From a virus: 47,412 bases of DNA. The translations under genes were made by a program, and so were the position numbers. The notes beneath the pieces are model-generated. The model saw only the letters and a program-made list of their open reading frames with translations. It ran no database searches and was not told the origin of the DNA. The stretch lies in the IMG/VR virus record IMGVR_UViG_3300046000_012596, positions 1 to 47,412 of that record, one strand, 5' to 3'. The number at the start of each line of letters is the position of its first letter. Positions within the stretch are counted from its first letter, which is position 1. Shown in pieces: positions 1 through 47,412 of this stretch.

Positions 1-9
1 AATTTGCCA

Positions 10-360
10 TTATACTCTATTCCAGGTTTTTTTATATACAATAAGGTCCAAACATGAACCATATTCAGACATGTTTATATCAAAAAAATTTCTTATGTCT
101 TTCCACAAATCACTCTTAACCTCTGCAGCTAAAAGGTTCTCATCTTCAACATATATCTTAATCTCTTTACAAATTCCTTGGTAATCATCACTACCAAAGT
201 AAACACCCTTGTTTTCAGTTTTTACTTTTACTCTGTTTCCATACTTTGATTTGATAAATCTCACTATACTTGGAAGTTTTTTAGGGACCTCTATTTCGTT
301 AGTTTTAATCTTGTCAACGTCGTTACCCTCTCTCAATATATTTTTGATGAGCTCTCTCAT
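10..360 (-). CDS. Hypothetical protein with putative head-targeting leader
   Basis: A 116-residue protein of unknown function. It starts MRELIKNILRE-G: a short basic and hydrophobic leader ending in L-R-E (residues 9-11), which fits the (L/I)-x-E site of T4-type prohead proteases. The same kind of leader recurs on at least eight other proteins in the window. The remainder is mixed alpha/beta-like and charged, with no recognised motif, transmembrane segment or signal peptide. A TATTTATGA motif sits four bases upstream of the ATG, as for other presumed late genes. The gene is separated by a terminator from the TonB-receptor operon, and it shows that phage-type genes lie on both sides of that operon. 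The coding call is firm; packaging in the head is inference. Confidence 0.75.
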   Translation of the reverse strand: MRELIKNILREGNDVDKIKTNEIEVPKKLPSIVRFIKSKYGNRVKVKTENKGVYFGSDDYQGICKEIKIYVEDENLLAAEVKSDLWKDIRNFFDINMSEYGSCLDLIVYKKTWNRV

Positions 361-363
361 ATG

Positions 364-372
364 TCATAAATA
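364..372 (-). promoter_or_regulatory. TATTTATnA motif (putative late promoter)
   Basis: TATTTATGA read on the coding strand, just upstream of the ATG at 360. It belongs to a recurrent motif found before at least eleven genes here. If it is a -10 box, the transcript would begin at or near the start codon. Confidence 0.4.
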
Positions 373-382
373 TAGAATAAAT

Positions 383-407
383 AAAAAACCCCCACCGAAG
401 TGAGGGC
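383..407 (-). terminator. Rho-independent terminator
   Basis: On the minus strand CCCTCAC-TTCG-GTGGGGG forms a hairpin with a UUCG-type loop, followed directly by a run of six T. It lies just past the stop of the beta-helix lipoprotein gene and ends the TonB-receptor/lipoprotein operon. Confidence 0.85.
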
Positions 408-413
408 TTATCT

Positions 414-1616
414 TTAATTACCTTTTAAAGGAAACCTTGTCCAAGTGTTAGTCCAACTTGGTTTTGATAATGTTTCCATTTCTTGTTTTGTATATTGTTT
501 TTCCAAATTTCCATCCCCGAGTGCTTTTGTTTTCATTTCCAAAGCGCTGAAAATTGTAGAAGTAGATTTAAAATTCAACATAGGGTCATAAGCCTGAATT
601 TCATTATTTAAAAACTTTGAAACTCCGTCCTTGTAAGATTGTGCCGTTTCATTTGACTCAATTGAAAATGAACCTTTTTGATAACCCAAAATCTTCGAGT
701 TTGAAATTGAGAATTGTGTTGCTCGTCTCCATCTCAATCCTAAATTATGATTTGAGAGTGAGGTAATATCAAAGGGTCCAATGAGAATCATATTATTAAG
801 TTTTGGATGTGTGAAAGGTTGCGCTTGTGAACCTGTACCATCATTATCACATTCAACTCCATTACCCGCGTCTCCGTTATCAACAAATAAAGGTTCTCTT
901 TTCGAAATACCGAATGAAACTTCCCCTGTGTAACCAAAGTCAAAATCGTAATCATCATCTGCCGTTGCAAATGCGTATAGATATTTTGGAGAAACAGTTC
1001 CACCAAAGAATTCGAAAGCATCATCATTTGCATAAATTGTTTGAACGTATTCGATAGTAGTTCCTTTTCCAACACCTCCCAAAGTAAGAGCATTAATTTC
1101 TGAATTAGGTAATGCCGCTATACCAGCATATTCAATTCTAACGTACTTTAGAACCCCACTGTTGTCTTCATTGTTTGTTCCACCATAAGGTCTTCCAATA
1201 CCACCTTCAATCGTTGGTTCCGAAATTCTATTAGTTTTAGCCCTGCCAAGTATAACTATACCACCCCAATCACCAGGACTTTTTTGTCCATCAGGTTGAC
1301 CTGAAGTAAAAACAATTGGTTTCGAAGGTGTACCTTCAGCGATTATCTTTGCTCCTCTTTCAATACAAAGGGCGCCTTTTTCTGCGATGTCTGATTTAAT
1401 TACAGTTCCAGGTTGGATGATAAGTGAAGCTCCTTCGGTTACGTAAACGTATCCTTTTAATGTCCAAACTTTATCAGAAGTCAAAGTTGTTGTTGCGTTA
1501 ATTGAACCTGTAATTACTGTTGATGAAGGTATATTGATAGGTCCTCCATCACCACCCAAATCCTTTGTACAACTGAATAAAGAAATTGTTAATAGTCCGA
1601 AAATTAAATTTTTCAT
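414..1616 (-). CDS. Secreted lipoprotein, right-handed beta-helix-like
   Basis: A 400-residue exported lipoprotein. The N-terminus has a lipoprotein signal peptide with lipobox LFSC, so Cys16 would be the lipidated residue. The body has short beta-strand repeats with many Gly, Asn and Asp, such as LKGYVYVTEGASLIIQPGT and GDWGGIVILGRA, typical of Bacteroidota right-handed beta-helix surface proteins. An acidic stretch (about residues 215-260: ADDDYDFDFG, DNGDAGN, CDNDGTG) could bind calcium. Its ATG overlaps the stop of the TonB-dependent receptor by four bases, so the two are translationally coupled and probably form one outer-membrane unit, as SusC/SusD-like pairs do, although this protein is not SusD-like. 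A strong terminator follows. This is bacterial-type cargo and unexpected in a phage. The ligand cannot be told from the sequence. Confidence 0.85.
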   Translation of the reverse strand: MKNLIFGLLTISLFSCTKDLGGDGGPINIPSSTVITGSINATTTLTSDKVWTLKGYVYVTEGASLIIQPGTVIKSDIAEKGALCIERGAKIIAEGTPSKPIVFTSGQPDGQKSPGDWGGIVILGRAKTNRISEPTIEGGIGRPYGGTNNEDNSGVLKYVRIEYAGIAALPNSEINALTLGGVGKGTTIEYVQTIYANDDAFEFFGGTVSPKYLYAFATADDDYDFDFGYTGEVSFGISKREPLFVDNGDAGNGVECDNDGTGSQAQPFTHPKLNNMILIGPFDITSLSNHNLGLRWRRATQFSISNSKILGYQKGSFSIESNETAQSYKDGVSKFLNNEIQAYDPMLNFKSTSTIFSALEMKTKALGDGNLEKQYTKQEMETLSKPSWTNTWTRFPLKGN

Positions 1617-3865
1617 AAATTTAGATTGAATGAAAGAGATATTGATTGTTCGTTGTTTATTTTAATCAAATCTCTATTGTTTATTTTTTGATAAAATCTA
1701 GTTGGTTGTGCTAGCAAGTCCCCAACAGATAATTTTATTTCACCTTTTTTGAATTTTGTTAAAAATACAACATCAATAAGGTCTCTTGAGTTTTCAAAAA
1801 TGTCAGGATATCCCTGAAATCCTACTGCGGATATTCTTTCTCCAATTCTATTATAAGAAATGGACAAGGAAGATTTGTTTTTATGTAAATTAACTCCTCC
1901 GTTTAGAATATAATTTGATTGACCTTGTAATTGTCTTTTGGTGTTGTCTAATTTAACAGTTGAATTTATCAGAGCTGAGTTTGTATAAAAATCTAACCAA
2001 CTCAAAACCTTTTTTCTTAATTCAACCTCAATTCCAACAACTGATGCGTTTTTGGGGTTTGTATAAGTTAACAAAAGGTTTGATGGTACCGAACCATCAG
2101 CAACAATTTGTTCGATTGGATTTGAGAAACTTTTACCAAAAACTCCAAATGAAATGTTTTCACCAACTTTAGGATAAAGTTCCCATTTTAAATCGAAATT
2201 ATATATGTCTGTTTTTTTTAGTTGAGGGTTGCCAAGAAGTTGAGCGTTTCTTACAAAATCATAGTATGCAAAATTAGCAACTTCTCTAAATTCTGGTCTT
2301 GCCAATGTTTTGGAAAAAGAAAATCTATATTTTGTTTTTTCTAAATTATAAGATAAATTAATAGATGGGAGAAAATCCAAATATTCTCTATCAACATTTA
2401 CTTGAGAACCACTGAAATCAGATGTATTAACTTGAAATGTATTATATTCAGTTCTTAAACCTCCGTTGAGTTTCCATTTATTCCATGTATCGTCATATTG
2501 AAAAAATAGATTAGAAAGTCCAAAATCGGCGTTGTACTTATCTGTGTTATTTGTGATTTCATTTAACAAATCTTCTGATTCATATCTGAATATTCTTGCC
2601 TGAAAATTTCTAAACTTCTGTAGATGTCCGCCCCCAACTTTTATTTTTCCGAAATCATTAGATAAAGAACCATTAACTTGATTCTCGTTCATAACAGACC
2701 AAAATCTATAAGTGTCTCTCCAAGCAATTGCATAATTATCATTTGTACCAAGGGACCTTGTAATTGGATTAACCCTATAATCAGGTTGGTCACGTAACAT
2801 CAAATTGTAGCCAAAATTATAATCAAAGGTTTTGATTTTTCCTTCTATTTGGGAATTAAATAATGTTTTAACGATAGCGTTTGATGAAGTACTTTTAACA
2901 TACTGCACATTGTCATAATTCTCTCCATCTCTTGTAAGATAAGTCTGTTCAACCTGATGGTTTAGAATTGATTTCCAAGAGATTTTGTTTTTACCAAGAT
3001 AAGTAACATTGAAAAGTCCGCTCAAAGATATATTATCACTAAAAAGAGTATCCTTATATCTGTAGGCCAGCTCAGAAGAACTTTGATAATCAAGTCTATC
3101 AATATAGTTTAATGAAAATGTCTTTCTTGTATTTGAACTAAATAGGTAATTCCATTTAGGTTTTTTTATACCAAATGAAATACCACCATTAAGGTTTGGA
3201 TAAGACCTGAAGTTATTATAAACCCCACCAGTCATAAGTTTTGTGTAAGCCCTTCTGTCTCCCAAACTTCCAACTCTGAAAGTGTATGTTGAAGGAAATT
3301 TGGTGGGGAAGTTCGTATAGTCCACCAATTTGAAATCTTTTAAACTCGACACAATTCCATAACTTGTACCGAGAGATAGAGACAAAAAATTACTACCAAC
3401 CTCCTTGGTGGTGACTTGAACAACTCCTCCAGCAAAATCTCCAGGTAATGACGAAACCGCAGATTTTATAACAATAACGTTATCAATAAGCGAAGAAGGT
3501 ATTATATCAAAAGAAAAAGCTCTTCTGTCTGGTTCAGTTGATGGTAATAGTGTTTTATTTAGAAAAGATAAATTGTATCTATCTGAAAGTCCTCTCACGA
3601 GAACAAATTTGTCATTTTGTATCGTTACCCCATTGACCCTCTTAAGAGCATCGCCAACAGTCCTATCAGGAGTTTTTTTTATTTGTTCTATAGAAACACC
3701 ATCAGAAACTGATGAGTTGTTCCTTACCATATTAACAACTGCAACAACAGATTCTTTCTTACCCGCACTTTTTACGGTTACTGTAGATAATGTTTTGTTG
3801 AAAAGAGTGTCTTGAGAAAATACACTCAAAGGTAGGATTAAAGGAATTAATATTTTTCTTAACAT
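1613..3865 (-). CDS. TonB-dependent outer-membrane receptor
   Basis: About 750 residues. It imports a ligand across the outer membrane using TonB energy. The chosen start gives a signal peptide (MLRKILIPLILPLSVFSQ); an in-frame ATG at 3880 is also possible, and the longer open frame upstream to 4123 runs antisense to the neighbour's region and adds nothing like a signal. The plug domain follows at once: IKKTPDRTVGDALKRVNGV, then FVLVRGLSDRYN, then GDFAGGVVQVTTKE. The rest is a beta-barrel rich in alternating aromatic strands, ending in a strand with terminal NLNL. The N-terminal carboxypeptidase-regulatory-like domain common in Bacteroidota receptors is absent. It is coupled to the downstream lipoprotein. 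No TAnnTTTG promoter is evident in the short space after the neighbouring terminator. It is odd cargo for a phage: it may aid nutrient uptake, alter phage receptors, or mark a recent acquisition from a host. Confidence 0.9.
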   Translation of the reverse strand: MLRKILIPLILPLSVFSQDTLFNKTLSTVTVKSAGKKESVVAVVNMVRNNSSVSDGVSIEQIKKTPDRTVGDALKRVNGVTIQNDKFVLVRGLSDRYNLSFLNKTLLPSTEPDRRAFSFDIIPSSLIDNVIVIKSAVSSLPGDFAGGVVQVTTKEVGSNFLSLSLGTSYGIVSSLKDFKLVDYTNFPTKFPSTYTFRVGSLGDRRAYTKLMTGGVYNNFRSYPNLNGGISFGIKKPKWNYLFSSNTRKTFSLNYIDRLDYQSSSELAYRYKDTLFSDNISLSGLFNVTYLGKNKISWKSILNHQVEQTYLTRDGENYDNVQYVKSTSSNAIVKTLFNSQIEGKIKTFDYNFGYNLMLRDQPDYRVNPITRSLGTNDNYAIAWRDTYRFWSVMNENQVNGSLSNDFGKIKVGGGHLQKFRNFQARIFRYESEDLLNEITNNTDKYNADFGLSNLFFQYDDTWNKWKLNGGLRTEYNTFQVNTSDFSGSQVNVDREYLDFLPSINLSYNLEKTKYRFSFSKTLARPEFREVANFAYYDFVRNAQLLGNPQLKKTDIYNFDLKWELYPKVGENISFGVFGKSFSNPIEQIVADGSVPSNLLLTYTNPKNASVVGIEVELRKKVLSWLDFYTNSALINSTVKLDNTKRQLQGQSNYILNGGVNLHKNKSSLSISYNRIGERISAVGFQGYPDIFENSRDLIDVVFLTKFKKGEIKLSVGDLLAQPTRFYQKINNRDLIKINNEQSISLSFNLNL

Positions 3866-3936
3866 TTTAGAAGTTTCCATAATAAGTAGAAACTCGACAA
3901 CCAACGACCTGAAAAACCGTATTACCTTTATGTTAA

Positions 3937-3964
3937 GAAAAAACCCCTCCTTGTGGGAGGGGTT
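3937..3964 (-). terminator. Rho-independent terminator
   Basis: On the minus strand AACCCCTCC-CACAA-GGAGGGGTT is a perfect nine-pair stem followed by T residues. It lies four bases past the stop codon of the gene at 3969 and separates it from the TonB-receptor operon. Confidence 0.9.
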
Positions 3965-3968
3965 GGCT

Positions 3969-4721
3969 TTAGATAGTCCCAACAATCGAAGCAGTAACAC
4001 CATCCCACTTCTTGATTTGGGATTTGGGAACCCAAAACTCCATCTCACCGATTTCCTCAACACGCTTAAGGTACTCCTCACGGAAACGCTGAGCCTGTGA
4101 TTTGTCAGTGATGTACTCAACACCTACATGACCTGCACAAATCTTACCCATTCCAGTCAACATAGAGAACTCATCAGTCAGAGTCTTCATGCAACATGTA
4201 CAAACATCACCACGTTTTACGGTCAACTTACCAATGAACTGAACCGCCTTTGGAGACACAGCTTTAAGAGCTGTGATATCAATAAGGATTGGATTGAACT
4301 TCAGACCGTACTTCTCTTTAAGTTCTACTCCTTTTTTGCGACCAAGTTTGATGGTCTCACCAACAGTTGGCCAGTTCATACGAACGGTCTTTTCTTTGTC
4401 CTCCTCCTTTTGAATCTGAGCCACAGCGGCTGAGATTTGCTTTGAGGTAAGTGTACCCCACTTTTCGAATTTGAGAGCGATGTCCTTGACAAATGAGTTC
4501 TCACCTTTGTACTCAACAATACGCTTCACGTCCTGAGGGAGGTTGTCCTTGTTGATGGTCTTAACTTCAGCATTCAAAGCCTTTTCGGCCGCTGTAAGTT
4601 GGTTTTGAGTCAGACCACCCCACTTGTTGAGAGAGTCCTTGAGGTTCATGAGAAACCGGTTTTGACCTTGGTAGTTGCGAACTTTGTCTTGGACTGAAAC
4701 AGTGGTAGTTTGGATTGTCAT
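3969..4721 (-). CDS. Cys-motif protein, putative early gene
   Basis: A 250-residue protein, function unknown. Two related segments near the N-terminus (about residues 14-50 and 75-110) each carry a phrase of the form F-x-K-WG-x-LT-x-Q, suggesting an internal repeat. The C-terminal half contains CTCCMKTLTDEFS...MGKICAGH (about residues 176-200), a C-x-C-C...C-x2-H arrangement that resembles the small zinc-binding module in DUF6011-like proteins (C-x-x-C-x-x-x-LTDP...G-x-G-x-x-C). The gene has its own host-type promoter and a strong terminator, so it is a single-gene transcription unit. Its base composition is richer in G and C than its neighbours, and it shares an untranslated-leader sequence with the gene at 7067. 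An early, highly expressed accessory protein is plausible, but that is inference. Confidence 0.8.
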   Translation of the reverse strand: MTIQTTTVSVQDKVRNYQGQNRFLMNLKDSLNKWGGLTQNQLTAAEKALNAEVKTINKDNLPQDVKRIVEYKGENSFVKDIALKFEKWGTLTSKQISAAVAQIQKEEDKEKTVRMNWPTVGETIKLGRKKGVELKEKYGLKFNPILIDITALKAVSPKAVQFIGKLTVKRGDVCTCCMKTLTDEFSMLTGMGKICAGHVGVEYITDKSQAQRFREEYLKRVEEIGEMEFWVPKSQIKKWDGVTASIVGTI

Positions 4722-4743
4722 GGTGGTGTGTGTTTTGTGAATA

Positions 4744-4775
4744 CAAAGATAATCATTTTACACAATTCACCAAAA
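4744..4775 (-). promoter_or_regulatory. Bacteroidota-type promoter
   Basis: TTTTG, then 19 bases, then TATCTTTG on the minus strand, matching the Bacteroidota sigma-ABfr consensus (TTTG-N19/20-TAnnTTTG). It lies about 23 bases upstream of the ATG at 4721. The transcript leader begins TATTCACAAAACACA, shared with the promoter at 7558. Confidence 0.85.
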
Positions 4776-4781
4776 TTAATT

Positions 4782-5600
4782 TTAAAAATTAACCATCACA
4801 CCACCACTATCGATAGATTCTCTTATGGTTTTTACGTGTCTGGTTTTAATTTTGAGGTTACCTATTAAAAATGGTTCTTCTCCCAAACTGTTTAGTTTCT
4901 CAACTATACTTTTTTCAATAAGAGAAAATCTTTCACCAACCAATGGACTATGTTGTATATAATCGACACCATTCTTTCCTCGTAAAGAAAAGATGTAATT
5001 TGTTGAGGACATAAAACTATAATCCTTATTTTTTCCGATTGTGATTTTATTGTCAGTCGTTGTTATGGAAACGATATCTGTACTTAAGTCTTTGAACTTT
5101 CTGAATATTGCGTTAACGTTAGACCCCTGTGTTGCACAGAAATGACCTCCTTTGTCTTCGTGAACAAGCACAGGGGTTGGTATTGTGAATCCCAAATGAT
5201 TTTGATAGATGTATAATCCACCATCTAAATCTTTGTATTGACAAGTTCCGTCATCGAAAATAACTTGAGCAACAGATTTGTTTTGGACAACTTCCGTAGA
5301 AAAATTAAGTTGGTCAGATATTCTTTTCCAAAGTGGGTAAAGTAATGTTTCCCTGTAAGACGAATACTTCTTGGTCTGAATAGTGTTGATTGGATTAGTT
5401 GCCTGTTTTTCATTATGATAAACCTCCCAAAGATATTTGTCGTATTCATTTACTTGACTGCAGTAATTCTTCCATTCTCCTGTCTCATACACTTGATTAA
5501 CAGCAGACTCAAATTCTGGTAGGAATTCAAGTGCTCTTCGCACGTACGGGTGACTACCCTCTTCTGACATTATGTTTCTATGGTAGTTAATGTTAATCAT
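4782..5600 (-). CDS. Putative PD-(D/E)XK nuclease-like protein
   Basis: A 272-residue protein not firmly recognised. The central part reads LDGGLYIYQN...PVLVHEDKGGHFCATQ (about residues 124-160). The upstream Asp followed by E-D-K fits the D...(D/E)-x-K core of PD-(D/E)XK nucleases, and the GGHFC-x-TQ stretch is a compact conserved-looking segment. A restriction-like or repair nuclease role is therefore possible but unproven. There is no signal peptide or membrane segment. The first ATG (5600) overlaps the end of the uvrC-like gene by eight bases; a second ATG at 5570 (MSEEGSH) is also possible. Position next to the UvrC homologue suggests co-transcription and perhaps DNA metabolism. Confidence 0.75.
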   Translation of the reverse strand: MININYHRNIMSEEGSHPYVRRALEFLPEFESAVNQVYETGEWKNYCSQVNEYDKYLWEVYHNEKQATNPINTIQTKKYSSYRETLLYPLWKRISDQLNFSTEVVQNKSVAQVIFDDGTCQYKDLDGGLYIYQNHLGFTIPTPVLVHEDKGGHFCATQGSNVNAIFRKFKDLSTDIVSITTTDNKITIGKNKDYSFMSSTNYIFSLRGKNGVDYIQHSPLVGERFSLIEKSIVEKLNSLGEEPFLIGNLKIKTRHVKTIRESIDSGGVMVNF

Positions 5601-6861
5601 GTAATAGTTTTTTTGTTGTTCTTTCCCTATGGAACTTTATTGCAAATCTATGAACTTCTTCTTGAATTACCCCAAGGATTGACCAGTCCATAGAATATTG
5701 TTTTCCGTTAGTTGTGTGGACAGTTTTAGACCTATGATTTTTATCTTTGGATATTGATATAAGGTCTATTCTACCTGTAAGTCCTAGACTCTCTAAAACC
5801 TTTTTTGCGACGTTTAATTGACCTACTCCCCCGTCAATGAGTACAAGGTCAGGTAATTGACTTTTCTCGTCCAAAAGTCTCTTAAAACGTCTATAAACAA
5901 CTTCCTCGAAGGACTTACAATCGTTGCCGTTGTTAGACTCTTCACGGATAATATACTTACGATATTCACTCTTTTGTGGTTTGTTGTTTACGTATCTTAC
6001 GGAAGCCGCCACATTCGAGTCCCCTTGATTATGAGAATTGTCAAAAGCCTCTATAATAAGAGGGAGGTTCATGAGACCCAATACCCTTTTGATACCGAAG
6101 GCAATCTTATTGTACTTTCGAACACGGATTGGTTCGAGTTTCTCTTCAAGAAATTTGATTTGATTAACTCTACGAAGGTAATCATCAGCCTTTTCAAACT
6201 CCAAGTCTTTAGAAAAGTCGTGCATCCGACCTGTGAGAAATACTTTGACCTTATTGTAATCGAGTTCAAATATCTTTCGAACGATAAGTTGGTACTTGAG
6301 GTATTCCAAATTTGATTCTAAAGAAATACAAGGTGCATTACATCGACCAAGGTGATATTCAAGGCATGGTTTGAATTTACTATTATCAATATTCTCTTGG
6401 TTGAGAGTATAAGAACATGTCCTCAACGGTAAAATGTCATTAATAAGTCGCATAACCTCATTAGCCATCAGACCTGATGTAAAATTGATTCCACGGGTCT
6501 CATCACCTTTTCCGTGAGTTATTTGCAGTTTAGAATAGGGACCTTCGGTCAAAGACAGATACCAAGTCCTTGATTTGTCATCTTTACCTTTGATATTGAA
6601 CTTCGGTTTATAAATCTTGATGAGTTCCTCTTCCATAATAAGAGCCTCAGCTTCAGAAGAAGCTATTTGGTATTCAACGTCACGAATTTGCTCAACAAGA
6701 GTCTTGGTTTTTTTATCGTCGTGTTTTTTTTGGAAATAAGATGAAACACGTTTGGGAAGAAACTTTGACATACCAACGTATATTACTTGGTCCTTATCAT
6801 CTTTGTAGATGTAACAACCAGGGTACTTGGGTGCATTTTTTATTTTTTCTTTGAGTTCCAT
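5593..6861 (-). CDS. uvrC: UvrC-like excinuclease subunit lacking the HhH domain
   Basis: About 422 residues. UvrC makes both incisions in nucleotide-excision repair together with UvrAB. The start at 6861 (MELKEKIKNAP) was chosen because the family normally begins with lk..i..lP..PG-Y just there; upstream ATGs exist. Visible in order: the GIY-YIG domain (PGCYIYK, IYVGMSKFLPKRV, and the metal-binding Glu in ALIMEEELIKIYKPKFNI), a Cys cluster (CLEYHLGRCNAPC), a UVR-like segment near residue 210 (DLEFEKADDYLRR), and an RNase-H-like nuclease domain with the expected Asp (EAFDNSHNQG), Asp (LVLIDGG) and His (EVHRFAIKFHR). Both catalytic centres look intact. The C-terminal tandem helix-hairpin-helix of cellular UvrC (about 600 residues) is missing. 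It could work with host UvrAB, or act as a stand-alone nuclease as Cho-type proteins do. Confidence 0.92.
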   Translation of the reverse strand: MELKEKIKNAPKYPGCYIYKDDKDQVIYVGMSKFLPKRVSSYFQKKHDDKKTKTLVEQIRDVEYQIASSEAEALIMEEELIKIYKPKFNIKGKDDKSRTWYLSLTEGPYSKLQITHGKGDETRGINFTSGLMANEVMRLINDILPLRTCSYTLNQENIDNSKFKPCLEYHLGRCNAPCISLESNLEYLKYQLIVRKIFELDYNKVKVFLTGRMHDFSKDLEFEKADDYLRRVNQIKFLEEKLEPIRVRKYNKIAFGIKRVLGLMNLPLIIEAFDNSHNQGDSNVAASVRYVNNKPQKSEYRKYIIREESNNGNDCKSFEEVVYRRFKRLLDEKSQLPDLVLIDGGVGQLNVAKKVLESLGLTGRIDLISISKDKNHRSKTVHTTNGKQYSMDWSILGVIQEEVHRFAIKFHRERTTKKLLHD

Positions 6862-7070
6862 TCCTTTCGGTGTTTGATAAACCATATCAAGTGAATCGTA
6901 ATGACGCACAAATTTACAACAATCGTTGGTTTTGCCAAAATTCCAAAACCATATATTAACCAAAAGATTGCGCCAATTGTGTTAACAAACCTTAAACGGA
7001 AAACGTCCTCAATTAGGAATGAACCTAATATGAGGACTGTTCCGATATATCCATATATTTCCCAACTCAT
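6840..7070 (-). CDS. Small multi-pass membrane protein
   Basis: 76 residues with three hydrophobic segments: about residues 5-21 (IYGYIGTVLILGSFLIE), 28-46 (FVNTIGAIFWLIYGFGILA) and 49-65 (TIVVNLCVITIHLIWFI), followed by a basic tail. The layout resembles small YgjV/MtN3-like half-transporter proteins, but the family is not certain. Its start overlaps the stop of the gene at 7067 by four bases, and its end overlaps the UvrC start by about 22 bases, so it belongs to the same transcript. Confidence 0.7.
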   Translation of the reverse strand: MSWEIYGYIGTVLILGSFLIEDVFRLRFVNTIGAIFWLIYGFGILAKPTIVVNLCVITIHLIWFIKHRKEWNSKKK

Positions 7071-7537
7071 TTCGCGAAGGCTTTATCTGCCCAAGTTTTA
7101 GCACCAACATATTCCCACAACTTCATGTCACACATGTCAGGGTAAGATGAACGCATGGTTCCCACGGTCATTACCTCCAAAAACCCACGGTCGATGCTGT
7201 ACCACTTACCCCCCTTGGTAGTGTAAACGTTCATCCACAACTTACTTCCGTTTTCATACTCTACCTCGACTTGAAGGTTCGCAAGGTTGTTTTTACCCCA
7301 CATACTGATTGCACCTTGTGGGGTGTCTTGAAAGTCGTGAATATTTACGAAACCCGCTTTGCACTTTGCCGCTGAACGAAACTTATAAGTCTTATTAACG
7401 TCTTTGATGTGGTTAGACACACCAACGGTGATTCTTTTACCTTTAACGGTGGTGTCAAAAGAACCGTAGAAAACATCAGAACTTAAAACTGAATCTTGAT
7501 TTAATTTAACTGCTGGGATGGTGGTGGTTGATGTCAT
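7067..7537 (-). CDS. Hypothetical protein, putative early gene
   Basis: 156 residues, no recognised family. The ATG at 7537 (MTSTTTIPAV) was chosen because the longer open frame would begin inside the promoter -7 box. The protein looks beta-rich: GSFDTTVKGKRITVGVSNHI, LQVEVEYENGSKLWMNVYTT, GGKWYSID. Conserved-looking Cys residues occur near residues 64 and 140. It has a host-type promoter and shares its 5' leader with the gene at 3969. Codon use is richer in G and C than nearby genes. It heads a transcript that continues into the membrane protein, uvrC-like and nuclease-like genes with short overlaps. Confidence 0.78.
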   Translation of the reverse strand: MTSTTTIPAVKLNQDSVLSSDVFYGSFDTTVKGKRITVGVSNHIKDVNKTYKFRSAAKCKAGFVNIHDFQDTPQGAISMWGKNNLANLQVEVEYENGSKLWMNVYTTKGGKWYSIDRGFLEVMTVGTMRSSYPDMCDMKLWEYVGAKTWADKAFAK

Positions 7538-7557
7538 ATGTTTGTGTTTTGTGAATA

Positions 7558-7590
7558 CAAATATACAACCCAATTATTTACCAACCAAAA
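7558..7590 (-). promoter_or_regulatory. Bacteroidota-type promoter
   Basis: TTTTG, then 20 bases, then TATATTTG on the minus strand, with the ATG 20 bases downstream. The 19 bases beginning at the TTTG of the -7 box are identical to those at the 4744 promoter (TTTGTATTCACAAAACACA). Confidence 0.85.
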
Positions 7591-8061
7591 TTATTTTGCA
7601 ATAGAAATAGATAAATTTGAATAATCTATAATAAAGTGATAGGTTTTCATAATATCAGAACCAATAATACCAGATATATCTATATTGTCATTTTCTCTGA
7701 TAAGTTCTACTATAGCACTTAAATCTTGTGTTTTGAAATCAGTATTAAACTTTTTTCCGCCAATAAATAAATCAATTTCGGAAGCTTCTCCAAACTGAGC
7801 AATCCCCCCATATCCCGCTGCTTCAGAATCACTTGGGAAAGTTGAAAAATCAAAATACTCCGATTGTGAGTCGTCCAAAACACTAACTGATGCACCTGAA
7901 TCAACAATAAAAAAAGCCTCTTTACCATTTAAAGTTCCTTTAACAACAGGAACTTTGTTAACAGTTACAAAATTGATTTTATTATCATCTTCAAATGAGT
8001 TGTCTTGTGAATTACATGAAGCGAAAATTAAAACAAAGAGTGAAAACAATAATTTTTTCAT
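7591..8061 (-). CDS. Lipoprotein retropepsin-like aspartyl protease
   Basis: 156 residues. The N-terminus (MKKLLFSLFVLIFASC) is a lipoprotein signal peptide with lipobox FASC, so the mature protein would be anchored in an envelope membrane. The body carries the retropepsin active-site loop FFIVDSGASVSVL (about residues 49-61) and a later ISGIIGSDIMKTYHFIIDY segment matching the conserved hydrophobic-hydrophobic-Gly stretch that follows in the fold. Asp-Ser-Gly replaces the commoner Asp-Thr-Gly, as is usual in bacterial relatives. Such single-domain proteases act as dimers. A TATTTATCA motif lies about 12 bases upstream, suggesting late expression. An envelope role such as clearing a surface protein or excluding a second phage is inference. 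Confidence 0.85.
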   Translation of the reverse strand: MKKLLFSLFVLIFASCNSQDNSFEDDNKINFVTVNKVPVVKGTLNGKEAFFIVDSGASVSVLDDSQSEYFDFSTFPSDSEAAGYGGIAQFGEASEIDLFIGGKKFNTDFKTQDLSAIVELIRENDNIDISGIIGSDIMKTYHFIIDYSNLSISIAK

Positions 8062-8072
8062 ATTATCTTTTA

Positions 8073-8081
8073 TGATAAATA
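8073..8081 (-). promoter_or_regulatory. TATTTATnA motif (putative late promoter)
   Basis: TATTTATCA on the coding strand about 12 bases upstream of the lipoprotein aspartyl protease ATG. Confidence 0.4.
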
Positions 8082-8115
8082 TTAATTACAATCTGATTTG
8101 ATGTTAATATTTTAT

Positions 8116-8682
8116 TTATCTTTCGTAACCCCAAATATCAAAATGTTTACCACAAAGTTCCTGTATTTTTAATTTTGACTTATCCGATAGTGATTTACTT
8201 GGTTCCCTTTCTCTCTCATGAATTAATAACATTTTCAATTGTTTTTCAGTAAGAAAATCAAATATGAAAGGTAGTGACCTGAAATCATCGAACAAATTTT
8301 CCATTCTGAGAACATATTTAGGTTTTAACGATAAAAATTTAGGATTTTGAACCATATTGAGACAATGTCCGTTAGGTACCCATTGAAATAAAAAACCATC
8401 AAAATCTACTCTTTGTTTCGAACCGAAAAGATTACTGTAAATTGATTGAATTCTATCATAAGGATTTCTCGCACCACATATAATTTCATAACCTTTTGGA
8501 ATCAATGACTCATTTGTGTTATGTGTGTATCGGTAAGTGTTATTAAAACAAACGGGGTTTCCATCATTCATAAATCCACAATAGGATAAGATGTTTGCTT
8601 GGGTTCTACTACCAGTTCTTTCGGGAGCAATCCAAACTAATTTCAAATCATGATTGACATTAATTTCACCCAAAGTTTTCAT
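8116..8682 (-). CDS. Sulfotransferase-family protein (copy 1)
   Basis: 188 residues. Sulfotransferases move a sulfuryl group from PAPS to a hydroxyl or amine. Near the N-terminus, WIAPERTGSRTQANIL (about residues 17-32) matches the 5'-phosphosulfate loop (P-K-x-x-S/T), and CGARNPYDRIQSIYSN (about residues 70-85) matches the 3'-phosphate motif R-N-P-x-x-R-x-x-S. MENLFDDF near residue 128 matches a phrase found in the other two copies (YVRLENMFEDY in the third). It is shorter than cellular enzymes (about 250-300 residues). Its start overlaps the stop of the upstream gene by four bases. The substrate is unknown; carbohydrate on the phage or host surface is a guess. Confidence 0.82.
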   Translation of the reverse strand: MKTLGEINVNHDLKLVWIAPERTGSRTQANILSYCGFMNDGNPVCFNNTYRYTHNTNESLIPKGYEIICGARNPYDRIQSIYSNLFGSKQRVDFDGFLFQWVPNGHCLNMVQNPKFLSLKPKYVLRMENLFDDFRSLPFIFDFLTEKQLKMLLIHEREREPSKSLSDKSKLKIQELCGKHFDIWGYER

Positions 8683-9122
8683 ATTTCACATTGGTTTGGA
8701 GAGAAACAACCTTGACCTCCTCCTTCAACATATCCAATTCTTTGGTCGATGTGAGTACTTCTTGTGTATGGTGATGTTTTACCGCAAATAACACAATTGT
8801 CATATTCATCGTTCATCTCTTTTTGAAGTACACATTGTAAATGGTCCCAACCCGAAAGATAATCATTGTCAACCTCATGAGTTGACTCTCCACAGATTGA
8901 GCAAGTCCAAGGTCTTATGATTCTTTTTACTGTTCCGTCAGAAGTAATATCCATACTGAAATGTTCATCATCATTAGCCCAACTAGGAGGGCCCTCAAGG
9001 TCTCTTCTCGTTTGCCAATAACGGTTATGTATTAACTCACCAAGTTGGTAGTAATTTGGATTTTCTTTGATTTCTTTTTCACTAACAGTGATATTGATTT
9101 CCATATTTTTTTTTGAAAGCAT
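8679..9122 (-). CDS. Hypothetical protein with two zinc-ribbon-like motifs
   Basis: 147 residues, or 141 if the second ATG at 9104 is used (MEINITV). The C-terminal half contains CSICGEST and CVICGKTSPYTRSTHIDQR, two C-x-x-C-G knuckles, followed by YVEGGGQGC and further Cys residues, so one or two zinc ions are likely bound. The N-terminal half has no recognised motif. It is coupled to the sulfotransferase-like gene downstream by a four-base overlap. A nucleic-acid-binding or structural role is possible; the family was not identified. Confidence 0.75.
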   Translation of the reverse strand: MLSKKNMEINITVSEKEIKENPNYYQLGELIHNRYWQTRRDLEGPPSWANDDEHFSMDITSDGTVKRIIRPWTCSICGESTHEVDNDYLSGWDHLQCVLQKEMNDEYDNCVICGKTSPYTRSTHIDQRIGYVEGGGQGCFSPNQCEI

Positions 9123-9147
9123 AACAAAAATTATTATAAAACAAATC

Positions 9148-9156
9148 TATTTATAA
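9148..9156 (+). promoter_or_regulatory. TATTTATnA motif (putative late promoter)
   Basis: TATTTATAA two bases upstream of the ATG at 9159. If used as a -10 box the transcript would be leaderless. Confidence 0.4.
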
Positions 9157-9158
9157 AC

Positions 9159-9539
9159 ATGGATTTCAAAAAACTTGAAGAAAAGTTAAAATATCTTCTT
9201 TTACTTGACCTACGTGAAAAAAGAGTGATGTTACAAAATCTTTCAATAGAATTTGTTATGGACTCCAACAAAAAAATTGAGTTTTACGAGGTTGACTTCC
9301 AAGTTGATTATGAAGGTGTGATTGATGCCGAGTGGAACAATTTCAAATATGATGTTGAAAAAATGTTTGATATTGTTGAAGAATCCTTGGTCAAATTTCC
9401 CATAACTCCTGATGGTGAACTTAACTTGAAGTTTGGAAACTTCTCAATATCAGAACCATTAGTATGGGACATAACGTATAGTTTCGACACTAAACATGAT
9501 TTTCATTTCAGTTACCGTATAAGTTACGACGAAGATTAA
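9159..9539 (+). CDS. Hypothetical acidic protein
   Basis: 126 residues, unrecognised. It is acidic, with alternating hydrophobic residues suggesting beta strands (FVMDSNKKIEFYEVDFQVDYEG, WDITYSFDTKHDFHFSYRISY). No signal peptide or membrane segment. The stop codon overlaps the next ATG by one base (TAATG), so it forms a two-gene plus-strand unit. It lies divergent from the zinc-ribbon gene. Confidence 0.72.
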   Translation: MDFKKLEEKLKYLLLLDLREKRVMLQNLSIEFVMDSNKKIEFYEVDFQVDYEGVIDAEWNNFKYDVEKMFDIVEESLVKFPITPDGELNLKFGNFSISEPLVWDITYSFDTKHDFHFSYRISYDED

Positions 9540-10033
9540 TGGAAGACACACTTAAAATAAAATCGTTTTTAAAAATTTTGGAGAAGGTAGGTTATCCTAA
9601 CCCTAAAATTGTGTCCATATCTGATATGGTAGATTATAATTTGGACTATTTTTTAGTCGACTTGAAAAATGAAATAGGTGAAGAAGGTGTGGTAGATTTT
9701 TGTGATAAAGCGATTGAAAAATTGTCTGATGGAAAAGCAATTAAAGTTGATTTAGAAACTGACGGTCAAGAATATGTGGTAGTCAATGTATTCCCGCTTT
9801 ATTATGATGAGGACGAAGCAGAAAACGATGTAATTTCGAGAGTTGAGTTTGTGGATTCCAAGATTTTTTCAGTTGATGAAGATGGAAAGGATGTCTATAA
9901 AACAATACCAGAAATTCAAGATGATGTTAGTATAGGAGATTGGGCTGAATACGATGAAATGATGGACCACATAAAAATGAAAGTATATAATTATATCTTT
10001 TCGAGATGTGGGTTTGGGATTTGGGTAGAATAA
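9539..10033 (+). CDS. Hypothetical acidic protein
   Basis: 164 residues, unrecognised and strongly acidic (for example DEDEAENDV and DDVSIGDWAEYDE). The N-terminus MEDTLKIKSFLKILE-K loosely resembles the (L/I)-x-E leaders of other proteins here but is less basic, so I do not count it firmly. Translationally coupled to the preceding gene through TAATG. The C-terminal CGFGIWVE is hydrophobic. Confidence 0.72.
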   Translation: MEDTLKIKSFLKILEKVGYPNPKIVSISDMVDYNLDYFLVDLKNEIGEEGVVDFCDKAIEKLSDGKAIKVDLETDGQEYVVVNVFPLYYDEDEAENDVISRVEFVDSKIFSVDEDGKDVYKTIPEIQDDVSIGDWAEYDEMMDHIKMKVYNYIFSRCGFGIWVE

Positions 10034-10055
10034 AAAAGGGAGACCGAAGTCTCCC
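10032..10055 (-). terminator. Rho-independent terminator
   Basis: On the minus strand GGGAGAC-TTCG-GTCTCCC is a perfect seven-pair stem with a UUCG loop followed by six T. It ends the minus-strand genes 10096-11065; on the plus strand the hairpin lacks a T run. Confidence 0.88.
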
Positions 10056-10095
10056 ATTAGGGGCTGTGGTTTAATCAGCCGCTCCACCACCAAGT

Positions 10096-10395
10096 TTATC
10101 TAACTTGGAAATCTTGTTTGTGAAAAACTTCATTTACGATTTTCTCAATTTCTTCACCTGATGCATAGGCAAGTACGTCATCTTGTAGACCCTCCACAAA
10201 AAATCTTGTTACAAAATTTCTATCTTTTCGGTCGATTATTGCTAGTTCAAAGTCATTTTCGAAATCACCATAAAGACCCATACGACCTCCAACAATTGAG
10301 ATTTCGAGTTGTTCGTTGAACAGTAAAGTCTGTTTACCTCCGAGGGAACTTCCATGGTCTTTACCCCAACTTTTGATTTGCTCTATAGTTGTCAT
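10096..10395 (-). CDS. Hypothetical protein
   Basis: 99 residues, unrecognised. Mixed alpha/beta character: ELAIIDRKDRNFVTRFFVEG in the middle and a helical acidic C-terminus. Its start overlaps the stop of the gene at 10392 by four bases, placing it last in a three-gene unit before the terminator. Confidence 0.7.
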   Translation of the reverse strand: MTTIEQIKSWGKDHGSSLGGKQTLLFNEQLEISIVGGRMGLYGDFENDFELAIIDRKDRNFVTRFFVEGLQDDVLAYASGEEIEKIVNEVFHKQDFQVR

Positions 10396-10787
10396 AACTT
10401 TTGTTTTAGTTGTTTGAGTTTAATTTGTAATAAGTCAATGTTGTATTTGTCTTTTTGAGATTTGTCCTTTTTGGTTTTAAGTTCATGGATAAGTTTTTCT
10501 ACATAGTTAACCTCTTCCTGTAGTTCACTTACCTCCTCCACAATCTCTGGTTCCTCATATACAAAATCATATTCAGGATAATAGGTTTTGGGTTGACGGA
10601 CCTTCGGTTTGGTTTCAGGTAATCTTAAGGAAAAATCATCAAACGGAGGACGATAGTGCGGCGGAGGTAAAGTTGACCTACCCTCCTTGACCCCAACCTT
10701 TTTTCCCATTTTGTAGGCAATATGAAGAGCTAAAGCCGCCCCACCTATTTTTAATAGGGTTGAAAATGTAGAAGATTTTTCACTCAT
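10392..10787 (-). CDS. Hypothetical membrane-anchored coiled-coil protein
   Basis: 131 residues in three parts: a short hydrophobic segment (about residues 10-26, LLKIGGAALALHIAYKM) that may anchor in the membrane, a Pro-rich linker (LPPPHYRPPF), and a C-terminal coiled coil (about residues 80-131) with heptad-like Leu, Val and Ile among Glu and Lys. Function unknown; the layout resembles small anchored spacer proteins. It overlaps both neighbours by four bases. Confidence 0.7.
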   Translation of the reverse strand: MSEKSSTFSTLLKIGGAALALHIAYKMGKKVGVKEGRSTLPPPHYRPPFDDFSLRLPETKPKVRQPKTYYPEYDFVYEEPEIVEEVSELQEEVNYVEKLIHELKTKKDKSQKDKYNIDLLQIKLKQLKQKL

Positions 10788-11065
10788 TTTGTTACTTCCG
10801 CCTCAATTTTGGATTTGTTAATCAAATGCTCTGTCAAGGTATAAATATCGACACTGGTTGTGATGATTGAATCTTTGAGGTGGTTGTAAGGAATATGAAC
10901 CAAAAAGTCCGTTCCGTTGAAAAACGTTAGGTCCTCTTTAAGAGCCAAACAACCTTGAACTATTTTTAGAAAAAGTTTGAATTGCGTAGGGTTAACGAAA
11001 GTTTCATTCAACAAGAGACCAAACTTTTCGTTATTAATCTTGACTGTGTGTGAGTTCATATTCAT
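10784..11065 (-). CDS. Hypothetical protein
   Basis: 93 residues from the ATG at 11065; an in-frame ATG at 11086 is possible, but a TAATTTTG promoter-like element overlaps that start and would exclude it from the mRNA. No recognised family; an alternating hydrophobic pattern (KFGLLLNETFVNPTQFKLFL) suggests a compact alpha/beta fold. First gene of the three-gene unit that ends at 10096. Confidence 0.65.
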   Translation of the reverse strand: MNMNSHTVKINNEKFGLLLNETFVNPTQFKLFLKIVQGCLALKEDLTFFNGTDFLVHIPYNHLKDSIITTSVDIYTLTEHLINKSKIEAEVTK

Positions 11066-11150
11066 ACTTCTTGATTTAGGAGACAAAATTAATAAAATTT
11101 ATATTACAAACCTATTTTTTTTGCACCAAATATTTCTCATAAATGAAGAT

Positions 11151-11759
11151 TTGAAAACATTTGTTTGGCTCCCCTCAAGAACCTCTTCAACCAACGCATG
11201 GAAAATTTTCCAAAAATTAGGATTTTCTTACAAAAGTTATAACCCGAATAAAAAAGTTTTTGAACCTTATCTTACAAACACACATTATCACTACCATCAT
11301 TTGTTTGAGGGTCACGAAAAATATAAACTTATAACACTTTTACGTAACCCGTATTCTCGTTTTGTATCACAATTCAGAGTTGTTCACAGCACATTCAGAG
11401 GTGAATCAATAGACGATGAAAGATATGACAGATTTGAACATTACTTACAAAACGTTTTTTATAACAGTTTGAATGATGATTATATGACTTGGTGGTACAA
11501 CCCAACAAGGGAATCAGATTTTTTCATACGTCAAGAATCGAATTACGAAGACTTTTGTTCCCTACCCTTTATTAAATCAACAGAATTATACAAGTCAGGA
11601 GAACTTCTGGAAATTTGTAAAACTCCGATACACACGATGAAAGGTGATGATACACCTTGGCAGGAATTTTATAATCAAGATAGGGCTGACATAGTTTACT
11701 TTAACACAGCAAATTATTTCGAGAAACATGGATACAAAAAAGAATCTTGGAAGAAATAA
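11151..11759 (+). CDS. Sulfotransferase-family protein (copy 2), TTG start
   Basis: About 202 residues. The 5'-phosphosulfate-type loop is WLPSRTSSTNAWKIF near the N-terminus and the 3'-phosphate motif is LLRNPYSRFVSQFRV. Like the third copy, it ends in a short tail of Tyr, Phe and Trp residues (HGYKKESWKK here, YDKNSWK there). No ATG lies in frame near the expected start; the open frame extends to 10977, but that part is antisense to the gene at 10784. A TTG at 11151 gives a length like the other copies (188 and 202), and TTG is used by another gene here (13716). An ATG at 11143 is in another frame and hits a stop after three codons, so a sequencing or genuine frameshift near the start cannot be excluded. 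Confidence 0.75.
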   Translation: MKTFVWLPSRTSSTNAWKIFQKLGFSYKSYNPNKKVFEPYLTNTHYHYHHLFEGHEKYKLITLLRNPYSRFVSQFRVVHSTFRGESIDDERYDRFEHYLQNVFYNSLNDDYMTWWYNPTRESDFFIRQESNYEDFCSLPFIKSTELYKSGELLEICKTPIHTMKGDDTPWQEFYNQDRADIVYFNTANYFEKHGYKKESWKK

Positions 11760-11760
11760 T

Positions 11761-12306
11761 TTAATAGTTAGGTATTGTGAGAGGTAAAGTCATTTCTTTT
11801 CCTCCGTCAGTCATAATTCTGTATGTTTTGATTTCACCTAAATCAGGGAAACTTATTAATTCTACATGAATACCCCACTTTTTGACTTGTTTGTTAACTT
11901 CGGGTGTTACTTTTTTATTGAGGTCAACAAGTTCTTCCCAAGTTGTTCTTTCAACTATGTCTCGAATAATCCCTTGAGTGGTGTCAACAAGTACATCATT
12001 AGCTTGCATAACTCCGAGTAAAAACTTTTTTACATCAAAAATGTGATATCTTACAATTGTAGTCAGAACCACACTTTTTTCGTCAAAAGATGTCACGGTT
12101 TGAGGTTTTAAATTTACGGTTTGGGTAATTACGGATGTGGTGAGAATTTGGTCGAAAAAAGAAATCTTGAATCGAAGACCAGGTTCAACAACTCTTGAAA
12201 ATTTACCTGTTCTCAAATGAACACCTTTCTCCCATTGATTAACAATTTTCCAAGGGAGAATATCATGTATAAATGTAACAATTAGGTCAATAAGTTTATC
12301 AAACAT
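11761..12306 (-). CDS. SPFH/band-7 domain protein
   Basis: 181 residues. SPFH (stomatin/prohibitin/flotillin/HflK-C) proteins form membrane-linked oligomers. The N-terminus has a moderately hydrophobic stretch (LIDLIVTFIHDILPWKIV), then the typical entry VVEPGLRFKISFFDQI, then VNLKPQTVTSFDEKSVVLTTIVRYHIFDV and GIIRDIVERTTWEEL, all characteristic of band 7. It stops soon after the SPFH core, lacking the long C-terminal helix of cellular stomatins. SPFH proteins occur in many large phages; their phage role is not settled. Convergent with the sulfotransferase gene, with a single base between stops. Confidence 0.9.
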   Translation of the reverse strand: MFDKLIDLIVTFIHDILPWKIVNQWEKGVHLRTGKFSRVVEPGLRFKISFFDQILTTSVITQTVNLKPQTVTSFDEKSVVLTTIVRYHIFDVKKFLLGVMQANDVLVDTTQGIIRDIVERTTWEELVDLNKKVTPEVNKQVKKWGIHVELISFPDLGEIKTYRIMTDGGKEMTLPLTIPNY

Positions 12307-12358
12307 AAAATTCAGTTTTACTTTATCAAAAATACAATTTTTTTTCCGTAAGCCAAAA

Positions 12359-12367
12359 TATTTATCA
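12359..12367 (+). promoter_or_regulatory. TATTTATnA motif (putative late promoter)
   Basis: TATTTATCA two bases upstream of the ATG at 12370; a leaderless transcript is implied if it is a -10 box. Confidence 0.4.
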
Positions 12368-12369
12368 TT

Positions 12370-12645
12370 ATGTTATCAGAAGATTTGGAAATATTAAAAA
12401 AAATTCTTATGAAGTTGAATTTTACCGAAAACTATATTTCAGTGATATCTCAATACCTTGTCGACAAATTGAAAGAATACAAATTTGAGGCATTCACACC
12501 TCAATTCTTGAAAGTTCAACTTACCCCTGAACTTGGGAGGAACACCGCTTCCGATATTTCGGAATACTTTGAAGAAATGAAAGTTGGTGGTATTTTTAAA
12601 ACAAAACTAGAAAAGTTTTTGGACAACTCCCCTTACATGAAATAG
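12370..12645 (+). CDS. Hypothetical small helical protein
   Basis: 91 residues, unrecognised. The sequence is largely amphipathic helix (LEILKKILMKLNF, ISQYLVDKLKEYKFEAF, ASDISEYFEEMK). A single plus-strand gene between two minus-strand genes; its stop abuts the stop of the downstream HExxH gene. Confidence 0.7.
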   Translation: MLSEDLEILKKILMKLNFTENYISVISQYLVDKLKEYKFEAFTPQFLKVQLTPELGRNTASDISEYFEEMKVGGIFKTKLEKFLDNSPYMK

Positions 12646-13716
12646 TTATTTTCCCGTTATCGCATATAGTTTTGCGATTTTTCTTAACATTCTATCTCCT
12701 ATATAATGAAAATACTTTTCATAGTATTTTACAAAATCTTCAGGATTTTCGAACCTCTGATTTCGCTTTATAAACCTCTCGAAGACCTTTTGTTTTTCTC
12801 CTTCAAAACCCATAAGTTGTTCAAAAAAGTTATGAGTAAGTATTTCTTGGAAATTGGATATTCTTGCATTTGAAATTGTTGCATATAAAATTTTGAATAC
12901 GGCATCAATCTTTTCCTCATCTGACATTTTATTTGGTTTCATTTTTACTGCCTTCAAAACCTTTTTTAATTTTTTTTCATCTCTTAAAATATCTTGTTTG
13001 AAATTTTCTAAATTAAAAGAAGAAATTCTTTTCAAATTCCTGTAAATGTCATTACTTTTTAGAAAATCAATAAACCCCTTTTGCGAAATTTTATTGTTTT
13101 GAATTGCCGATGCAACTTCAGTAGGCCTTACCAAATTTTCATTTGCCGAAGAAAAATAAATATCATGAACAAATCTGTCCAACGGTTCAAATCCAAATCC
13201 AAGTTGGATTGTTGCCTGATATTCGGCTTTTTCTTGCGGACTATCATATAATTTTTTGAAGTGGTCGTAGGCATGTTTCAATTCGTGGGATATACTTTCC
13301 ACAATATCGTTTTGATTACTAACGAAAAATTCTTGTAACTCATCATAATCATAACCTAAAGGTACAACCATTATAATAATTAAATCAACTGTTTTTTTCT
13401 TGATTGGTTCCAATTTCAAATCCTCGGTCTTTTGGGATTCTGACCTGAAAATCATTGACATGATTTCAGGTTCTTTAACTTTTTTGTGTTCTTCAACACC
13501 AAGTTTGACCTTTAGACTTGAGAAGTGGTAATCAGCGATACGTAAATTAACTCTAAATAATTTATTGGCACCTTCCCCATCTTTGAAGTCGGATTCATCT
13601 AAATTTTCAACCCAAGATAATATTCTTTGATATACAGATTTACTTACATCATAGATGTTATTAGGCACTCCTAAAGCCTCTCTTAAAACTTTCCTTATAA
13701 TAGGTTTTCTATTCAA
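12646..13716 (-). CDS. Putative HExxH metallopeptidase with head-targeting leader
   Basis: 356 residues. The start is TTG; no ATG is available nearby and the protein begins with a leader M-NRKPIIRKVLRE-A, ending in L-R-E (residues 11-13) as in the other leader-bearing proteins. In the middle, SISHELKHAYDH (about residues 142-153) contains HELKH, the HExxH zinc motif of metallopeptidases, preceded by an acidic stretch. The third zinc ligand is not certain; Glu or His residues further on are candidates. The C-terminal half is helical and rich in Lys, Phe and Asn. A TATTTATTA motif lies upstream. Two other HExxH proteins with leaders occur at 27721 and 28509. I infer a peptidase carried in the virion and released on entry, but neither activity nor packaging is shown. 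Confidence 0.75.
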   Translation of the reverse strand: MNRKPIIRKVLREALGVPNNIYDVSKSVYQRILSWVENLDESDFKDGEGANKLFRVNLRIADYHFSSLKVKLGVEEHKKVKEPEIMSMIFRSESQKTEDLKLEPIKKKTVDLIIIMVVPLGYDYDELQEFFVSNQNDIVESISHELKHAYDHFKKLYDSPQEKAEYQATIQLGFGFEPLDRFVHDIYFSSANENLVRPTEVASAIQNNKISQKGFIDFLKSNDIYRNLKRISSFNLENFKQDILRDEKKLKKVLKAVKMKPNKMSDEEKIDAVFKILYATISNARISNFQEILTHNFFEQLMGFEGEKQKVFERFIKRNQRFENPEDFVKYYEKYFHYIGDRMLRKIAKLYAITGK

Positions 13717-13726
13717 AACAATTTTA

Positions 13727-13735
13727 TAATAAATA
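13727..13735 (-). promoter_or_regulatory. TATTTATnA motif (putative late promoter)
   Basis: TATTTATTA about ten bases upstream of the TTG start at 13716, on the coding strand. Confidence 0.4.
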
Positions 13736-13749
13736 TCTAGTTATCAATA

Positions 13750-13784
13750 ACAAAAAACCCCAACCGTGGAAACGGTCAGGGTTT
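13750..13784 (-). terminator. Rho-independent terminator of the large ncRNA
   Basis: On the minus strand AAACCC-TG-ACCG-TTTCCA-CGGT-TG-GGGTTT forms a long hairpin followed by TTTT. It marks the 3' end of the large non-coding RNA. Confidence 0.9.
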
Positions 13785-14740
13785 GGCTAAAACTCTGAGA
13801 ATACAAGTTCATTCGAGAATCTTTTGAAGGATTATTTGGTTCCCTTCGTTTCCACTTCCTTTTGAGAAGTAATCCTCAGTCACGGTCAATTAGATTAACC
13901 AATCCTTAAGTTGTGTACAACTCTCTCCTTACTTATCACTCTCCGACCCTGCCGAGCCAGTTCTTCCTTGCGGGAATAGAGAACTTTCGAGAAAATCGTG
14001 TCGGGCTTGGGACCCTTCACGGCCGTGAACATCTCACGACTATGTAGTGACCTGTCACACACAACTGACGAGCACTTTTCCTTGTAATTATTAGTTGTTA
14101 AACCATTTTAACAAAGAGTTGGTTTACGGATTAGGAAGGTAGCGGCTCGTCTGAAGCCAAGTCATCTTTTGAACGACCCGATACTAAACTACCCTCTGAA
14201 GTGTCCCCACCTCCATATTGAGAGTCAACTTCATCACAAATCCCTTGGTAGGGAAGTCTGAAGGTTGATAACAGCACCACCTGTACATCAACTTACCTTT
14301 CGGTTTTAAGTCAACTCGGATATTGAAAGACGTAATTGTGGCAGTGGATACTACCATTTCTCACATACATTCTACAGGTTATTCTTATTAGTCTTCCGAC
14401 CTCAACCAAACGACCCGCATCGCTTGGTCACCCCACCACGTTCCCTACAGTGTTACCCTCGGTACTAAAGATGATGTGATATCCTGCTTGCCTACTTAAG
14501 CTCCCTTTCGGAAACCGCAGACTACCCAAAACCAGGGTAATCCACTTTATACTACTTTCGTAGTTTATTTAACGACCATAGGCGGCCAATATCTTTTTCA
14601 GAATGTCTCAAAATCAACCCAAGGGTCTCATCATCAACGAAACTGTTAAGATAATATTTTTATTCAAAGAACTATCACTTTTTATCGGGGGAATCGGAAA
14701 TCATTTTATCAGACACTTGCCGAACCGATTCCCCCGAACT
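13750..14740 (-). ncRNA. Large structured non-coding RNA (GOLLD/ROOL-like candidate)
   Basis: Nearly 1 kb with no credible open frame on either strand, richer in G and C than the surrounding genes, with its own promoter (14747-14778) and terminator (13750-13784) on the minus strand. The 5' end forms a perfect 13-pair hairpin (14685-14697 with 14725-14737). Further inward are many compact hairpins with GNRA-type loops in the minus-strand sense: CTAC-GAAA-GTAG (14552-14563), ACC-GAAA-GGT (14295-14304), TACCC...GGGTA (14523-14539), TCCCT-ACCA-AGGGA (14241-14254), and the palindrome at 14016-14029. Size, ornate structure, a tRNA gene just upstream and a phage setting are all traits of the GOLLD family (about 800 nt) and, less well on length, ROOL (about 600 nt). 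I cannot run a covariance model, so family membership is tentative; a novel giant RNA is the alternative. Ribosomal RNA, tmRNA and RNase P were considered and rejected. Confidence 0.8.
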
Positions 14741-14746
14741 GTTTTA

Positions 14747-14778
14747 CAAAATTAAGACATCTTTTTTAATCTGTCAAA
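14747..14778 (-). promoter_or_regulatory. Bacteroidota-type promoter of the large ncRNA
   Basis: TTTG, then 20 bases, then TAATTTTG on the minus strand. Transcription would begin near 14740, immediately before the 13-pair hairpin, and run to the terminator at 13750. Confidence 0.75.
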
Positions 14779-14798
14779 TTTTATTAAAACTTTTTTTG

Positions 14799-14870
14799 TT
14801 GCGAGGGATGGATTCGAACCAACGACCTAAAGGTTATGAGCCTTCCGAGCTACCACTGCTCTACCTCACA
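14799..14870 (-). tRNA. tRNA-Met (anticodon CAT)
   Basis: A 72-nt cloverleaf: acceptor TGTGAGG/CCTCGCA (one G-T pair), D stem GAGC/GCTC, anticodon stem GAAGG/CCTTT with loop CTCATAA (anticodon CAT), five-base variable region AGGTC, and T arm GTTGG-TTCGAAT-CCATC (one T-T mismatch). The 3' CCA is not encoded (CAA follows the discriminator A). CAT could mean elongator Met, or Ile2 if the C is lysidine-modified. It is transcribed from the promoter at 14954 and lies upstream of the large ncRNA. Confidence 0.93.
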
Positions 14871-14893
14871 ATATATTTTAAAGAACTACTTTT

Positions 14894-14942
14894 GAAAAAA
14901 TCCCACAAGATACTAATATCTCTCGACAAATTCTCTCGTGGG
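14894..14942 (-). terminator. Hairpin in the tRNA leader (attenuator-like)
   Basis: On the minus strand CCCAC pairs with GTGGG across about 31 nt containing a second small hairpin AGATA-TTAG-TATCT, and is followed by ATTTTTTC. It lies between the promoter at 14954 and the tRNA, so it may be a weak terminator, an attenuator or a processing structure. Which one cannot be told from the sequence. Confidence 0.5.
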
Positions 14943-14953
14943 TTATTGTTTCA

Positions 14954-14985
14954 CAAAGATAATTAATTTTTTCGTTTTACCAAAA
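14954..14985 (-). promoter_or_regulatory. Bacteroidota-type promoter of the tRNA
   Basis: TTTTG, then exactly 19 bases, then TATCTTTG on the minus strand. It lies about 85 bases upstream of the tRNA-Met and could also feed the large ncRNA. Confidence 0.88.
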
Positions 14986-15011
14986 AAAAGTTTGTGAAAC
15001 TTTTGGGGGGG

Positions 15012-15037
15012 ATGTTCGTCCTTTCGGACATGAACAT
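15012..15037 (-). other. GAAA-loop hairpin next to a C tract
   Basis: On the minus strand ATGTTC-AT-GTCC-GAAA-GGAC-GAACAT folds into a ten-pair hairpin with a two-base bulge and a GAAA tetraloop, followed by seven C. No T run follows, so it is not a typical terminator. It sits between the small gene at 15087 and the tRNA promoter. Role unknown: mRNA 3'-end stabiliser or a separate structured element. Confidence 0.55.
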
Positions 15038-15086
15038 ATAATTATACCAAAAATTACGAAAAGTAACCTTTGTATAAAAATTATTT

Positions 15087-15188
15087 TTACAAATCCATAT
15101 CGTCAATGTTTTTTTTGATTTGTCTCTCTATATCCCACCAACCGTAAAGTCCAAATGCAATTATTGCACAAAATAAAATCCAAATCAT
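15087..15188 (-). CDS. Small membrane protein (33 aa)
   Basis: A 33-residue reading frame beginning MIWILFCAIIAFGLYGWW, a single hydrophobic segment followed by a charged tail (DIERQIKKNIDDMDL). Its ATG overlaps the stop of the Nudix gene (ATGA), typical of translational coupling. Single-pass mini-membrane proteins are common in phages; function unknown. Confidence 0.55.
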   Translation of the reverse strand: MIWILFCAIIAFGLYGWWDIERQIKKNIDDMDL

Positions 15189-15604
15189 TTCAAAATAATT
15201 TCTGCTATTTTATGGAAATACTCTCCAGATTCCATTGGATTTATTTCTTTGAGGGTAAAATATTTCCAATCAGTGTGTTCTTCTCCGTCCATGGCGTTTT
15301 CGAAATCAGGATGAATTTCTTCATCAGTTTCTAATAAATAAACATACATTAATCCTTTCACTTTTTTTCCGTCACGGGTATGTCTTGGAACTAACCCGAT
15401 AAATTTGATTTCTAGTTCGTCAATGTCCACAGCAGTTTCCTCAAAAAATTCTCTTTTAGCTCCTTCTTGTGAAGATTCCCCTTCTTCTAATTTACCTCCA
15501 GGAATGGACCACATTCCAGGAAAAGAACCTAAATTATTTCTTTTACAAAGTAAAATGCGGTCTCCACATTTAACCATTACTCCGGCATACTTTCTTGTTT
15601 CCAT
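15185..15604 (-). CDS. Nudix hydrolase
   Basis: 139 residues. Nudix enzymes hydrolyse nucleoside diphosphates linked to another group. The Nudix box is complete: GKLEEGESSQEGAKREFFEET (about residues 37-57) fits G-x5-E-x7-R-E-U-x-E-E, with metal-binding Glu residues present. The N-terminal strand KYAGVMVKCGDRILLCKRN and PGMWSIPGG are typical of the MutT/ADP-ribose-type branch. Substrate specificity cannot be read from this; nucleotide-pool sanitising or cofactor hydrolysis are both known in phages. It lies between the cobalamin adenosyltransferase and the 33-residue membrane protein on one transcript. Confidence 0.92.
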   Translation of the reverse strand: METRKYAGVMVKCGDRILLCKRNNLGSFPGMWSIPGGKLEEGESSQEGAKREFFEETAVDIDELEIKFIGLVPRHTRDGKKVKGLMYVYLLETDEEIHPDFENAMDGEEHTDWKYFTLKEINPMESGEYFHKIAEIILK

Positions 15605-15631
15605 TTTTATATCTAGTGTATTTTAAAATTT

Positions 15632-16186
15632 TTAACCTTTCCAAATAATTTCTTCATATCCTTGTTCTTTGTTAACAAATCTACCAAGAACAAAAAAATA
15701 ATCACTTAATCTATTCAAATATTTTAATACCAATGGATATTGTGTTGCAGGTATACATCTTCTTTCAGCTCTTCTACTCACTGTTCTACAAATATGACAA
15801 ATTGATACTATTTGTGAACCTCCAGGGATTATAAAATTTTTTAATTCAGGTAGAACACCGTCCATCTCATCAATCCACTTTTCCAATTCAATAATATGAT
15901 TTTCTGTTATCTCCTGTAGTTGGATTTTATCTTTACCTAAATTATCATAAGACAGACAAGACCCCATAACAAAAAGATTGTTTTGAATTTTTTCTAATTG
16001 GGTAATACTGTTATCAAAAAAACGGATTTTCCCTCCCATTGAATCAGTCAAAAGTCCTATGAATGAATTAAGTTCATCTACTGTTCCGTAAGCTTCCAAT
16101 CTCCAATCGTCTTTTGATACTTTTGTCCCACCAAGAAGTGATGTTGTACCTTTGTCACCAGTTTTTGTGTATACTTTTTTAGACAT
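15632..16186 (-). CDS. Cob(I)alamin adenosyltransferase, PduO type
   Basis: About 184 residues (ATG at 16186, MSKKVYTKTGDKG; another ATG two codons upstream). PduO-type enzymes transfer adenosyl from ATP to cob(I)alamin, making adenosylcobalamin. The N-terminal ATP-binding signature YTKTGDKGTTSLLGGTKVSK is intact, as are the WRLEAYGTVDELNSFIG helix and the C-terminal CRTVSRRAERR signature, followed by LKYLNRLSDYFFVLGR. Length and layout are those of a complete enzyme. In a phage this would be an auxiliary metabolic gene, possibly supplying cofactor for a B12-dependent ribonucleotide reductase or for host metabolism; no such reductase is in the window. Confidence 0.93.
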   Translation of the reverse strand: MSKKVYTKTGDKGTTSLLGGTKVSKDDWRLEAYGTVDELNSFIGLLTDSMGGKIRFFDNSITQLEKIQNNLFVMGSCLSYDNLGKDKIQLQEITENHIIELEKWIDEMDGVLPELKNFIIPGGSQIVSICHICRTVSRRAERRCIPATQYPLVLKYLNRLSDYFFVLGRFVNKEQGYEEIIWKG

Positions 16187-16211
16187 ACACAATTCTAAAA
16201 AAAAAGTTTTT

Positions 16212-18296
16212 TTAATTCAACTCGGAGTTGAAAAAATTTCTTCTAATCTCAAAGTTTTTGTCAACTTTTTCTATGTACTTAAAAATCCACTGTTGAAGTT
16301 TGTCTTTGTCCTTTATAAGTTGTTCAATATCTTCATTGTTCTTAAGAGGAAGTTCAACTACTTTAGTTGCGCCTTCTAAATAATGTGCACCGCTATTCTT
16401 TGGTCCGAATTTTACAGAACCATCATCTCCCAATAGAATCAAATCCCAAACGATATTATCACAATCAATTCCATTACCATCAACAATAATGTAGTCCAAG
16501 TTTTGAAATGGTGAGTAAGTTCTGTATCCGTCCACTTGGGGTTCCATTTGTTTACCCAAAGACTCTTTCAGTTCCCATCCTTCTTTAGGTTGTTCTAAAT
16601 CAGGTTGTAATCTATAATTCGTTGTAAGTTCCTCACCTTTGTTTATTTTTCTAGAAGCTGTTAAAAATCTTTTTTTATCCTTAAGAACATTGTGACAATT
16701 TGGAATTTCACTATGATTATGCATTTCACCAAGTTCGGTGAAATTGTAATCTACGTAAGGTTTATTTATAGTGTGGAGTAATCCAATAGTCTCTCCTTCA
16801 TCCAAATCTTTTTTTGCAAAAACACCCTTTCCTTGTATTTTACTATTATCTATATAGTACTTTTTTTTTTCTTCAGATTCTGAAACTACTTCTTTTTCTG
16901 AAGAGTTTTTGATTTTTTCTTTCAATGTTTCAACAAATTTGTTTCCAATTTGTTTCATAAACTTTATGTAAGGTACATCAGGTTTGTCAGGAGAATGTCT
17001 ATAAGGGTCTTCTGAAGGTCTTGTTTTTCTACCGAGATAGTTAAGACCTGAAATATTAGTAATACATTTATGTCCTCCAGAGTTTGATTGAATAAAGTCC
17101 CATGTGTTAACTCCAACCTTGTCCAAAGTTTGTTTTTCTTCCTCGGTCAATTCTGAAAAAGGTTTATCCATTATAGATTTTATTTTTCTCAAAATTTCTT
17201 CACCTCCATCCATGAAAGCTATTTTTCCACCGTAAAGAGCGTCGAAGTCCTTGAAGGTAAATCCCACACTTTCAGGTCCTACAGAAATTTCGCTTATCCA
17301 TTTTAAAGTCGATAATGGAATAGTTCTTTGTTTAAGTTGAGGCTCGTAAATCTTGAGTACTTCTTGTGCTATTTCACCCAAATTGACTCCTTTAAGTTTT
17401 CTTTCTTTTTTGAACGGATTACAAGAAGCTTGAAGTAAACCCAAAGGCCACATGATTACAAGGAAATCGGCTTCAGGGTTAACTCTAAAAGGAGTATATC
17501 TATCGTAAGAACCAGTCTTCATACTACCAGCACCATATTGGAAAATAATACCGTCTTCAATTTTTCTTTTCGGGTAATTTTTCATTTGTTGAAAATAATC
17601 ATCAGAACGACCTTGTAGTTTGTTTGCGTCTTCAGCGTTGGTTTCTTTCATCCAATTTCTTATGTTGGTTAAAATTGACATAAGAGATGGTTCAGAATCC
17701 ATAACTAATTCCTCCATGAAACCTTTTCTGTTTTTAAAAGCCAAAATAAGTTTGTTAATTACAAACCCTAATAACATTTTGTTTTTTTGGAGTGGTTTTT
17801 CCTTGTCCAAACGAAATACATAGTTAACGACTTCTTCAGGTTTTATTTCATGTTTTGCAAAGTCTGCAGAATCAACTGTAGAAATTAATAAAATATCAGG
17901 TGATGGAAAAATATCCTTCGGACTTACTATTTGTGAAATTGTTTCAACGTTTGAACGTGCTTGTCTGAAAGATTTAGAAGCATCTTTTTCAGCACCAACT
18001 TGTTTATCGTGATGGTCTGTGTGAATTTTGAACATGGGTTTACCATGGGCAAAGTCAACTAAAACCGGCATAATATCTCCTTGAGCATCGTTTTTCTTAA
18101 CAGAAAACTCTTTATCACCATATTGAATTATGTGTGCCCCAACAACTTTAATACCATTATCTTCCAAATATTTTTTCATTGCGATGGCTGTAGTTACACC
18201 ATCTAAATCTTGGTGAAAATAAATTTCGGCTTTGGGATATCTTTTCCTCAAAGCCGAAATATCTCTTAATCCACTCTCTTTAATAATTTTTTTCAT
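16212..18296 (-). CDS. DHH phosphoesterase-SET domain fusion with head-targeting leader
   Basis: 694 residues with a rare architecture. The leader MKKIIKE-S ends in I-K-E (residues 5-7). The N-terminal domain has DHH-superfamily motifs: FHQDLDGVTTAIAM (about residues 27-40, D-x-D-G) and IHTDHHDKQ (about 92-100), then VDSADF near 145 and SGGHKC near 413, which resembles the GGH segment of the DHHA1 subdomain. A charged linker follows (about 465-480), then a SET domain from about residue 485: SKIQGKGVFAKKDLDEGE, MHNHSEIPNC and KINKGEELTTNYR, matching the GxG, N-H-S-x-x-P-N and E-E-L-x-x-x-Y signatures of protein-lysine methyltransferases. The remaining C-terminal region (about 570-694) is unrecognised. 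I infer a virion-packaged enzyme that cleaves a nucleotide or nucleic acid and methylates a protein; neither substrate is known. Confidence 0.85.
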   Translation of the reverse strand: MKKIIKESGLRDISALRKRYPKAEIYFHQDLDGVTTAIAMKKYLEDNGIKVVGAHIIQYGDKEFSVKKNDAQGDIMPVLVDFAHGKPMFKIHTDHHDKQVGAEKDASKSFRQARSNVETISQIVSPKDIFPSPDILLISTVDSADFAKHEIKPEEVVNYVFRLDKEKPLQKNKMLLGFVINKLILAFKNRKGFMEELVMDSEPSLMSILTNIRNWMKETNAEDANKLQGRSDDYFQQMKNYPKRKIEDGIIFQYGAGSMKTGSYDRYTPFRVNPEADFLVIMWPLGLLQASCNPFKKERKLKGVNLGEIAQEVLKIYEPQLKQRTIPLSTLKWISEISVGPESVGFTFKDFDALYGGKIAFMDGGEEILRKIKSIMDKPFSELTEEEKQTLDKVGVNTWDFIQSNSGGHKCITNISGLNYLGRKTRPSEDPYRHSPDKPDVPYIKFMKQIGNKFVETLKEKIKNSSEKEVVSESEEKKKYYIDNSKIQGKGVFAKKDLDEGETIGLLHTINKPYVDYNFTELGEMHNHSEIPNCHNVLKDKKRFLTASRKINKGEELTTNYRLQPDLEQPKEGWELKESLGKQMEPQVDGYRTYSPFQNLDYIIVDGNGIDCDNIVWDLILLGDDGSVKFGPKNSGAHYLEGATKVVELPLKNNEDIEQLIKDKDKLQQWIFKYIEKVDKNFEIRRNFFNSELN

Positions 18297-18676
18297 TAAT
18301 CGGAATATACAAATAATTCTAATTTACCGTTATCACCAATACTCAATTCAACTTGTTGAAAATATTTTGGCTTTCCTTTAACCATATCTTCAGGACTTGT
18401 ACTTGACATCATAACTTTGTCATCGTTCTTGAATTTCAAAAAATCTGTAGGTTTAATTGACATACCTACAGTCAATAACAAGTCTTTGTTATCTTTTTTT
18501 ATTGAGGGTTTCCCTTTGACTGACGTAACTTTGTAATTTCTATTTTTAGCGTTAGGAAAATTACTCTTTATTGTTTTTATACTAACGGGTTTTTCCATTA
18601 TTTTGTTATCTTCACTGATAATTTTGGAAACTAATTTTACCAACTCACTTTCTGTAAATCTTACAACTTTTTTCAT
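18296..18676 (-). CDS. Hypothetical protein with head-targeting leader
   Basis: 126 residues. The N-terminus has the fullest form of the leader in the window: basic start MKKVVRFTESELVKLVS, then KIISE (residues 18-22), giving an I-S-E site. The body is basic and beta-like (VTSVKGKPSIKKDNKDLLLTV, VELSIGDNGKLELFVYS) with no recognised family. It overlaps the DHH-SET gene by one base and sits in a run of leader-bearing genes. Packaging in the capsid is inference. Confidence 0.75.
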   Translation of the reverse strand: MKKVVRFTESELVKLVSKIISEDNKIMEKPVSIKTIKSNFPNAKNRNYKVTSVKGKPSIKKDNKDLLLTVGMSIKPTDFLKFKNDDKVMMSSTSPEDMVKGKPKYFQQVELSIGDNGKLELFVYSD

Positions 18677-18677
18677 A

Positions 18678-19049
18678 TTAATATTTTAACGTAATCAAAT
18701 ATTTTGATTTATTGATTGTGGCAAGCATCTCATCTCTTATGTTCAACAAATCTGAATCGTATTTCGAGTCCAACTGTTCAGATAACCCAACGAAAAATTC
18801 AGTGATACCATCCATGAAGTTTTGCATATTAAGAGCACTTATGTCTTGAAACATCAATCCGAACTCGGCTTCGAATTCAGGTCTTCCATATTTTCCCATC
18901 ATAACCTCTGTGAACTCGTCTATAAATTCACCCAACTTATCATAAATTTCACCGTAAAGTCTATGTTTAGCATCACCATAAGTTTGCCAATGTAAGAACT
19001 TCCATTGTAATTGAATCTGTACAAGTTTTTTAATTATTTCTTCTTTCAT
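18678..19049 (-). CDS. Ferritin-like (Dps-like) helical protein
   Basis: 123 residues, predicted all-helical. LQWKFLHWQTYGDAKHRLYGEIYDKLGEFIDEF (read as two segments, about residues 14-30 and 31-46) follows the Dps pattern H-W-x-x-x-G...H...L-x-x-x-D-x-x-D: His20, Asp/His near 26-28, and Asp/Glu near 38-46 could form a metal site. It resembles the viral family DUF5856, which is thought to share the ferritin-like fold. It is shorter than Dps (about 160 residues), and iron binding is not assured. No leader of the (L/I)-x-E kind is present. Confidence 0.7.
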   Translation of the reverse strand: MKEEIIKKLVQIQLQWKFLHWQTYGDAKHRLYGEIYDKLGEFIDEFTEVMMGKYGRPEFEAEFGLMFQDISALNMQNFMDGITEFFVGLSEQLDSKYDSDLLNIRDEMLATINKSKYLITLKY

Positions 19050-19060
19050 ATCTTATTCTT

Positions 19061-20086
19061 TTACAGAAGGGCCAAAGCCGCTCTACCTAAATTATTTGAA
19101 AATAAATCTCCAACAAAATCTACGATATTGGTGTCTGATTTTTTTGTTGGTGTTGATGTTGTTTTACTTACTTCAGATTGTTTAATGTCAGGGAAATCCT
19201 CGGAAGCATACTTTTGAGCTTCAGCTGTCTTATTATACTCTTCCATTTTTCTTGCAACTTCATCTTCACCACCTAATTTTTCCATCACTTCTTCAGGTGA
19301 AGTCGCATCCACAATTCCAACCCAATCCAAAAATCCCAACCAATATTTAGTTTGTCTTATCAAAATTCTCATTCTTCTATCTCCAAGTAATCTCGGAGCT
19401 CCACCCAAGAATATTTGTGACATTGCACCTCTTTTAGTAAGGGCTGCAGGGTCGTAAATTTTTGTAGTCTTAAGGAAGTCTTGAAGTTGATTTATATTTC
19501 TAACTTGGTCTGCTTGGGATATAGTTTTCATAGATGCTAATTTGCCAGCTTCAGCTCTCAATTTTGTTGATTTAGCACCTGCTCTTTCTAATAATGTCAA
19601 CCAATCATTAATTGTATTTCTAAACCCTTTGAAAATTCCACCTGGTAATACGTCAAGTCTACTTTTTACATCCGGTGCCCAATCGGCGGCTTTAGCAACA
19701 AAACTTCCAACAACACCAGGTTGTTTTGCAACTTTTTCCAACTCAAGTGCGGCATCCACGGTCTTACCTGCTTTGGCTAAAGATTCGGCTTTTTTCAACA
19801 TATCCGCAGCTCCACCCCCGATTCTTAATGCACCCATTACAGGTTTTGCAACAACGTCACCAAGTATAGGTAATGCGCTTACGAAAGATAATGTTCCAAA
19901 CAAATAGTCACCTCTCGAAAAATATCTTACCCCATTTATAATATCAACTATACCTGTAGGGTCAACAATTCCAAGGAGTTCCAAACCTATGTCACCCCAA
20001 ACACTTTCGTGAAGGTTTTTTTCCTCTTGAACTTTCCTTTTTATAACATTCAATAATTGTTTCTCTGTGAGGATATATTTCGGCAT
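19061..20086 (-). CDS. Pretoxin-like hydrophobic protein with leader-like N-terminus
   Basis: 341 residues. The N-terminus MPKYILTEKQLLNVIKRK-VQEE resembles the other leaders, though the best sites are L-T-E (6-8) and V-Q-E (19-21), the latter imperfect. Next comes GLELLGIVDPTGIVDIINGV then FGTLSFVSALPILGDVVAKP (about residues 33-83), a Gly-rich hydrophobic module resembling pre-toxin regions of bacterial polymorphic toxins, which contain D-P-T/S-G and P-x-x-G-D motifs. The middle is helical; the C-terminus is Ser/Thr/Lys-rich, ending GRAALALL. It may insert in membranes or help a payload cross them. A TATTTATAA motif lies upstream. Function inferred only. Confidence 0.7.
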   Translation of the reverse strand: MPKYILTEKQLLNVIKRKVQEEKNLHESVWGDIGLELLGIVDPTGIVDIINGVRYFSRGDYLFGTLSFVSALPILGDVVAKPVMGALRIGGGAADMLKKAESLAKAGKTVDAALELEKVAKQPGVVGSFVAKAADWAPDVKSRLDVLPGGIFKGFRNTINDWLTLLERAGAKSTKLRAEAGKLASMKTISQADQVRNINQLQDFLKTTKIYDPAALTKRGAMSQIFLGGAPRLLGDRRMRILIRQTKYWLGFLDWVGIVDATSPEEVMEKLGGEDEVARKMEEYNKTAEAQKYASEDFPDIKQSEVSKTTSTPTKKSDTNIVDFVGDLFSNNLGRAALALL

Positions 20087-20098
20087 TAATATTTTTCT

Positions 20099-20107
20099 TT
20101 ATAAATA
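20099..20107 (-). promoter_or_regulatory. TATTTATnA motif (putative late promoter)
   Basis: TATTTATAA about 12 bases upstream of the ATG at 20086, coding strand. Confidence 0.45.
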
Positions 20108-20116
20108 TCCATATAA

Positions 20117-20140
20117 AGAAAAAAGGGTCTTACGAACCCT
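20117..20140 (-). terminator. Terminator whose loop contains the stop codon
   Basis: On the minus strand AGGGT-TCGTAAG-ACCCT is followed by a T run. The TAA in the loop is the stop codon of the methyltransferase gene at 20130, so the gene ends inside its own terminator. The stem is short (five pairs), hence moderate confidence. Confidence 0.7.
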
Positions 20141-21023
20141 CTTTAAATTCAATCTCCATTTGTTTCTTTTTATCGATAAAATTTTGAACTCTCTCTTTTG
20201 CCACTTTACAATATTCTTCACTCAATTCTATACCAACCCATCTTCTACCCTCTATTACCGCAGCAACCAAACTAGTTCCACTTCCAGCGAATGGGTCCAT
20301 AACTACATCATTTCTATAGGTCAGGATTTTAATTGCCTTTAGTGGAATGTCCAATGAAAAGGTGGCTTTAGTAAGTTGTTTAGTATCTGCAAAATAGTTC
20401 CATTGACCAAAAACTAATTCTTTGAACTCATCTTTGTCTTTATCTGTATAAGTGATTTTTGTCCTTTTAAAACCCTCTTCATCCTCAACTTCAACAGGAG
20501 TTCCAATCCATTGAGATTCTCCTTTAATTTCTTTGATATGAAGTTTCTTATAAGCAAGTATAATACATTCTTTTGGATTATAGATATAAGGACTTGAAGG
20601 GCTCATCCAAGAACCCCAAGCGGTAAGTTTAACTCTATGTGGAGTATCTTCATCGAGGTCAACAACTCCGAAAGGTTGAAACCCTACCTTTTTCATAACA
20701 GCCCAAAAATCTGCCATAAACATTACTCTTCCACCTCTTCCTTTAACATTTACCTCATATGGGATGTTAATTGCAACCCTACCGTCATCTTTGATAATTC
20801 TAAAAACTTCTGTTAACCATTTTTCTGTCCAAACCCAATAGTCTTCCATCAACATAAAATCATCATGCGTATCATATTTGATACCACAATTATAAGGTGG
20901 GCTGGTTACAACCAAATCAACGGAGTTATCTGGCATCTTTTTCATAACTTCAATACAGTCTCCGTTATGTAACTGATTAATAAAATTTTCCACTATTTTC
21001 TTATTTTTATTTAATAATACCAA
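20130..21023 (-). CDS. DNA methyltransferase (N4-cytosine/N6-adenine, beta class)
   Basis: 297 residues. It transfers a methyl group from S-adenosylmethionine to an exocyclic amino group in DNA. Motif IV is TSPPYNCG (about residues 40-47) and motif I is DPFAGSGTSLVA (about 245-256); the order IV before I marks the beta class. GVVDLDEDTPHRVKLTAWGSW and the C-terminal RRWVGIELSEEYCKVA fit the N6_N4 family. S-P-P-Y is commoner in N4-cytosine enzymes, but N6-adenine cannot be excluded. No cognate restriction gene is next to it, so it is a solitary enzyme, probably protecting phage DNA or marking it. Confidence 0.93.
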   Translation of the reverse strand: MVLLNKNKKIVENFINQLHNGDCIEVMKKMPDNSVDLVVTSPPYNCGIKYDTHDDFMLMEDYWVWTEKWLTEVFRIIKDDGRVAINIPYEVNVKGRGGRVMFMADFWAVMKKVGFQPFGVVDLDEDTPHRVKLTAWGSWMSPSSPYIYNPKECIILAYKKLHIKEIKGESQWIGTPVEVEDEEGFKRTKITYTDKDKDEFKELVFGQWNYFADTKQLTKATFSLDIPLKAIKILTYRNDVVMDPFAGSGTSLVAAVIEGRRWVGIELSEEYCKVAKERVQNFIDKKKQMEIEFKEGS

Positions 21024-21064
21024 TTATTTTCCATTAAGTCCAGCAAAATGAAAAATATTTTCCA

Positions 21065-21466
21065 TTATAGTTTTCCCTCCTGTTTCAGTTGTTCTCTAAT
21101 CTTCGTTGCAGATATTTCACTTACTTCTTGAGGTGGTACGTGTTCAATGATATCATATCCAACACCTCGACCGAAATTAACAGATTCTATATCGGGGATA
21201 ATCATAATCTTTATTGTCTCATTAGAAAGATATTTCCATAATTCATTTCTAATGTTCCTTTCAACTTCTTGAGCAGTATATGGATTTTTTTCATCAGTTT
21301 CAATGTCTCTTATACAAATAAGAACATTCTTACCTTCATTCAATCTTTGGTCTATTAACCAACGATGACCTTCGTGCCAAGGTTGCCAACGTCCAATAAA
21401 CATTGAATATTGTTTAGTACTTGTGTTCTTTAATTTTGGGTCTCCTTCAACGTGTACTTTTTGCAT
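21065..21466 (-). CDS. HxGH nucleotidyltransferase
   Basis: 133 residues. GRWQPWHEGHRWLIDQRL (about residues 26-43) carries the H-x-G-H signature, and ISATKIREQL near residue 120 matches I-S-x-T-x-I-R, so this is a nucleotidyl/cytidylyltransferase-superfamily enzyme. Relatives join a nucleotide to a phosphorylated small molecule (NMN, phosphopantetheine, glycerol phosphate). ATP sulfurylase belongs to the same superfamily, which is of interest because the next gene is an APS kinase, but the short length and the ISATKIR motif favour an NMN- or sugar-type enzyme. It overlaps the APS kinase gene by 20 bases, so the two are co-expressed; an internal ATG at M22 (MFIGRWQ) could be the true start. 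Confidence 0.85.
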   Translation of the reverse strand: MQKVHVEGDPKLKNTSTKQYSMFIGRWQPWHEGHRWLIDQRLNEGKNVLICIRDIETDEKNPYTAQEVERNIRNELWKYLSNETIKIMIIPDIESVNFGRGVGYDIIEHVPPQEVSEISATKIREQLKQEGKL

Positions 21467-21890
21467 ATTCTAAAAGTTTTTTTACTGATTCTTCAACATC
21501 ATCAAACGTTGTATCAATATCGAAGTAATTCTCAACTGGTTGTTGATAGTCGCTTACAAAATAATTTTCTCTACCTCTAACCTCTGAAGTATGGACGTAA
21601 ACCTCAATCAGGTTATTCCCAATTTTTTCTTTGAACTTATCTCTTTGGTCTTTGTATGGAGAAACCAAAGAAACAACAACATCTTTTCCTTTCTTATGGA
21701 GGTAATGTGTAATTTGTTGAGCAAGTTCAATATTTTTTCTCCTACCTGTTTCAGAATAATCCTTATTATCGTACAAGTCCCTTAAGTCATCACCATCAAT
21801 ATGAAACACATCTGAACCCATTTTTAACATCATTTGTTTACATATAGTTGTTTTACCTGCACCAGGTTGCCCCGTTAACCAATAAATCAT
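21447..21890 (-). CDS. cysC: Adenylylsulfate (APS) kinase-like protein
   Basis: 147 residues. APS kinase phosphorylates adenylylsulfate at the 3' position to make PAPS, the sulfuryl donor of sulfotransferases. The P-loop is GQPGAGKTT (about residues 7-15), the APS-binding segment is HIDGDDLRDLY (31-41), and SETGRRKNIELAQQI with VVSLVSPYKDQRDKF matches the conserved R-x-N and S-P-Y-x-x-x-R-D motifs. It is shorter than the bacterial enzyme (about 200 residues), lacking part of the C-terminal lid. Three sulfotransferase-like genes in the same window make a sulfation role reasonable. A related small-molecule kinase is the alternative. Confidence 0.85.
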   Translation of the reverse strand: MIYWLTGQPGAGKTTICKQMMLKMGSDVFHIDGDDLRDLYDNKDYSETGRRKNIELAQQITHYLHKKGKDVVVSLVSPYKDQRDKFKEKIGNNLIEVYVHTSEVRGRENYFVSDYQQPVENYFDIDTTFDDVEESVKKLLEYAKSTR

Positions 21891-22804
21891 TTTTCTAAAT
21901 TTTGAATTTTTCTTTCAAGATAAAATGCCGCTTTTTTCAAATCTTCAATCTCTTTTTGTTTGTCTTTTTTTCCTGCTCTGGCAATATACTTTACGACATT
22001 GAATAAATAAGCGTCTTGGTCCAAATCCCAAGCTTCACAAACTTTAATAACCTCATAAGGGTTCTCTTCACCACCATAATGGTTAGGGTGATTCACCATT
22101 TCTTTTTCAGGAAAGAAAGTTTCATTTAGTGCTGCCATATTTGAATTTTTTTTCTTGGTTACTATTGGGCAATAATAAGTTTTTAAATCAGGATGCCAAT
22201 AATAAAGACCATTTTTACTTTGTTTATTAACTTCATCTATGTGAGGTAATTCCAAAATTTCGTATGTCACGTCACCCCATTCACTTACTATTTCATAATC
22301 AGTTTTCATCATATGAAGTCCTTCTTCATCATTTCTGGGATTGTTGAAAAATGAAAGTGTTCCGTGTTCTTTTAAAATATTTGGAGCAAATTTTTGAAAC
22401 CCGTGAATTTCTTCTCTCCAAGTATCGATGTATATCCCATCAAATTTTGGCATGTACTTGATGTACCATTGCCAATCCCCATACATAATTTTGACTCTTG
22501 GGTTCAAATGCCAACCATCTTCAAACATTTTTGTATAAACATCGATGTGGGGTTCAATTATCCAGTGTTCTTCTATATCATATTTTTCTATGAAAAAATC
22601 AACAATACCTAATCCAAACCCTACATTGAGAATCTTTCCTCCATTTCTGCAGACTATTTCTGCAGATTTTTCCATGATAGGAGTTTCCCAATACATCATA
22701 ATAGCATTACCATCTTCATCTAACAATCTTCCATCGTTAGTGTAAGTAAGTTTTTGATTTATATATGGTTTACTGTCTGTCATCAGGGATTTTACTATGC
22801 TCAT
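21887..22804 (-). CDS. Methyltransferase-DUF3310 fusion protein
   Basis: 305 residues in two parts. Residues about 1-220 resemble SAM-dependent methyltransferases of the guanidinoacetate/arginine (GAMT/RMT2) type: IMMYWETPIMEKSAEI, then the SAM loop KILNVGFGLGIVDFFI, then EEHWIIEPHIDVY and YGDWQWYIKYMPKFDGIYIDT. Residues about 235-305 are DUF3310, with VNHPNHYGG, EVIKVCEAW and FNVVKYIARAGKKD, the domain of the phage T7 gp1.7 nucleotide kinase. No stop or frameshift separates them; an internal ATG near the junction (MAALNETFF) could allow separate synthesis of the second part. Overlap with the APS kinase start is four bases. The combined function is unknown: nucleotide handling plus methylation of a small molecule is one possibility. 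Confidence 0.85.
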   Translation of the reverse strand: MSIVKSLMTDSKPYINQKLTYTNDGRLLDEDGNAIMMYWETPIMEKSAEIVCRNGGKILNVGFGLGIVDFFIEKYDIEEHWIIEPHIDVYTKMFEDGWHLNPRVKIMYGDWQWYIKYMPKFDGIYIDTWREEIHGFQKFAPNILKEHGTLSFFNNPRNDEEGLHMMKTDYEIVSEWGDVTYEILELPHIDEVNKQSKNGLYYWHPDLKTYYCPIVTKKKNSNMAALNETFFPEKEMVNHPNHYGGEENPYEVIKVCEAWDLDQDAYLFNVVKYIARAGKKDKQKEIEDLKKAAFYLERKIQNLEK

Positions 22805-22955
22805 AGAAATAACTGTCTATGAGTTCATTTTTATTTTTTGACTCTTCAAGTTCAATTTTTAATTTATGGTTTAAATAAATTGAATATGAAAGACAAACTA
22901 GTAAAAATGTGATTATAAAAAACAAGATGTTAATTTTATATTGTTTCATTTCCAA
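22770..22955 (-). CDS. Small single-pass membrane protein
   Basis: 61 residues. One strongly hydrophobic segment (about residues 8-28, INILFFIITFLLVCLSYSIYL in two halves) after a basic start, then a charged helical tail, KLKIELEESKNKNEL. Type II topology is likely. It overlaps the fusion gene by 35 bases and the sulfotransferase gene by ten. Function unknown; such proteins can be spanin- or exclusion-like, but no lipobox or partner is visible. Confidence 0.65.
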   Translation of the reverse strand: MEMKQYKINILFFIITFLLVCLSYSIYLNHKLKIELEESKNKNELIDSYFYEHSKIPDDRQ

Positions 22956-23554
22956 GAATTTTTATCATAAAGCCAGTCTGAAAAATGGTAAGGAAAAGTT
23001 TGAATAACCATTTCTGCAATTTCTTCATTATAATAATCTTTCCAATTAGTCTTACCTTCGGGATGTTCATTCATTCTATATTGAGTAAATTTTTTCAAGA
23101 TACCTGATTTGAAAAAATTAGATTCAATCACGAAAGGAATTTTCGAATAATCTTCAAACATATTTTCCAGCCTAACAATATAGTCAGGTTTACGTTCTTC
23201 AAAAAAGAAACACCCTAAACTTTTCCTTTGAGACAAAATTTTAATAACAAAACTATTAAAATTTTCTAACGGTCCATATCTGTATTCAGAAACAATTTGT
23301 GAGAATGGGTTCCTTAATGACGACAAAACTTTAAACCCATAAGGTATTGAATCAGAATAACAACCATGAATTCTTTGAGGTCTGTTATTTAAAACCTCAA
23401 AGTCTTTACCGTTAAACTTATAAAACTTAAATCTCAATTCATTGAGAATATTTACCATTGTTGTTGACCCAGTTTTATGACCGGTCCAAGAAACAACTTG
23501 GTAATCTAAAGATGCGTTAAAAAAAGACTCTATATTTAGTTTTTCTTCACCCAC
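22946..23554 (-). CDS. Sulfotransferase-family protein (copy 3)
   Basis: 202 residues. VVSWTGHKTGSTTMVNIL (about residues 19-36) is the best-preserved 5'-phosphosulfate loop of the three copies (H-K-x-G-S-T). SSLRNPFSQIVSEYRYG (about 78-94) is the 3'-phosphate motif, and YIVRLENMFEDYSKIPFV matches the same position in copy 1. The C-terminus FSDWLYDKNSWK resembles the tail of copy 2. It lies three genes upstream of the APS kinase on the same strand, the closest link between the sulfuryl donor and its user. The acceptor is unknown. Confidence 0.84.
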   Translation of the reverse strand: MGEEKLNIESFFNASLDYQVVSWTGHKTGSTTMVNILNELRFKFYKFNGKDFEVLNNRPQRIHGCYSDSIPYGFKVLSSLRNPFSQIVSEYRYGPLENFNSFVIKILSQRKSLGCFFFEERKPDYIVRLENMFEDYSKIPFVIESNFFKSGILKKFTQYRMNEHPEGKTNWKDYYNEEIAEMVIQTFPYHFSDWLYDKNSWK

Positions 23555-23661
23555 TTTTTCTCCATATATTCAATGTAACGGTGAGTCTTATTACCATTAT
23601 ATAACATCCAAACAAAGTAATAATCAAACCACCACTCAAGTTTTTTTAGTAATTTTTTCAT
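23536..23661 (-). CDS. Hypothetical small basic/aromatic protein (41 aa)
   Basis: A 41-residue frame beginning MKKLLKKLEWWFDYYFVW and ending KKWVKKN, rich in Trp, Tyr and Lys, overlapping the next start by 19 bases. It fills an otherwise unexplained 110-base gap in a tightly packed unit. The amphipathic aromatic pattern suggests membrane-surface binding. Coding is likely but not certain. Confidence 0.5.
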   Translation of the reverse strand: MKKLLKKLEWWFDYYFVWMLYNGNKTHRYIEYMEKKWVKKN

Positions 23662-23664
23662 TTA

Positions 23665-23853
23665 TTAAATTTCTTCTACTTTAGTAACAGTGTAATCTTC
23701 ACCTCCTGATGTTTCTCTTTGCCAATGGTCATCATTATCATCCACGTCTCCGTTTTCAACCATCTCAATCGCCTCATCTTCGTCTTCAGCCTCAACGGTA
23801 TAAGTAACATACTCATCGATAGTTCTTACCCCTGTGATTGTATATCTTTTCAT
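23665..23853 (-). CDS. Small acidic protein, DpnD/PcfM-like
   Basis: 62 residues. The pattern YTVEAEDEDEAIEMVENGDV (about residues 18-37) resembles the DpnD/PcfM family of small alpha-beta proteins, in which a strand ending in E-A-x-D/E is followed by an E-A-I helix. Very acidic, with no Cys. Tightly packed between two small genes. Function unknown. Confidence 0.68.
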   Translation of the reverse strand: MKRYTITGVRTIDEYVTYTVEAEDEDEAIEMVENGDVDDNDDHWQRETSGGEDYTVTKVEEI

Positions 23854-23855
23854 GA

Positions 23856-24071
23856 TTAATTAAAATATTTTTCAATTGCCTCAAGTTTATCATCAGCATC
23901 TACCAACATCTGAAGAGCTTCTTCAGCATTCTTATAGAAATCTCCTGTTGAGTGGTCTCCGATTCCTGCCGCGTGATTAGATAATAATTCCAATGTCAAT
24001 AAAGCCTTCGCTTTTTGAGCTTGAGCCTCAAGCATAAGCATTTCTGTCAAATTTTTCTTTACATTTCCCAT
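23856..24071 (-). CDS. Hypothetical small helical protein
   Basis: 71 residues, Ala- and Leu-rich, predicted helical throughout (EMLMLEAQAQKAKALLTLEL, EEALQMLVDADDKLEAIEKY). A small His/Gly turn (HAAGIGDHSTG) sits in the middle. Its ATG overlaps the stop of the upstream gene. No family recognised. Confidence 0.68.
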   Translation of the reverse strand: MGNVKKNLTEMLMLEAQAQKAKALLTLELLSNHAAGIGDHSTGDFYKNAEEALQMLVDADDKLEAIEKYFN

Positions 24072-24328
24072 TATATTTTGTTTTTATGTTTTTCGGAGCG
24101 TTCTCCTTTTTTATAAGTTTTTTTTTCAACTAATTCGCTACTTGGTCCCGACTTGGTTCCGACTTGGTCCCGACTTGGTTCGGACTTACGAGTAGATAAT
24201 TTCCATTCTGACTTTGCAACATATGCCCACATACTTCCAACCATGTTATTAGCAGTCTTATCGTCAACTCTTCTGATTTCTCCAAGTTGAACATCCTTTG
24301 TCGCTCTAATTGATTTAATACATTTCAT
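24071..24328 (-). CDS. Hypothetical protein with basic tail
   Basis: 85 residues. The first half (VQLGEIRRVDDKTANNMVGS, WAYVAKSEWKL) looks like a small beta fold. The tail from about residue 46 is low-complexity Lys/Ser/Glu. The DNA for this part carries a tandem near-repeat of an 11-12 base unit, gacttggt-(c/t)-cc or -tcg, at about 24145-24185, giving Arg-Asp-Gln-Val, Thr-Lys-Ser-Gly and similar. Confidence 0.65.
   Translation of the reverse strand: MKCIKSIRATKDVQLGEIRRVDDKTANNMVGSMWAYVAKSEWKLSTRKSEPSRDQVGTKSGPSSELVEKKTYKKGERSEKHKNKI
24145..24186 (-). repeat. Short imperfect tandem repeat
   Basis: Four imperfect copies of a 10-11 base unit centred on GACTTGGT (plus-strand sense) inside the 85-residue protein gene. 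Probably slipped-strand expansion in a disordered tail. Confidence 0.6.
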
Positions 24329-24530
24329 TGGTTTTTTCCTCCATGTTTAAGTTTAATAATGATATTATTTCTTTTTCTGTTTTTCCTTCTTTATAAAGAT
24401 TATAAATCTTTGAACTGATTGTATCCTCAAAAATTAACATGTCACTTTTTCCATAGTAATACTTTAGGTTACCATTTTTTAGAGCCTTAAGTGTAAACTC
24501 AAGTAAAACATATCTTTTATTGAATCCCAT
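24315..24530 (-). CDS. Hypothetical small protein
   Basis: 71 residues, unrecognised. The C-terminal half (IYNLYKEGKTEKEIISLLN) looks like a small helix-turn-helix-like segment but is too short to assign. Overlaps the next gene by 14 bases. Confidence 0.62.
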   Translation of the reverse strand: MGFNKRYVLLEFTLKALKNGNLKYYYGKSDMLIFEDTISSKIYNLYKEGKTEKEIISLLNLNMEEKTNEMY

Positions 24531-24547
24531 AAAATAAAGATAGTAAA

Positions 24548-25327
24548 TTAACTTTCAGTGTCAAAGTTTTTAATCTTTTCTAAATTAACAATTTGAAAAA
24601 CATATGCCATTATTTTTCTTTTCATGATTGGAATAATGGTAGCTTCCATTGGAAATCTTTGTTCTACTTTCATTTCAAAAATTGGGAAGTCGTGGTGTTT
24701 CCCAGTGTGTTTCCAAGTAGATTTTTCATCAATAATTTTAGCTAAAGTTAAGTCGTTATGTTCACCTTCGTAAATCTTTTTCAATATTGTTCTATTATTT
24801 ACAGAATCTCCTCTTACTTTTTTTATTGTGAATTCCCAAACAAATAAGTTTTCTTTTATTCTATCATAATAATAGATATAACCCATTCCTGCAACCAAAT
24901 TTGGTTTGTTCTTTTTGAGAATCACATTAACATTATCATAAGCAATGTTCCAAATAGACTTGGCAATATTAAAAGCGTCGAAAAGTTTGTTACCTGAAAA
25001 TCTTAAAGTTTTGTCTAATTCAATTTCCTCTTCCTTTGTAATTTCTCTTGGTTTTTTTGGATAGAGTTCTTTCATGAGAATTTCATCGTCACAGGACTCG
25101 AAATTTTTGTCGGTTAACAACATCACATTTTCTTTTGAAATAGATTGTATGTTTGCAAGATGTAATGAAAGTTCAACAAAATCTGGATATATTTCTAAAT
25201 TTTCAAACTTTTTTTCACATTTCTGTAGATAATCTAATAATGTGTATTTGTTATATTCAAAATCCAAAGGTTCCTTGAATATCCATTCAGGGTCTAATTG
25301 GAATTTTGATTTTTTCTTTTTTGCCAT
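24548..25327 (-). CDS. Conserved-looking phage protein of unknown function
   Basis: 259 residues, no recognised domain. It begins with a Lys-rich stretch (MAKKKKSKFQL), then PEWIFKEPLDFEYNKYTLLDYLQKC, which has the look of a highly conserved structural or replication-associated phage protein. Helical first half and beta-rich second half (NLVAGMGYIYYYDR, LFVWEFTIKKV). No leader, signal peptide or membrane segment. It heads the run of small genes 23536-24530. Confidence 0.72.
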   Translation of the reverse strand: MAKKKKSKFQLDPEWIFKEPLDFEYNKYTLLDYLQKCEKKFENLEIYPDFVELSLHLANIQSISKENVMLLTDKNFESCDDEILMKELYPKKPREITKEEEIELDKTLRFSGNKLFDAFNIAKSIWNIAYDNVNVILKKNKPNLVAGMGYIYYYDRIKENLFVWEFTIKKVRGDSVNNRTILKKIYEGEHNDLTLAKIIDEKSTWKHTGKHHDFPIFEMKVEQRFPMEATIIPIMKRKIMAYVFQIVNLEKIKNFDTES

Positions 25328-25353
25328 TTATAAAATATAGTTCTGAAGAACTC

Positions 25354-26397
25354 TTAATCAATTCTCATTACATAGAAAAGTATGTTATTAATATAAACTT
25401 CGTCAATACTCCCATTATATCCGTTCAAAGTGTGCCCATATCCATCAGCATCAATTACATCTTCAATAAATTTATCCTTATCTATAAAATCTTCAAATCT
25501 CGAACCCATTTCTTCCAAAAAGTTTTCTGGGTCTTTTTGAACTCTACGTAACATTTGTGCTATTTTTTCTTCGATAACTTCTTCAGGCCAATCGCCATCT
25601 GGGTCATCTTCAATATCACTTATTTCTTCATTATACTCGTCAATAATTTTTTCCAATTGTTCTATTTTTTCTTTAACTTCTTCTTCATAATCTCCGCCTA
25701 ATTTGTCTTCTAAATCTGATATGTTTTCTTCTAATCTTGAAATTTTATAATTCAATACAGATATTTTTTCGTTTTGTTCACTAGATAACATTCTATCTTC
25801 ATCATCAAGATAAACCTCAGGATTATTGTACACATCATCATTATAGACATCTTCGGCGTAATCCACAACTTTATCAGTATCGATGTATGACCTTGCGAAC
25901 CCATCACTAAAACCTTCATAACCTATTTCATCAATAAGTTGTTCAACTCTTTCCTCCGCACTTGACTTAACTTCACTTTCATCTCCAACAGCATATCTAT
26001 TACCCTCGAGTCCTCCATCTATAACTTCAAATTCCGTCATATCATAAAATTCACCTGTGGGCACTATTTTGTAAACGTCATCTCTACTTGTTAATTCGGA
26101 TATATCATCCTGGATAGTTTCAATTTCATCTTCAAGGTCTTCAGTATCCTCTCCATTCTTTTCCAACTCGGTAAGTTGATTTTGTAGTTCTACCAATTTA
26201 CTTTCTAATTCTGTTAGTTCTTTTTTTTCCTGATTAGTTATTGGTGTTAAATCAGAGTTATCAACCAAAAAATTAAAAAGAGCATGTGCCTTTAACCCTT
26301 CAAGAGGTGTGTTTGGACCGAGTTCCCATTCCTTTTCTAATCTTCTTTCAGCCGCATGTTCAGAGTCATCCTCCTTCAATATTCTAAAAATTTTCAT
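25354..26397 (-). CDS. Acidic coiled-coil protein with head-targeting leader
   Basis: 347 residues. The leader MKIFRILKE-D ends in L-K-E (residues 7-9). The rest is highly acidic, with two long coiled-coil segments (about residues 58-100 and 205-250, rich in Leu, Glu, Lys and Ile), separated by short Asp/Tyr-rich segments such as AEDVYNDDVYNNPEVY. The C-terminus HTLNGYNGSIDEVYINN looks globular. A TATTTATTA motif lies about 12 bases upstream. Acidic, leader-bearing and coiled-coil proteins would suit an internal head protein or scaffold-like role, but this is inference. Confidence 0.75.
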   Translation of the reverse strand: MKIFRILKEDDSEHAAERRLEKEWELGPNTPLEGLKAHALFNFLVDNSDLTPITNQEKKELTELESKLVELQNQLTELEKNGEDTEDLEDEIETIQDDISELTSRDDVYKIVPTGEFYDMTEFEVIDGGLEGNRYAVGDESEVKSSAEERVEQLIDEIGYEGFSDGFARSYIDTDKVVDYAEDVYNDDVYNNPEVYLDDEDRMLSSEQNEKISVLNYKISRLEENISDLEDKLGGDYEEEVKEKIEQLEKIIDEYNEEISDIEDDPDGDWPEEVIEEKIAQMLRRVQKDPENFLEEMGSRFEDFIDKDKFIEDVIDADGYGHTLNGYNGSIDEVYINNILFYVMRID

Positions 26398-26408
26398 GAA
26401 CTTTTATT

Positions 26409-26417
26409 TAATAAATA
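26409..26417 (-). promoter_or_regulatory. TATTTATnA motif (putative late promoter)
   Basis: TATTTATTA about 11 bases upstream of the ATG at 26397, coding strand. Confidence 0.42.
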
Positions 26418-26448
26418 TCATTTTGATTTTATAATTGTATTTGTCTAC

Positions 26449-26457
26449 TATTTATAA
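26449..26457 (+). promoter_or_regulatory. TATTTATnA motif (putative late promoter)
   Basis: TATTTATAA, 26 bases upstream of the ATG at 26484. Together with the minus-strand motif at 26409 it makes a divergent promoter region. Confidence 0.45.
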
Positions 26458-26483
26458 AAATAAACTTTTAAAAAACTATCATC

Positions 26484-26651
26484 ATGAGTTGTGGATGTAA
26501 AAATAAAGGAAACCAAACTCCTCCGGCTCCCGCTCCTTCGGCTCAACAGACACAGACTCAGAGCCAAAAGGTGGCAGTACAAGAGGATGTCAAAACTGCA
26601 ATCAAGAAAACTATCGAGAAGTATTACAACGTAAATAAAACTTCTAGATAA
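26484..26651 (+). CDS. Small Cys- and Gln-rich protein (55 aa)
   Basis: 55 residues: start MSCGCKNKGNQ, a Pro/Ala/Gln-rich middle, and an amphipathic C-terminal helix (VAVQEDVKTAIKKTIEKYYN). C-G-C near the N-terminus could bind metal or form a disulfide. A motif upstream and a strong terminator directly downstream show a self-contained transcription unit, which supports coding despite the small size. High expression is likely; it may be a minor virion protein. Confidence 0.78.
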   Translation: MSCGCKNKGNQTPPAPAPSAQQTQTQSQKVAVQEDVKTAIKKTIEKYYNVNKTSR

Positions 26652-26673
26652 CTTCTTCTTGATTCAAATCATT

Positions 26674-26700
26674 AAAGGGACAAATATTGTCCCTTTTTTT
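26674..26700 (+). terminator. Rho-independent terminator
   Basis: GGGACAA-ATA-TTGTCCC followed by seven T on the plus strand, 23 bases after the stop of the 55-residue gene. Confidence 0.92.
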
Positions 26701-26701
26701 G

Positions 26702-26710
26702 TATTTATAT
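26702..26710 (+). promoter_or_regulatory. TATTTATnA-like motif
   Basis: TATTTATAT three bases upstream of the ATG at 26714, immediately after the terminator, so the next gene needs a new promoter here. Confidence 0.42.
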
Positions 26711-26713
26711 AAT

Positions 26714-27721
26714 ATGTATAATGTCGAAGATTTTTTAGAAATGTTCAACAATGATGATTTGGACGTTGAGAGGTATTTCAACGATTATTCTACTTGGTTT
26801 AATATTCTTAAAAAAAGAGGGTTGATGGGTGAAGTTGACCCTCATAACGCTTCCGACCACGAAGTTTGGCAAAACGAATATCTTTTATGGTTACTAAAAG
26901 ATGACAAACCCAAATTTTATGAGTGGGTTAACAAACTTCTCGGTGACTTCGAGTTTGATGAAAATGGAAATGGATATTTGATTTTGGATAATAGAGGTGA
27001 ATTATCAAGACTTTTTTGTGATGGTAGGAGATATGATTTGAGTCAAGAAACGGTATCTTCTATTTTAGGTGACGATTCTGACGTTTGGGAACCTTACTGG
27101 GACACAACTGACAATGTTTATAGAGATGTAATTGAAGAATTGAGTAAAGAGAACTTGGAAGTTTTGAAAAAACGAATTATCGATGAATTGAAAGGTAAAG
27201 AATTAAGTCCCGAGACTGAAGAAATGGAGTTTATTGCAGAACAACAGGGTCATCCCGATTATTGGGTTATAGATGAGACAAGTGTTGAAAGAATAATTGA
27301 TGATGAATCCTCTATGAAAATTCTTCTGAACGATGAACTTTCCGATATGAGGTCTGAGCTTTATTCCATACATTCAAATGCTTATAATTCGGCTTACCAA
27401 GAAGAAGTTTATGAAGATATTTGGAAAGAATTGACAGAATTTTTTGATGGGACGGGTGAATGGATTTCAGTCCCAAATCCTTATAAAAAAGACACAACCT
27501 TACAGAAATTCAAAATAAAGGTTTCTGACCCAATTGGTTTTTTGGGAGATTACCTATACGAAAACAAAAAATATGGAAATTCAGGTACAATTGAATATCA
27601 TGGAAGTTACATCGAATTGTTAAAGGAAACTATCGATTGTTTATCTGCGAAAGTTCCTGAATACCCTGATTTTAGAAAAGTTGATAAAAACATAAATTTA
27701 TATTTCGGCGACCATTTCTAA
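26714..27721 (+). CDS. Acidic protein of unknown function
   Basis: 335 residues from the ATG at 26714 (MYNVEDFLEMF); the longer open frame starts inside the preceding terminator and is rejected. The protein is acidic, with many Asp, Glu, Trp and Tyr, and helical stretches (DVIEELSKENLEVLKKRIID). No recognised domain, leader or signal. The stop overlaps the next ATG by one base (TAATG), linking it to the HExxH gene. It could be a partner or inhibitor of the two putative peptidases downstream, but nothing beyond position supports that. Confidence 0.75.
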   Translation: MYNVEDFLEMFNNDDLDVERYFNDYSTWFNILKKRGLMGEVDPHNASDHEVWQNEYLLWLLKDDKPKFYEWVNKLLGDFEFDENGNGYLILDNRGELSRLFCDGRRYDLSQETVSSILGDDSDVWEPYWDTTDNVYRDVIEELSKENLEVLKKRIIDELKGKELSPETEEMEFIAEQQGHPDYWVIDETSVERIIDDESSMKILLNDELSDMRSELYSIHSNAYNSAYQEEVYEDIWKELTEFFDGTGEWISVPNPYKKDTTLQKFKIKVSDPIGFLGDYLYENKKYGNSGTIEYHGSYIELLKETIDCLSAKVPEYPDFRKVDKNINLYFGDHF

Positions 27722-28512
27722 TGAAAAACGCAAATAAAATATTAAAAGTACTTTTGGAATTAAAGGGTGATTTACCTCCCAAGAACCCTCCAAAAAACAT
27801 CAAGAAAATTCTTTCTCAAATCGAATTATTTGAAATGTATCCAAGAATATTCGCTCTTGTTATTAAAGATGATAAATTAAGAGCCAGAGTTTTCATGAGA
27901 TATCAAGAATTTTATGAATCAGATTCAGATACATTCAGAGGTCAAGGTTTTAAATGGAAAGATTATATAGATTACTACAAAGCAAAAACCAAGAAAGATT
28001 ACTTTTCTTATCACGAAGATTGGGCTGGTTATAACATTCCTTGTACTTCTTTGGAATCATGTATACAAAAAATCCCAGACCTTAACATATATGACATGAT
28101 TATGTTCAGTGTTGTGGATACGATAAGAAAAATCGTAGGTTCAGATGATTTTTATCTTATAGGTATTGACCAAAGTAATGGTGAAGACCCTTCATTAATT
28201 TTCCACGAAATGGCACATGGACTTTGGTTTTCTAGCCCAAGGTACAAAAGAGAAATGTCTTCTTTAATTGAAAACATGAATTCTAATGTTAGAGAAAATA
28301 TGATAAATAAAATAAAAGAGGCAGGATATGGTGACAATGTGTACGAAGATGAACTTCAAGCCTATTTATCTACAGGGGTTGACGGTAGTATGAGAAGAAT
28401 TAAGGACATTAAACCAGAAATTTACAAATTTACCCAAGCCTTCGAAAAATATTCAAAAAAAATTAAACCTAAAAAAATTCCAATCGATTGGAGTACAGAC
28501 TTGGATAGATGA
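27721..28512 (+). CDS. Putative HExxH metallopeptidase with head-targeting leader
   Basis: 263 residues. The leader MKNANKILKVLLE-L ends in L-L-E (residues 11-13). The zinc motif is in PSLIFHEMAHGLWFSS (about residues 156-171; HEMAH), preceded by the strand FYLIGIDQSNG. Downstream, EDELQAYLSTG near residue 212 could supply a Glu ligand as in gluzincin-like enzymes. The rest is basic and helical. It overlaps both neighbours, so three plus-strand genes form one unit. Same design as the genes at 12646 and 28509: leader plus zinc peptidase core. Activity and packaging are inferred. Confidence 0.78.
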   Translation: MKNANKILKVLLELKGDLPPKNPPKNIKKILSQIELFEMYPRIFALVIKDDKLRARVFMRYQEFYESDSDTFRGQGFKWKDYIDYYKAKTKKDYFSYHEDWAGYNIPCTSLESCIQKIPDLNIYDMIMFSVVDTIRKIVGSDDFYLIGIDQSNGEDPSLIFHEMAHGLWFSSPRYKREMSSLIENMNSNVRENMINKIKEAGYGDNVYEDELQAYLSTGVDGSMRRIKDIKPEIYKFTQAFEKYSKKIKPKKIPIDWSTDLDR

Positions 28513-29357
28513 TGAAGATATTGAACATATTAGAAAATGTAATTTCAGAGGGTAAAAGATTCAAATTCTCACCTGAAGTCTACACCAAGATGATGGAGGT
28601 CACAGAAAAACTTTGGGCTTTAAGAAACAAACCTATTACACGTAAAACGATGGTTGATAATATAAGGTTTCAAACATCCGACGGAGTTGAGGGTAATGTT
28701 AAAGTTGTAATCAATCCAAGATTGAAATTTATAGGTCAGGTTGAAACAAAACCATCATATTCAAGGGACCCCATGGACTTCATCATGGAGTTACAACCCA
28801 AAGAGTATGGTTCAAAGAAAAATTTATTCTTGACAATCTACCATGAAATGTTACACGCCACAGACCCTTCGCAGTCTACAAAGATTTCGATTCCCTACTT
28901 GGCAAGTTATAATGAACATTCAGACGAAGCATATTGGGGACATCCTATTGAATTTAGAGCGATATCAAACGAATTTATGGAAGGTCTTGTTAACGAATAT
29001 AAGAGAAGACTCAAACAACTAAAAAAACCTGAAAATAAAAAATATCTTTTGAAATCACTAGATAATCTATTGAACTATTTTGCTAAAGGAGAACAAAGAA
29101 GTAAACTTACTGATGATATACTTTTAAGAATAAATGACGAAGATATTCCCGATTCAAGAATCGCTCAATTAGTTGCAAACATTCAATCTAACTATCCCAA
29201 TATTTCCGATTTGTTACCAAGAAAGAAAGACGAGCCTTATTATATTACTTACATTGAACTAATCAAGAAACATGGTCCTAAAATTTGGCCAAAGTTTTTG
29301 ACTTTACTCTACAATACCACTGAAGAAATTCGTGAGATGATTTTAAACAAAAAATAA
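28509..29357 (+). CDS. Putative HExxH metallopeptidase with head-targeting leader
   Basis: 282 residues. The leader MMKILNILENVISE-G ends in I-S-E (residues 12-14). The zinc motif is LFLTIYHEMLHATDPS (about residues 107-122; HEMLH, with Asp two residues later). AYWGHPIEFRAIS (about 138-150) provides a further His and Glu, the likely third ligand region. The strand FIMELQPKEYG lies just before. The C-terminal third is helical. Last gene of the plus-strand unit, convergent with the first fibre gene after two bases and with no visible terminator between. Confidence 0.8.
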   Translation: MMKILNILENVISEGKRFKFSPEVYTKMMEVTEKLWALRNKPITRKTMVDNIRFQTSDGVEGNVKVVINPRLKFIGQVETKPSYSRDPMDFIMELQPKEYGSKKNLFLTIYHEMLHATDPSQSTKISIPYLASYNEHSDEAYWGHPIEFRAISNEFMEGLVNEYKRRLKQLKKPENKKYLLKSLDNLLNYFAKGEQRSKLTDDILLRINDEDIPDSRIAQLVANIQSNYPNISDLLPRKKDEPYYITYIELIKKHGPKIWPKFLTLLYNTTEEIREMILNKK

Positions 29358-29359
29358 TA

Positions 29360-31951
29360 TTAAACTAATCCTTTTTCTTTAGCTTTAGTTTCTATTTTTT
29401 TAATCTTCTCTTCACTTAATCGAATCAAACTTGATTGTTCTTTGATTGCCCCTAAACAAATCGACACGATTTCATCATACTTCAATCTTAAAAATGAATT
29501 TGATTCTTGCTTATTCTTAATTATTAGTTCAGGGAAAACATTTTGTATTTCTTGAGCAATGAAACCAATATCAAATTTATTTTCAACCTCATTTCCTACT
29601 TCTCCTCTTTTCCAAGTAAACTTAACACCTCTCATTTTCATTATTTTCGTCAAAGCCTCTGTAGACTCTATTTTTTCCACATTTTTTTTGAACCTAGCGT
29701 CTGAAGGTCCGATTGGTCCTTTAGCTCCTTGTGAACCTTGAGGGCCTTGAGGTCCTCCTCCTCCTTGAGAGCCTTGAGCTCCTGCCACTCCTGGAGCTCC
29801 AGAAATTCCAGGGTCACCTCCAACTCCTTGGGCTCCTTGTGTTCCTCCTTGTGGTCCTGAGAATCCTTGGGCTCCAGGGGGACCTCCTAAACCGGCAGCT
29901 CCTTGAGCACCTTGACCGCCTTGTGGTCCCGCGTGTCCTTGGGCACCTTGGTTACCGAATGGACCTTTTGAACCTTGAGCTCCTTGAACACCTGCAGGTC
30001 CTTGAGCTCCTTGAGCACCTGTTGGCTGAGCACCTGTAGCACCTTGTGAGCCTTGGCCGCCTTGGGAACCCTGTCCTCCTTGAGCACCTTGTCCTCCTTG
30101 AGCACCTTGAACACCTGCAGGTCCTTGGGCTCCTTGAGCACCTGTTGGTTGTGGTCCTGTGTTACCTTGAGCACCTTGACCTCCTTGGGCTCCTTTTGGC
30201 CCTTGAGCACCTTGACCTCCTTGGGCTCCTTGACCACCTTGTGAACCTTGAGCCCCTTGAGAACCAATTGGTGATGGACCCACAGGCCCTTGGGCTCCTT
30301 GGTTACCTCCACCTCCTTGTGAACCTTGTACACCTTGAGCTCCCTGAGCACCTTGACCTCCTTGGGCTCCTTGGTTACCTCCTCCGCCTTGAGCACCTTG
30401 ACCTCCTTGGGCTCCTTGACCACCTTGTGAACCTTGGTTACCTTGAGCACCTTGTACACCTTGGGCTCCTTGAGCACCTTGACCTCCTTGGGCTCCTTGG
30501 TTACCTCCCCCGCCTTGAGCACCTTGACCTCCTTGGGCTCCTTGGCCTCCTTGGGAACCTTGGTTACCTTGTGAACCTTGTACACCTTGAGCACCTTGAG
30601 CACCTTGACCTCCCTGGGAACCTTGGTTACCTTGAGCCCCTTGTACACCTTGAGCACCTTGGTTACCAGTACCACCTTGGGCTCCTTGGTTACCTTGTGA
30701 ACCTTGTACACCTTGAGCACCTTGAGCACCTTGACCTCCCTGGGAACCTTGGTTACCTTGAGCCCCTTGAACTCCTTGGGCTCCTTGGGCTCCTTGACCC
30801 CCTTGGGCTCCTTGGTTACCTGTATTACCTTGAGAACCTTGAGCCCCTTGAGGTCCTTGACCTCCTTGTGCACCTTGCCCTCCTTGAGCCCCTTGAACTC
30901 CTTGGGCTCCTTGGGCTCCTTGACCCCCTTGGGCTCCTTGGTTACCTGTATTACCTTGAGCACCTTGACCTCCTTGAGCACCTTGACCCCCTTGGGCACC
31001 TTGACCCCCTTGGGCTCCTTGGGCTCCTTGGGCTCCTTGGGCTCCTTGCCCACCTTGAGAACCTTGATTACCTTGAGAACCTTGAGCTCCTTGAGCTCCT
31101 TGATTTCCGGTACCCCCTTGTGCACCTTGCCCGCCTTGAGCTCCTTGTCCGCCTTGCGAACCTTGTGAACCTTGTCCACCTTGAGCTCCTTGGTTACCTC
31201 CACCCCCTTGAGCGCCTTGGTTACCTTGAGCGCCTTGCCCACCTTGAGAACCTTGAACTCCTTGAGAACCTTGAACTCCTTGTGCACCTTGTGCTCCCTG
31301 TCCTCCTTGAGTACCTTGGTTACCTGTATCACCTTGAGCACCTTGGTTACCTTGAGCACCTTGACCTCCTTGCGCACCTTGACCTCCTTGAGCGCCTTGA
31401 CCTCCTTGAGAACCTTGGGCTCCTTGTCCACCTTGAGCTCCTTGATTACCTTTATCACCCTGTGCACCTTGTCCACCTTGAGCTCCCTGTCCTCCTTGAG
31501 AACCTTGGGCTCCTTGTCCTCCTTGGGCTCCTTGTCCTCCTTGAGCTCCTTGTCCTCCTTGAGCTCCTTGAGTACCTGTAAATCCTTGTGAACCTTGGTT
31601 ACCTTGAGCTCCTTGTCCTCCTTGAGCTCCTTGGCCACCTTTTGGACCCACAGAGCCTGTATTACCTTGCGCGCCTTGTGCTCCTTGGTTTCCTTTAAGA
31701 TTTGTTGTGGGTCCGACCCAAATGGCTGTTGAGTCTACCCATTGTGTTGCCCCAACGTACAATGAACCTGTTGTAACTGAAGCACCTGTCATGAACACTT
31801 TAGTTGAATCAATCGTAAGTCCGCTTGAAACCGTTGTGGATGACAAAACTAATCTTTGGTCTCCGACACTCCATTGTAACTGATTTGTACCATCGTCGAA
31901 TCGAAGAATTGGAGATGGTGAACCTTGTGGATATATAATTACATTAGGCAT
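29360..31951 (-). CDS. Collagen-like fibre protein with S74 chaperone (fibre A)
   Basis: 863 residues, probably a trimeric tail or surface fibre. Residues about 1-85 are a beta-rich head ([37 protein letters not shown]) shared in outline with the other two fibres and likely to attach it to the virion. About 660 residues of Gly-x-Y follow, dominated by GAQ, GGQ, GSQ and GNQ and nearly Pro-free. The C-terminus is a peptidase-S74 intramolecular chaperone: [14 protein letters not shown], then [18 protein letters not shown]; the Ser of SDAR is the expected self-cleavage residue, after which the chaperone would be shed. The start overlaps the upstream fibre gene by eight bases. Confidence 0.93.
29712..31693 (-). 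repeat. Gly-x-Gln collagen-like repeat tract
   Basis: About 660 codons of triplet repeat, mostly in near-identical 9-18 base units encoding GAQ/GGQ/GNQ. The most homogeneous of the three tracts, so a site of likely length variation and assembly error. Confidence 0.95.
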
Positions 31952-34772
31952 TTTCTAATAGTTGTTCGAGAGATTCAATTTCTTTATTTATGTAGTCAAT
32001 AAATAGTTGTTGTTCTTTTATGGCCTCGACTAACACAGCATTTAATTTTTCATAATTAATCACATAATAACCATCGTTTTGAATTTTTACAACTTCTGGA
32101 AAATACTCCCTAACCTCTTGGGCAATAAGTCCAATAGAGTGTAATTTTCCTCTGTCTTTGAGGTGCGGGTAATCTACAATCAAATTCTCGTTCCAATCGT
32201 ACTCTACCGGGTCTAGTTTTAAAATCTTTTCAAGTGCGTTTTTAAGAGTCTCAATTCCTTCTTTAAGCCTAACGTCAGAGTATGCACAAGCTGAGTTATA
32301 ACTACCTTGACCACAAGTGTATGACATGCTATAACAGTCACCACCATAATTCATAAAACTATACAGACCATTCCAATCACAAGTATTATTTATGCAATTG
32401 GTATATTGTACATAGTGTGGGGTTCCCGGACCATACACCCCTTGATATTGGATTGTAAAATAAAGAGGAAAATTACACGCTTCGTTACATGAGTATCCAA
32501 CGTTTATTGTTAAACTGTTACAATAAACCGATGGTCCGGTAGCTCCTTGCGCACCTTGAGCACCTTGAGGTCCTGGGGGGCCTGCTGAACCTTGAGGTCC
32601 TTGAGCACCTTGGGGTCCTTGTGAGCCTTGAGCTCCACCCGGTCCCTCCCCTCCTTGAGCACCTTGTCCACCTGAAGGTCCTTGAGCACCTTGAGCACCC
32701 GGACCACCTTGTGGTCCTTGAGCACCTTGTGAACCTGTACCACCACCCCCACCTTGGGCTCCTTGTGAACCTTGTCCACCTTGAGGTCCTTGAGCACCTT
32801 GTGGACCATTAGCCCCAGGTGAACCTGTGTTTCCTGTTGCCCCTTGTGGTCCTGTAGTTCCTTGTGCTCCTTGTGACCCTGTAGCACCCGCTGAACCTGT
32901 ACCACCTCCTGAACCTGTTGCTCCTTGGGGGCCGTTGGTTCCAGGGGCACCTGTTTTACCTTGAGCACCAGTAGGTCCTGTTCCACCTTGAGCACCTTGA
33001 GGACCTGTTAATCCTTGAAACCCTTGAGGTCCAGGGTTACCTGTATTTCCTTGAGGTCCAGGGTTACCAATACCTCCTTGGGCTCCTTGGGGACCTGCAG
33101 CACCGGCAGGACCTATATTACCTGTAGCGCCTTGTGCACCTGTATTTCCTGCAGGACCTGTTGGTCCAGTATTGCCTTGTGCACCTGTGTTTCCTGTGGC
33201 ACCTTGTGCACCTGTGTTTCCTGCGGGGCCAATATTACCTTGAGCACCTGTATGACCTACAGCACCTTGAGCTCCCGTGGGTCCTGTTGGACCTGTATTC
33301 CCTTGGGCACCTGTGTTACCTGTAGCTCCTTGTGCTCCTGTATTTCCTGTAGGACCAATATTACCTGTTGGACCTACCGCACCTGTATTACCCTGAGCAC
33401 CTGTTGGTCCAGTTGGACCTGTATTGCCTTGTGCACCTGTGTTTCCTATGGGTCCTTGAGCACCTACAAATCCTGTAGGACCAGTATCTCCCGTTGGACC
33501 TAACGCACCTGTATTACCCTGAGCACCTGTTGGTCCTGTTGGACCTGTATTGCCTTGTGCACCTGTGTTTCCAATATTACCTTGAGCTCCAACAGGTCCT
33601 GTTGGACCTGTACTACCTTGAGCACCTGTGTTGCCTGTTGCACCTTGAGCCCCTTGAAATCCAACAGTTCCTTGAGCCCCTGTTGGTCCTACGTTTCCTT
33701 GTGCTCCTGTATCTCCAGCTGGCCCTGTTGGTCCTGTATTTCCTTGGGCACCTGTGTTACCTGTTGGTCCCTGAGCTCCTTGTGCCCCTTGTAATCCCGT
33801 GTTACCCGTTGGTCCAACATTCCCTTGAGTTCCTTGGGCTCCAATAGGTCCTGTTGGTCCTGTATTTCCTTGAGCACCTGTGTTACCTATGGGTCCTTGA
33901 GCACCTACAAATCCTGTAGGACCAGTATCTCCCGTTGGACCTACGTTTCCTTGTGCTCCTGTATCTCCAGCTGGCCCTGTTGGTCCTGTATTTCCTTGAG
34001 CCCCTGTGTTACCTGTAGGTCCTTGAGCACCTGTACTACCAGCAGGACCAGTATCTCCCGTAGGACCAACAGCACCAGTAGGTCCTTGAGCACCTTGCGG
34101 TCCTGTGGGTCCTGTACTACCTTGGGCACCTGTATTACCTGTAGGTCCTTGAGCTCCTTGAGCACCTGCTAACCCTTGAACACCTTGGGGTCCTAAACTA
34201 CCTGTAGGACCTATACTACCTTGAGCGCCTGTTGGACCTGTGTTACCTTGAGCTCCTGTATTACCCTGAGCTCCTGTATTACCCTGAGCCCCTATTGGAC
34301 CTGTATTACCTGTAGCCCCGACATTTCCTTGATTTCCGATAAATCCTGTAGGTCCTTGAGCCCCCGTGTCACCAGTAGGTCCTGCAGGGCCTTGTGGTCC
34401 TTGTGGTCCTTGCGCACCTTGTGCTCCTGTTACTCCTTTAGTTCCTTGACTTCCTTGGAACCCTTGAGCTCCTTGTGCTCCTTGAGGACCTTGGGTACCT
34501 TGAGCCCCTACGGGGCCTGTTGGTTGTCTAGCCCCTTGCCATCCACTTGTATTAATCAAAGTACCTGAAGAGTTTGTGAGTGATGTAATAAGTCTTAAAT
34601 CTGCAGATGTAACCCTAAACATTGGAGACGTATTATTCATTGCAAGATGAATAACCGCTCCTTTTTTGAAATTAAGCGAACCACTTTCTATCACCCAAGT
34701 TATCAACTCTGTGTTAAAGTCGTAAAAATCTATCTTACCCGAGCTTGGGGTTATTATTATATCTTCAGCCAC
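31944..34772 (-). CDS. Collagen-like fibre protein with S74 chaperone (fibre B)
   Basis: 942 residues. Beta-rich head with the shared entry [16 protein letters not shown] and [10 protein letters not shown], then Gly-x-Y triplets (about residues 84-745) in which GPT, GNT, GPQ and GAQ alternate, so this tract has more Pro and Thr than fibre A. Between the tract and the chaperone is a Cys-rich domain (about residues 750-830: [31 protein letters not shown]), probably disulfide-bonded and a candidate receptor-binding tip. The S74 domain follows: [14 protein letters not shown], then [18 protein letters not shown], ending in a helix. The eight-base overlaps with both fibre genes indicate one transcript. 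Confidence 0.93.
32535..34520 (-). repeat. Gly-Pro-Thr/Gly-Asn-Thr collagen-like repeat tract
   Basis: About 660 codons of Gly-x-Y with longer-period units such as [20 protein letters not shown] repeated with variation, indicating duplication of multi-triplet blocks. Confidence 0.95.
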
Positions 34773-37700
34773 CTAAAACAGATTTTAATTTATTTATTCT
34801 TTCCACAAGTGAGTCAATTATTTTTTGTTGTTCTTGGACTGCTCCAATTCCTATAGAAACAAGATGTCCATAACTCAAAGTCTTATATCCCTCTTCATCA
34901 GTAAATACCAATTCAGGAACCACTTTTTCAACCTCTTGGGCGATGAATCCGATAGAAGGTCCTGTGTATCTATCTTTTATTTTCAAAGACTCGTTTTTTT
35001 GAATTTTCTCATGTTTGTCATCCCACACAAATCTAATACTCTCAAGCCTTTGAGCCTTGTCCAAGCTTTCAGTTAAGGATTTAATATTAGATTTTAATCT
35101 CCTATCTGATGGAAGTCCCGTGGGTCCTTGAGCCCCTTGAGCACCTGTTGGTCCTGCAGAACCTTGGGCACCTGTACCTCCTTGAGAGCCTTGAAAACCT
35201 GTTGCTCCTGGAGAGCCTCCTGGACCTGTGGCACCTGTAGGTCCTGGTGGTCCTATAGGTCCTTGAAATCCTTGTGGTCCTGGTGGTGCGGTACCCTGTG
35301 CTCCTTGGTTTCCTGTAGGACCTCCACCACCTTGCGCTCCTTGGTTACCTTGAAATCCTATAATTCCTTGAGCACCTTGAGTACTACTAGCAGTACCTTG
35401 AGCGCCTTGAGGTCCTTGAGAACCTTGTCCTCCTCCACTACCTTGAGCACCTTGGTTACCTTGAGCACCTTGTTTTCCTGCTGCTCCCGCATTGCCTTGA
35501 GCCCCTTGAGTACTACTAGCAGTACCTTGAGCTCCTTGGTTACCTTGAGCACCTTGTCCTCCAGTATTACCTTGAGCACCCGTAGGCCCATTATCACCTG
35601 TAAAACCTCTAGCACCTTGGTTTCCCTGCGCACCTTGTGTTGCCCCTTGAGCACCTTGAGCACCTTGAGAACCCGTTACACCTTGAGCTCCTTGTTTACC
35701 TTGGGCTCCTTGACTACCTTGGGCTCCTTGAGCCCCTTGAGGACCAGTAGCACCTTGGGCTCCTTGATTCGCACCTTGGGCTCCTTGAGAACCTTGAGCA
35801 CCTTGGGCTCCTTGTTTACCTTGAGCACCTTGGCTGGCACCTTGGGCACCTTGAGAACCTTGGGCACCTTGTGGTCCTGTGTTACCTTGAGCGCCTTGAC
35901 TCGCACCTTGAGCACCTTGTGCACCTTGTGCGCCTTGGGCACCTTGTTTACCTTGAGCTCCTTGTGTCCCTCCTTGTGCCCCTTGAGCACCTTGAGCTCC
36001 TTGTGGTCCTGTGTTACCTTGAGCACCTTGACTCGCACCTTGAGCACCTTGAGCTCCTTGTGCACCGGCAAAACCCCTCGCACCTTGTGAACCTTGTGTA
36101 ACTCCTTGTGCCCCTTGAGCACCTTGAGCTCCTTGTGGTCCTGTGTTACCTTGAGCACCTTGACTCGCACCTTGAGCACCTTGAGAGCCTTGGGCACCTT
36201 GTGGTCCCGTATTTCCTTGGGCACCTGTATTTGCTCCTTGTGCTCCTTGAGCACCTTGATTACCTGTTGCACCTTTACCACCTTGGGCACCTTGTGTACC
36301 CCCTTGAGCACCTTGAGCCCCTTGGGCACCTTGTTTACCTGTATTACCTTGTGCGCCTTGACTGGCACCTTGAGCCCCTTGGGCACCTGCAGTTCCTTGT
36401 GCACCCTGTTTACCTTGTGCCCCTTGTACACTTCCTTGAGCTCCTGTAAGTCCTTGGGCACCTTGTGGTCCCGTATTTCCTTGTGCACCTGTATTTGCTC
36501 CTTGTGCTCCTTGTGCTCCTTGTGCACCGGCAAAACCCCTCGCACCTTGTGAACCTTGTGTCCCTCCTTGTGCACCTTGCGCACCTTGAGCTCCTTGTTT
36601 ACCTGTAGCACCTTGGGCTCCTTGATTGGCTCCTTGAGCTCCTTGAGCCCCTTGGGCTCCTTGGGCTCCTTGTTTACCTTGAGCACCTTGCACACTCCCT
36701 TGGGCTCCTTGTTTACCTTGTGCACCTTGTGGACCAGGATTACCTTGAGCACCTGTATTTGCACCTTGTGCACCTTGTGAACCTTGAGCTCCTTGGGCAC
36801 CAGCAAACCCTTTGGCCCCCTGTGGGGTCCCTTGAGCACCCGTGGGCCCTTGAGCACCCGTGGGCCCTATATGTCCTTGGGCCCCTGTATTTACACCTTG
36901 TGCACCTTGCGAACCTTGGGCCCCTTGAGCACCTTGGAAACCTTGTGCACCCTGTACACTTCCTTGAGCGCCTTGGGCACCTGCAAAACCTCTGGCACCT
37001 TGTGAACCTTGAGCACCTTGACTGACACCCCCACCTTGGGCCCCTTGAGCACCTTGAAACCCTTGAGCCCCTGTGGTACCTGTAGCACCTACATTTCCTT
37101 GCGCACCTGTAGGTCCAACAGATGCTCCGTATCCAATACAAAGCCCTCCACACTCTGAATAGACATATCCAGCAGGACAAGTGTAACCCGATGAAAGATA
37201 AACACCCTCACCAGTTTGAACTATTTCAGCAGCAGTATATGCGCTTGTCGAAAATATAATATTAAGTTGGTTGGGTGATGTCGCCGCTGTAAGTTGTTCT
37301 ATTGTATTATCATAAATCTCCACACCGAAAGCACCTACGGAACCATTATCCCTACCGTAAATGTTAATAGTGTGATTTCCAGTAGATAAAACTACAGGAT
37401 ATACTCTCCACCATTTAAAAACCAAATCTGTACCATTCAAAGTTCCACCTGTCGTATTCACAATTGTGAAACCATCAACATCGATACGATAGTTGTTGTC
37501 TGCAGCAGCTCCAAGGTAATATGTTTTCGGCTGAGTAAGACCTGAAATACAATCACTCGTTCCCAACCAAAGTCCGTATACAGCGGTATCATCCCCATGC
37601 CAAACTGCACATCTATTTAATGGTCCATCTGTTAAATTAGAGTTGGGGTTTGCCCATGTAGTTCCAGTATATGTACCTCCCACAAGTGCCGTTTCGAATG

Positions 37701-38172
37701 AAAACTGTTCAGCCCCTGTTCCATCAGTATTAAATCCCGGTAATAAGAATTTGGTTCCAAAAGAACTATAAACACTATTGTCTGTTGGTTCAAGGGAAAT
37801 TGTGAATGCTGGCGGTATCGGTGTTGTGGTACCTGCAGCATTTAAACCTATCGCTCCTTGGGCTCCTTGTGCACCCTGTATATTGGTTGTTGGTCCAATC
37901 CAATTATTAGTTCCATCGATAACCTGAATACCCCCAATAGTGAAATTGTTATGGACATTCAAAGTACTTGCTTGTATTGTAATATTTTCGTTTGTGGTAT
38001 TACCACTTATTGATAATATTATCGGAGTTGTTGACGATGAAAAATTTAAAGTAGTTCCAGTCAAAAACTTGAGTGATAAGGGCGAAGTTCCGTTGAGGAA
38101 ATCAATGTAAGGAACTCTGTCTGAAGTCCTCTGAAGTACATTACTGGGAATTATTAGAATGTCTTTTGCCAT
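34765..38172 (-). CDS. Collagen-like fibre protein with lectin-like insert and S74 chaperone (fibre C)
   Basis: 1135 residues, the first gene of the fibre operon. Head: [36 protein letters not shown] short collagen piece ([10 protein letters not shown]) is interrupted at about residues 115-350 by a globular domain: [70 protein letters not shown], then a Cys pair region [16 protein letters not shown]. This looks like a PA14/jelly-roll carbohydrate-binding fold with a Cys-rich cap. The main Gly-x-Y tract (about 352-1020) follows, with GAQ units and regular non-triplet breaks such as GANTGAQG and GSVQGAQG. The S74 chaperone is at the end: [15 protein letters not shown], then [26 protein letters not shown] motif lies upstream. 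Confidence 0.93.
35112..37118 (-). repeat. Interrupted Gly-x-Gln collagen-like repeat tract
   Basis: About 670 codons of GAQ-rich triplets with recurring one-residue phase breaks ([21 protein letters not shown]), giving a longer periodicity of about 8-13 triplets between breaks. Confidence 0.95.
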
Positions 38173-38189
38173 TCAGGGTAATCAATTTC

Positions 38190-38199
38190 TTAATAAATA
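38190..38199 (-). promoter_or_regulatory. TATTTATnA motif (putative late promoter of fibre operon)
   Basis: TATTTATTAA 17 bases upstream of the fibre C ATG (38172). The 117-base gap between the divergent genes 38172 and 38290 holds nothing else recognisable. Confidence 0.5.
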
Positions 38200-38289
38200 C
38201 GAAGAACTTTGGTTATTCCTATCCCTCTAGTATTTAGTTTTATCGTTTATTTTTTTAAGCTTGTACTTTAAAATATTACTAATAATTTT

Positions 38290-38997
38290 ATGAATTTAAA
38301 GAAAAGAAACACAAGGGAGCTAAATGTAAACTTGATTGCCGATTTCATCGTTCAAAATATACCAAAAGAAGAAAGCACAATTATTCAGATTGTTGATTGT
38401 CAAAACTTTTACGTAGTTAAAGGAAAAACTTCTTCCAAGAACCTTTTGGACCTTCCGAAACTTTTTGAAGAATACCAAAAAAAATTCAAAGAGTTTTTAC
38501 CCGAAAAAATAACCAACAACTCAATTGACCTAATAGAATATGATTGTGATTTGAAACCATCCAACGATATTAATTTGACTCTCTACAACACAGAAAACTG
38601 TTCTTATTCATATCAACAAATATCAAAAGAAAAAAATGAAAAAGAATCGATGATTGTCTGTTCAGAATTTCCACATGGATTTTCTCTAAATCAAGGAAGA
38701 AGTCTATATTATTACTTCAAAAATATTTTGTATTCCATACCAACAAATTATATTTTTACCTCATTAACGTTCGATTTCAAAAAAAATAAAAGTATTGAGT
38801 TAAAAGTTTTTAATAATTTTTTTACAGAAAGTGATGAAGATGAAACTCTCAAATCAGCAATTTTGGACTGTTTTGATTTTGATACAAATGAGATTGATAA
38901 TAAAATAAAAAAAGTGGAATGGTTCGAAGAACTAACCAATCCACTTTCAGAATATAACTTTCTAAAAGAAGTCAAAAAAGATTTTATTATTTTATAA
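38290..38997 (+). CDS. Hypothetical protein
   Basis: 235 residues, unrecognised. Mixed alpha/beta: TIIQIVDCQNFYVVKGKT near residue 35, SMIVCSEFPHGFSLNQGRSLYYYF near 120, and FDFKKNKSIELKVFNNFF. No leader, signal or membrane segment. Single plus-strand gene; its end overlaps the glutaredoxin gene tail-to-tail by 11 bases. Confidence 0.72.
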   Translation: MNLKKRNTRELNVNLIADFIVQNIPKEESTIIQIVDCQNFYVVKGKTSSKNLLDLPKLFEEYQKKFKEFLPEKITNNSIDLIEYDCDLKPSNDINLTLYNTENCSYSYQQISKEKNEKESMIVCSEFPHGFSLNQGRSLYYYFKNILYSIPTNYIFTSLTFDFKKNKSIELKVFNNFFTESDEDETLKSAILDCFDFDTNEIDNKIKKVEWFEELTNPLSEYNFLKEVKKDFIIL

Positions 38998-39289
38998 TTC
39001 CCAATTTTTTTCTGTGTCCCTTGATAATATCAACAGCCTCTGTTAACTCCATATAGTCTTTATCTGGTACGTAAAGGAAAGAGTTGTTATTTTCTTTTTC
39101 GGATTCAATAATCAATAACGCAGGAATCATATCATTTTCTGTTATTTTGGTGAATATTTCATACTCATCAGAAAACTCATCTATATCTCTATCGTAGAAT
39201 TCAATCCCTTCTTTCGTTAAAATTTCTTTGAAATCAACACAGTATGGACATCCTTTCATTGTATAAACAACAACCGATAATTCTTTCAT
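38987..39289 (-). CDS. Glutaredoxin-like protein
   Basis: 100 residues with the thioredoxin fold. VVVYTMKGCPYCVDFKEIL (about residues 5-23) carries the C-P-Y-C active site of dithiol glutaredoxins. DRDIDEFSDEYEIF and the cis-Pro phrase NDMIPALLIIES follow as expected. Phage glutaredoxins commonly feed electrons to ribonucleotide reductase or reduce virion disulfides. It is followed two bases upstream by the thioredoxin gene; the two overlap functionally and form an operon with the genes to 39922. Confidence 0.9.
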   Translation of the reverse strand: MKELSVVVYTMKGCPYCVDFKEILTKEGIEFYDRDIDEFSDEYEIFTKITENDMIPALLIIESEKENNNSFLYVPDKDYMELTEAVDIIKGHRKKLGIIK

Positions 39290-39291
39290 TA

Positions 39292-39615
39292 CTAATCTTT
39301 TAATAAATTTAGTACGTCATTAGGTGACATAACCCCAGTTCTTGAAAAGACTTCTTGTCCCTCTTTGAAAATTTTTATAGTTGGTACACTTCTGATATTC
39401 ATTTCATTCATTGAAAATTCTCTGTCTTCGTCTACATCGTACTTGTAGATTTTATATTTGGGTTCACTTGATTCAGTGATAAGTGATTCATTAACCTTAT
39501 TTAGATTGTTTAACATTACTTTACAAGGTCCGCACCAAGTGGCGAACAAGTCTAGTACGAAATTTTCCCCCTCGGAGATTTTAGTTTTAAGTTGTTCAGT
39601 TGTTAGTTGTGTCAT
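39292..39615 (-). CDS. Thioredoxin
   Basis: 107 residues, the normal thioredoxin length. NFVLDLFATWCGPCKVMLNNL (read as two parts) holds the W-C-G-P-C active site, followed by YKYDVDEDREFSMNEMNIRSVPTI (cis-Pro in SVPTI) and KEGQEV...GVMSPNDVLNLL. It would reduce disulfides, supply ribonucleotide reductase or act as a processivity factor as in T7. Its start overlaps the upstream gene by 20 bases. Confidence 0.95.
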   Translation of the reverse strand: MTQLTTEQLKTKISEGENFVLDLFATWCGPCKVMLNNLNKVNESLITESSEPKYKIYKYDVDEDREFSMNEMNIRSVPTIKIFKEGQEVFSRTGVMSPNDVLNLLKD

Positions 39616-39922
39616 CTTTGTATCCTTTGAATGTTTGATTTATAAAAAATAATAATTCTTTTTGTTGTTCGGGTTTATAATAAATAGTAACTAATGGTAT
39701 CTCAAGTTCTATTTGGATGAGGAATTTTTGGGCCGTTTCATAAACAACTTCAGTTGTTATTAACTTTCCAATAGTATTCATTTTTGTATTTTCAAAAACA
39801 GATTTATTTTTTTTTGAATTGAAATATTTGTTGGGGTCTCCTTTGAAAAAGGATAGTTCCAAAAAAGAAAATATTCCATCTCTTTGTTCAATACTTTTAA
39901 TATAGTCATTTTTACGAAACAT
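39596..39922 (-). CDS. Hypothetical protein
   Basis: 108 residues, unrecognised. Alpha/beta pattern with aromatic strands (FSFLELSFFKGD, LIQIELEIPLVTIYY). It lies between the PcfJ-like and thioredoxin genes with a three-base gap and a 20-base overlap. Confidence 0.68.
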   Translation of the reverse strand: MFRKNDYIKSIEQRDGIFSFLELSFFKGDPNKYFNSKKNKSVFENTKMNTIGKLITTEVVYETAQKFLIQIELEIPLVTIYYKPEQQKELLFFINQTFKGYKDDTTNN

Positions 39923-39925
39923 AAA

Positions 39926-41530
39926 TTAAATATATAAACCAAATTCATTTATTATAGTCTTAAATTTCCAACCCAAGTATCCATCTGTAGAAAATTCCGA
40001 ATCAGAAAAAAGTTCAACTCCATTGGAACACTTTTTCTTTATCTTAACAGATTCAAATCTTTCGTCCGAGAAAGCCTTTATTACTGTTCCATCCAAAACC
40101 TTTAGAACATCATTCCAAGATTCATCAAGACGACTATTATATTTTCCAAGACTTTGTACTCTCTCAACATGTATTGATTCAGTTTTATATATCTTGTATT
40201 CTAAAGTTGCCCTATCCCCATCTTCTAAATTTCTCAATGAAACAACAAATGAAGAAGGTCTACCCAAATAAGTTTTAACACAATTATGCTGAATTAGACT
40301 TTCTTCATTGTAAGTTGAGGTATTATTCAATATAGTTGGTTTAAAGTTAAAAATTTGTTTTTCGATTATATCGTAAAAATATTTTGGATAGACCCTATCA
40401 TATATTCCTCTCGTATAGAACTGAAGTTTTTCGGTCCAATCTATGTGTTCTTTATTGAAAAAGTCACGACCTCTTTCAGGTGTTGACATCCAACGAAGTT
40501 CTGTTTCTCCATACTTTTTGAGACCTACGTACATTCTAATGTGGTCTGCGAATGTATAACTATCCAAGTTTTGGTATACAAAAACTTGTTTATACATCGA
40601 AAATATTTTTTTTAGTTCTTCCTGTGATACATACTCTTTAAAGTCGTCTTCGATATTGGGGATATGTGCTTTTGAATTTAATAATTCAGTAACTAACTTA
40701 TTATCTTGATTAATCCAGTCTGACCCAAAAAAATTCAACGAATGTTTGAGTAATTCTATATTCAAGTACTCGCAATCATGCAGAGACTTTTTTATTTTTT
40801 TACCTTTGAGTTGATGAATATCCATGAAGGTTTCAACAAGTTTTTTTGAATTTTTCTTAAGTATTTTGGAAAACTTTGGTCCATAATATACGTTTTTGAA
40901 AACAGTAAAATTGTTAGGATATTTTATTTGTTTTTTATCCAAATAAAATCTATAAAGTCTCTCATCATAGTCTAAATTCTCAAATTTATTTGAATTGTCT
41001 ATCTTGTCTAGAAATATTGAAATACAATTTGTCACCTCTTTATACCCGTCCCCTCCATATGTATCTATAATATTTTTTAAAGTTGATGTAAATGATTTGA
41101 TTGGTTCATTTACGAAGTAATTCATTTTTGTTACTCTAGTAAACTTTTTTTTCTTTTGATAGTTGTTCAATTTGCCAAAATATACATTGCCAGTTTTCAA
41201 ATTTACAGAGATGTAATCAACGTTTTTTGACATCGAGAACCAAACATTTCCAACCTTTCTTTGTTTATGACCCCTAAAGAGTTTCAAAGAAACTTTATCC
41301 TCCTTCTCCTCAACCACAATTAGAAAATATTCTTTTATGACTGAAGCCATTGGATTTGCAAAATTCTTAACAAAAGACTCTTCACTATTGGAACTACCGA
41401 TTTGCTTGAAAGTAAAATTGGATTTTAAAATATCCTCTAACTTCAAAGAAAAATCATCTATGTTGTTGTGGTCATCATAAAATGTTGTGGTAAATCTTTC
41501 GCGGCTATATTTGTATAATTCTTGACCCAT
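39926..41530 (-). CDS. PcfJ-like protein
   Basis: 534 residues. The C-terminal part has ESLIQHNCVKTYLGRPSSFVVSLRN (about residues 414-438), matching the PcfJ pattern Q-x-x-C-V-x-x-Y followed by S-L-R, first named from an enterococcal conjugative plasmid. The following ATLEYKIY and RVQSLGKYNSR also fit. The long N-terminal region is basic, Lys/Asn/Phe-rich and unrecognised. PcfJ proteins are widespread on plasmids and phages with no settled function. DUF932 and a DpnD/PcfM-like gene, also plasmid/phage families, lie in the same window. No TAnnTTTG promoter was seen; the upstream gene's terminator is 15 bases away. Confidence 0.85.
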   Translation of the reverse strand: MGQELYKYSRERFTTTFYDDHNNIDDFSLKLEDILKSNFTFKQIGSSNSEESFVKNFANPMASVIKEYFLIVVEEKEDKVSLKLFRGHKQRKVGNVWFSMSKNVDYISVNLKTGNVYFGKLNNYQKKKKFTRVTKMNYFVNEPIKSFTSTLKNIIDTYGGDGYKEVTNCISIFLDKIDNSNKFENLDYDERLYRFYLDKKQIKYPNNFTVFKNVYYGPKFSKILKKNSKKLVETFMDIHQLKGKKIKKSLHDCEYLNIELLKHSLNFFGSDWINQDNKLVTELLNSKAHIPNIEDDFKEYVSQEELKKIFSMYKQVFVYQNLDSYTFADHIRMYVGLKKYGETELRWMSTPERGRDFFNKEHIDWTEKLQFYTRGIYDRVYPKYFYDIIEKQIFNFKPTILNNTSTYNEESLIQHNCVKTYLGRPSSFVVSLRNLEDGDRATLEYKIYKTESIHVERVQSLGKYNSRLDESWNDVLKVLDGTVIKAFSDERFESVKIKKKCSNGVELFSDSEFSTDGYLGWKFKTIINEFGLYI

Positions 41531-41543
41531 AATAAAATAATAA

Positions 41544-41570
41544 TAAAAAAAGGGGACTTTGTCCCCCTTT
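41544..41570 (-). terminator. Rho-independent terminator
   Basis: On the minus strand AAGGGGGAC-AAA-GTCCCC followed by seven T, six bases past the DUF932 stop. Confidence 0.92.
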
Positions 41571-41575
41571 GGTTA

Positions 41576-42325
41576 TTAACAATAGGATTCGGCCAATTCC
41601 CAAAGACTTGTATTAATTTTATTAATACTTTGGAAATTCTTTAAGTTTTTCATAGTAACCAAACGACCTTTTGTTGATTGATATTGTGTACCCCCACGAA
41701 CAAACTTCTCTTGTATTACATTGAAAAGTTTCCAAACACTATTTCCATTATCTTCTTCGCGAAGTGGTGATAAAAGGTTTTCGATGTTGATTGAAGGAAC
41801 AGAACCTGACTGCCAACGAATAAGAGTTGCCTTTTTTACAATATCAACAACATTTTCCTCATTCAAAAAAGTATTCTCCATTTTACTCACAGAGCGTTGG
41901 ATTATTGGTAAACGTTCGGCAAATTGGTCTGTAATTTGTCTGACAGTTCCGAGGTCAACCCGAAGGTGTTTAACACTTATACTATCAGCCAATGAAGTTG
42001 GGACTGTCAACCCATTTGAACAAACTAGTCGGTGGAGTCCGGCTGTAACGGAAAAAGAAGTCAAACCATTGTGAGAGTTTCTAATTAGTGCCTCAATAAG
42101 AGAATCTCCAACTTTTGGGAGTTCTGAATTACGAAGACGAACTTCATGGGTAGCAAAAGAACCCATACCCACTTGTTTTGCGGAAGCAACTTTCCAACCC
42201 TCTTTTTCAAAATTTTCTAAAATTTCGATTGTAGGAACGAAGGTGTACTTTGAGGAAACTTTTGGTGAAGGAGAAGTGGAGAAAATTGATGGTACTGTCT
42301 GACGGTAGGTTTGGAGTGTTGACAT
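41576..42325 (-). CDS. DUF932 protein
   Basis: 249 residues. The ATG at 42325 (MSTLQTYRQTVPS) was chosen since the longer frame starts upstream of the promoter -7 box. DUF932 features: YTFVPTIEILENFEKEGW, VGMGSFATHEVRLR, LRNSE...GDSLIEALIRNSHNGLTSF, AGLHRLVCSNGL and IRWQSGS. The family (phage/plasmid-like protein) is common on mobile elements; its biochemical role is not established. It has its own host-type promoter and a strong terminator, so it is expressed alone and probably early. Base composition is richer in G and C than its neighbours. Confidence 0.92.
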   Translation of the reverse strand: MSTLQTYRQTVPSIFSTSPSPKVSSKYTFVPTIEILENFEKEGWKVASAKQVGMGSFATHEVRLRNSELPKVGDSLIEALIRNSHNGLTSFSVTAGLHRLVCSNGLTVPTSLADSISVKHLRVDLGTVRQITDQFAERLPIIQRSVSKMENTFLNEENVVDIVKKATLIRWQSGSVPSINIENLLSPLREEDNGNSVWKLFNVIQEKFVRGGTQYQSTKGRLVTMKNLKNFQSINKINTSLWELAESYC

Positions 42326-42343
42326 ATTGTTTGATTTAGAACA

Positions 42344-42375
42344 CAAAAGTAAGTGAACTATTTCAAAACACAAAA
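42344..42375 (-). promoter_or_regulatory. Bacteroidota-type promoter
   Basis: TTTTG, 19 bases, then TACTTTTG on the minus strand, 18 bases before the DUF932 ATG. Confidence 0.85.
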
Positions 42376-42376
42376 T

Positions 42377-42655
42377 TTAATTTAAAGAATAATGTCCAAA
42401 AGGTGTTTGAACAATTATGTCCCTTATTTTATTTTCTTTAATTTTTTTACCATTTAATTCGGCACAAATTTCTATAAGTTGTTTTTGTGTGAGACAAACC
42501 TCAACACCTTTCTCATCATTAATAACAGCAACTTCCCTAATTCTATTATAGAATTTTTGTTCCATAGATTTGGGAATTAAATTTAACAGGTCTTTCTCAT
42601 TTTTTGTGAAAAACTTGATGATGTTACTCATGTAAATTTCAACATCAACGCTCAT
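42377..42655 (-). CDS. Hypothetical protein
   Basis: 92 residues, unrecognised; an internal ATG at M9 (MSNIIKFFTK) is an alternative start. Helical and basic, with LTQKQLIEICAELNGKKI in the middle and a short strand at the end (DIIVQTPFGHYSLN). Eight bases separate it from the LRR gene, so co-transcription is likely. Confidence 0.65.
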   Translation of the reverse strand: MSVDVEIYMSNIIKFFTKNEKDLLNLIPKSMEQKFYNRIREVAVINDEKGVEVCLTQKQLIEICAELNGKKIKENKIRDIIVQTPFGHYSLN

Positions 42656-42663
42656 AATTAGAA

Positions 42664-43980
42664 TTATTGTAAATCCAACATTCCGTTACCGAGGTCGTTC
42701 GCCTTATCCATAATTCTTTGAGGAATTTTTACATTACCACTCCCTTTAAGGTTCAAGAAGAGTAATGATGGGACATCAGATAAACATTCAGGTATGGAAG
42801 TTAAATTTTGATTGTTAATCAAAGCCAAAAATCTCAATTCAGGAAGCTCACAAATTTCATCAGGTATAGATTCAATACAATTATCGAAAAGTAACATTTG
42901 AAGATTTTTAAATCTCGATATTGAAGTAGGTATAGTAATAATAATTTTCGAGTCTCTTTCCTTGTTGGAAATTTGGAATTCTTTTAAACTCAAAGGAAGG
43001 TTGTCAATTAACTCATCTAGTCCATATAACCCTATAAATTTACCGACGTTCCCTTGAGAGAAGCTATCAATGACAAGTTTTTCTCCTCCCACCGTCAACC
43101 CTTCTGCAAATTCAGGTTTGAAAGCCATTTTAAGTTCTTTCATAGGTCCATTTAGTAAATTAATTAAATTCACTGAATGGTCATGTCTATCCATGAATTG
43201 ATTTGACGGGAAATGAAACTGATACCTTTCTACCGGTAGACCGGTTTCAGGGGCAATATTAGTGTCATTAGGATTGAAAACAACATATAATGGTCCATCT
43301 TTTATGTATCTATCGAACCAACTCGCACCTGGTGCTGACGTACACCATCTCGTTTCTTTATTGTTACCACCGTAGAAACATGCTGCCTCTTTACCTGACG
43401 CACCTTTATTTTCAATTTTGATAACTTTCCAATTTGGACCTTCGAAGAAAAGTTCCGCGCCAGGATGAACAGGGGCAGATTTTCTTTCAGCTTTTGTAGT
43501 TGTTGCTAAAGTTAAATCAAAATTTTTAACCGCATCATACAATTGTGCGGTAGTAAGTTTATTTATATCTCTATTTTCTAAAGGAATTTTTTTGTTAAAT
43601 CTAATAAACTTTTGTAAATCTTCGGTTACCTTGTAAAGGTCTTCCAAGAAAGTTTCTTTTACTTGCTTTACCTCTCTTTCATATCCAGAATCACTTGGTT
43701 GTCTTTCTGTTATTGGAGTTAAATAATTTTTGATTAACCAATTAACATACTTACCAGCTTTAATTTTTTCAAGTTCTTTTGAATCTGCAGATTCTGGGTC
43801 AACATTATTCATTCTTGTTGTTGGGTCAGCCTGCACAAGTTGAATAAATTCTTGTATTGATAACTTTGGTTTTACAGTCTTTCCTTCTTTATCCTTACTT
43901 GGTTTAGTAAGGGCTGTTCTCAAAATTTCGAATCTTGAATTTTCCAAAATAACATCTTTCAGCAACGTGGTAAATTTCAT
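42664..43980 (-). CDS. Leucine-rich-repeat protein with TRWCTS domain and head-targeting leader
   Basis: 438 residues in three parts. The leader MKFTTLLKDVILE-N ends in I-L-E (residues 11-13). The middle (about residues 165-290) has a distinctive domain: ELFFEGPNWKVIKIENKGA, KETRWCTSAPGA, DGPLYVVFNP, and YQFHFPSNQFMDRHDHSV; the Cys, His and paired aromatic residues suggest an enzyme or ligand-binding fold, but I cannot name it. The C-terminal part (about 325-425) has four to five leucine-rich repeats: LPLSLKEFQIS, FKNLQMLLFDNCIESIP, LPELRFLALINNQNLTSIP, VPSLLFLNLKGSGNVKIP. LRRs usually bind proteins and are typical of effectors. A TATTTATTA motif lies upstream. I infer an injected protein that targets a host factor. 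Confidence 0.82.
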   Translation of the reverse strand: MKFTTLLKDVILENSRFEILRTALTKPSKDKEGKTVKPKLSIQEFIQLVQADPTTRMNNVDPESADSKELEKIKAGKYVNWLIKNYLTPITERQPSDSGYEREVKQVKETFLEDLYKVTEDLQKFIRFNKKIPLENRDINKLTTAQLYDAVKNFDLTLATTTKAERKSAPVHPGAELFFEGPNWKVIKIENKGASGKEAACFYGGNNKETRWCTSAPGASWFDRYIKDGPLYVVFNPNDTNIAPETGLPVERYQFHFPSNQFMDRHDHSVNLINLLNGPMKELKMAFKPEFAEGLTVGGEKLVIDSFSQGNVGKFIGLYGLDELIDNLPLSLKEFQISNKERDSKIIITIPTSISRFKNLQMLLFDNCIESIPDEICELPELRFLALINNQNLTSIPECLSDVPSLLFLNLKGSGNVKIPQRIMDKANDLGNGMLDLQ

Positions 43981-43991
43981 CTACACTGATT

Positions 43992-44000
43992 TAATAAATA
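43992..44000 (-). promoter_or_regulatory. TATTTATnA motif (putative late promoter)
   Basis: TATTTATTA 11 bases upstream of the ATG at 43980, coding strand. Confidence 0.42.
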
Positions 44001-44024
44001 AATATATTGACAATACGAAAATAA

Positions 44025-44864
44025 CTAATAATTCAATATCAATAACTCTTCGGCTAAATTTTGTTTTACACCTTTTTTTGCTGCAGCTGCTTTTGCAAAT
44101 TGTTTTTTAACCCACCTATATCTATCTTCGGGATACCAATCGTGAAGAAGTTCAAAATCGTAATATGATAAACTAAATTTAGATTCGCATGAATTAAGAA
44201 CATTGGCCAATCTTTCGTGGTCATTTCTGTCAAAATCGTGGTTTGAATAGTAATTTTCTGTTTTCCAATAAGGGGGGTCCAAATAAATGTATGTCTTATC
44301 CGAATCAAATTCTTGTATCACGTCTTGGAAATCCTTGTTTCTCACCTCGGTAATTTTAAGAAAATGTTCTAACCAATCAGGTTTACTCAATTTATCCCTA
44401 AAAGAAAGATATTTTGACCTGTATTTACCCTTCAAATCTATAAAAGAAGATGTTTCGGGTTTACTACCACTAAAGACTTGGGTAACAATATAAACGTATT
44501 TTGCAGCAACCTCATAATCAGGGTAATTTATTGTAAAACCTGATGAAAATAATTCAGTTTGATACTCTTGAAATCTATTTTTGTAAGAAATGTCTGTTTG
44601 AAAGACCCCTAGCTCTTGTACTGGAATAGAGTCCAAAGACATCTGTAGTTGTGCTGGATTCTGTACGCATAAAAATAGATTGTAGTTCAATGGATTAAAG
44701 TCATTATAAACCACTCTTTTAAGATTTGGAAATCTCCCCAAATCCATGTTGAAAAAACACCAAAACATCCCACCGAATGTTTCTAAATATGTTTCCATAT
44801 CATTTGGATAGTAATCTACTATCCATTTACCAATTTTTGATTTTCCACCTATATAACTTAACAT
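44025..44864 (-). CDS. DNA adenine methyltransferase (D12/Dam class)
   Basis: 279 residues. It methylates adenine N6 using S-adenosylmethionine. The SAM motif begins at the N-terminus (LSYIGGKSKIGKWIVDYYP), then YLETFGGMFWCFF, VVYNDFNPLNYNLF, and motif IV YIYLDPPYW (about residues 191-199), with motif order typical of the alpha class (D12). The C-terminus RYRWVKKQFAKAAAAKKGVKQ is basic and may contact DNA. No restriction partner is adjacent. It differs in class from the methyltransferase at 20130, so the phage may mark two different sites. Confidence 0.93.
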   Translation of the reverse strand: MLSYIGGKSKIGKWIVDYYPNDMETYLETFGGMFWCFFNMDLGRFPNLKRVVYNDFNPLNYNLFLCVQNPAQLQMSLDSIPVQELGVFQTDISYKNRFQEYQTELFSSGFTINYPDYEVAAKYVYIVTQVFSGSKPETSSFIDLKGKYRSKYLSFRDKLSKPDWLEHFLKITEVRNKDFQDVIQEFDSDKTYIYLDPPYWKTENYYSNHDFDRNDHERLANVLNSCESKFSLSYYDFELLHDWYPEDRYRWVKKQFAKAAAAKKGVKQNLAEELLILNY

Positions 44865-44900
44865 GAATTAATTATAAGATAAAAAAATCTAAAAGGCAAC

Positions 44901-45077
44901 TTAATCATAACAATTTTTATACGGTCTACAAGAAGCCTTTTGAGTGAAACCCATTTCCGAACAGGGTGTTGACTTACAGTAAGATTGACTATATTTTCTT
45001 TTTTTCTTAAACTTCTTCTGTTCCTTTTCGTCCAAAAATTTATAAAGGACTCTTCGTATAATTTGTTCAGAAATCAT
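44901..45077 (-). CDS. Small Cys-rich basic protein (58 aa)
   Basis: 58 residues. The first half is a basic helix (ISEQIIRRVLYKFLDEKEQ), with a possible L-D-E site at 15-17 reminiscent of the packaged leaders. The second half has YCKSTPCSEMGFTQKASCRP and KNCYD, four Cys in a tight, conserved-looking pattern that probably binds zinc or forms disulfides. Its ATG sits at one end of a 16-base palindrome shared with the divergent gene at 45088. It is missed by length-limited gene calling, but the Cys pattern and promoter support it. Confidence 0.72.
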   Translation of the reverse strand: MISEQIIRRVLYKFLDEKEQKKFKKKRKYSQSYCKSTPCSEMGFTQKASCRPYKNCYD

Positions 45078-45090
45078 ATTTATAAATATG
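45075..45090. promoter_or_regulatory. 16-base palindrome between two divergent start codons
   Basis: CATATTTATAAATATG reads the same on both strands. It contains the TATTTATAA motif in both directions and its two ends are the start codons of divergent genes (minus ATG at 45077-45075, plus ATG at 45088-45090). Only ten bases separate the two codons, so any transcript from it would be leaderless. Confidence 0.6.
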
Positions 45091-45255
45091 TCAGAAAATA
45101 CTAATAAAGGTTGTGACTCTTGTAAAAAAACACCCTACCACGGTAGTTTAAACAAAAATGAAATGTTTGGTATTGTTGCCGGTATCTACATTATTTGTAC
45201 TTCGGTATATGGAAGTATTTCGTTAGTTAAAGAAATTATGACTTATTTCAAATAG
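45088..45255 (+). CDS. Small membrane protein with N-terminal Cys pair (55 aa)
   Basis: 55 residues. Start [19 protein letters not shown] with a C-x-x-C motif, then a hydrophobic segment (about residues 27-45, [20 protein letters not shown]). A membrane-embedded or thiol-active small protein is likely. Divergent from the 58-residue gene through the palindrome; its end overlaps the DnaJ end by eight bases. Confidence 0.7.
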
Positions 45256-46171
45256 GCCTGTCAAATTTTACAAACAATTTCACGTACATATCCCCTCCTT
45301 CAAATCCCTTTCCCCTTAACCTTAATGGTTTGGATGTGTCAACTGTTTTTGGTGCGCTCATAAGTAGTTCTCCGTCAGGATGAGGTATTTTGAATTTTTC
45401 AGATTGTAAATCTTCTAAATTCAGATACAAAGAATATATAAGGTCGTTATTAATTTTTTCAAATCCTTCTTTTGCAATTAATTCAATCTGTAAAACCAAA
45501 TCACCATTCTCACCATTTCTAAAATCACCCATATTTGCAAGTTTTAGAAATTGACCATTATCACAACCTCGAGGAAGATTCACACTTACCTCATTAATAG
45601 TAGATTGAGTACCTCTACCGTCACACATGTAACATCTATGAAGGATATAACTTCCTTTTCCGTTACATGATGGACAAGCTGTTCTTACTTGTTGAACCAT
45701 AAATCCAGTTCCAAATGTTTGAATTTGGAATCCGGCACCATTACAAGTCTCACAAACTTTTCTTTCGCCACCTGAACCATGACAGACGTTACATGAGTTA
45801 TCCTTGGAGTACTGTATTGTTTTTTTAGACCCAAAATAAGATTCAATAGGGGTTACTTGTACCTTTAATATTTTATCAGGTGCCTGTTTTCTTCTTTGTC
45901 TTTGTTGATTATTAACATTCGCACCAAACATTTGAGAAAATATATCTTGAAAAGGTGTGTTTTGATATGGATTTTTCTTTTTAAAATCATACTCTGCTCT
46001 TTTTGGTCCGTCACTTAAAACCTCATACGCTTCTGCAATTTCTTTGAATTTTTCTCCTCCTTCAGGATTTAAGTCTGGATGAAATCTTTTAGAAAGTGTT
46101 CTATAACTTTTTTTTATGTCATCATCGGAAGCATTCTCTTCAACTTCCAAAATTTTATAATAATCTTTCAT
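45248..46171 (-). CDS. dnaJ: DnaJ-family co-chaperone
   Basis: 307 residues. It stimulates Hsp70 (DnaK) ATPase and delivers substrates. Residues 1-65 are a J domain with the H-P-D loop ([10 protein letters not shown]). The Gly/Phe region is short ([17 protein letters not shown]). The zinc domain has all four C-x-x-C-x-G-x-G repeats ([32 protein letters not shown]; the last ends G-R-G). The C-terminal substrate domain follows: [20 protein letters not shown] and [16 protein letters not shown]. It is shorter than cellular DnaJ (about 370 residues) through loss of parts of the linker and C-terminus. Phage DnaJ proteins can recruit host DnaK for virion assembly or replication. No phage DnaK is in the window. 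Confidence 0.95.
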
Positions 46172-46173
46172 AT

Positions 46174-46818
46174 ATGAACTACATAGTTGTGCTATTCAAG
46201 AATAAAATAAAAAAAAGATTAATAAAGAAGTTTATAACATTAACCAAAGCCAAGTCTTTTTTTGTTAAAATGAAATCAAAATCCGAGGATGTTATCTTCG
46301 AAAAAGTTTTTGAAGATGGTAAAATTGTTAGTTATGAACTTGGTATTATAGAAATGAGCTCGAAACAATTACTTCCTGTGTATATTACTGATGAAATGGG
46401 TCGTAATTTAAAAGTAAAGCTGGAGGATGATGGTATGACTTTGTTTGAAATTTGCACTTACAAGCAAGAAGAAAAGATATATGACCTACAAAAAAAGAAA
46501 AAAATAAACTCACACGAATTTATTTTAAAATATCTTAAATCTGATTCATTGAAGATGATTTTTTCACTTAATAATAAAATTATTGTTCAGAATGATAGTT
46601 TGTTTTCAATATTTACGTTGAAAAACATTGAGGAGTCTTCTAGATTTATTGATTGTCTATCATATTATTTCATAAAAATTAACAGGAAAGATTGTTTGTT
46701 TGTTAAAGATACCTCTGTCGCACAAAAAAAGTATCTTTATGAGATACTTGAAAAAAATGGTTTTAATAAAAGTATGTTATACCGAAGGTTTACTTCTCCT
46801 CCACCATCGAAAGTATGA
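46174..46818 (+). CDS. Hypothetical protein
   Basis: 214 residues from the ATG at 46174 (MNYIVVLFK), two bases after and divergent from the DnaJ start; the longer open frame to 46096 is antisense to dnaJ. Lys-rich, with beta-like stretches ([21 protein letters not shown]) and a helical second half. No recognised domain. Its end overlaps the gene at 46790 tail-to-tail by 29 bases. Confidence 0.68.
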
Positions 46819-47023
46819 ATATGAATTCAGTTCCAGATATATCTATCGTAAATTGTTTGTGGTGCCTGTCAATCTCTCTAAAATGATTAATCACACTAGT
46901 AAATTCTCCTTTAGGTAATTCTAATACAACAGTAGATTTTCCACTAAACAAAGTTTGTAGAGATTCTGCAATTAACGCTAATTTTTCTAACTCCCTAGAA
47001 TCAGTATTTTTAATTTCTGCCAT
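46790..47023 (-). CDS. Hypothetical small protein
   Basis: 77 residues, unrecognised. Alpha/beta pattern: helix RELEKLALIAESLQTLF, strand TVVLELPKGEF, helix SVINHFREIDRHH, strand [16 protein letters not shown]. It overlaps the gene at 46987 by 37 bases. Confidence 0.65.
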   Translation of the reverse strand: MAEIKNTDSRELEKLALIAESLQTLFSGKSTVVLELPKGEFTSVINHFREIDRHHKQFTIDISGTEFIFILSMVEEK

Positions 47024-47181
47024 AAAGTTAATTTAATCGGCTCGGGAAACAAATCTCCCTTTTTTAAATTTTTTAAATCTTGAATGAGTCTATTTTTTTC
47101 TCCTTCAAGTTCAACTTGGTCCTTTCTTTTTTCACTATTCAGCCAATTCGATAGTTGTTGGTTTCTCTCCGTCCTGCTCAT
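46987..47181 (-). CDS. Hypothetical small protein
   Basis: 64 residues, unrecognised. The first half is a charged helix (WLNSEKRKDQVELEGEKNRL); the second ends in a hydrophobic segment (LTLWQKLKILILGS). Overlaps both flanking reading frames, so it is only moderately certain. Confidence 0.55.
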   Translation of the reverse strand: MSRTERNQQLSNWLNSEKRKDQVELEGEKNRLIQDLKNLKKGDLFPEPIKLTLWQKLKILILGS

Positions 47182-47412
47182 TGGTTAATTCTATTTCGGT
47201 TTCGTTATCTTGAAATTCAATTTGTAACTTTTGTAATGTTTCTAAATCATTCTGTTCAAAAGTCTTTTTTAATTGTTCAATTGTTTGTTTGAACAATACA
47301 TCTTTCATTTCCCTTTCCTTGTTGAGTTTTATAAGTTTGGCAACTTTTAAAAGAGTCTGTGATATTTCTTTATCTTCAATTTGACTTACGAACGAGAACC
47401 CCCTCGTATTTG
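47135..47412 (-). CDS. Hypothetical protein, partial (runs off the window)
   Basis: The last 92 or so codons of a minus-strand gene that begins beyond the right edge. Read from the edge: GFSFVSQIEDKEISQTLLKV, then a Lys/Leu/Glu helix and QKLQIEFQDNETEIELTNEQ, ending ELAE. Predicted helical or coiled-coil, acidic at the end. The stop lies inside the next gene's first 47 bases. No domain recognised. Confidence 0.65.
   Translation of the reverse strand, partial: NTRGFSFVSQIEDKEISQTLLKVAKLIKLNKEREMKDVLFKQTIEQLKKTFEQNDLETLQKLQIEFQDNETEIELTNEQDGEKPTTIELAE

Follow-up and report, generated by a model that had tools for sequence, protein, structure and literature searches.

A GOLLD RNA with an rRNA-like leader beside an initiator-type tRNA gene in a predicted Bacteroidota jumbo phage

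The closest described relative of the RNA analyzed here is the env-38 GOLLD, which was solved by cryo-EM as a 14-mer of D7 symmetry forming a hollow cage (PMC12286853). Its layout comprises a 5′ cap domain (residues 1–420) and a 3′ ring domain (residues 421–833) with a disordered linker (residues 497–538) inside, and a Met tRNA is located upstream (PMC12286853). ROOL is likewise a giant, cage-forming phage RNA found near tRNAs. A second point of comparison is the leader of bacterial rrn operons: the boxB, boxA, and boxC elements of pre-rRNA recruit an antitermination complex (PMC10250234, PMC4807359). Finally, a study of huge phages assigns phages of >634 kb to the Mahaphages, which are predicted to replicate in Bacteroidetes (PMC7162821). 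The locus described here is best read, with fairly high confidence, as a jumbo-phage GOLLD that would be transcribed by the host behind an rRNA-like leader with antitermination, would form a cage, and constitutes one stable-RNA locus together with an initiator-type tRNA.

The window (the whole stretch of DNA that was analyzed, an IMG/VR record of 47,412 bases) was scanned in full with the Rfam covariance models, and two matches exceeded their thresholds, a GOLLD and, at 14799–14870 on the minus strand, a tRNA. The GOLLD match (RF02032) is located on the minus strand, as are all features described below for the locus, at 13792–14196 and scores 317.2 bits (E = 4e-90, gathering score 150 bits) over model positions 1–416; the model spans the 3′ domain only and was matched from end to end. 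No match to ROOL above threshold was found in the window, and the fold differs from that of ROOL. A first-pass annotation of the sequence had proposed a giant noncoding RNA at 13745–14745 that might be GOLLD, ROOL, or a new class. These coordinates are correct and enclose a GOLLD core at ~14596–13790 preceded by a leader that makes up the first ~145 nt, the choice between the two families is settled by the covariance model, and the proposed new class is ruled out by the full-length match. The properties that had drawn attention to the region were also recovered: there is no open reading frame of ≥60 amino acids on either strand between 13717 and 15184, the G+C content of 13750–14749 is 0.42–0.45 compared with ~0.30–0.33 in the flanks, and GNRA loops (GAAA and GCAA) are present and conserved. 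The whole RNA is more stable in folding than dinucleotide shuffles (z = −3.6). No other RNA family accounts for it; weak sub-threshold matches to sar, rnk_leader, sau-63, and SpF66 over the terminator hairpin region were taken as chance. The RNA is a genuine GOLLD, a member of a known family, and its family, fold, leader elements, and tRNA type were all assigned from the sequence.

The core consists of two separate domains, a 5′ domain of ~400 nt (14199–14596) that lies outside the Rfam model and a 3′ domain of ~405–410 nt (13792–14196) with a short, variable linker placed as in env-38. The 5′ part of the RNA is 69% identical to that of the 634-kb phage LR745206. The matches listed for a loose 3′-domain pattern in the first viral scan were mostly unrelated contigs, and a 17-mer from the 5′ domain performed far better: it occurs in more than 118 IMG/VR contigs at the least, and nearly all of those among the matches listed align to most of the window RNA. 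A pattern restricted to the 3′ domain retrieved 72 contigs, and those of sufficient length also carry the 5′ domain, which is therefore not an artefact of the search. When domain profiles were run over all loci, both domains were found together at at least 195 IMG/VR loci; the loci with a 3′ domain only represent truncated contigs or belong to GOLLDs from other phages and prophages, and those with a 5′ domain only are mostly cut at the contig end.

A total of 108 distinct full-length sequences (759–861 nt) were tested for covariation with an APC-corrected G-test, for which 15 alignments evolved on the tree served as the null. A total of 83 covarying pairs were identified over both domains at E < 0.05 (0 expected from the tree-based null), nearly all of which are standard pairs. 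When 36 5′ domains were aligned separately with MAFFT, 105 pairs were predicted, 82 of which show compensatory changes on both sides. The alignments were built from sequence only, so that no fitting to a structure was involved. Covariation supports a structured 5′ domain of ~400 nt, and the 108-sequence alignment thereby supplies support for a domain that is absent from the Rfam model. It likewise supports the fold of the 3′ domain with its long-range helix and pseudoknots, where the covarying pairs run from 401–462 to 790–804 and include the non-nested pairs 448–528, 548–716, and 698–712. The strong covariation and the lack of a coding frame bear out the first-pass reading of the region as a structured RNA.

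Part of the covariation fits the contacts of the solved 14-mer cage. The pairs 517–587 and 516–588 covary and fit the kissing contact L20 × J13/15 (bridge B7), the L21a loop carries GC in most sequences and CG in some (bridge B8), and the loop pairs 141–147 and 142–146 covary with the 4-nt spacing described for the daisy chain B2, each of the three contacts being assigned by position and published description. The last two pairs could alternatively represent a three-base hairpin loop closed within one chain. In the published env-38 numbering, the domain length, the linker position, and the L21a position agree with the window, with the 5′ domains compared by description only. The linker (14085–14134, 50 nt in the window) is variable and AU-rich and would correspond to the cage interior of the solved structure; linkers in the group are 38–72 nt long (median 55 nt, 26% G+C, 108 sequences). 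A tRNA within the linker, as reported for some GOLLDs, was not found in the GOLLD group of the window. By analogy with env-38, the window RNA most probably forms a cage of 14 chains that encloses the linker. Like env-38, it is phage-encoded and located downstream of a tRNA with a CAU anticodon. It differs in its setting in a predicted Bacteroidota jumbo phage, in a leader composed of promoter, hairpin, and boxA, and in a tRNA that is recognized as initiator type, the linker being free of tRNA.

The window contains 12 Bacteroidota-type promoters compared with 1.6 in shuffled sequence, 11 of which are on the minus strand (sigma-ABfr consensus TAnnTTTG/TTTG; PMC7366714). Phages LR745206 (634 kb) and LR756502 (642 kb) encode GOLLDs of the same type with the same 5′ domain, and both carry a relative of the window gene at 16212–18296; within the phage collection, relatives of this protein were found only in these two phages and in two 735-kb records. 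The GOLLD promoter of the window aligns in LR745206 with a promoter-like stretch upstream of the tRNA, which suggests one joint tRNA–GOLLD transcript in that phage. A tmRNA-like match below the gathering score (L002 3401–3492, 22.8 bits) precedes the tRNA and the GOLLD in LR745206. The window phage thus appears to be a Mahaphage-related jumbo phage with predicted Bacteroidota infection, and a Bacteroidota host is likely because of the kinship with phages assigned to the Mahaphages by their genome length and because of the promoters. The first-pass suggestion of a Bacteroidota phage with host-type promoter control is in line with these observations and with a boxA common to Bacteroidota 16S leaders. 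A search for a cellular host among genome contigs returned a single match, a contig of a Firmicutes MAG (L253) in which Rfam detects no GOLLD; the match was attributed to chance and no cellular host is therefore named.

The protein encoded at 16212–18296 (minus strand, 694 amino acids) contains, near its C terminus, a SET domain identified by Pfam; a DHH-like motif (HQDLDGVTTA) was recognized by eye close to the N terminus, and a relative is encoded upstream of the GOLLD at 34 of 101 loci. A cargo or partner protein of the RNA was sought among the neighboring genes and rejected, as no neighbor is universal and the best families (34, 32, and 28 of 101 loci) resemble markers of phage clades. Other genes of the window encode a phage-borne cobalamin adenosyltransferase (15632–16192), a NUDIX hydrolase (15185–15604), a Band 7/SPFH protein (11761–12306), a UvrC-like nuclease with GIY-YIG and RNase H domains (5593–6963), and DnaJ (45248–46171).

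Initiator tRNAs are characterized by a CAU anticodon combined with A11:U24, the lack of a strong 1:72 pair (C1 × A72), and G:C pairs at 29–31/39–41. The phage tRNA that the first-pass annotation had placed beside the RNA is a tRNA(CAU) at 14798–14870; its initiator type, like the boxA of the leader, goes beyond what that annotation had noticed. It scores 40.5 against the E. coli fMet tRNA metZ, 15.5 against the elongator Met tRNA, and 20 against Ile2, and the comparison with metZ, metT, and ileX of strain K-12 rules out the elongator Met and Ile2 identities. The tRNA contains A11:U24, a weak U1:A72 pair (compared with C1 × A72 in 30 of 55 relatives), and G30:C40 and G31:C39 but A29:U41 in place of the third G:C pair, and hence displays some but not all of the initiator hallmarks. 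The association extends beyond the window. Among 107 loci with both flanks available, 57 have a tRNA within 600 nt of the GOLLD and in 50 of these it has a CAU anticodon, located either upstream of the GOLLD or, in 13 loci, ~8–46 nt past its 3′ end. A total of 55 distinct CAU tRNAs within 600 nt of a GOLLD were compared with 31 located further away: metZ was the closest E. coli tRNA for 51 out of 55 compared with 9 out of 31, A11:U24 was present in 41 compared with 3 (Fisher's exact test, P = 4e-9), and C1 × A72 in 30 compared with 2, and in 0 out of 421 non-CAU tRNAs. Related loci share the presence of a nearby CAU tRNA and are therefore not independent counts, and on the GOLLD tree the trait was gained or lost at least 20 times. 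Roughly every second locus has no tRNA within 600 nt, and the link is therefore clade-dependent. A literature search for GOLLD and initiator tRNA matched only unrelated plant papers, and an initiator-type tRNA beside a GOLLD appears to be new with respect to the literature searched.

Several further RNA genes were observed near GOLLDs. Odd CAU tRNA-like genes with a nonstandard D-arm and a mismatched 1:72 position abut the GOLLD 3′ end in four loci (L022, L034, L168, and L266), so that tRNA processing may create that end. Two loci (L145 and L158) contain tRNA-like genes of undetermined anticodon (attc) 7–10 nt past the GOLLD, abutting its 3′ end, two others (L131 and L164) have tmRNA genes nearby, and a large phage tRNA array that includes a GOLLD contains a match to the freshwater-1 sRNA just above threshold (L151 9263–9325, minus strand, 72.4 bits).

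The presence of the tRNA might be explained by defence alone: the phage initiator tRNA would only make up for the loss of host tRNA-fMet through VapC-type anticodon nucleases or degradation, and its position beside the GOLLD would reflect a shared site of stable-RNA expression and not a joint function. The chances of this explanation fall just short of even. Phage tRNAs are known to evade tRNA-targeting defences and VapC-LT2 targets tRNA-fMet (PMC10264068), and both the GGG/CCC anticodon stem, kept in just 9 out of 55 distinct CAU tRNAs near GOLLDs, and the many loci that lack a nearby tRNA agree with mere replacement. It accounts less well for the rarity of other tRNA types beside GOLLDs and for the occurrence of CAU tRNAs upstream or directly downstream on many branches, with repeated gains and losses; this recurrence on both sides suggests that there is a reason for the pairing of GOLLD and tRNA.

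The leader of the GOLLD begins with a Bacteroidota-type promoter (TTTGACAGATTAAAAAAGATGTCTTAATTTTG, TTTG-N20-TAATTTTG, consensus scan) at 14747–14778, in agreement with the dedicated promoter postulated by the first-pass annotation. The perfect 13-pair hairpin noted there at the 5′ end folds at 14685–14737 (−26.1 kcal/mol, z = −3.5), at the expected transcript start and in the position of a boxB, and is followed at 14664–14672 by the only minus-strand copy of the boxA GTTCTTTGA in the window. The strong terminator was also confirmed, as a hairpin of 13 pairs followed by U's at 13752–13784 (z = −4.5). A similar arrangement precedes the tRNA, with a Bacteroidota-type promoter (TTTG-N19-TATCTTTG) at 14954–14984, a hairpin at 14902–14942 (leader −18 kcal/mol, z = −3.2), and a boxA-like GTTCTTTAA with one mismatch to GTTCTTTGA at 14878–14886. 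Across the group, a Bacteroidota-type promoter was found within 700 nt upstream in 91 out of 141 GOLLD loci. An exact boxA is present between −120 and +20 of the core in 115 out of 141 nonredundant loci, and in 138 with up to one mismatch, compared with an expectation of 0.005 per interval of this kind (~0.5%), calculated from the frequency of the motif in the remainder of these contigs. The position of boxA ranges from −105 to −8 relative to the core, and this variable spacing marks it as a leader element outside the GOLLD fold. Promoter and boxA are separated by a hairpin of at least 2 kcal/mol in 86 out of 96 loci compared with 45% of mononucleotide shuffles; the hairpin sequences are unrelated among loci while the pairing is retained. 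Terminators were detected within 70 nt of the GOLLD in 64 out of 123 loci compared with 1 for random stretches, by a detector that missed the terminator of the window itself. Another 85 boxA copies were found in the GOLLD contigs, and for 26 of them a tRNA or tmRNA follows within 400 nt. The GOLLDs with a 3′ domain only (L243, L245–L246, and L248–L252) have no such boxA in the stretch examined, which confines the leader to the GOLLD clade of the window.

The same nine bases occur exactly in the 16S leaders of six out of nine Bacteroidota (Prevotella, Segatella, P. nigrescens, Parabacteroides, Aureibacter, and Persicobacter) whereas those of Flavobacterium, Flammeovirga, and Chryseobacterium lack an exact copy; the GOLLD boxA is identical to that of the six leaders from this likely host phylum. 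Host promoter, hairpin, boxA, a long untranslated stable RNA, and a neighboring tRNA are all shared with the boxB-boxA-boxC leader of bacterial rrn operons, a likeness read from sequence, whereas the product is GOLLD and not rRNA. Among the matches listed in a literature search none treats GOLLD together with boxA or antitermination, the GOLLD cryo-EM paper (PMC12286853) makes no mention of boxA, and the rRNA-like leader thus appears to be new within the literature searched. In an AT-rich leader, nine bases may also be recognized by another factor, and GTTCTTTGA might instead serve a phage regulator, mark a site of processing, or belong as a fixed element to the fold of the GOLLD precursor, with GOLLD an ordinary transcript of a host promoter. 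Nus binding is predicted only, and the missing exact copies in one third of the Bacteroidota leaders and in one GOLLD subclade would suit such a role. This alternative is unlikely, as both the sequence and the order (hairpin, then boxA) are those of rrn leaders, the distance to the core varies, and copies also precede tRNA and tmRNA genes. Antitermination at the GOLLD leader is a strong inference from these features, and GOLLD is probably a stable RNA whose expression involves antitermination.

Under antitermination, host RNA polymerase would transcribe GOLLD from its own promoter with a start at ~14740, and the leader hairpin and boxA would most likely load the host NusB/NusE antitermination complex. 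An untranslated RNA of ~950 nt could thus be produced at a high level without Rho termination, the transcript would end at the strong terminator near 13752, and the RNA would fold into its 5′ cap and 3′ ring domains and then presumably assemble. A weaker version of the unit of promoter, hairpin, and boxA also precedes the neighboring initiator-type tRNA, which suggests that GOLLD and tRNA form one stable-RNA locus for infection.

A shared role of GOLLD and tRNA in phage translation can be proposed only tentatively. In a more specific and slightly less probable form, the two would act jointly on translation initiation, for example by a cage that sequesters ribosomal subunits or the host's initiator tRNA, or modifies them, while phage messages rely on the phage tRNA. 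The initiator type of the adjoining tRNA, the rRNA-type leader, and pull-downs in which GOLLD reportedly binds ribosomes, cited in PMC12286853, point in this direction; the linkers free of tRNA in this GOLLD group and the half of the loci with no tRNA nearby point away from it. For the tRNA, replacement of host fMet tRNA is at least as likely as a translation role. That the RNA belongs to ROOL or to another giant class is already refuted and retains practically no probability, since RF02032 matches in full, ROOL does not, and the 3′-domain covariation agrees with the GOLLD fold, even though the 5′ domain falls outside the Rfam model.

As the RNA family itself is already known, what merits further attention is how its leader is built and its association with an initiator-type tRNA. 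These features lead to the speculative, and on balance doubtful, proposal that GOLLD is organized in the jumbo phages of Bacteroidota like an rRNA operon, with a host promoter, a hairpin, and antitermination through boxA, and that its pairing with a phage initiator tRNA, seen in many of these phages, reflects a part played by the cage in the takeover of translation initiation. If true, GOLLD would be a boxA-antiterminated stable RNA of phages with a first lead to its function. A conserved rRNA-type leader would explain how a phage could produce a long untranslated RNA at the level that a 14-mer needs, and the link to an initiator-type tRNA together with the reported ribosome binding directs attention to translation, and to its initiation in particular.

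Follow-up and report, generated by a model that had tools for sequence, protein, structure and literature searches.

A 16-bp perfect palindrome, CATATTTATAAATATG, joins the start codons of two divergent small genes at positions 45075–45090 of the window (the whole 47,412 nt stretch of viral DNA analysed herein) and would, in the reading that we consider fairly likely, act as a bidirectional, mutually exclusive promoter of late type giving rise to two leaderless mRNAs. The element is its own reverse complement. Its first three letters, CAT (45075–45077), are the start codon of a minus-strand ORF at 44901–45077 encoding a 58-aa Cys protein, whilst its last three, ATG (45088–45090), open a plus-strand ORF at 45088–45255 for a 55-aa Cys-containing protein, with 10 bases separating the two. 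Coordinates and ORFs therefore confirm the earlier note, which had described a palindrome with the ATGs of two small Cys-containing proteins as its ends. Within it lie two opposed copies of TATTTAT, overlapping by 2 bp: one on the plus strand at 45077–45083, 4 nt before the ATG of the 55-aa gene at 45088, and one on the minus strand at 45082–45088, 4 nt before that of the 58-aa gene at 45077. By sequence, then, the palindrome holds the overlapping box in each orientation that is looked for in a bidirectional promoter. It is envisaged that RNA polymerase, equipped with a specificity factor of the phage, would bind the site in either orientation and open its AT-rich segment, with transcription beginning at the A of one or the other ATG and yielding the two leaderless mRNAs. 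The predicted starts, placed from the 4–5 nt gap between box and ATG, are 45088 on the plus strand and 45077 on the minus strand, and because these are only 11 bp apart the two polymerase orientations would exclude each other. A polymerase in one orientation would cover the other box, such that the 58-aa and 55-aa genes would be transcribed in alternation; that both directions fire is what we infer from this arrangement.

The length and symmetry of the palindrome are not in themselves beyond chance, since 1.0 perfect palindromes of at least 16 bp are expected per window (order-1 Markov simulation) and one is observed. With up to two mismatches allowed, CATATTTATAAATATG has a single match in the window (0.08 expected), where TATTTAT is counted 30 times against 17.4 expected, and the T4-type motif TATAAATA nine times against 4.0. 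The core, TATTTATAAATA, is found in 11 copies in approximately 1 Mb, as compared to about 1.3 expected (order-2 Markov); beside every one of the 11 a gene begins at an allowed gap, and in three (L162, L178 and the window) this is so on both sides. Amongst 43 divergent gene pairs with intervals of up to 60 nt, the palindrome locus is the sole case of a leaderless-type box on both sides. Whilst the expected frequency of such palindromes would allow the element to be mere AT-rich sequence between two start codons, we regard this as extremely improbable, as the box is found at equal spacing before approximately 8 % of starts and, when third-base variants are included, upstream of the 58-aa gene at 35 of 36 related loci. 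This contradicts chance as the source of the forward box, though the reverse one, considered by itself, could have arisen by chance.

Of all heptamers, TATTTAT is the most frequent within the 30 nt preceding called starts (longest-ORF calls) in the window and in three relatives, G001, G003 and G004, with sense to antisense counts of 11/0, 73/15, 78/20 and 72/20, respectively. Over 1247 starts, its distance to the ATG is bimodal, with 104 sites at 4–5 nt, 17 at 6–12 nt and 108 at 13–20 nt; 20 permutations of the same letters gave means of 3.75 (maximum 15), 10.65 and 13.85 for these classes. Boxes thus lie close to the ATG, at a near-constant spacing, more often than composition would give, and the class is repeated in two held-out genomes, G002 and G008, which display 41/13/30 and 18/8/33 sites at the same three gaps. 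The 6–12 nt class of these genomes also exceeds its composition background (13 against a mean of 3.95 in G002, and 8 against 2.45 in G008), so that between the peaks sites are scarce, but not missing. Further examples in the window are the plus-strand boxes at 9148–9154 and 12359–12365, each 4 nt before an ATG (9159 and 12370), that at 26702–26708 and a minus-strand box at 366–372, the latter two each with a gap of 5 nt to the ATG (26714 and 360, respectively). At sites of the 13–20 nt peak, the sequence becomes A-rich approximately 4 nt past the box; one and two helical turns upstream of the phage TATTTAT sites there are AT-rich stretches. Single-base variants of the heptamer show no clear enrichment before starts, and neither TATAAAT nor ATAAATA peaks there. 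A promoter-type box does, therefore, face each way from the palindrome, as had been claimed, but the sense-strand box of this lineage is TATTTAT and not the TATAAATA of T4.

These features suggest that TATTTAT is a promoter element, and a bimodal gap is the pattern that such a box would give if it served both leaderless and short-leader mRNAs. In Flavobacterium johnsoniae, 4 or 5 nt separate the −7 element from the start site, and AT-rich sequence is found near −18 and −28 (available text of PMC6847099); the AT-rich stretches upstream of the phage sites are at comparable positions. Should the phage box share this offset, then the first gap peak would place starts at the A of the ATG, whilst the second would correspond to leaders of roughly 9–16 nt; the sparse 6–12 nt zone would be that of leaders too short for use. 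This value comes from a sigma element of a host, and T4's own offset would put the start just inside the ATG. One might instead suppose that TATTTAT acts within the mRNA, as a ribosome-binding or structural signal, for which the fixed 4–5 nt spacing to the ATG could be cited. This we find improbable: a second cluster of boxes lies at 13–20 nt and is followed by A-rich sequence, the zone between the clusters is sparse, and shuffled sequences fold as well as the RNA around the palindrome does (z 0.28). A hairpin at the palindrome, considered as a candidate structure, was rejected on the same measure.

A search with the 58-aa protein returned 67 loci, ten of which were set aside as the protein is there a domain of a longer ORF; the remaining 57 comprise 36 distinct upstream sequences, or 37 with the window. 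A box is present 4–5 nt before the 58-aa gene in 35 of the 36 (26 TATTTAT, eight TAATTAT and one TACTTAT), and the last has TATTTAT at 6 nt. This spacing is kept although the distance to the opposite ATG ranges from 10 to 17 nt (10 nt in 22 of the 37 loci, and 13–17 nt in 14). Of the 22 loci with 10 nt, 18 have a reverse TAnTTAT at 4 nt, and it is the third base of each box that varies. In the pooled genomes, the bases needed for it are present at only 4 of 60 sites of gap 4; as the loci are related, this contrast is not to be read as a probability. Outside of the window the reverse box is TAATTAT or TACTTAT, variants that are hardly enriched genome-wide, or is absent, as it is at 4–5 nt in all 14 loci with a 13–17 nt interval. 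With the reverse box degenerate or lost in this manner, the 55-aa gene may use another promoter in relatives.

Of the 37 distinct loci, the window alone has the perfect palindrome, which is also absent from eight large or partial relatives. Judged by lack of conservation, which the earlier note had itself named as grounds for refutation, the palindrome fails as a conserved element, and the operator that the note had offered as an alternative is not supported. A dimeric repressor silencing both genes would suit a perfect dyad centred between them, but with the dyad not kept amongst relatives, and its halves explained by promoter boxes that stand before many genes, such a role is highly improbable. 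Across the same loci, full symmetry is peculiar to the phage of the window, and the conserved element appears to be a directional promoter for the 58-aa gene together with a partly conserved opposing box. The claim of a promoter for the 58-aa gene is strengthened by this near-constant box, and that of a single site driving two leaderless mRNAs gains strong statistical support for its leaderless geometry from the gap distribution, whilst the importance of full symmetry gains no such support. The most serious competitor, which we rate as rather unlikely, is that the box serves the 58-aa gene only, that the symmetry is a one-base accident and that the 55-aa gene is expressed otherwise. The rarity of the perfect form speaks for it, as do the fixed spacing of the forward box beside a degenerate or lost reverse one and the fact that the window is a single base away from CATATTTATAATTATG or CATATTTATAAGTATG, each of which is found in four distinct loci. 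Against it stand the frequency of the reverse TAnTTAT in the (related) 10 nt loci and the lack of any other recognisable promoter upstream of the 55-aa gene in the window: within 120 nt upstream of either gene there is no further TATTTAT, nor any host-type TAnnTTTG. The two-way, leaderless promoter is the reading retained here.

Both small genes are conserved in relatives, the 58-aa gene by homology search and the 55-aa gene by position. The 58-aa protein, with a C-x4-C and a C-x5-C pair and a MGFTQKASCRPYKNCY block, is found at 67 viral loci and is conserved in alignment, has no tblastn match in 50,697 phage records, and displays a median pN/pS of 0.24, indicating that it is under purifying selection. 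Its Cys block also exists as a domain of longer proteins, being C-terminal in nine loci and near the N-terminus in one (L116, L117, L119–L123, L126, L127 and L135); several of those with a C-terminal block harbour a HEIQH/HELQH motif. A D12 adenine methyltransferase gene begins 36 nt after the 58-aa gene on the same strand, and the two may be co-transcribed. The 55-aa protein has a CxxC at its N-terminus and, after it, a hydrophobic segment in which a YG(T/S) motif lies. It has no relatives by tblastn; divergent homologues were instead found by position, opposite the 58-aa gene, such that a divergent CxxC protein, mostly with a hydrophobic stretch, is present in 36 of the 37 loci, the window included (L109 is the exception). 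Its median pN/pS of 0.78, with 158 of 176 pairs below 1, weakly supports selection on this protein.

With regard to the timing of expression, box-bearing genes of G004 include members of endolysin, head maturation protease, tail fibre, spanin-like and head–tail adaptor families, as well as homing endonucleases (the function scan covered genes of at least 90 aa, namely 38 of 39 in the leaderless and 27 of 29 in the leadered class, after removal of those that overlapped or were repeated). No TATTTAT lies upstream of the gene for the major capsid protein. The label 'late' is thereby favoured by the endolysin, head protease and tail fibre genes and opposed by that of the major capsid protein, making a late-type role for the box plausible, and perhaps likely. 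Separately, an N-terminal peptide resembling MKYIITESQ..L is common to many unrelated proteins, being found in 53 of 1265 called genes of G001, G003 and G004 (example tiles L150, L163 and L179), and in 15 of 104 leaderless-class genes vs 32 of 1057 without a box. T4 capsid-targeting peptides are cut after (I/L)xE; the peptide seen here is reminiscent of these, and a prohead protease is present.

The 47-kb window is probably a fragment, for which a search at the DNA level found no more than short and partial matches. IMG/VR contigs as long as 326 kb encode close relatives of its J-domain and 58-aa proteins. Of the nine records searched, the five largest encode a major capsid protein of T4 type (gp23) and a prohead protease, whilst neither was found in the window and three smaller records; on the basis of gp23, the relatives would be T4-type jumbo phages. 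G001, G003 and G004 share a sigma-like protein of 248–260 aa with weak similarity to T4 gp55 (phmmer E-value 0.006–0.022) and to phrog_234 (E-value 0.017, also weak), although a profile comparison with gp55 gave an hhalign probability of 6 %; its alignment comprises 16 of the 19 sequences first given. No tblastn match to it exists in 50,697 phage records, and none of the nine records matched phrog_12791. For a low-confidence structural model (pLDDT 66), the matches listed are mostly sigma factors, with a best E-value of 0.085, and gp55 (7d7c) ranks 46 amongst them. It is conceivably this protein that recognises the TATTTAT box in the relatives.

A search of genome contigs for the host produced a single match, in a Phycisphaeraceae MAG contig. 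TAnnTTTG occurs before phage genes 153 times in sense and 91 times in antisense orientation, with 61 sites at gaps of 12–23 nt; this sense enrichment is in keeping with a host from the Bacteroidota and with a second class of promoter, and TATTTAT looks like a phage-specific class existing beside it. A Bacteroidota host is suggested by these sites and by a possibly related lineage, the 'moraphages', in the accessible part of PMC12619734. The broadest reading is of a widespread, Bacteroidota-infecting T4-type jumbo lineage that switches to its own sigma factor, in which about half of TATTTAT promoters are leaderless and about half have very short, A-rich leaders, and in which the palindrome box decides which small Cys protein is made; taken as a whole, we put this forward tentatively, as possible but doubtful.

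Elsewhere in the window, the J-domain gene (45248–46171, minus strand) and a gene for a 214-aa protein (46174–46818, plus strand) have ATGs just 2 bp apart. Their junction at 46169–46176, CATATATG, is also a palindrome, with the same arrangement in G001, G003 and G004, and has no TATTTAT at allowed gaps on either side. Two minus-strand genes, 3969–4721 and 7067–7573, share TTTGTATTCACAAAACACA upstream, in each case overlapping a host-type TAnnTTTG, and these sites are possible early promoters. A TonB-dependent receptor-like ORF (1613–4123, minus strand) contains OMP_b-brl_3 and Plug domains, has no match in PHROGs, and is either an unusual phage gene or host DNA at the contig end.

In the one open library searched, we found no description of TATTTAT as a phage promoter and, by title or start of abstract, no matching account of leaderless or bidirectional promoters in T4-like, jumbo, Flavobacterium or Bacteroidetes phages. 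If correct, the present reading would provide a promoter grammar for uncultured, evidently abundant large phages, from which transcription units and true start codons could be annotated by sequence. Leaderless expression on a large scale would also be predicted for infected cells of a phylum in which most mRNAs are leadered and Shine–Dalgarno signals are not known. The palindrome would itself be a minimal natural symmetrical promoter, with promoter, start site and start codon predicted to lie within one 16-bp unit.

Amongst known systems, the T4 late promoter (gp55/gp33/gp45) is described in the available text of PMC2988020 as an AT-rich box of 7–8 bp near the −10 position, with no conserved −35 element and AT-rich sequence downstream. 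The present lineage resembles it in these features of its single AT-rich box, in the T4-type capsid, prohead protease and putative sigma-like protein of relatives, and in that the box is found before genes for lysis, head and tail functions. It differs in the box itself, TATTTAT(A/T), which has TT in place of the AA of TATAAATA, and in its position, often 4–5 nt from the ATG; in a T4 control covering 50 kb, the 12 TATAAATA sites before 55 annotated genes all had gaps of at least 14 nt. A parallel in position comes from Deinococcus and others, where a −10 motif a few bp before the start codon is read as leaderless (accessible portions of PMC3160421 and PMC12340547), although here a phage lineage, another box and a Bacteroidota-type host with mostly leadered transcripts are involved; for F. 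johnsoniae, 87 % of transcripts have leaders above 10 nt (PMC6847099, as available). The Bacteroidota housekeeping promoter, with its −7 TAnnTTTG, would share the 4–5 nt box-to-start distance predicted herein, but TATTTAT is without the TTTG end. Finally, the bidirectional promoters of Warman, Grainger and colleagues, according to the available text of PMC10268837 and PMC12825309, have a symmetrical −10 element at which opposed polymerases exclude each other, with starts 7–25 bp apart. The palindrome is similar in being one near-palindromic box with a predicted start distance, 11 bp, inside this range; it differs in that the usual and optimal distance of such promoters is 18 bp (PMC10268837, same portion), in that both products would be leaderless coding mRNAs, and in that the factor involved would not be sigma70.
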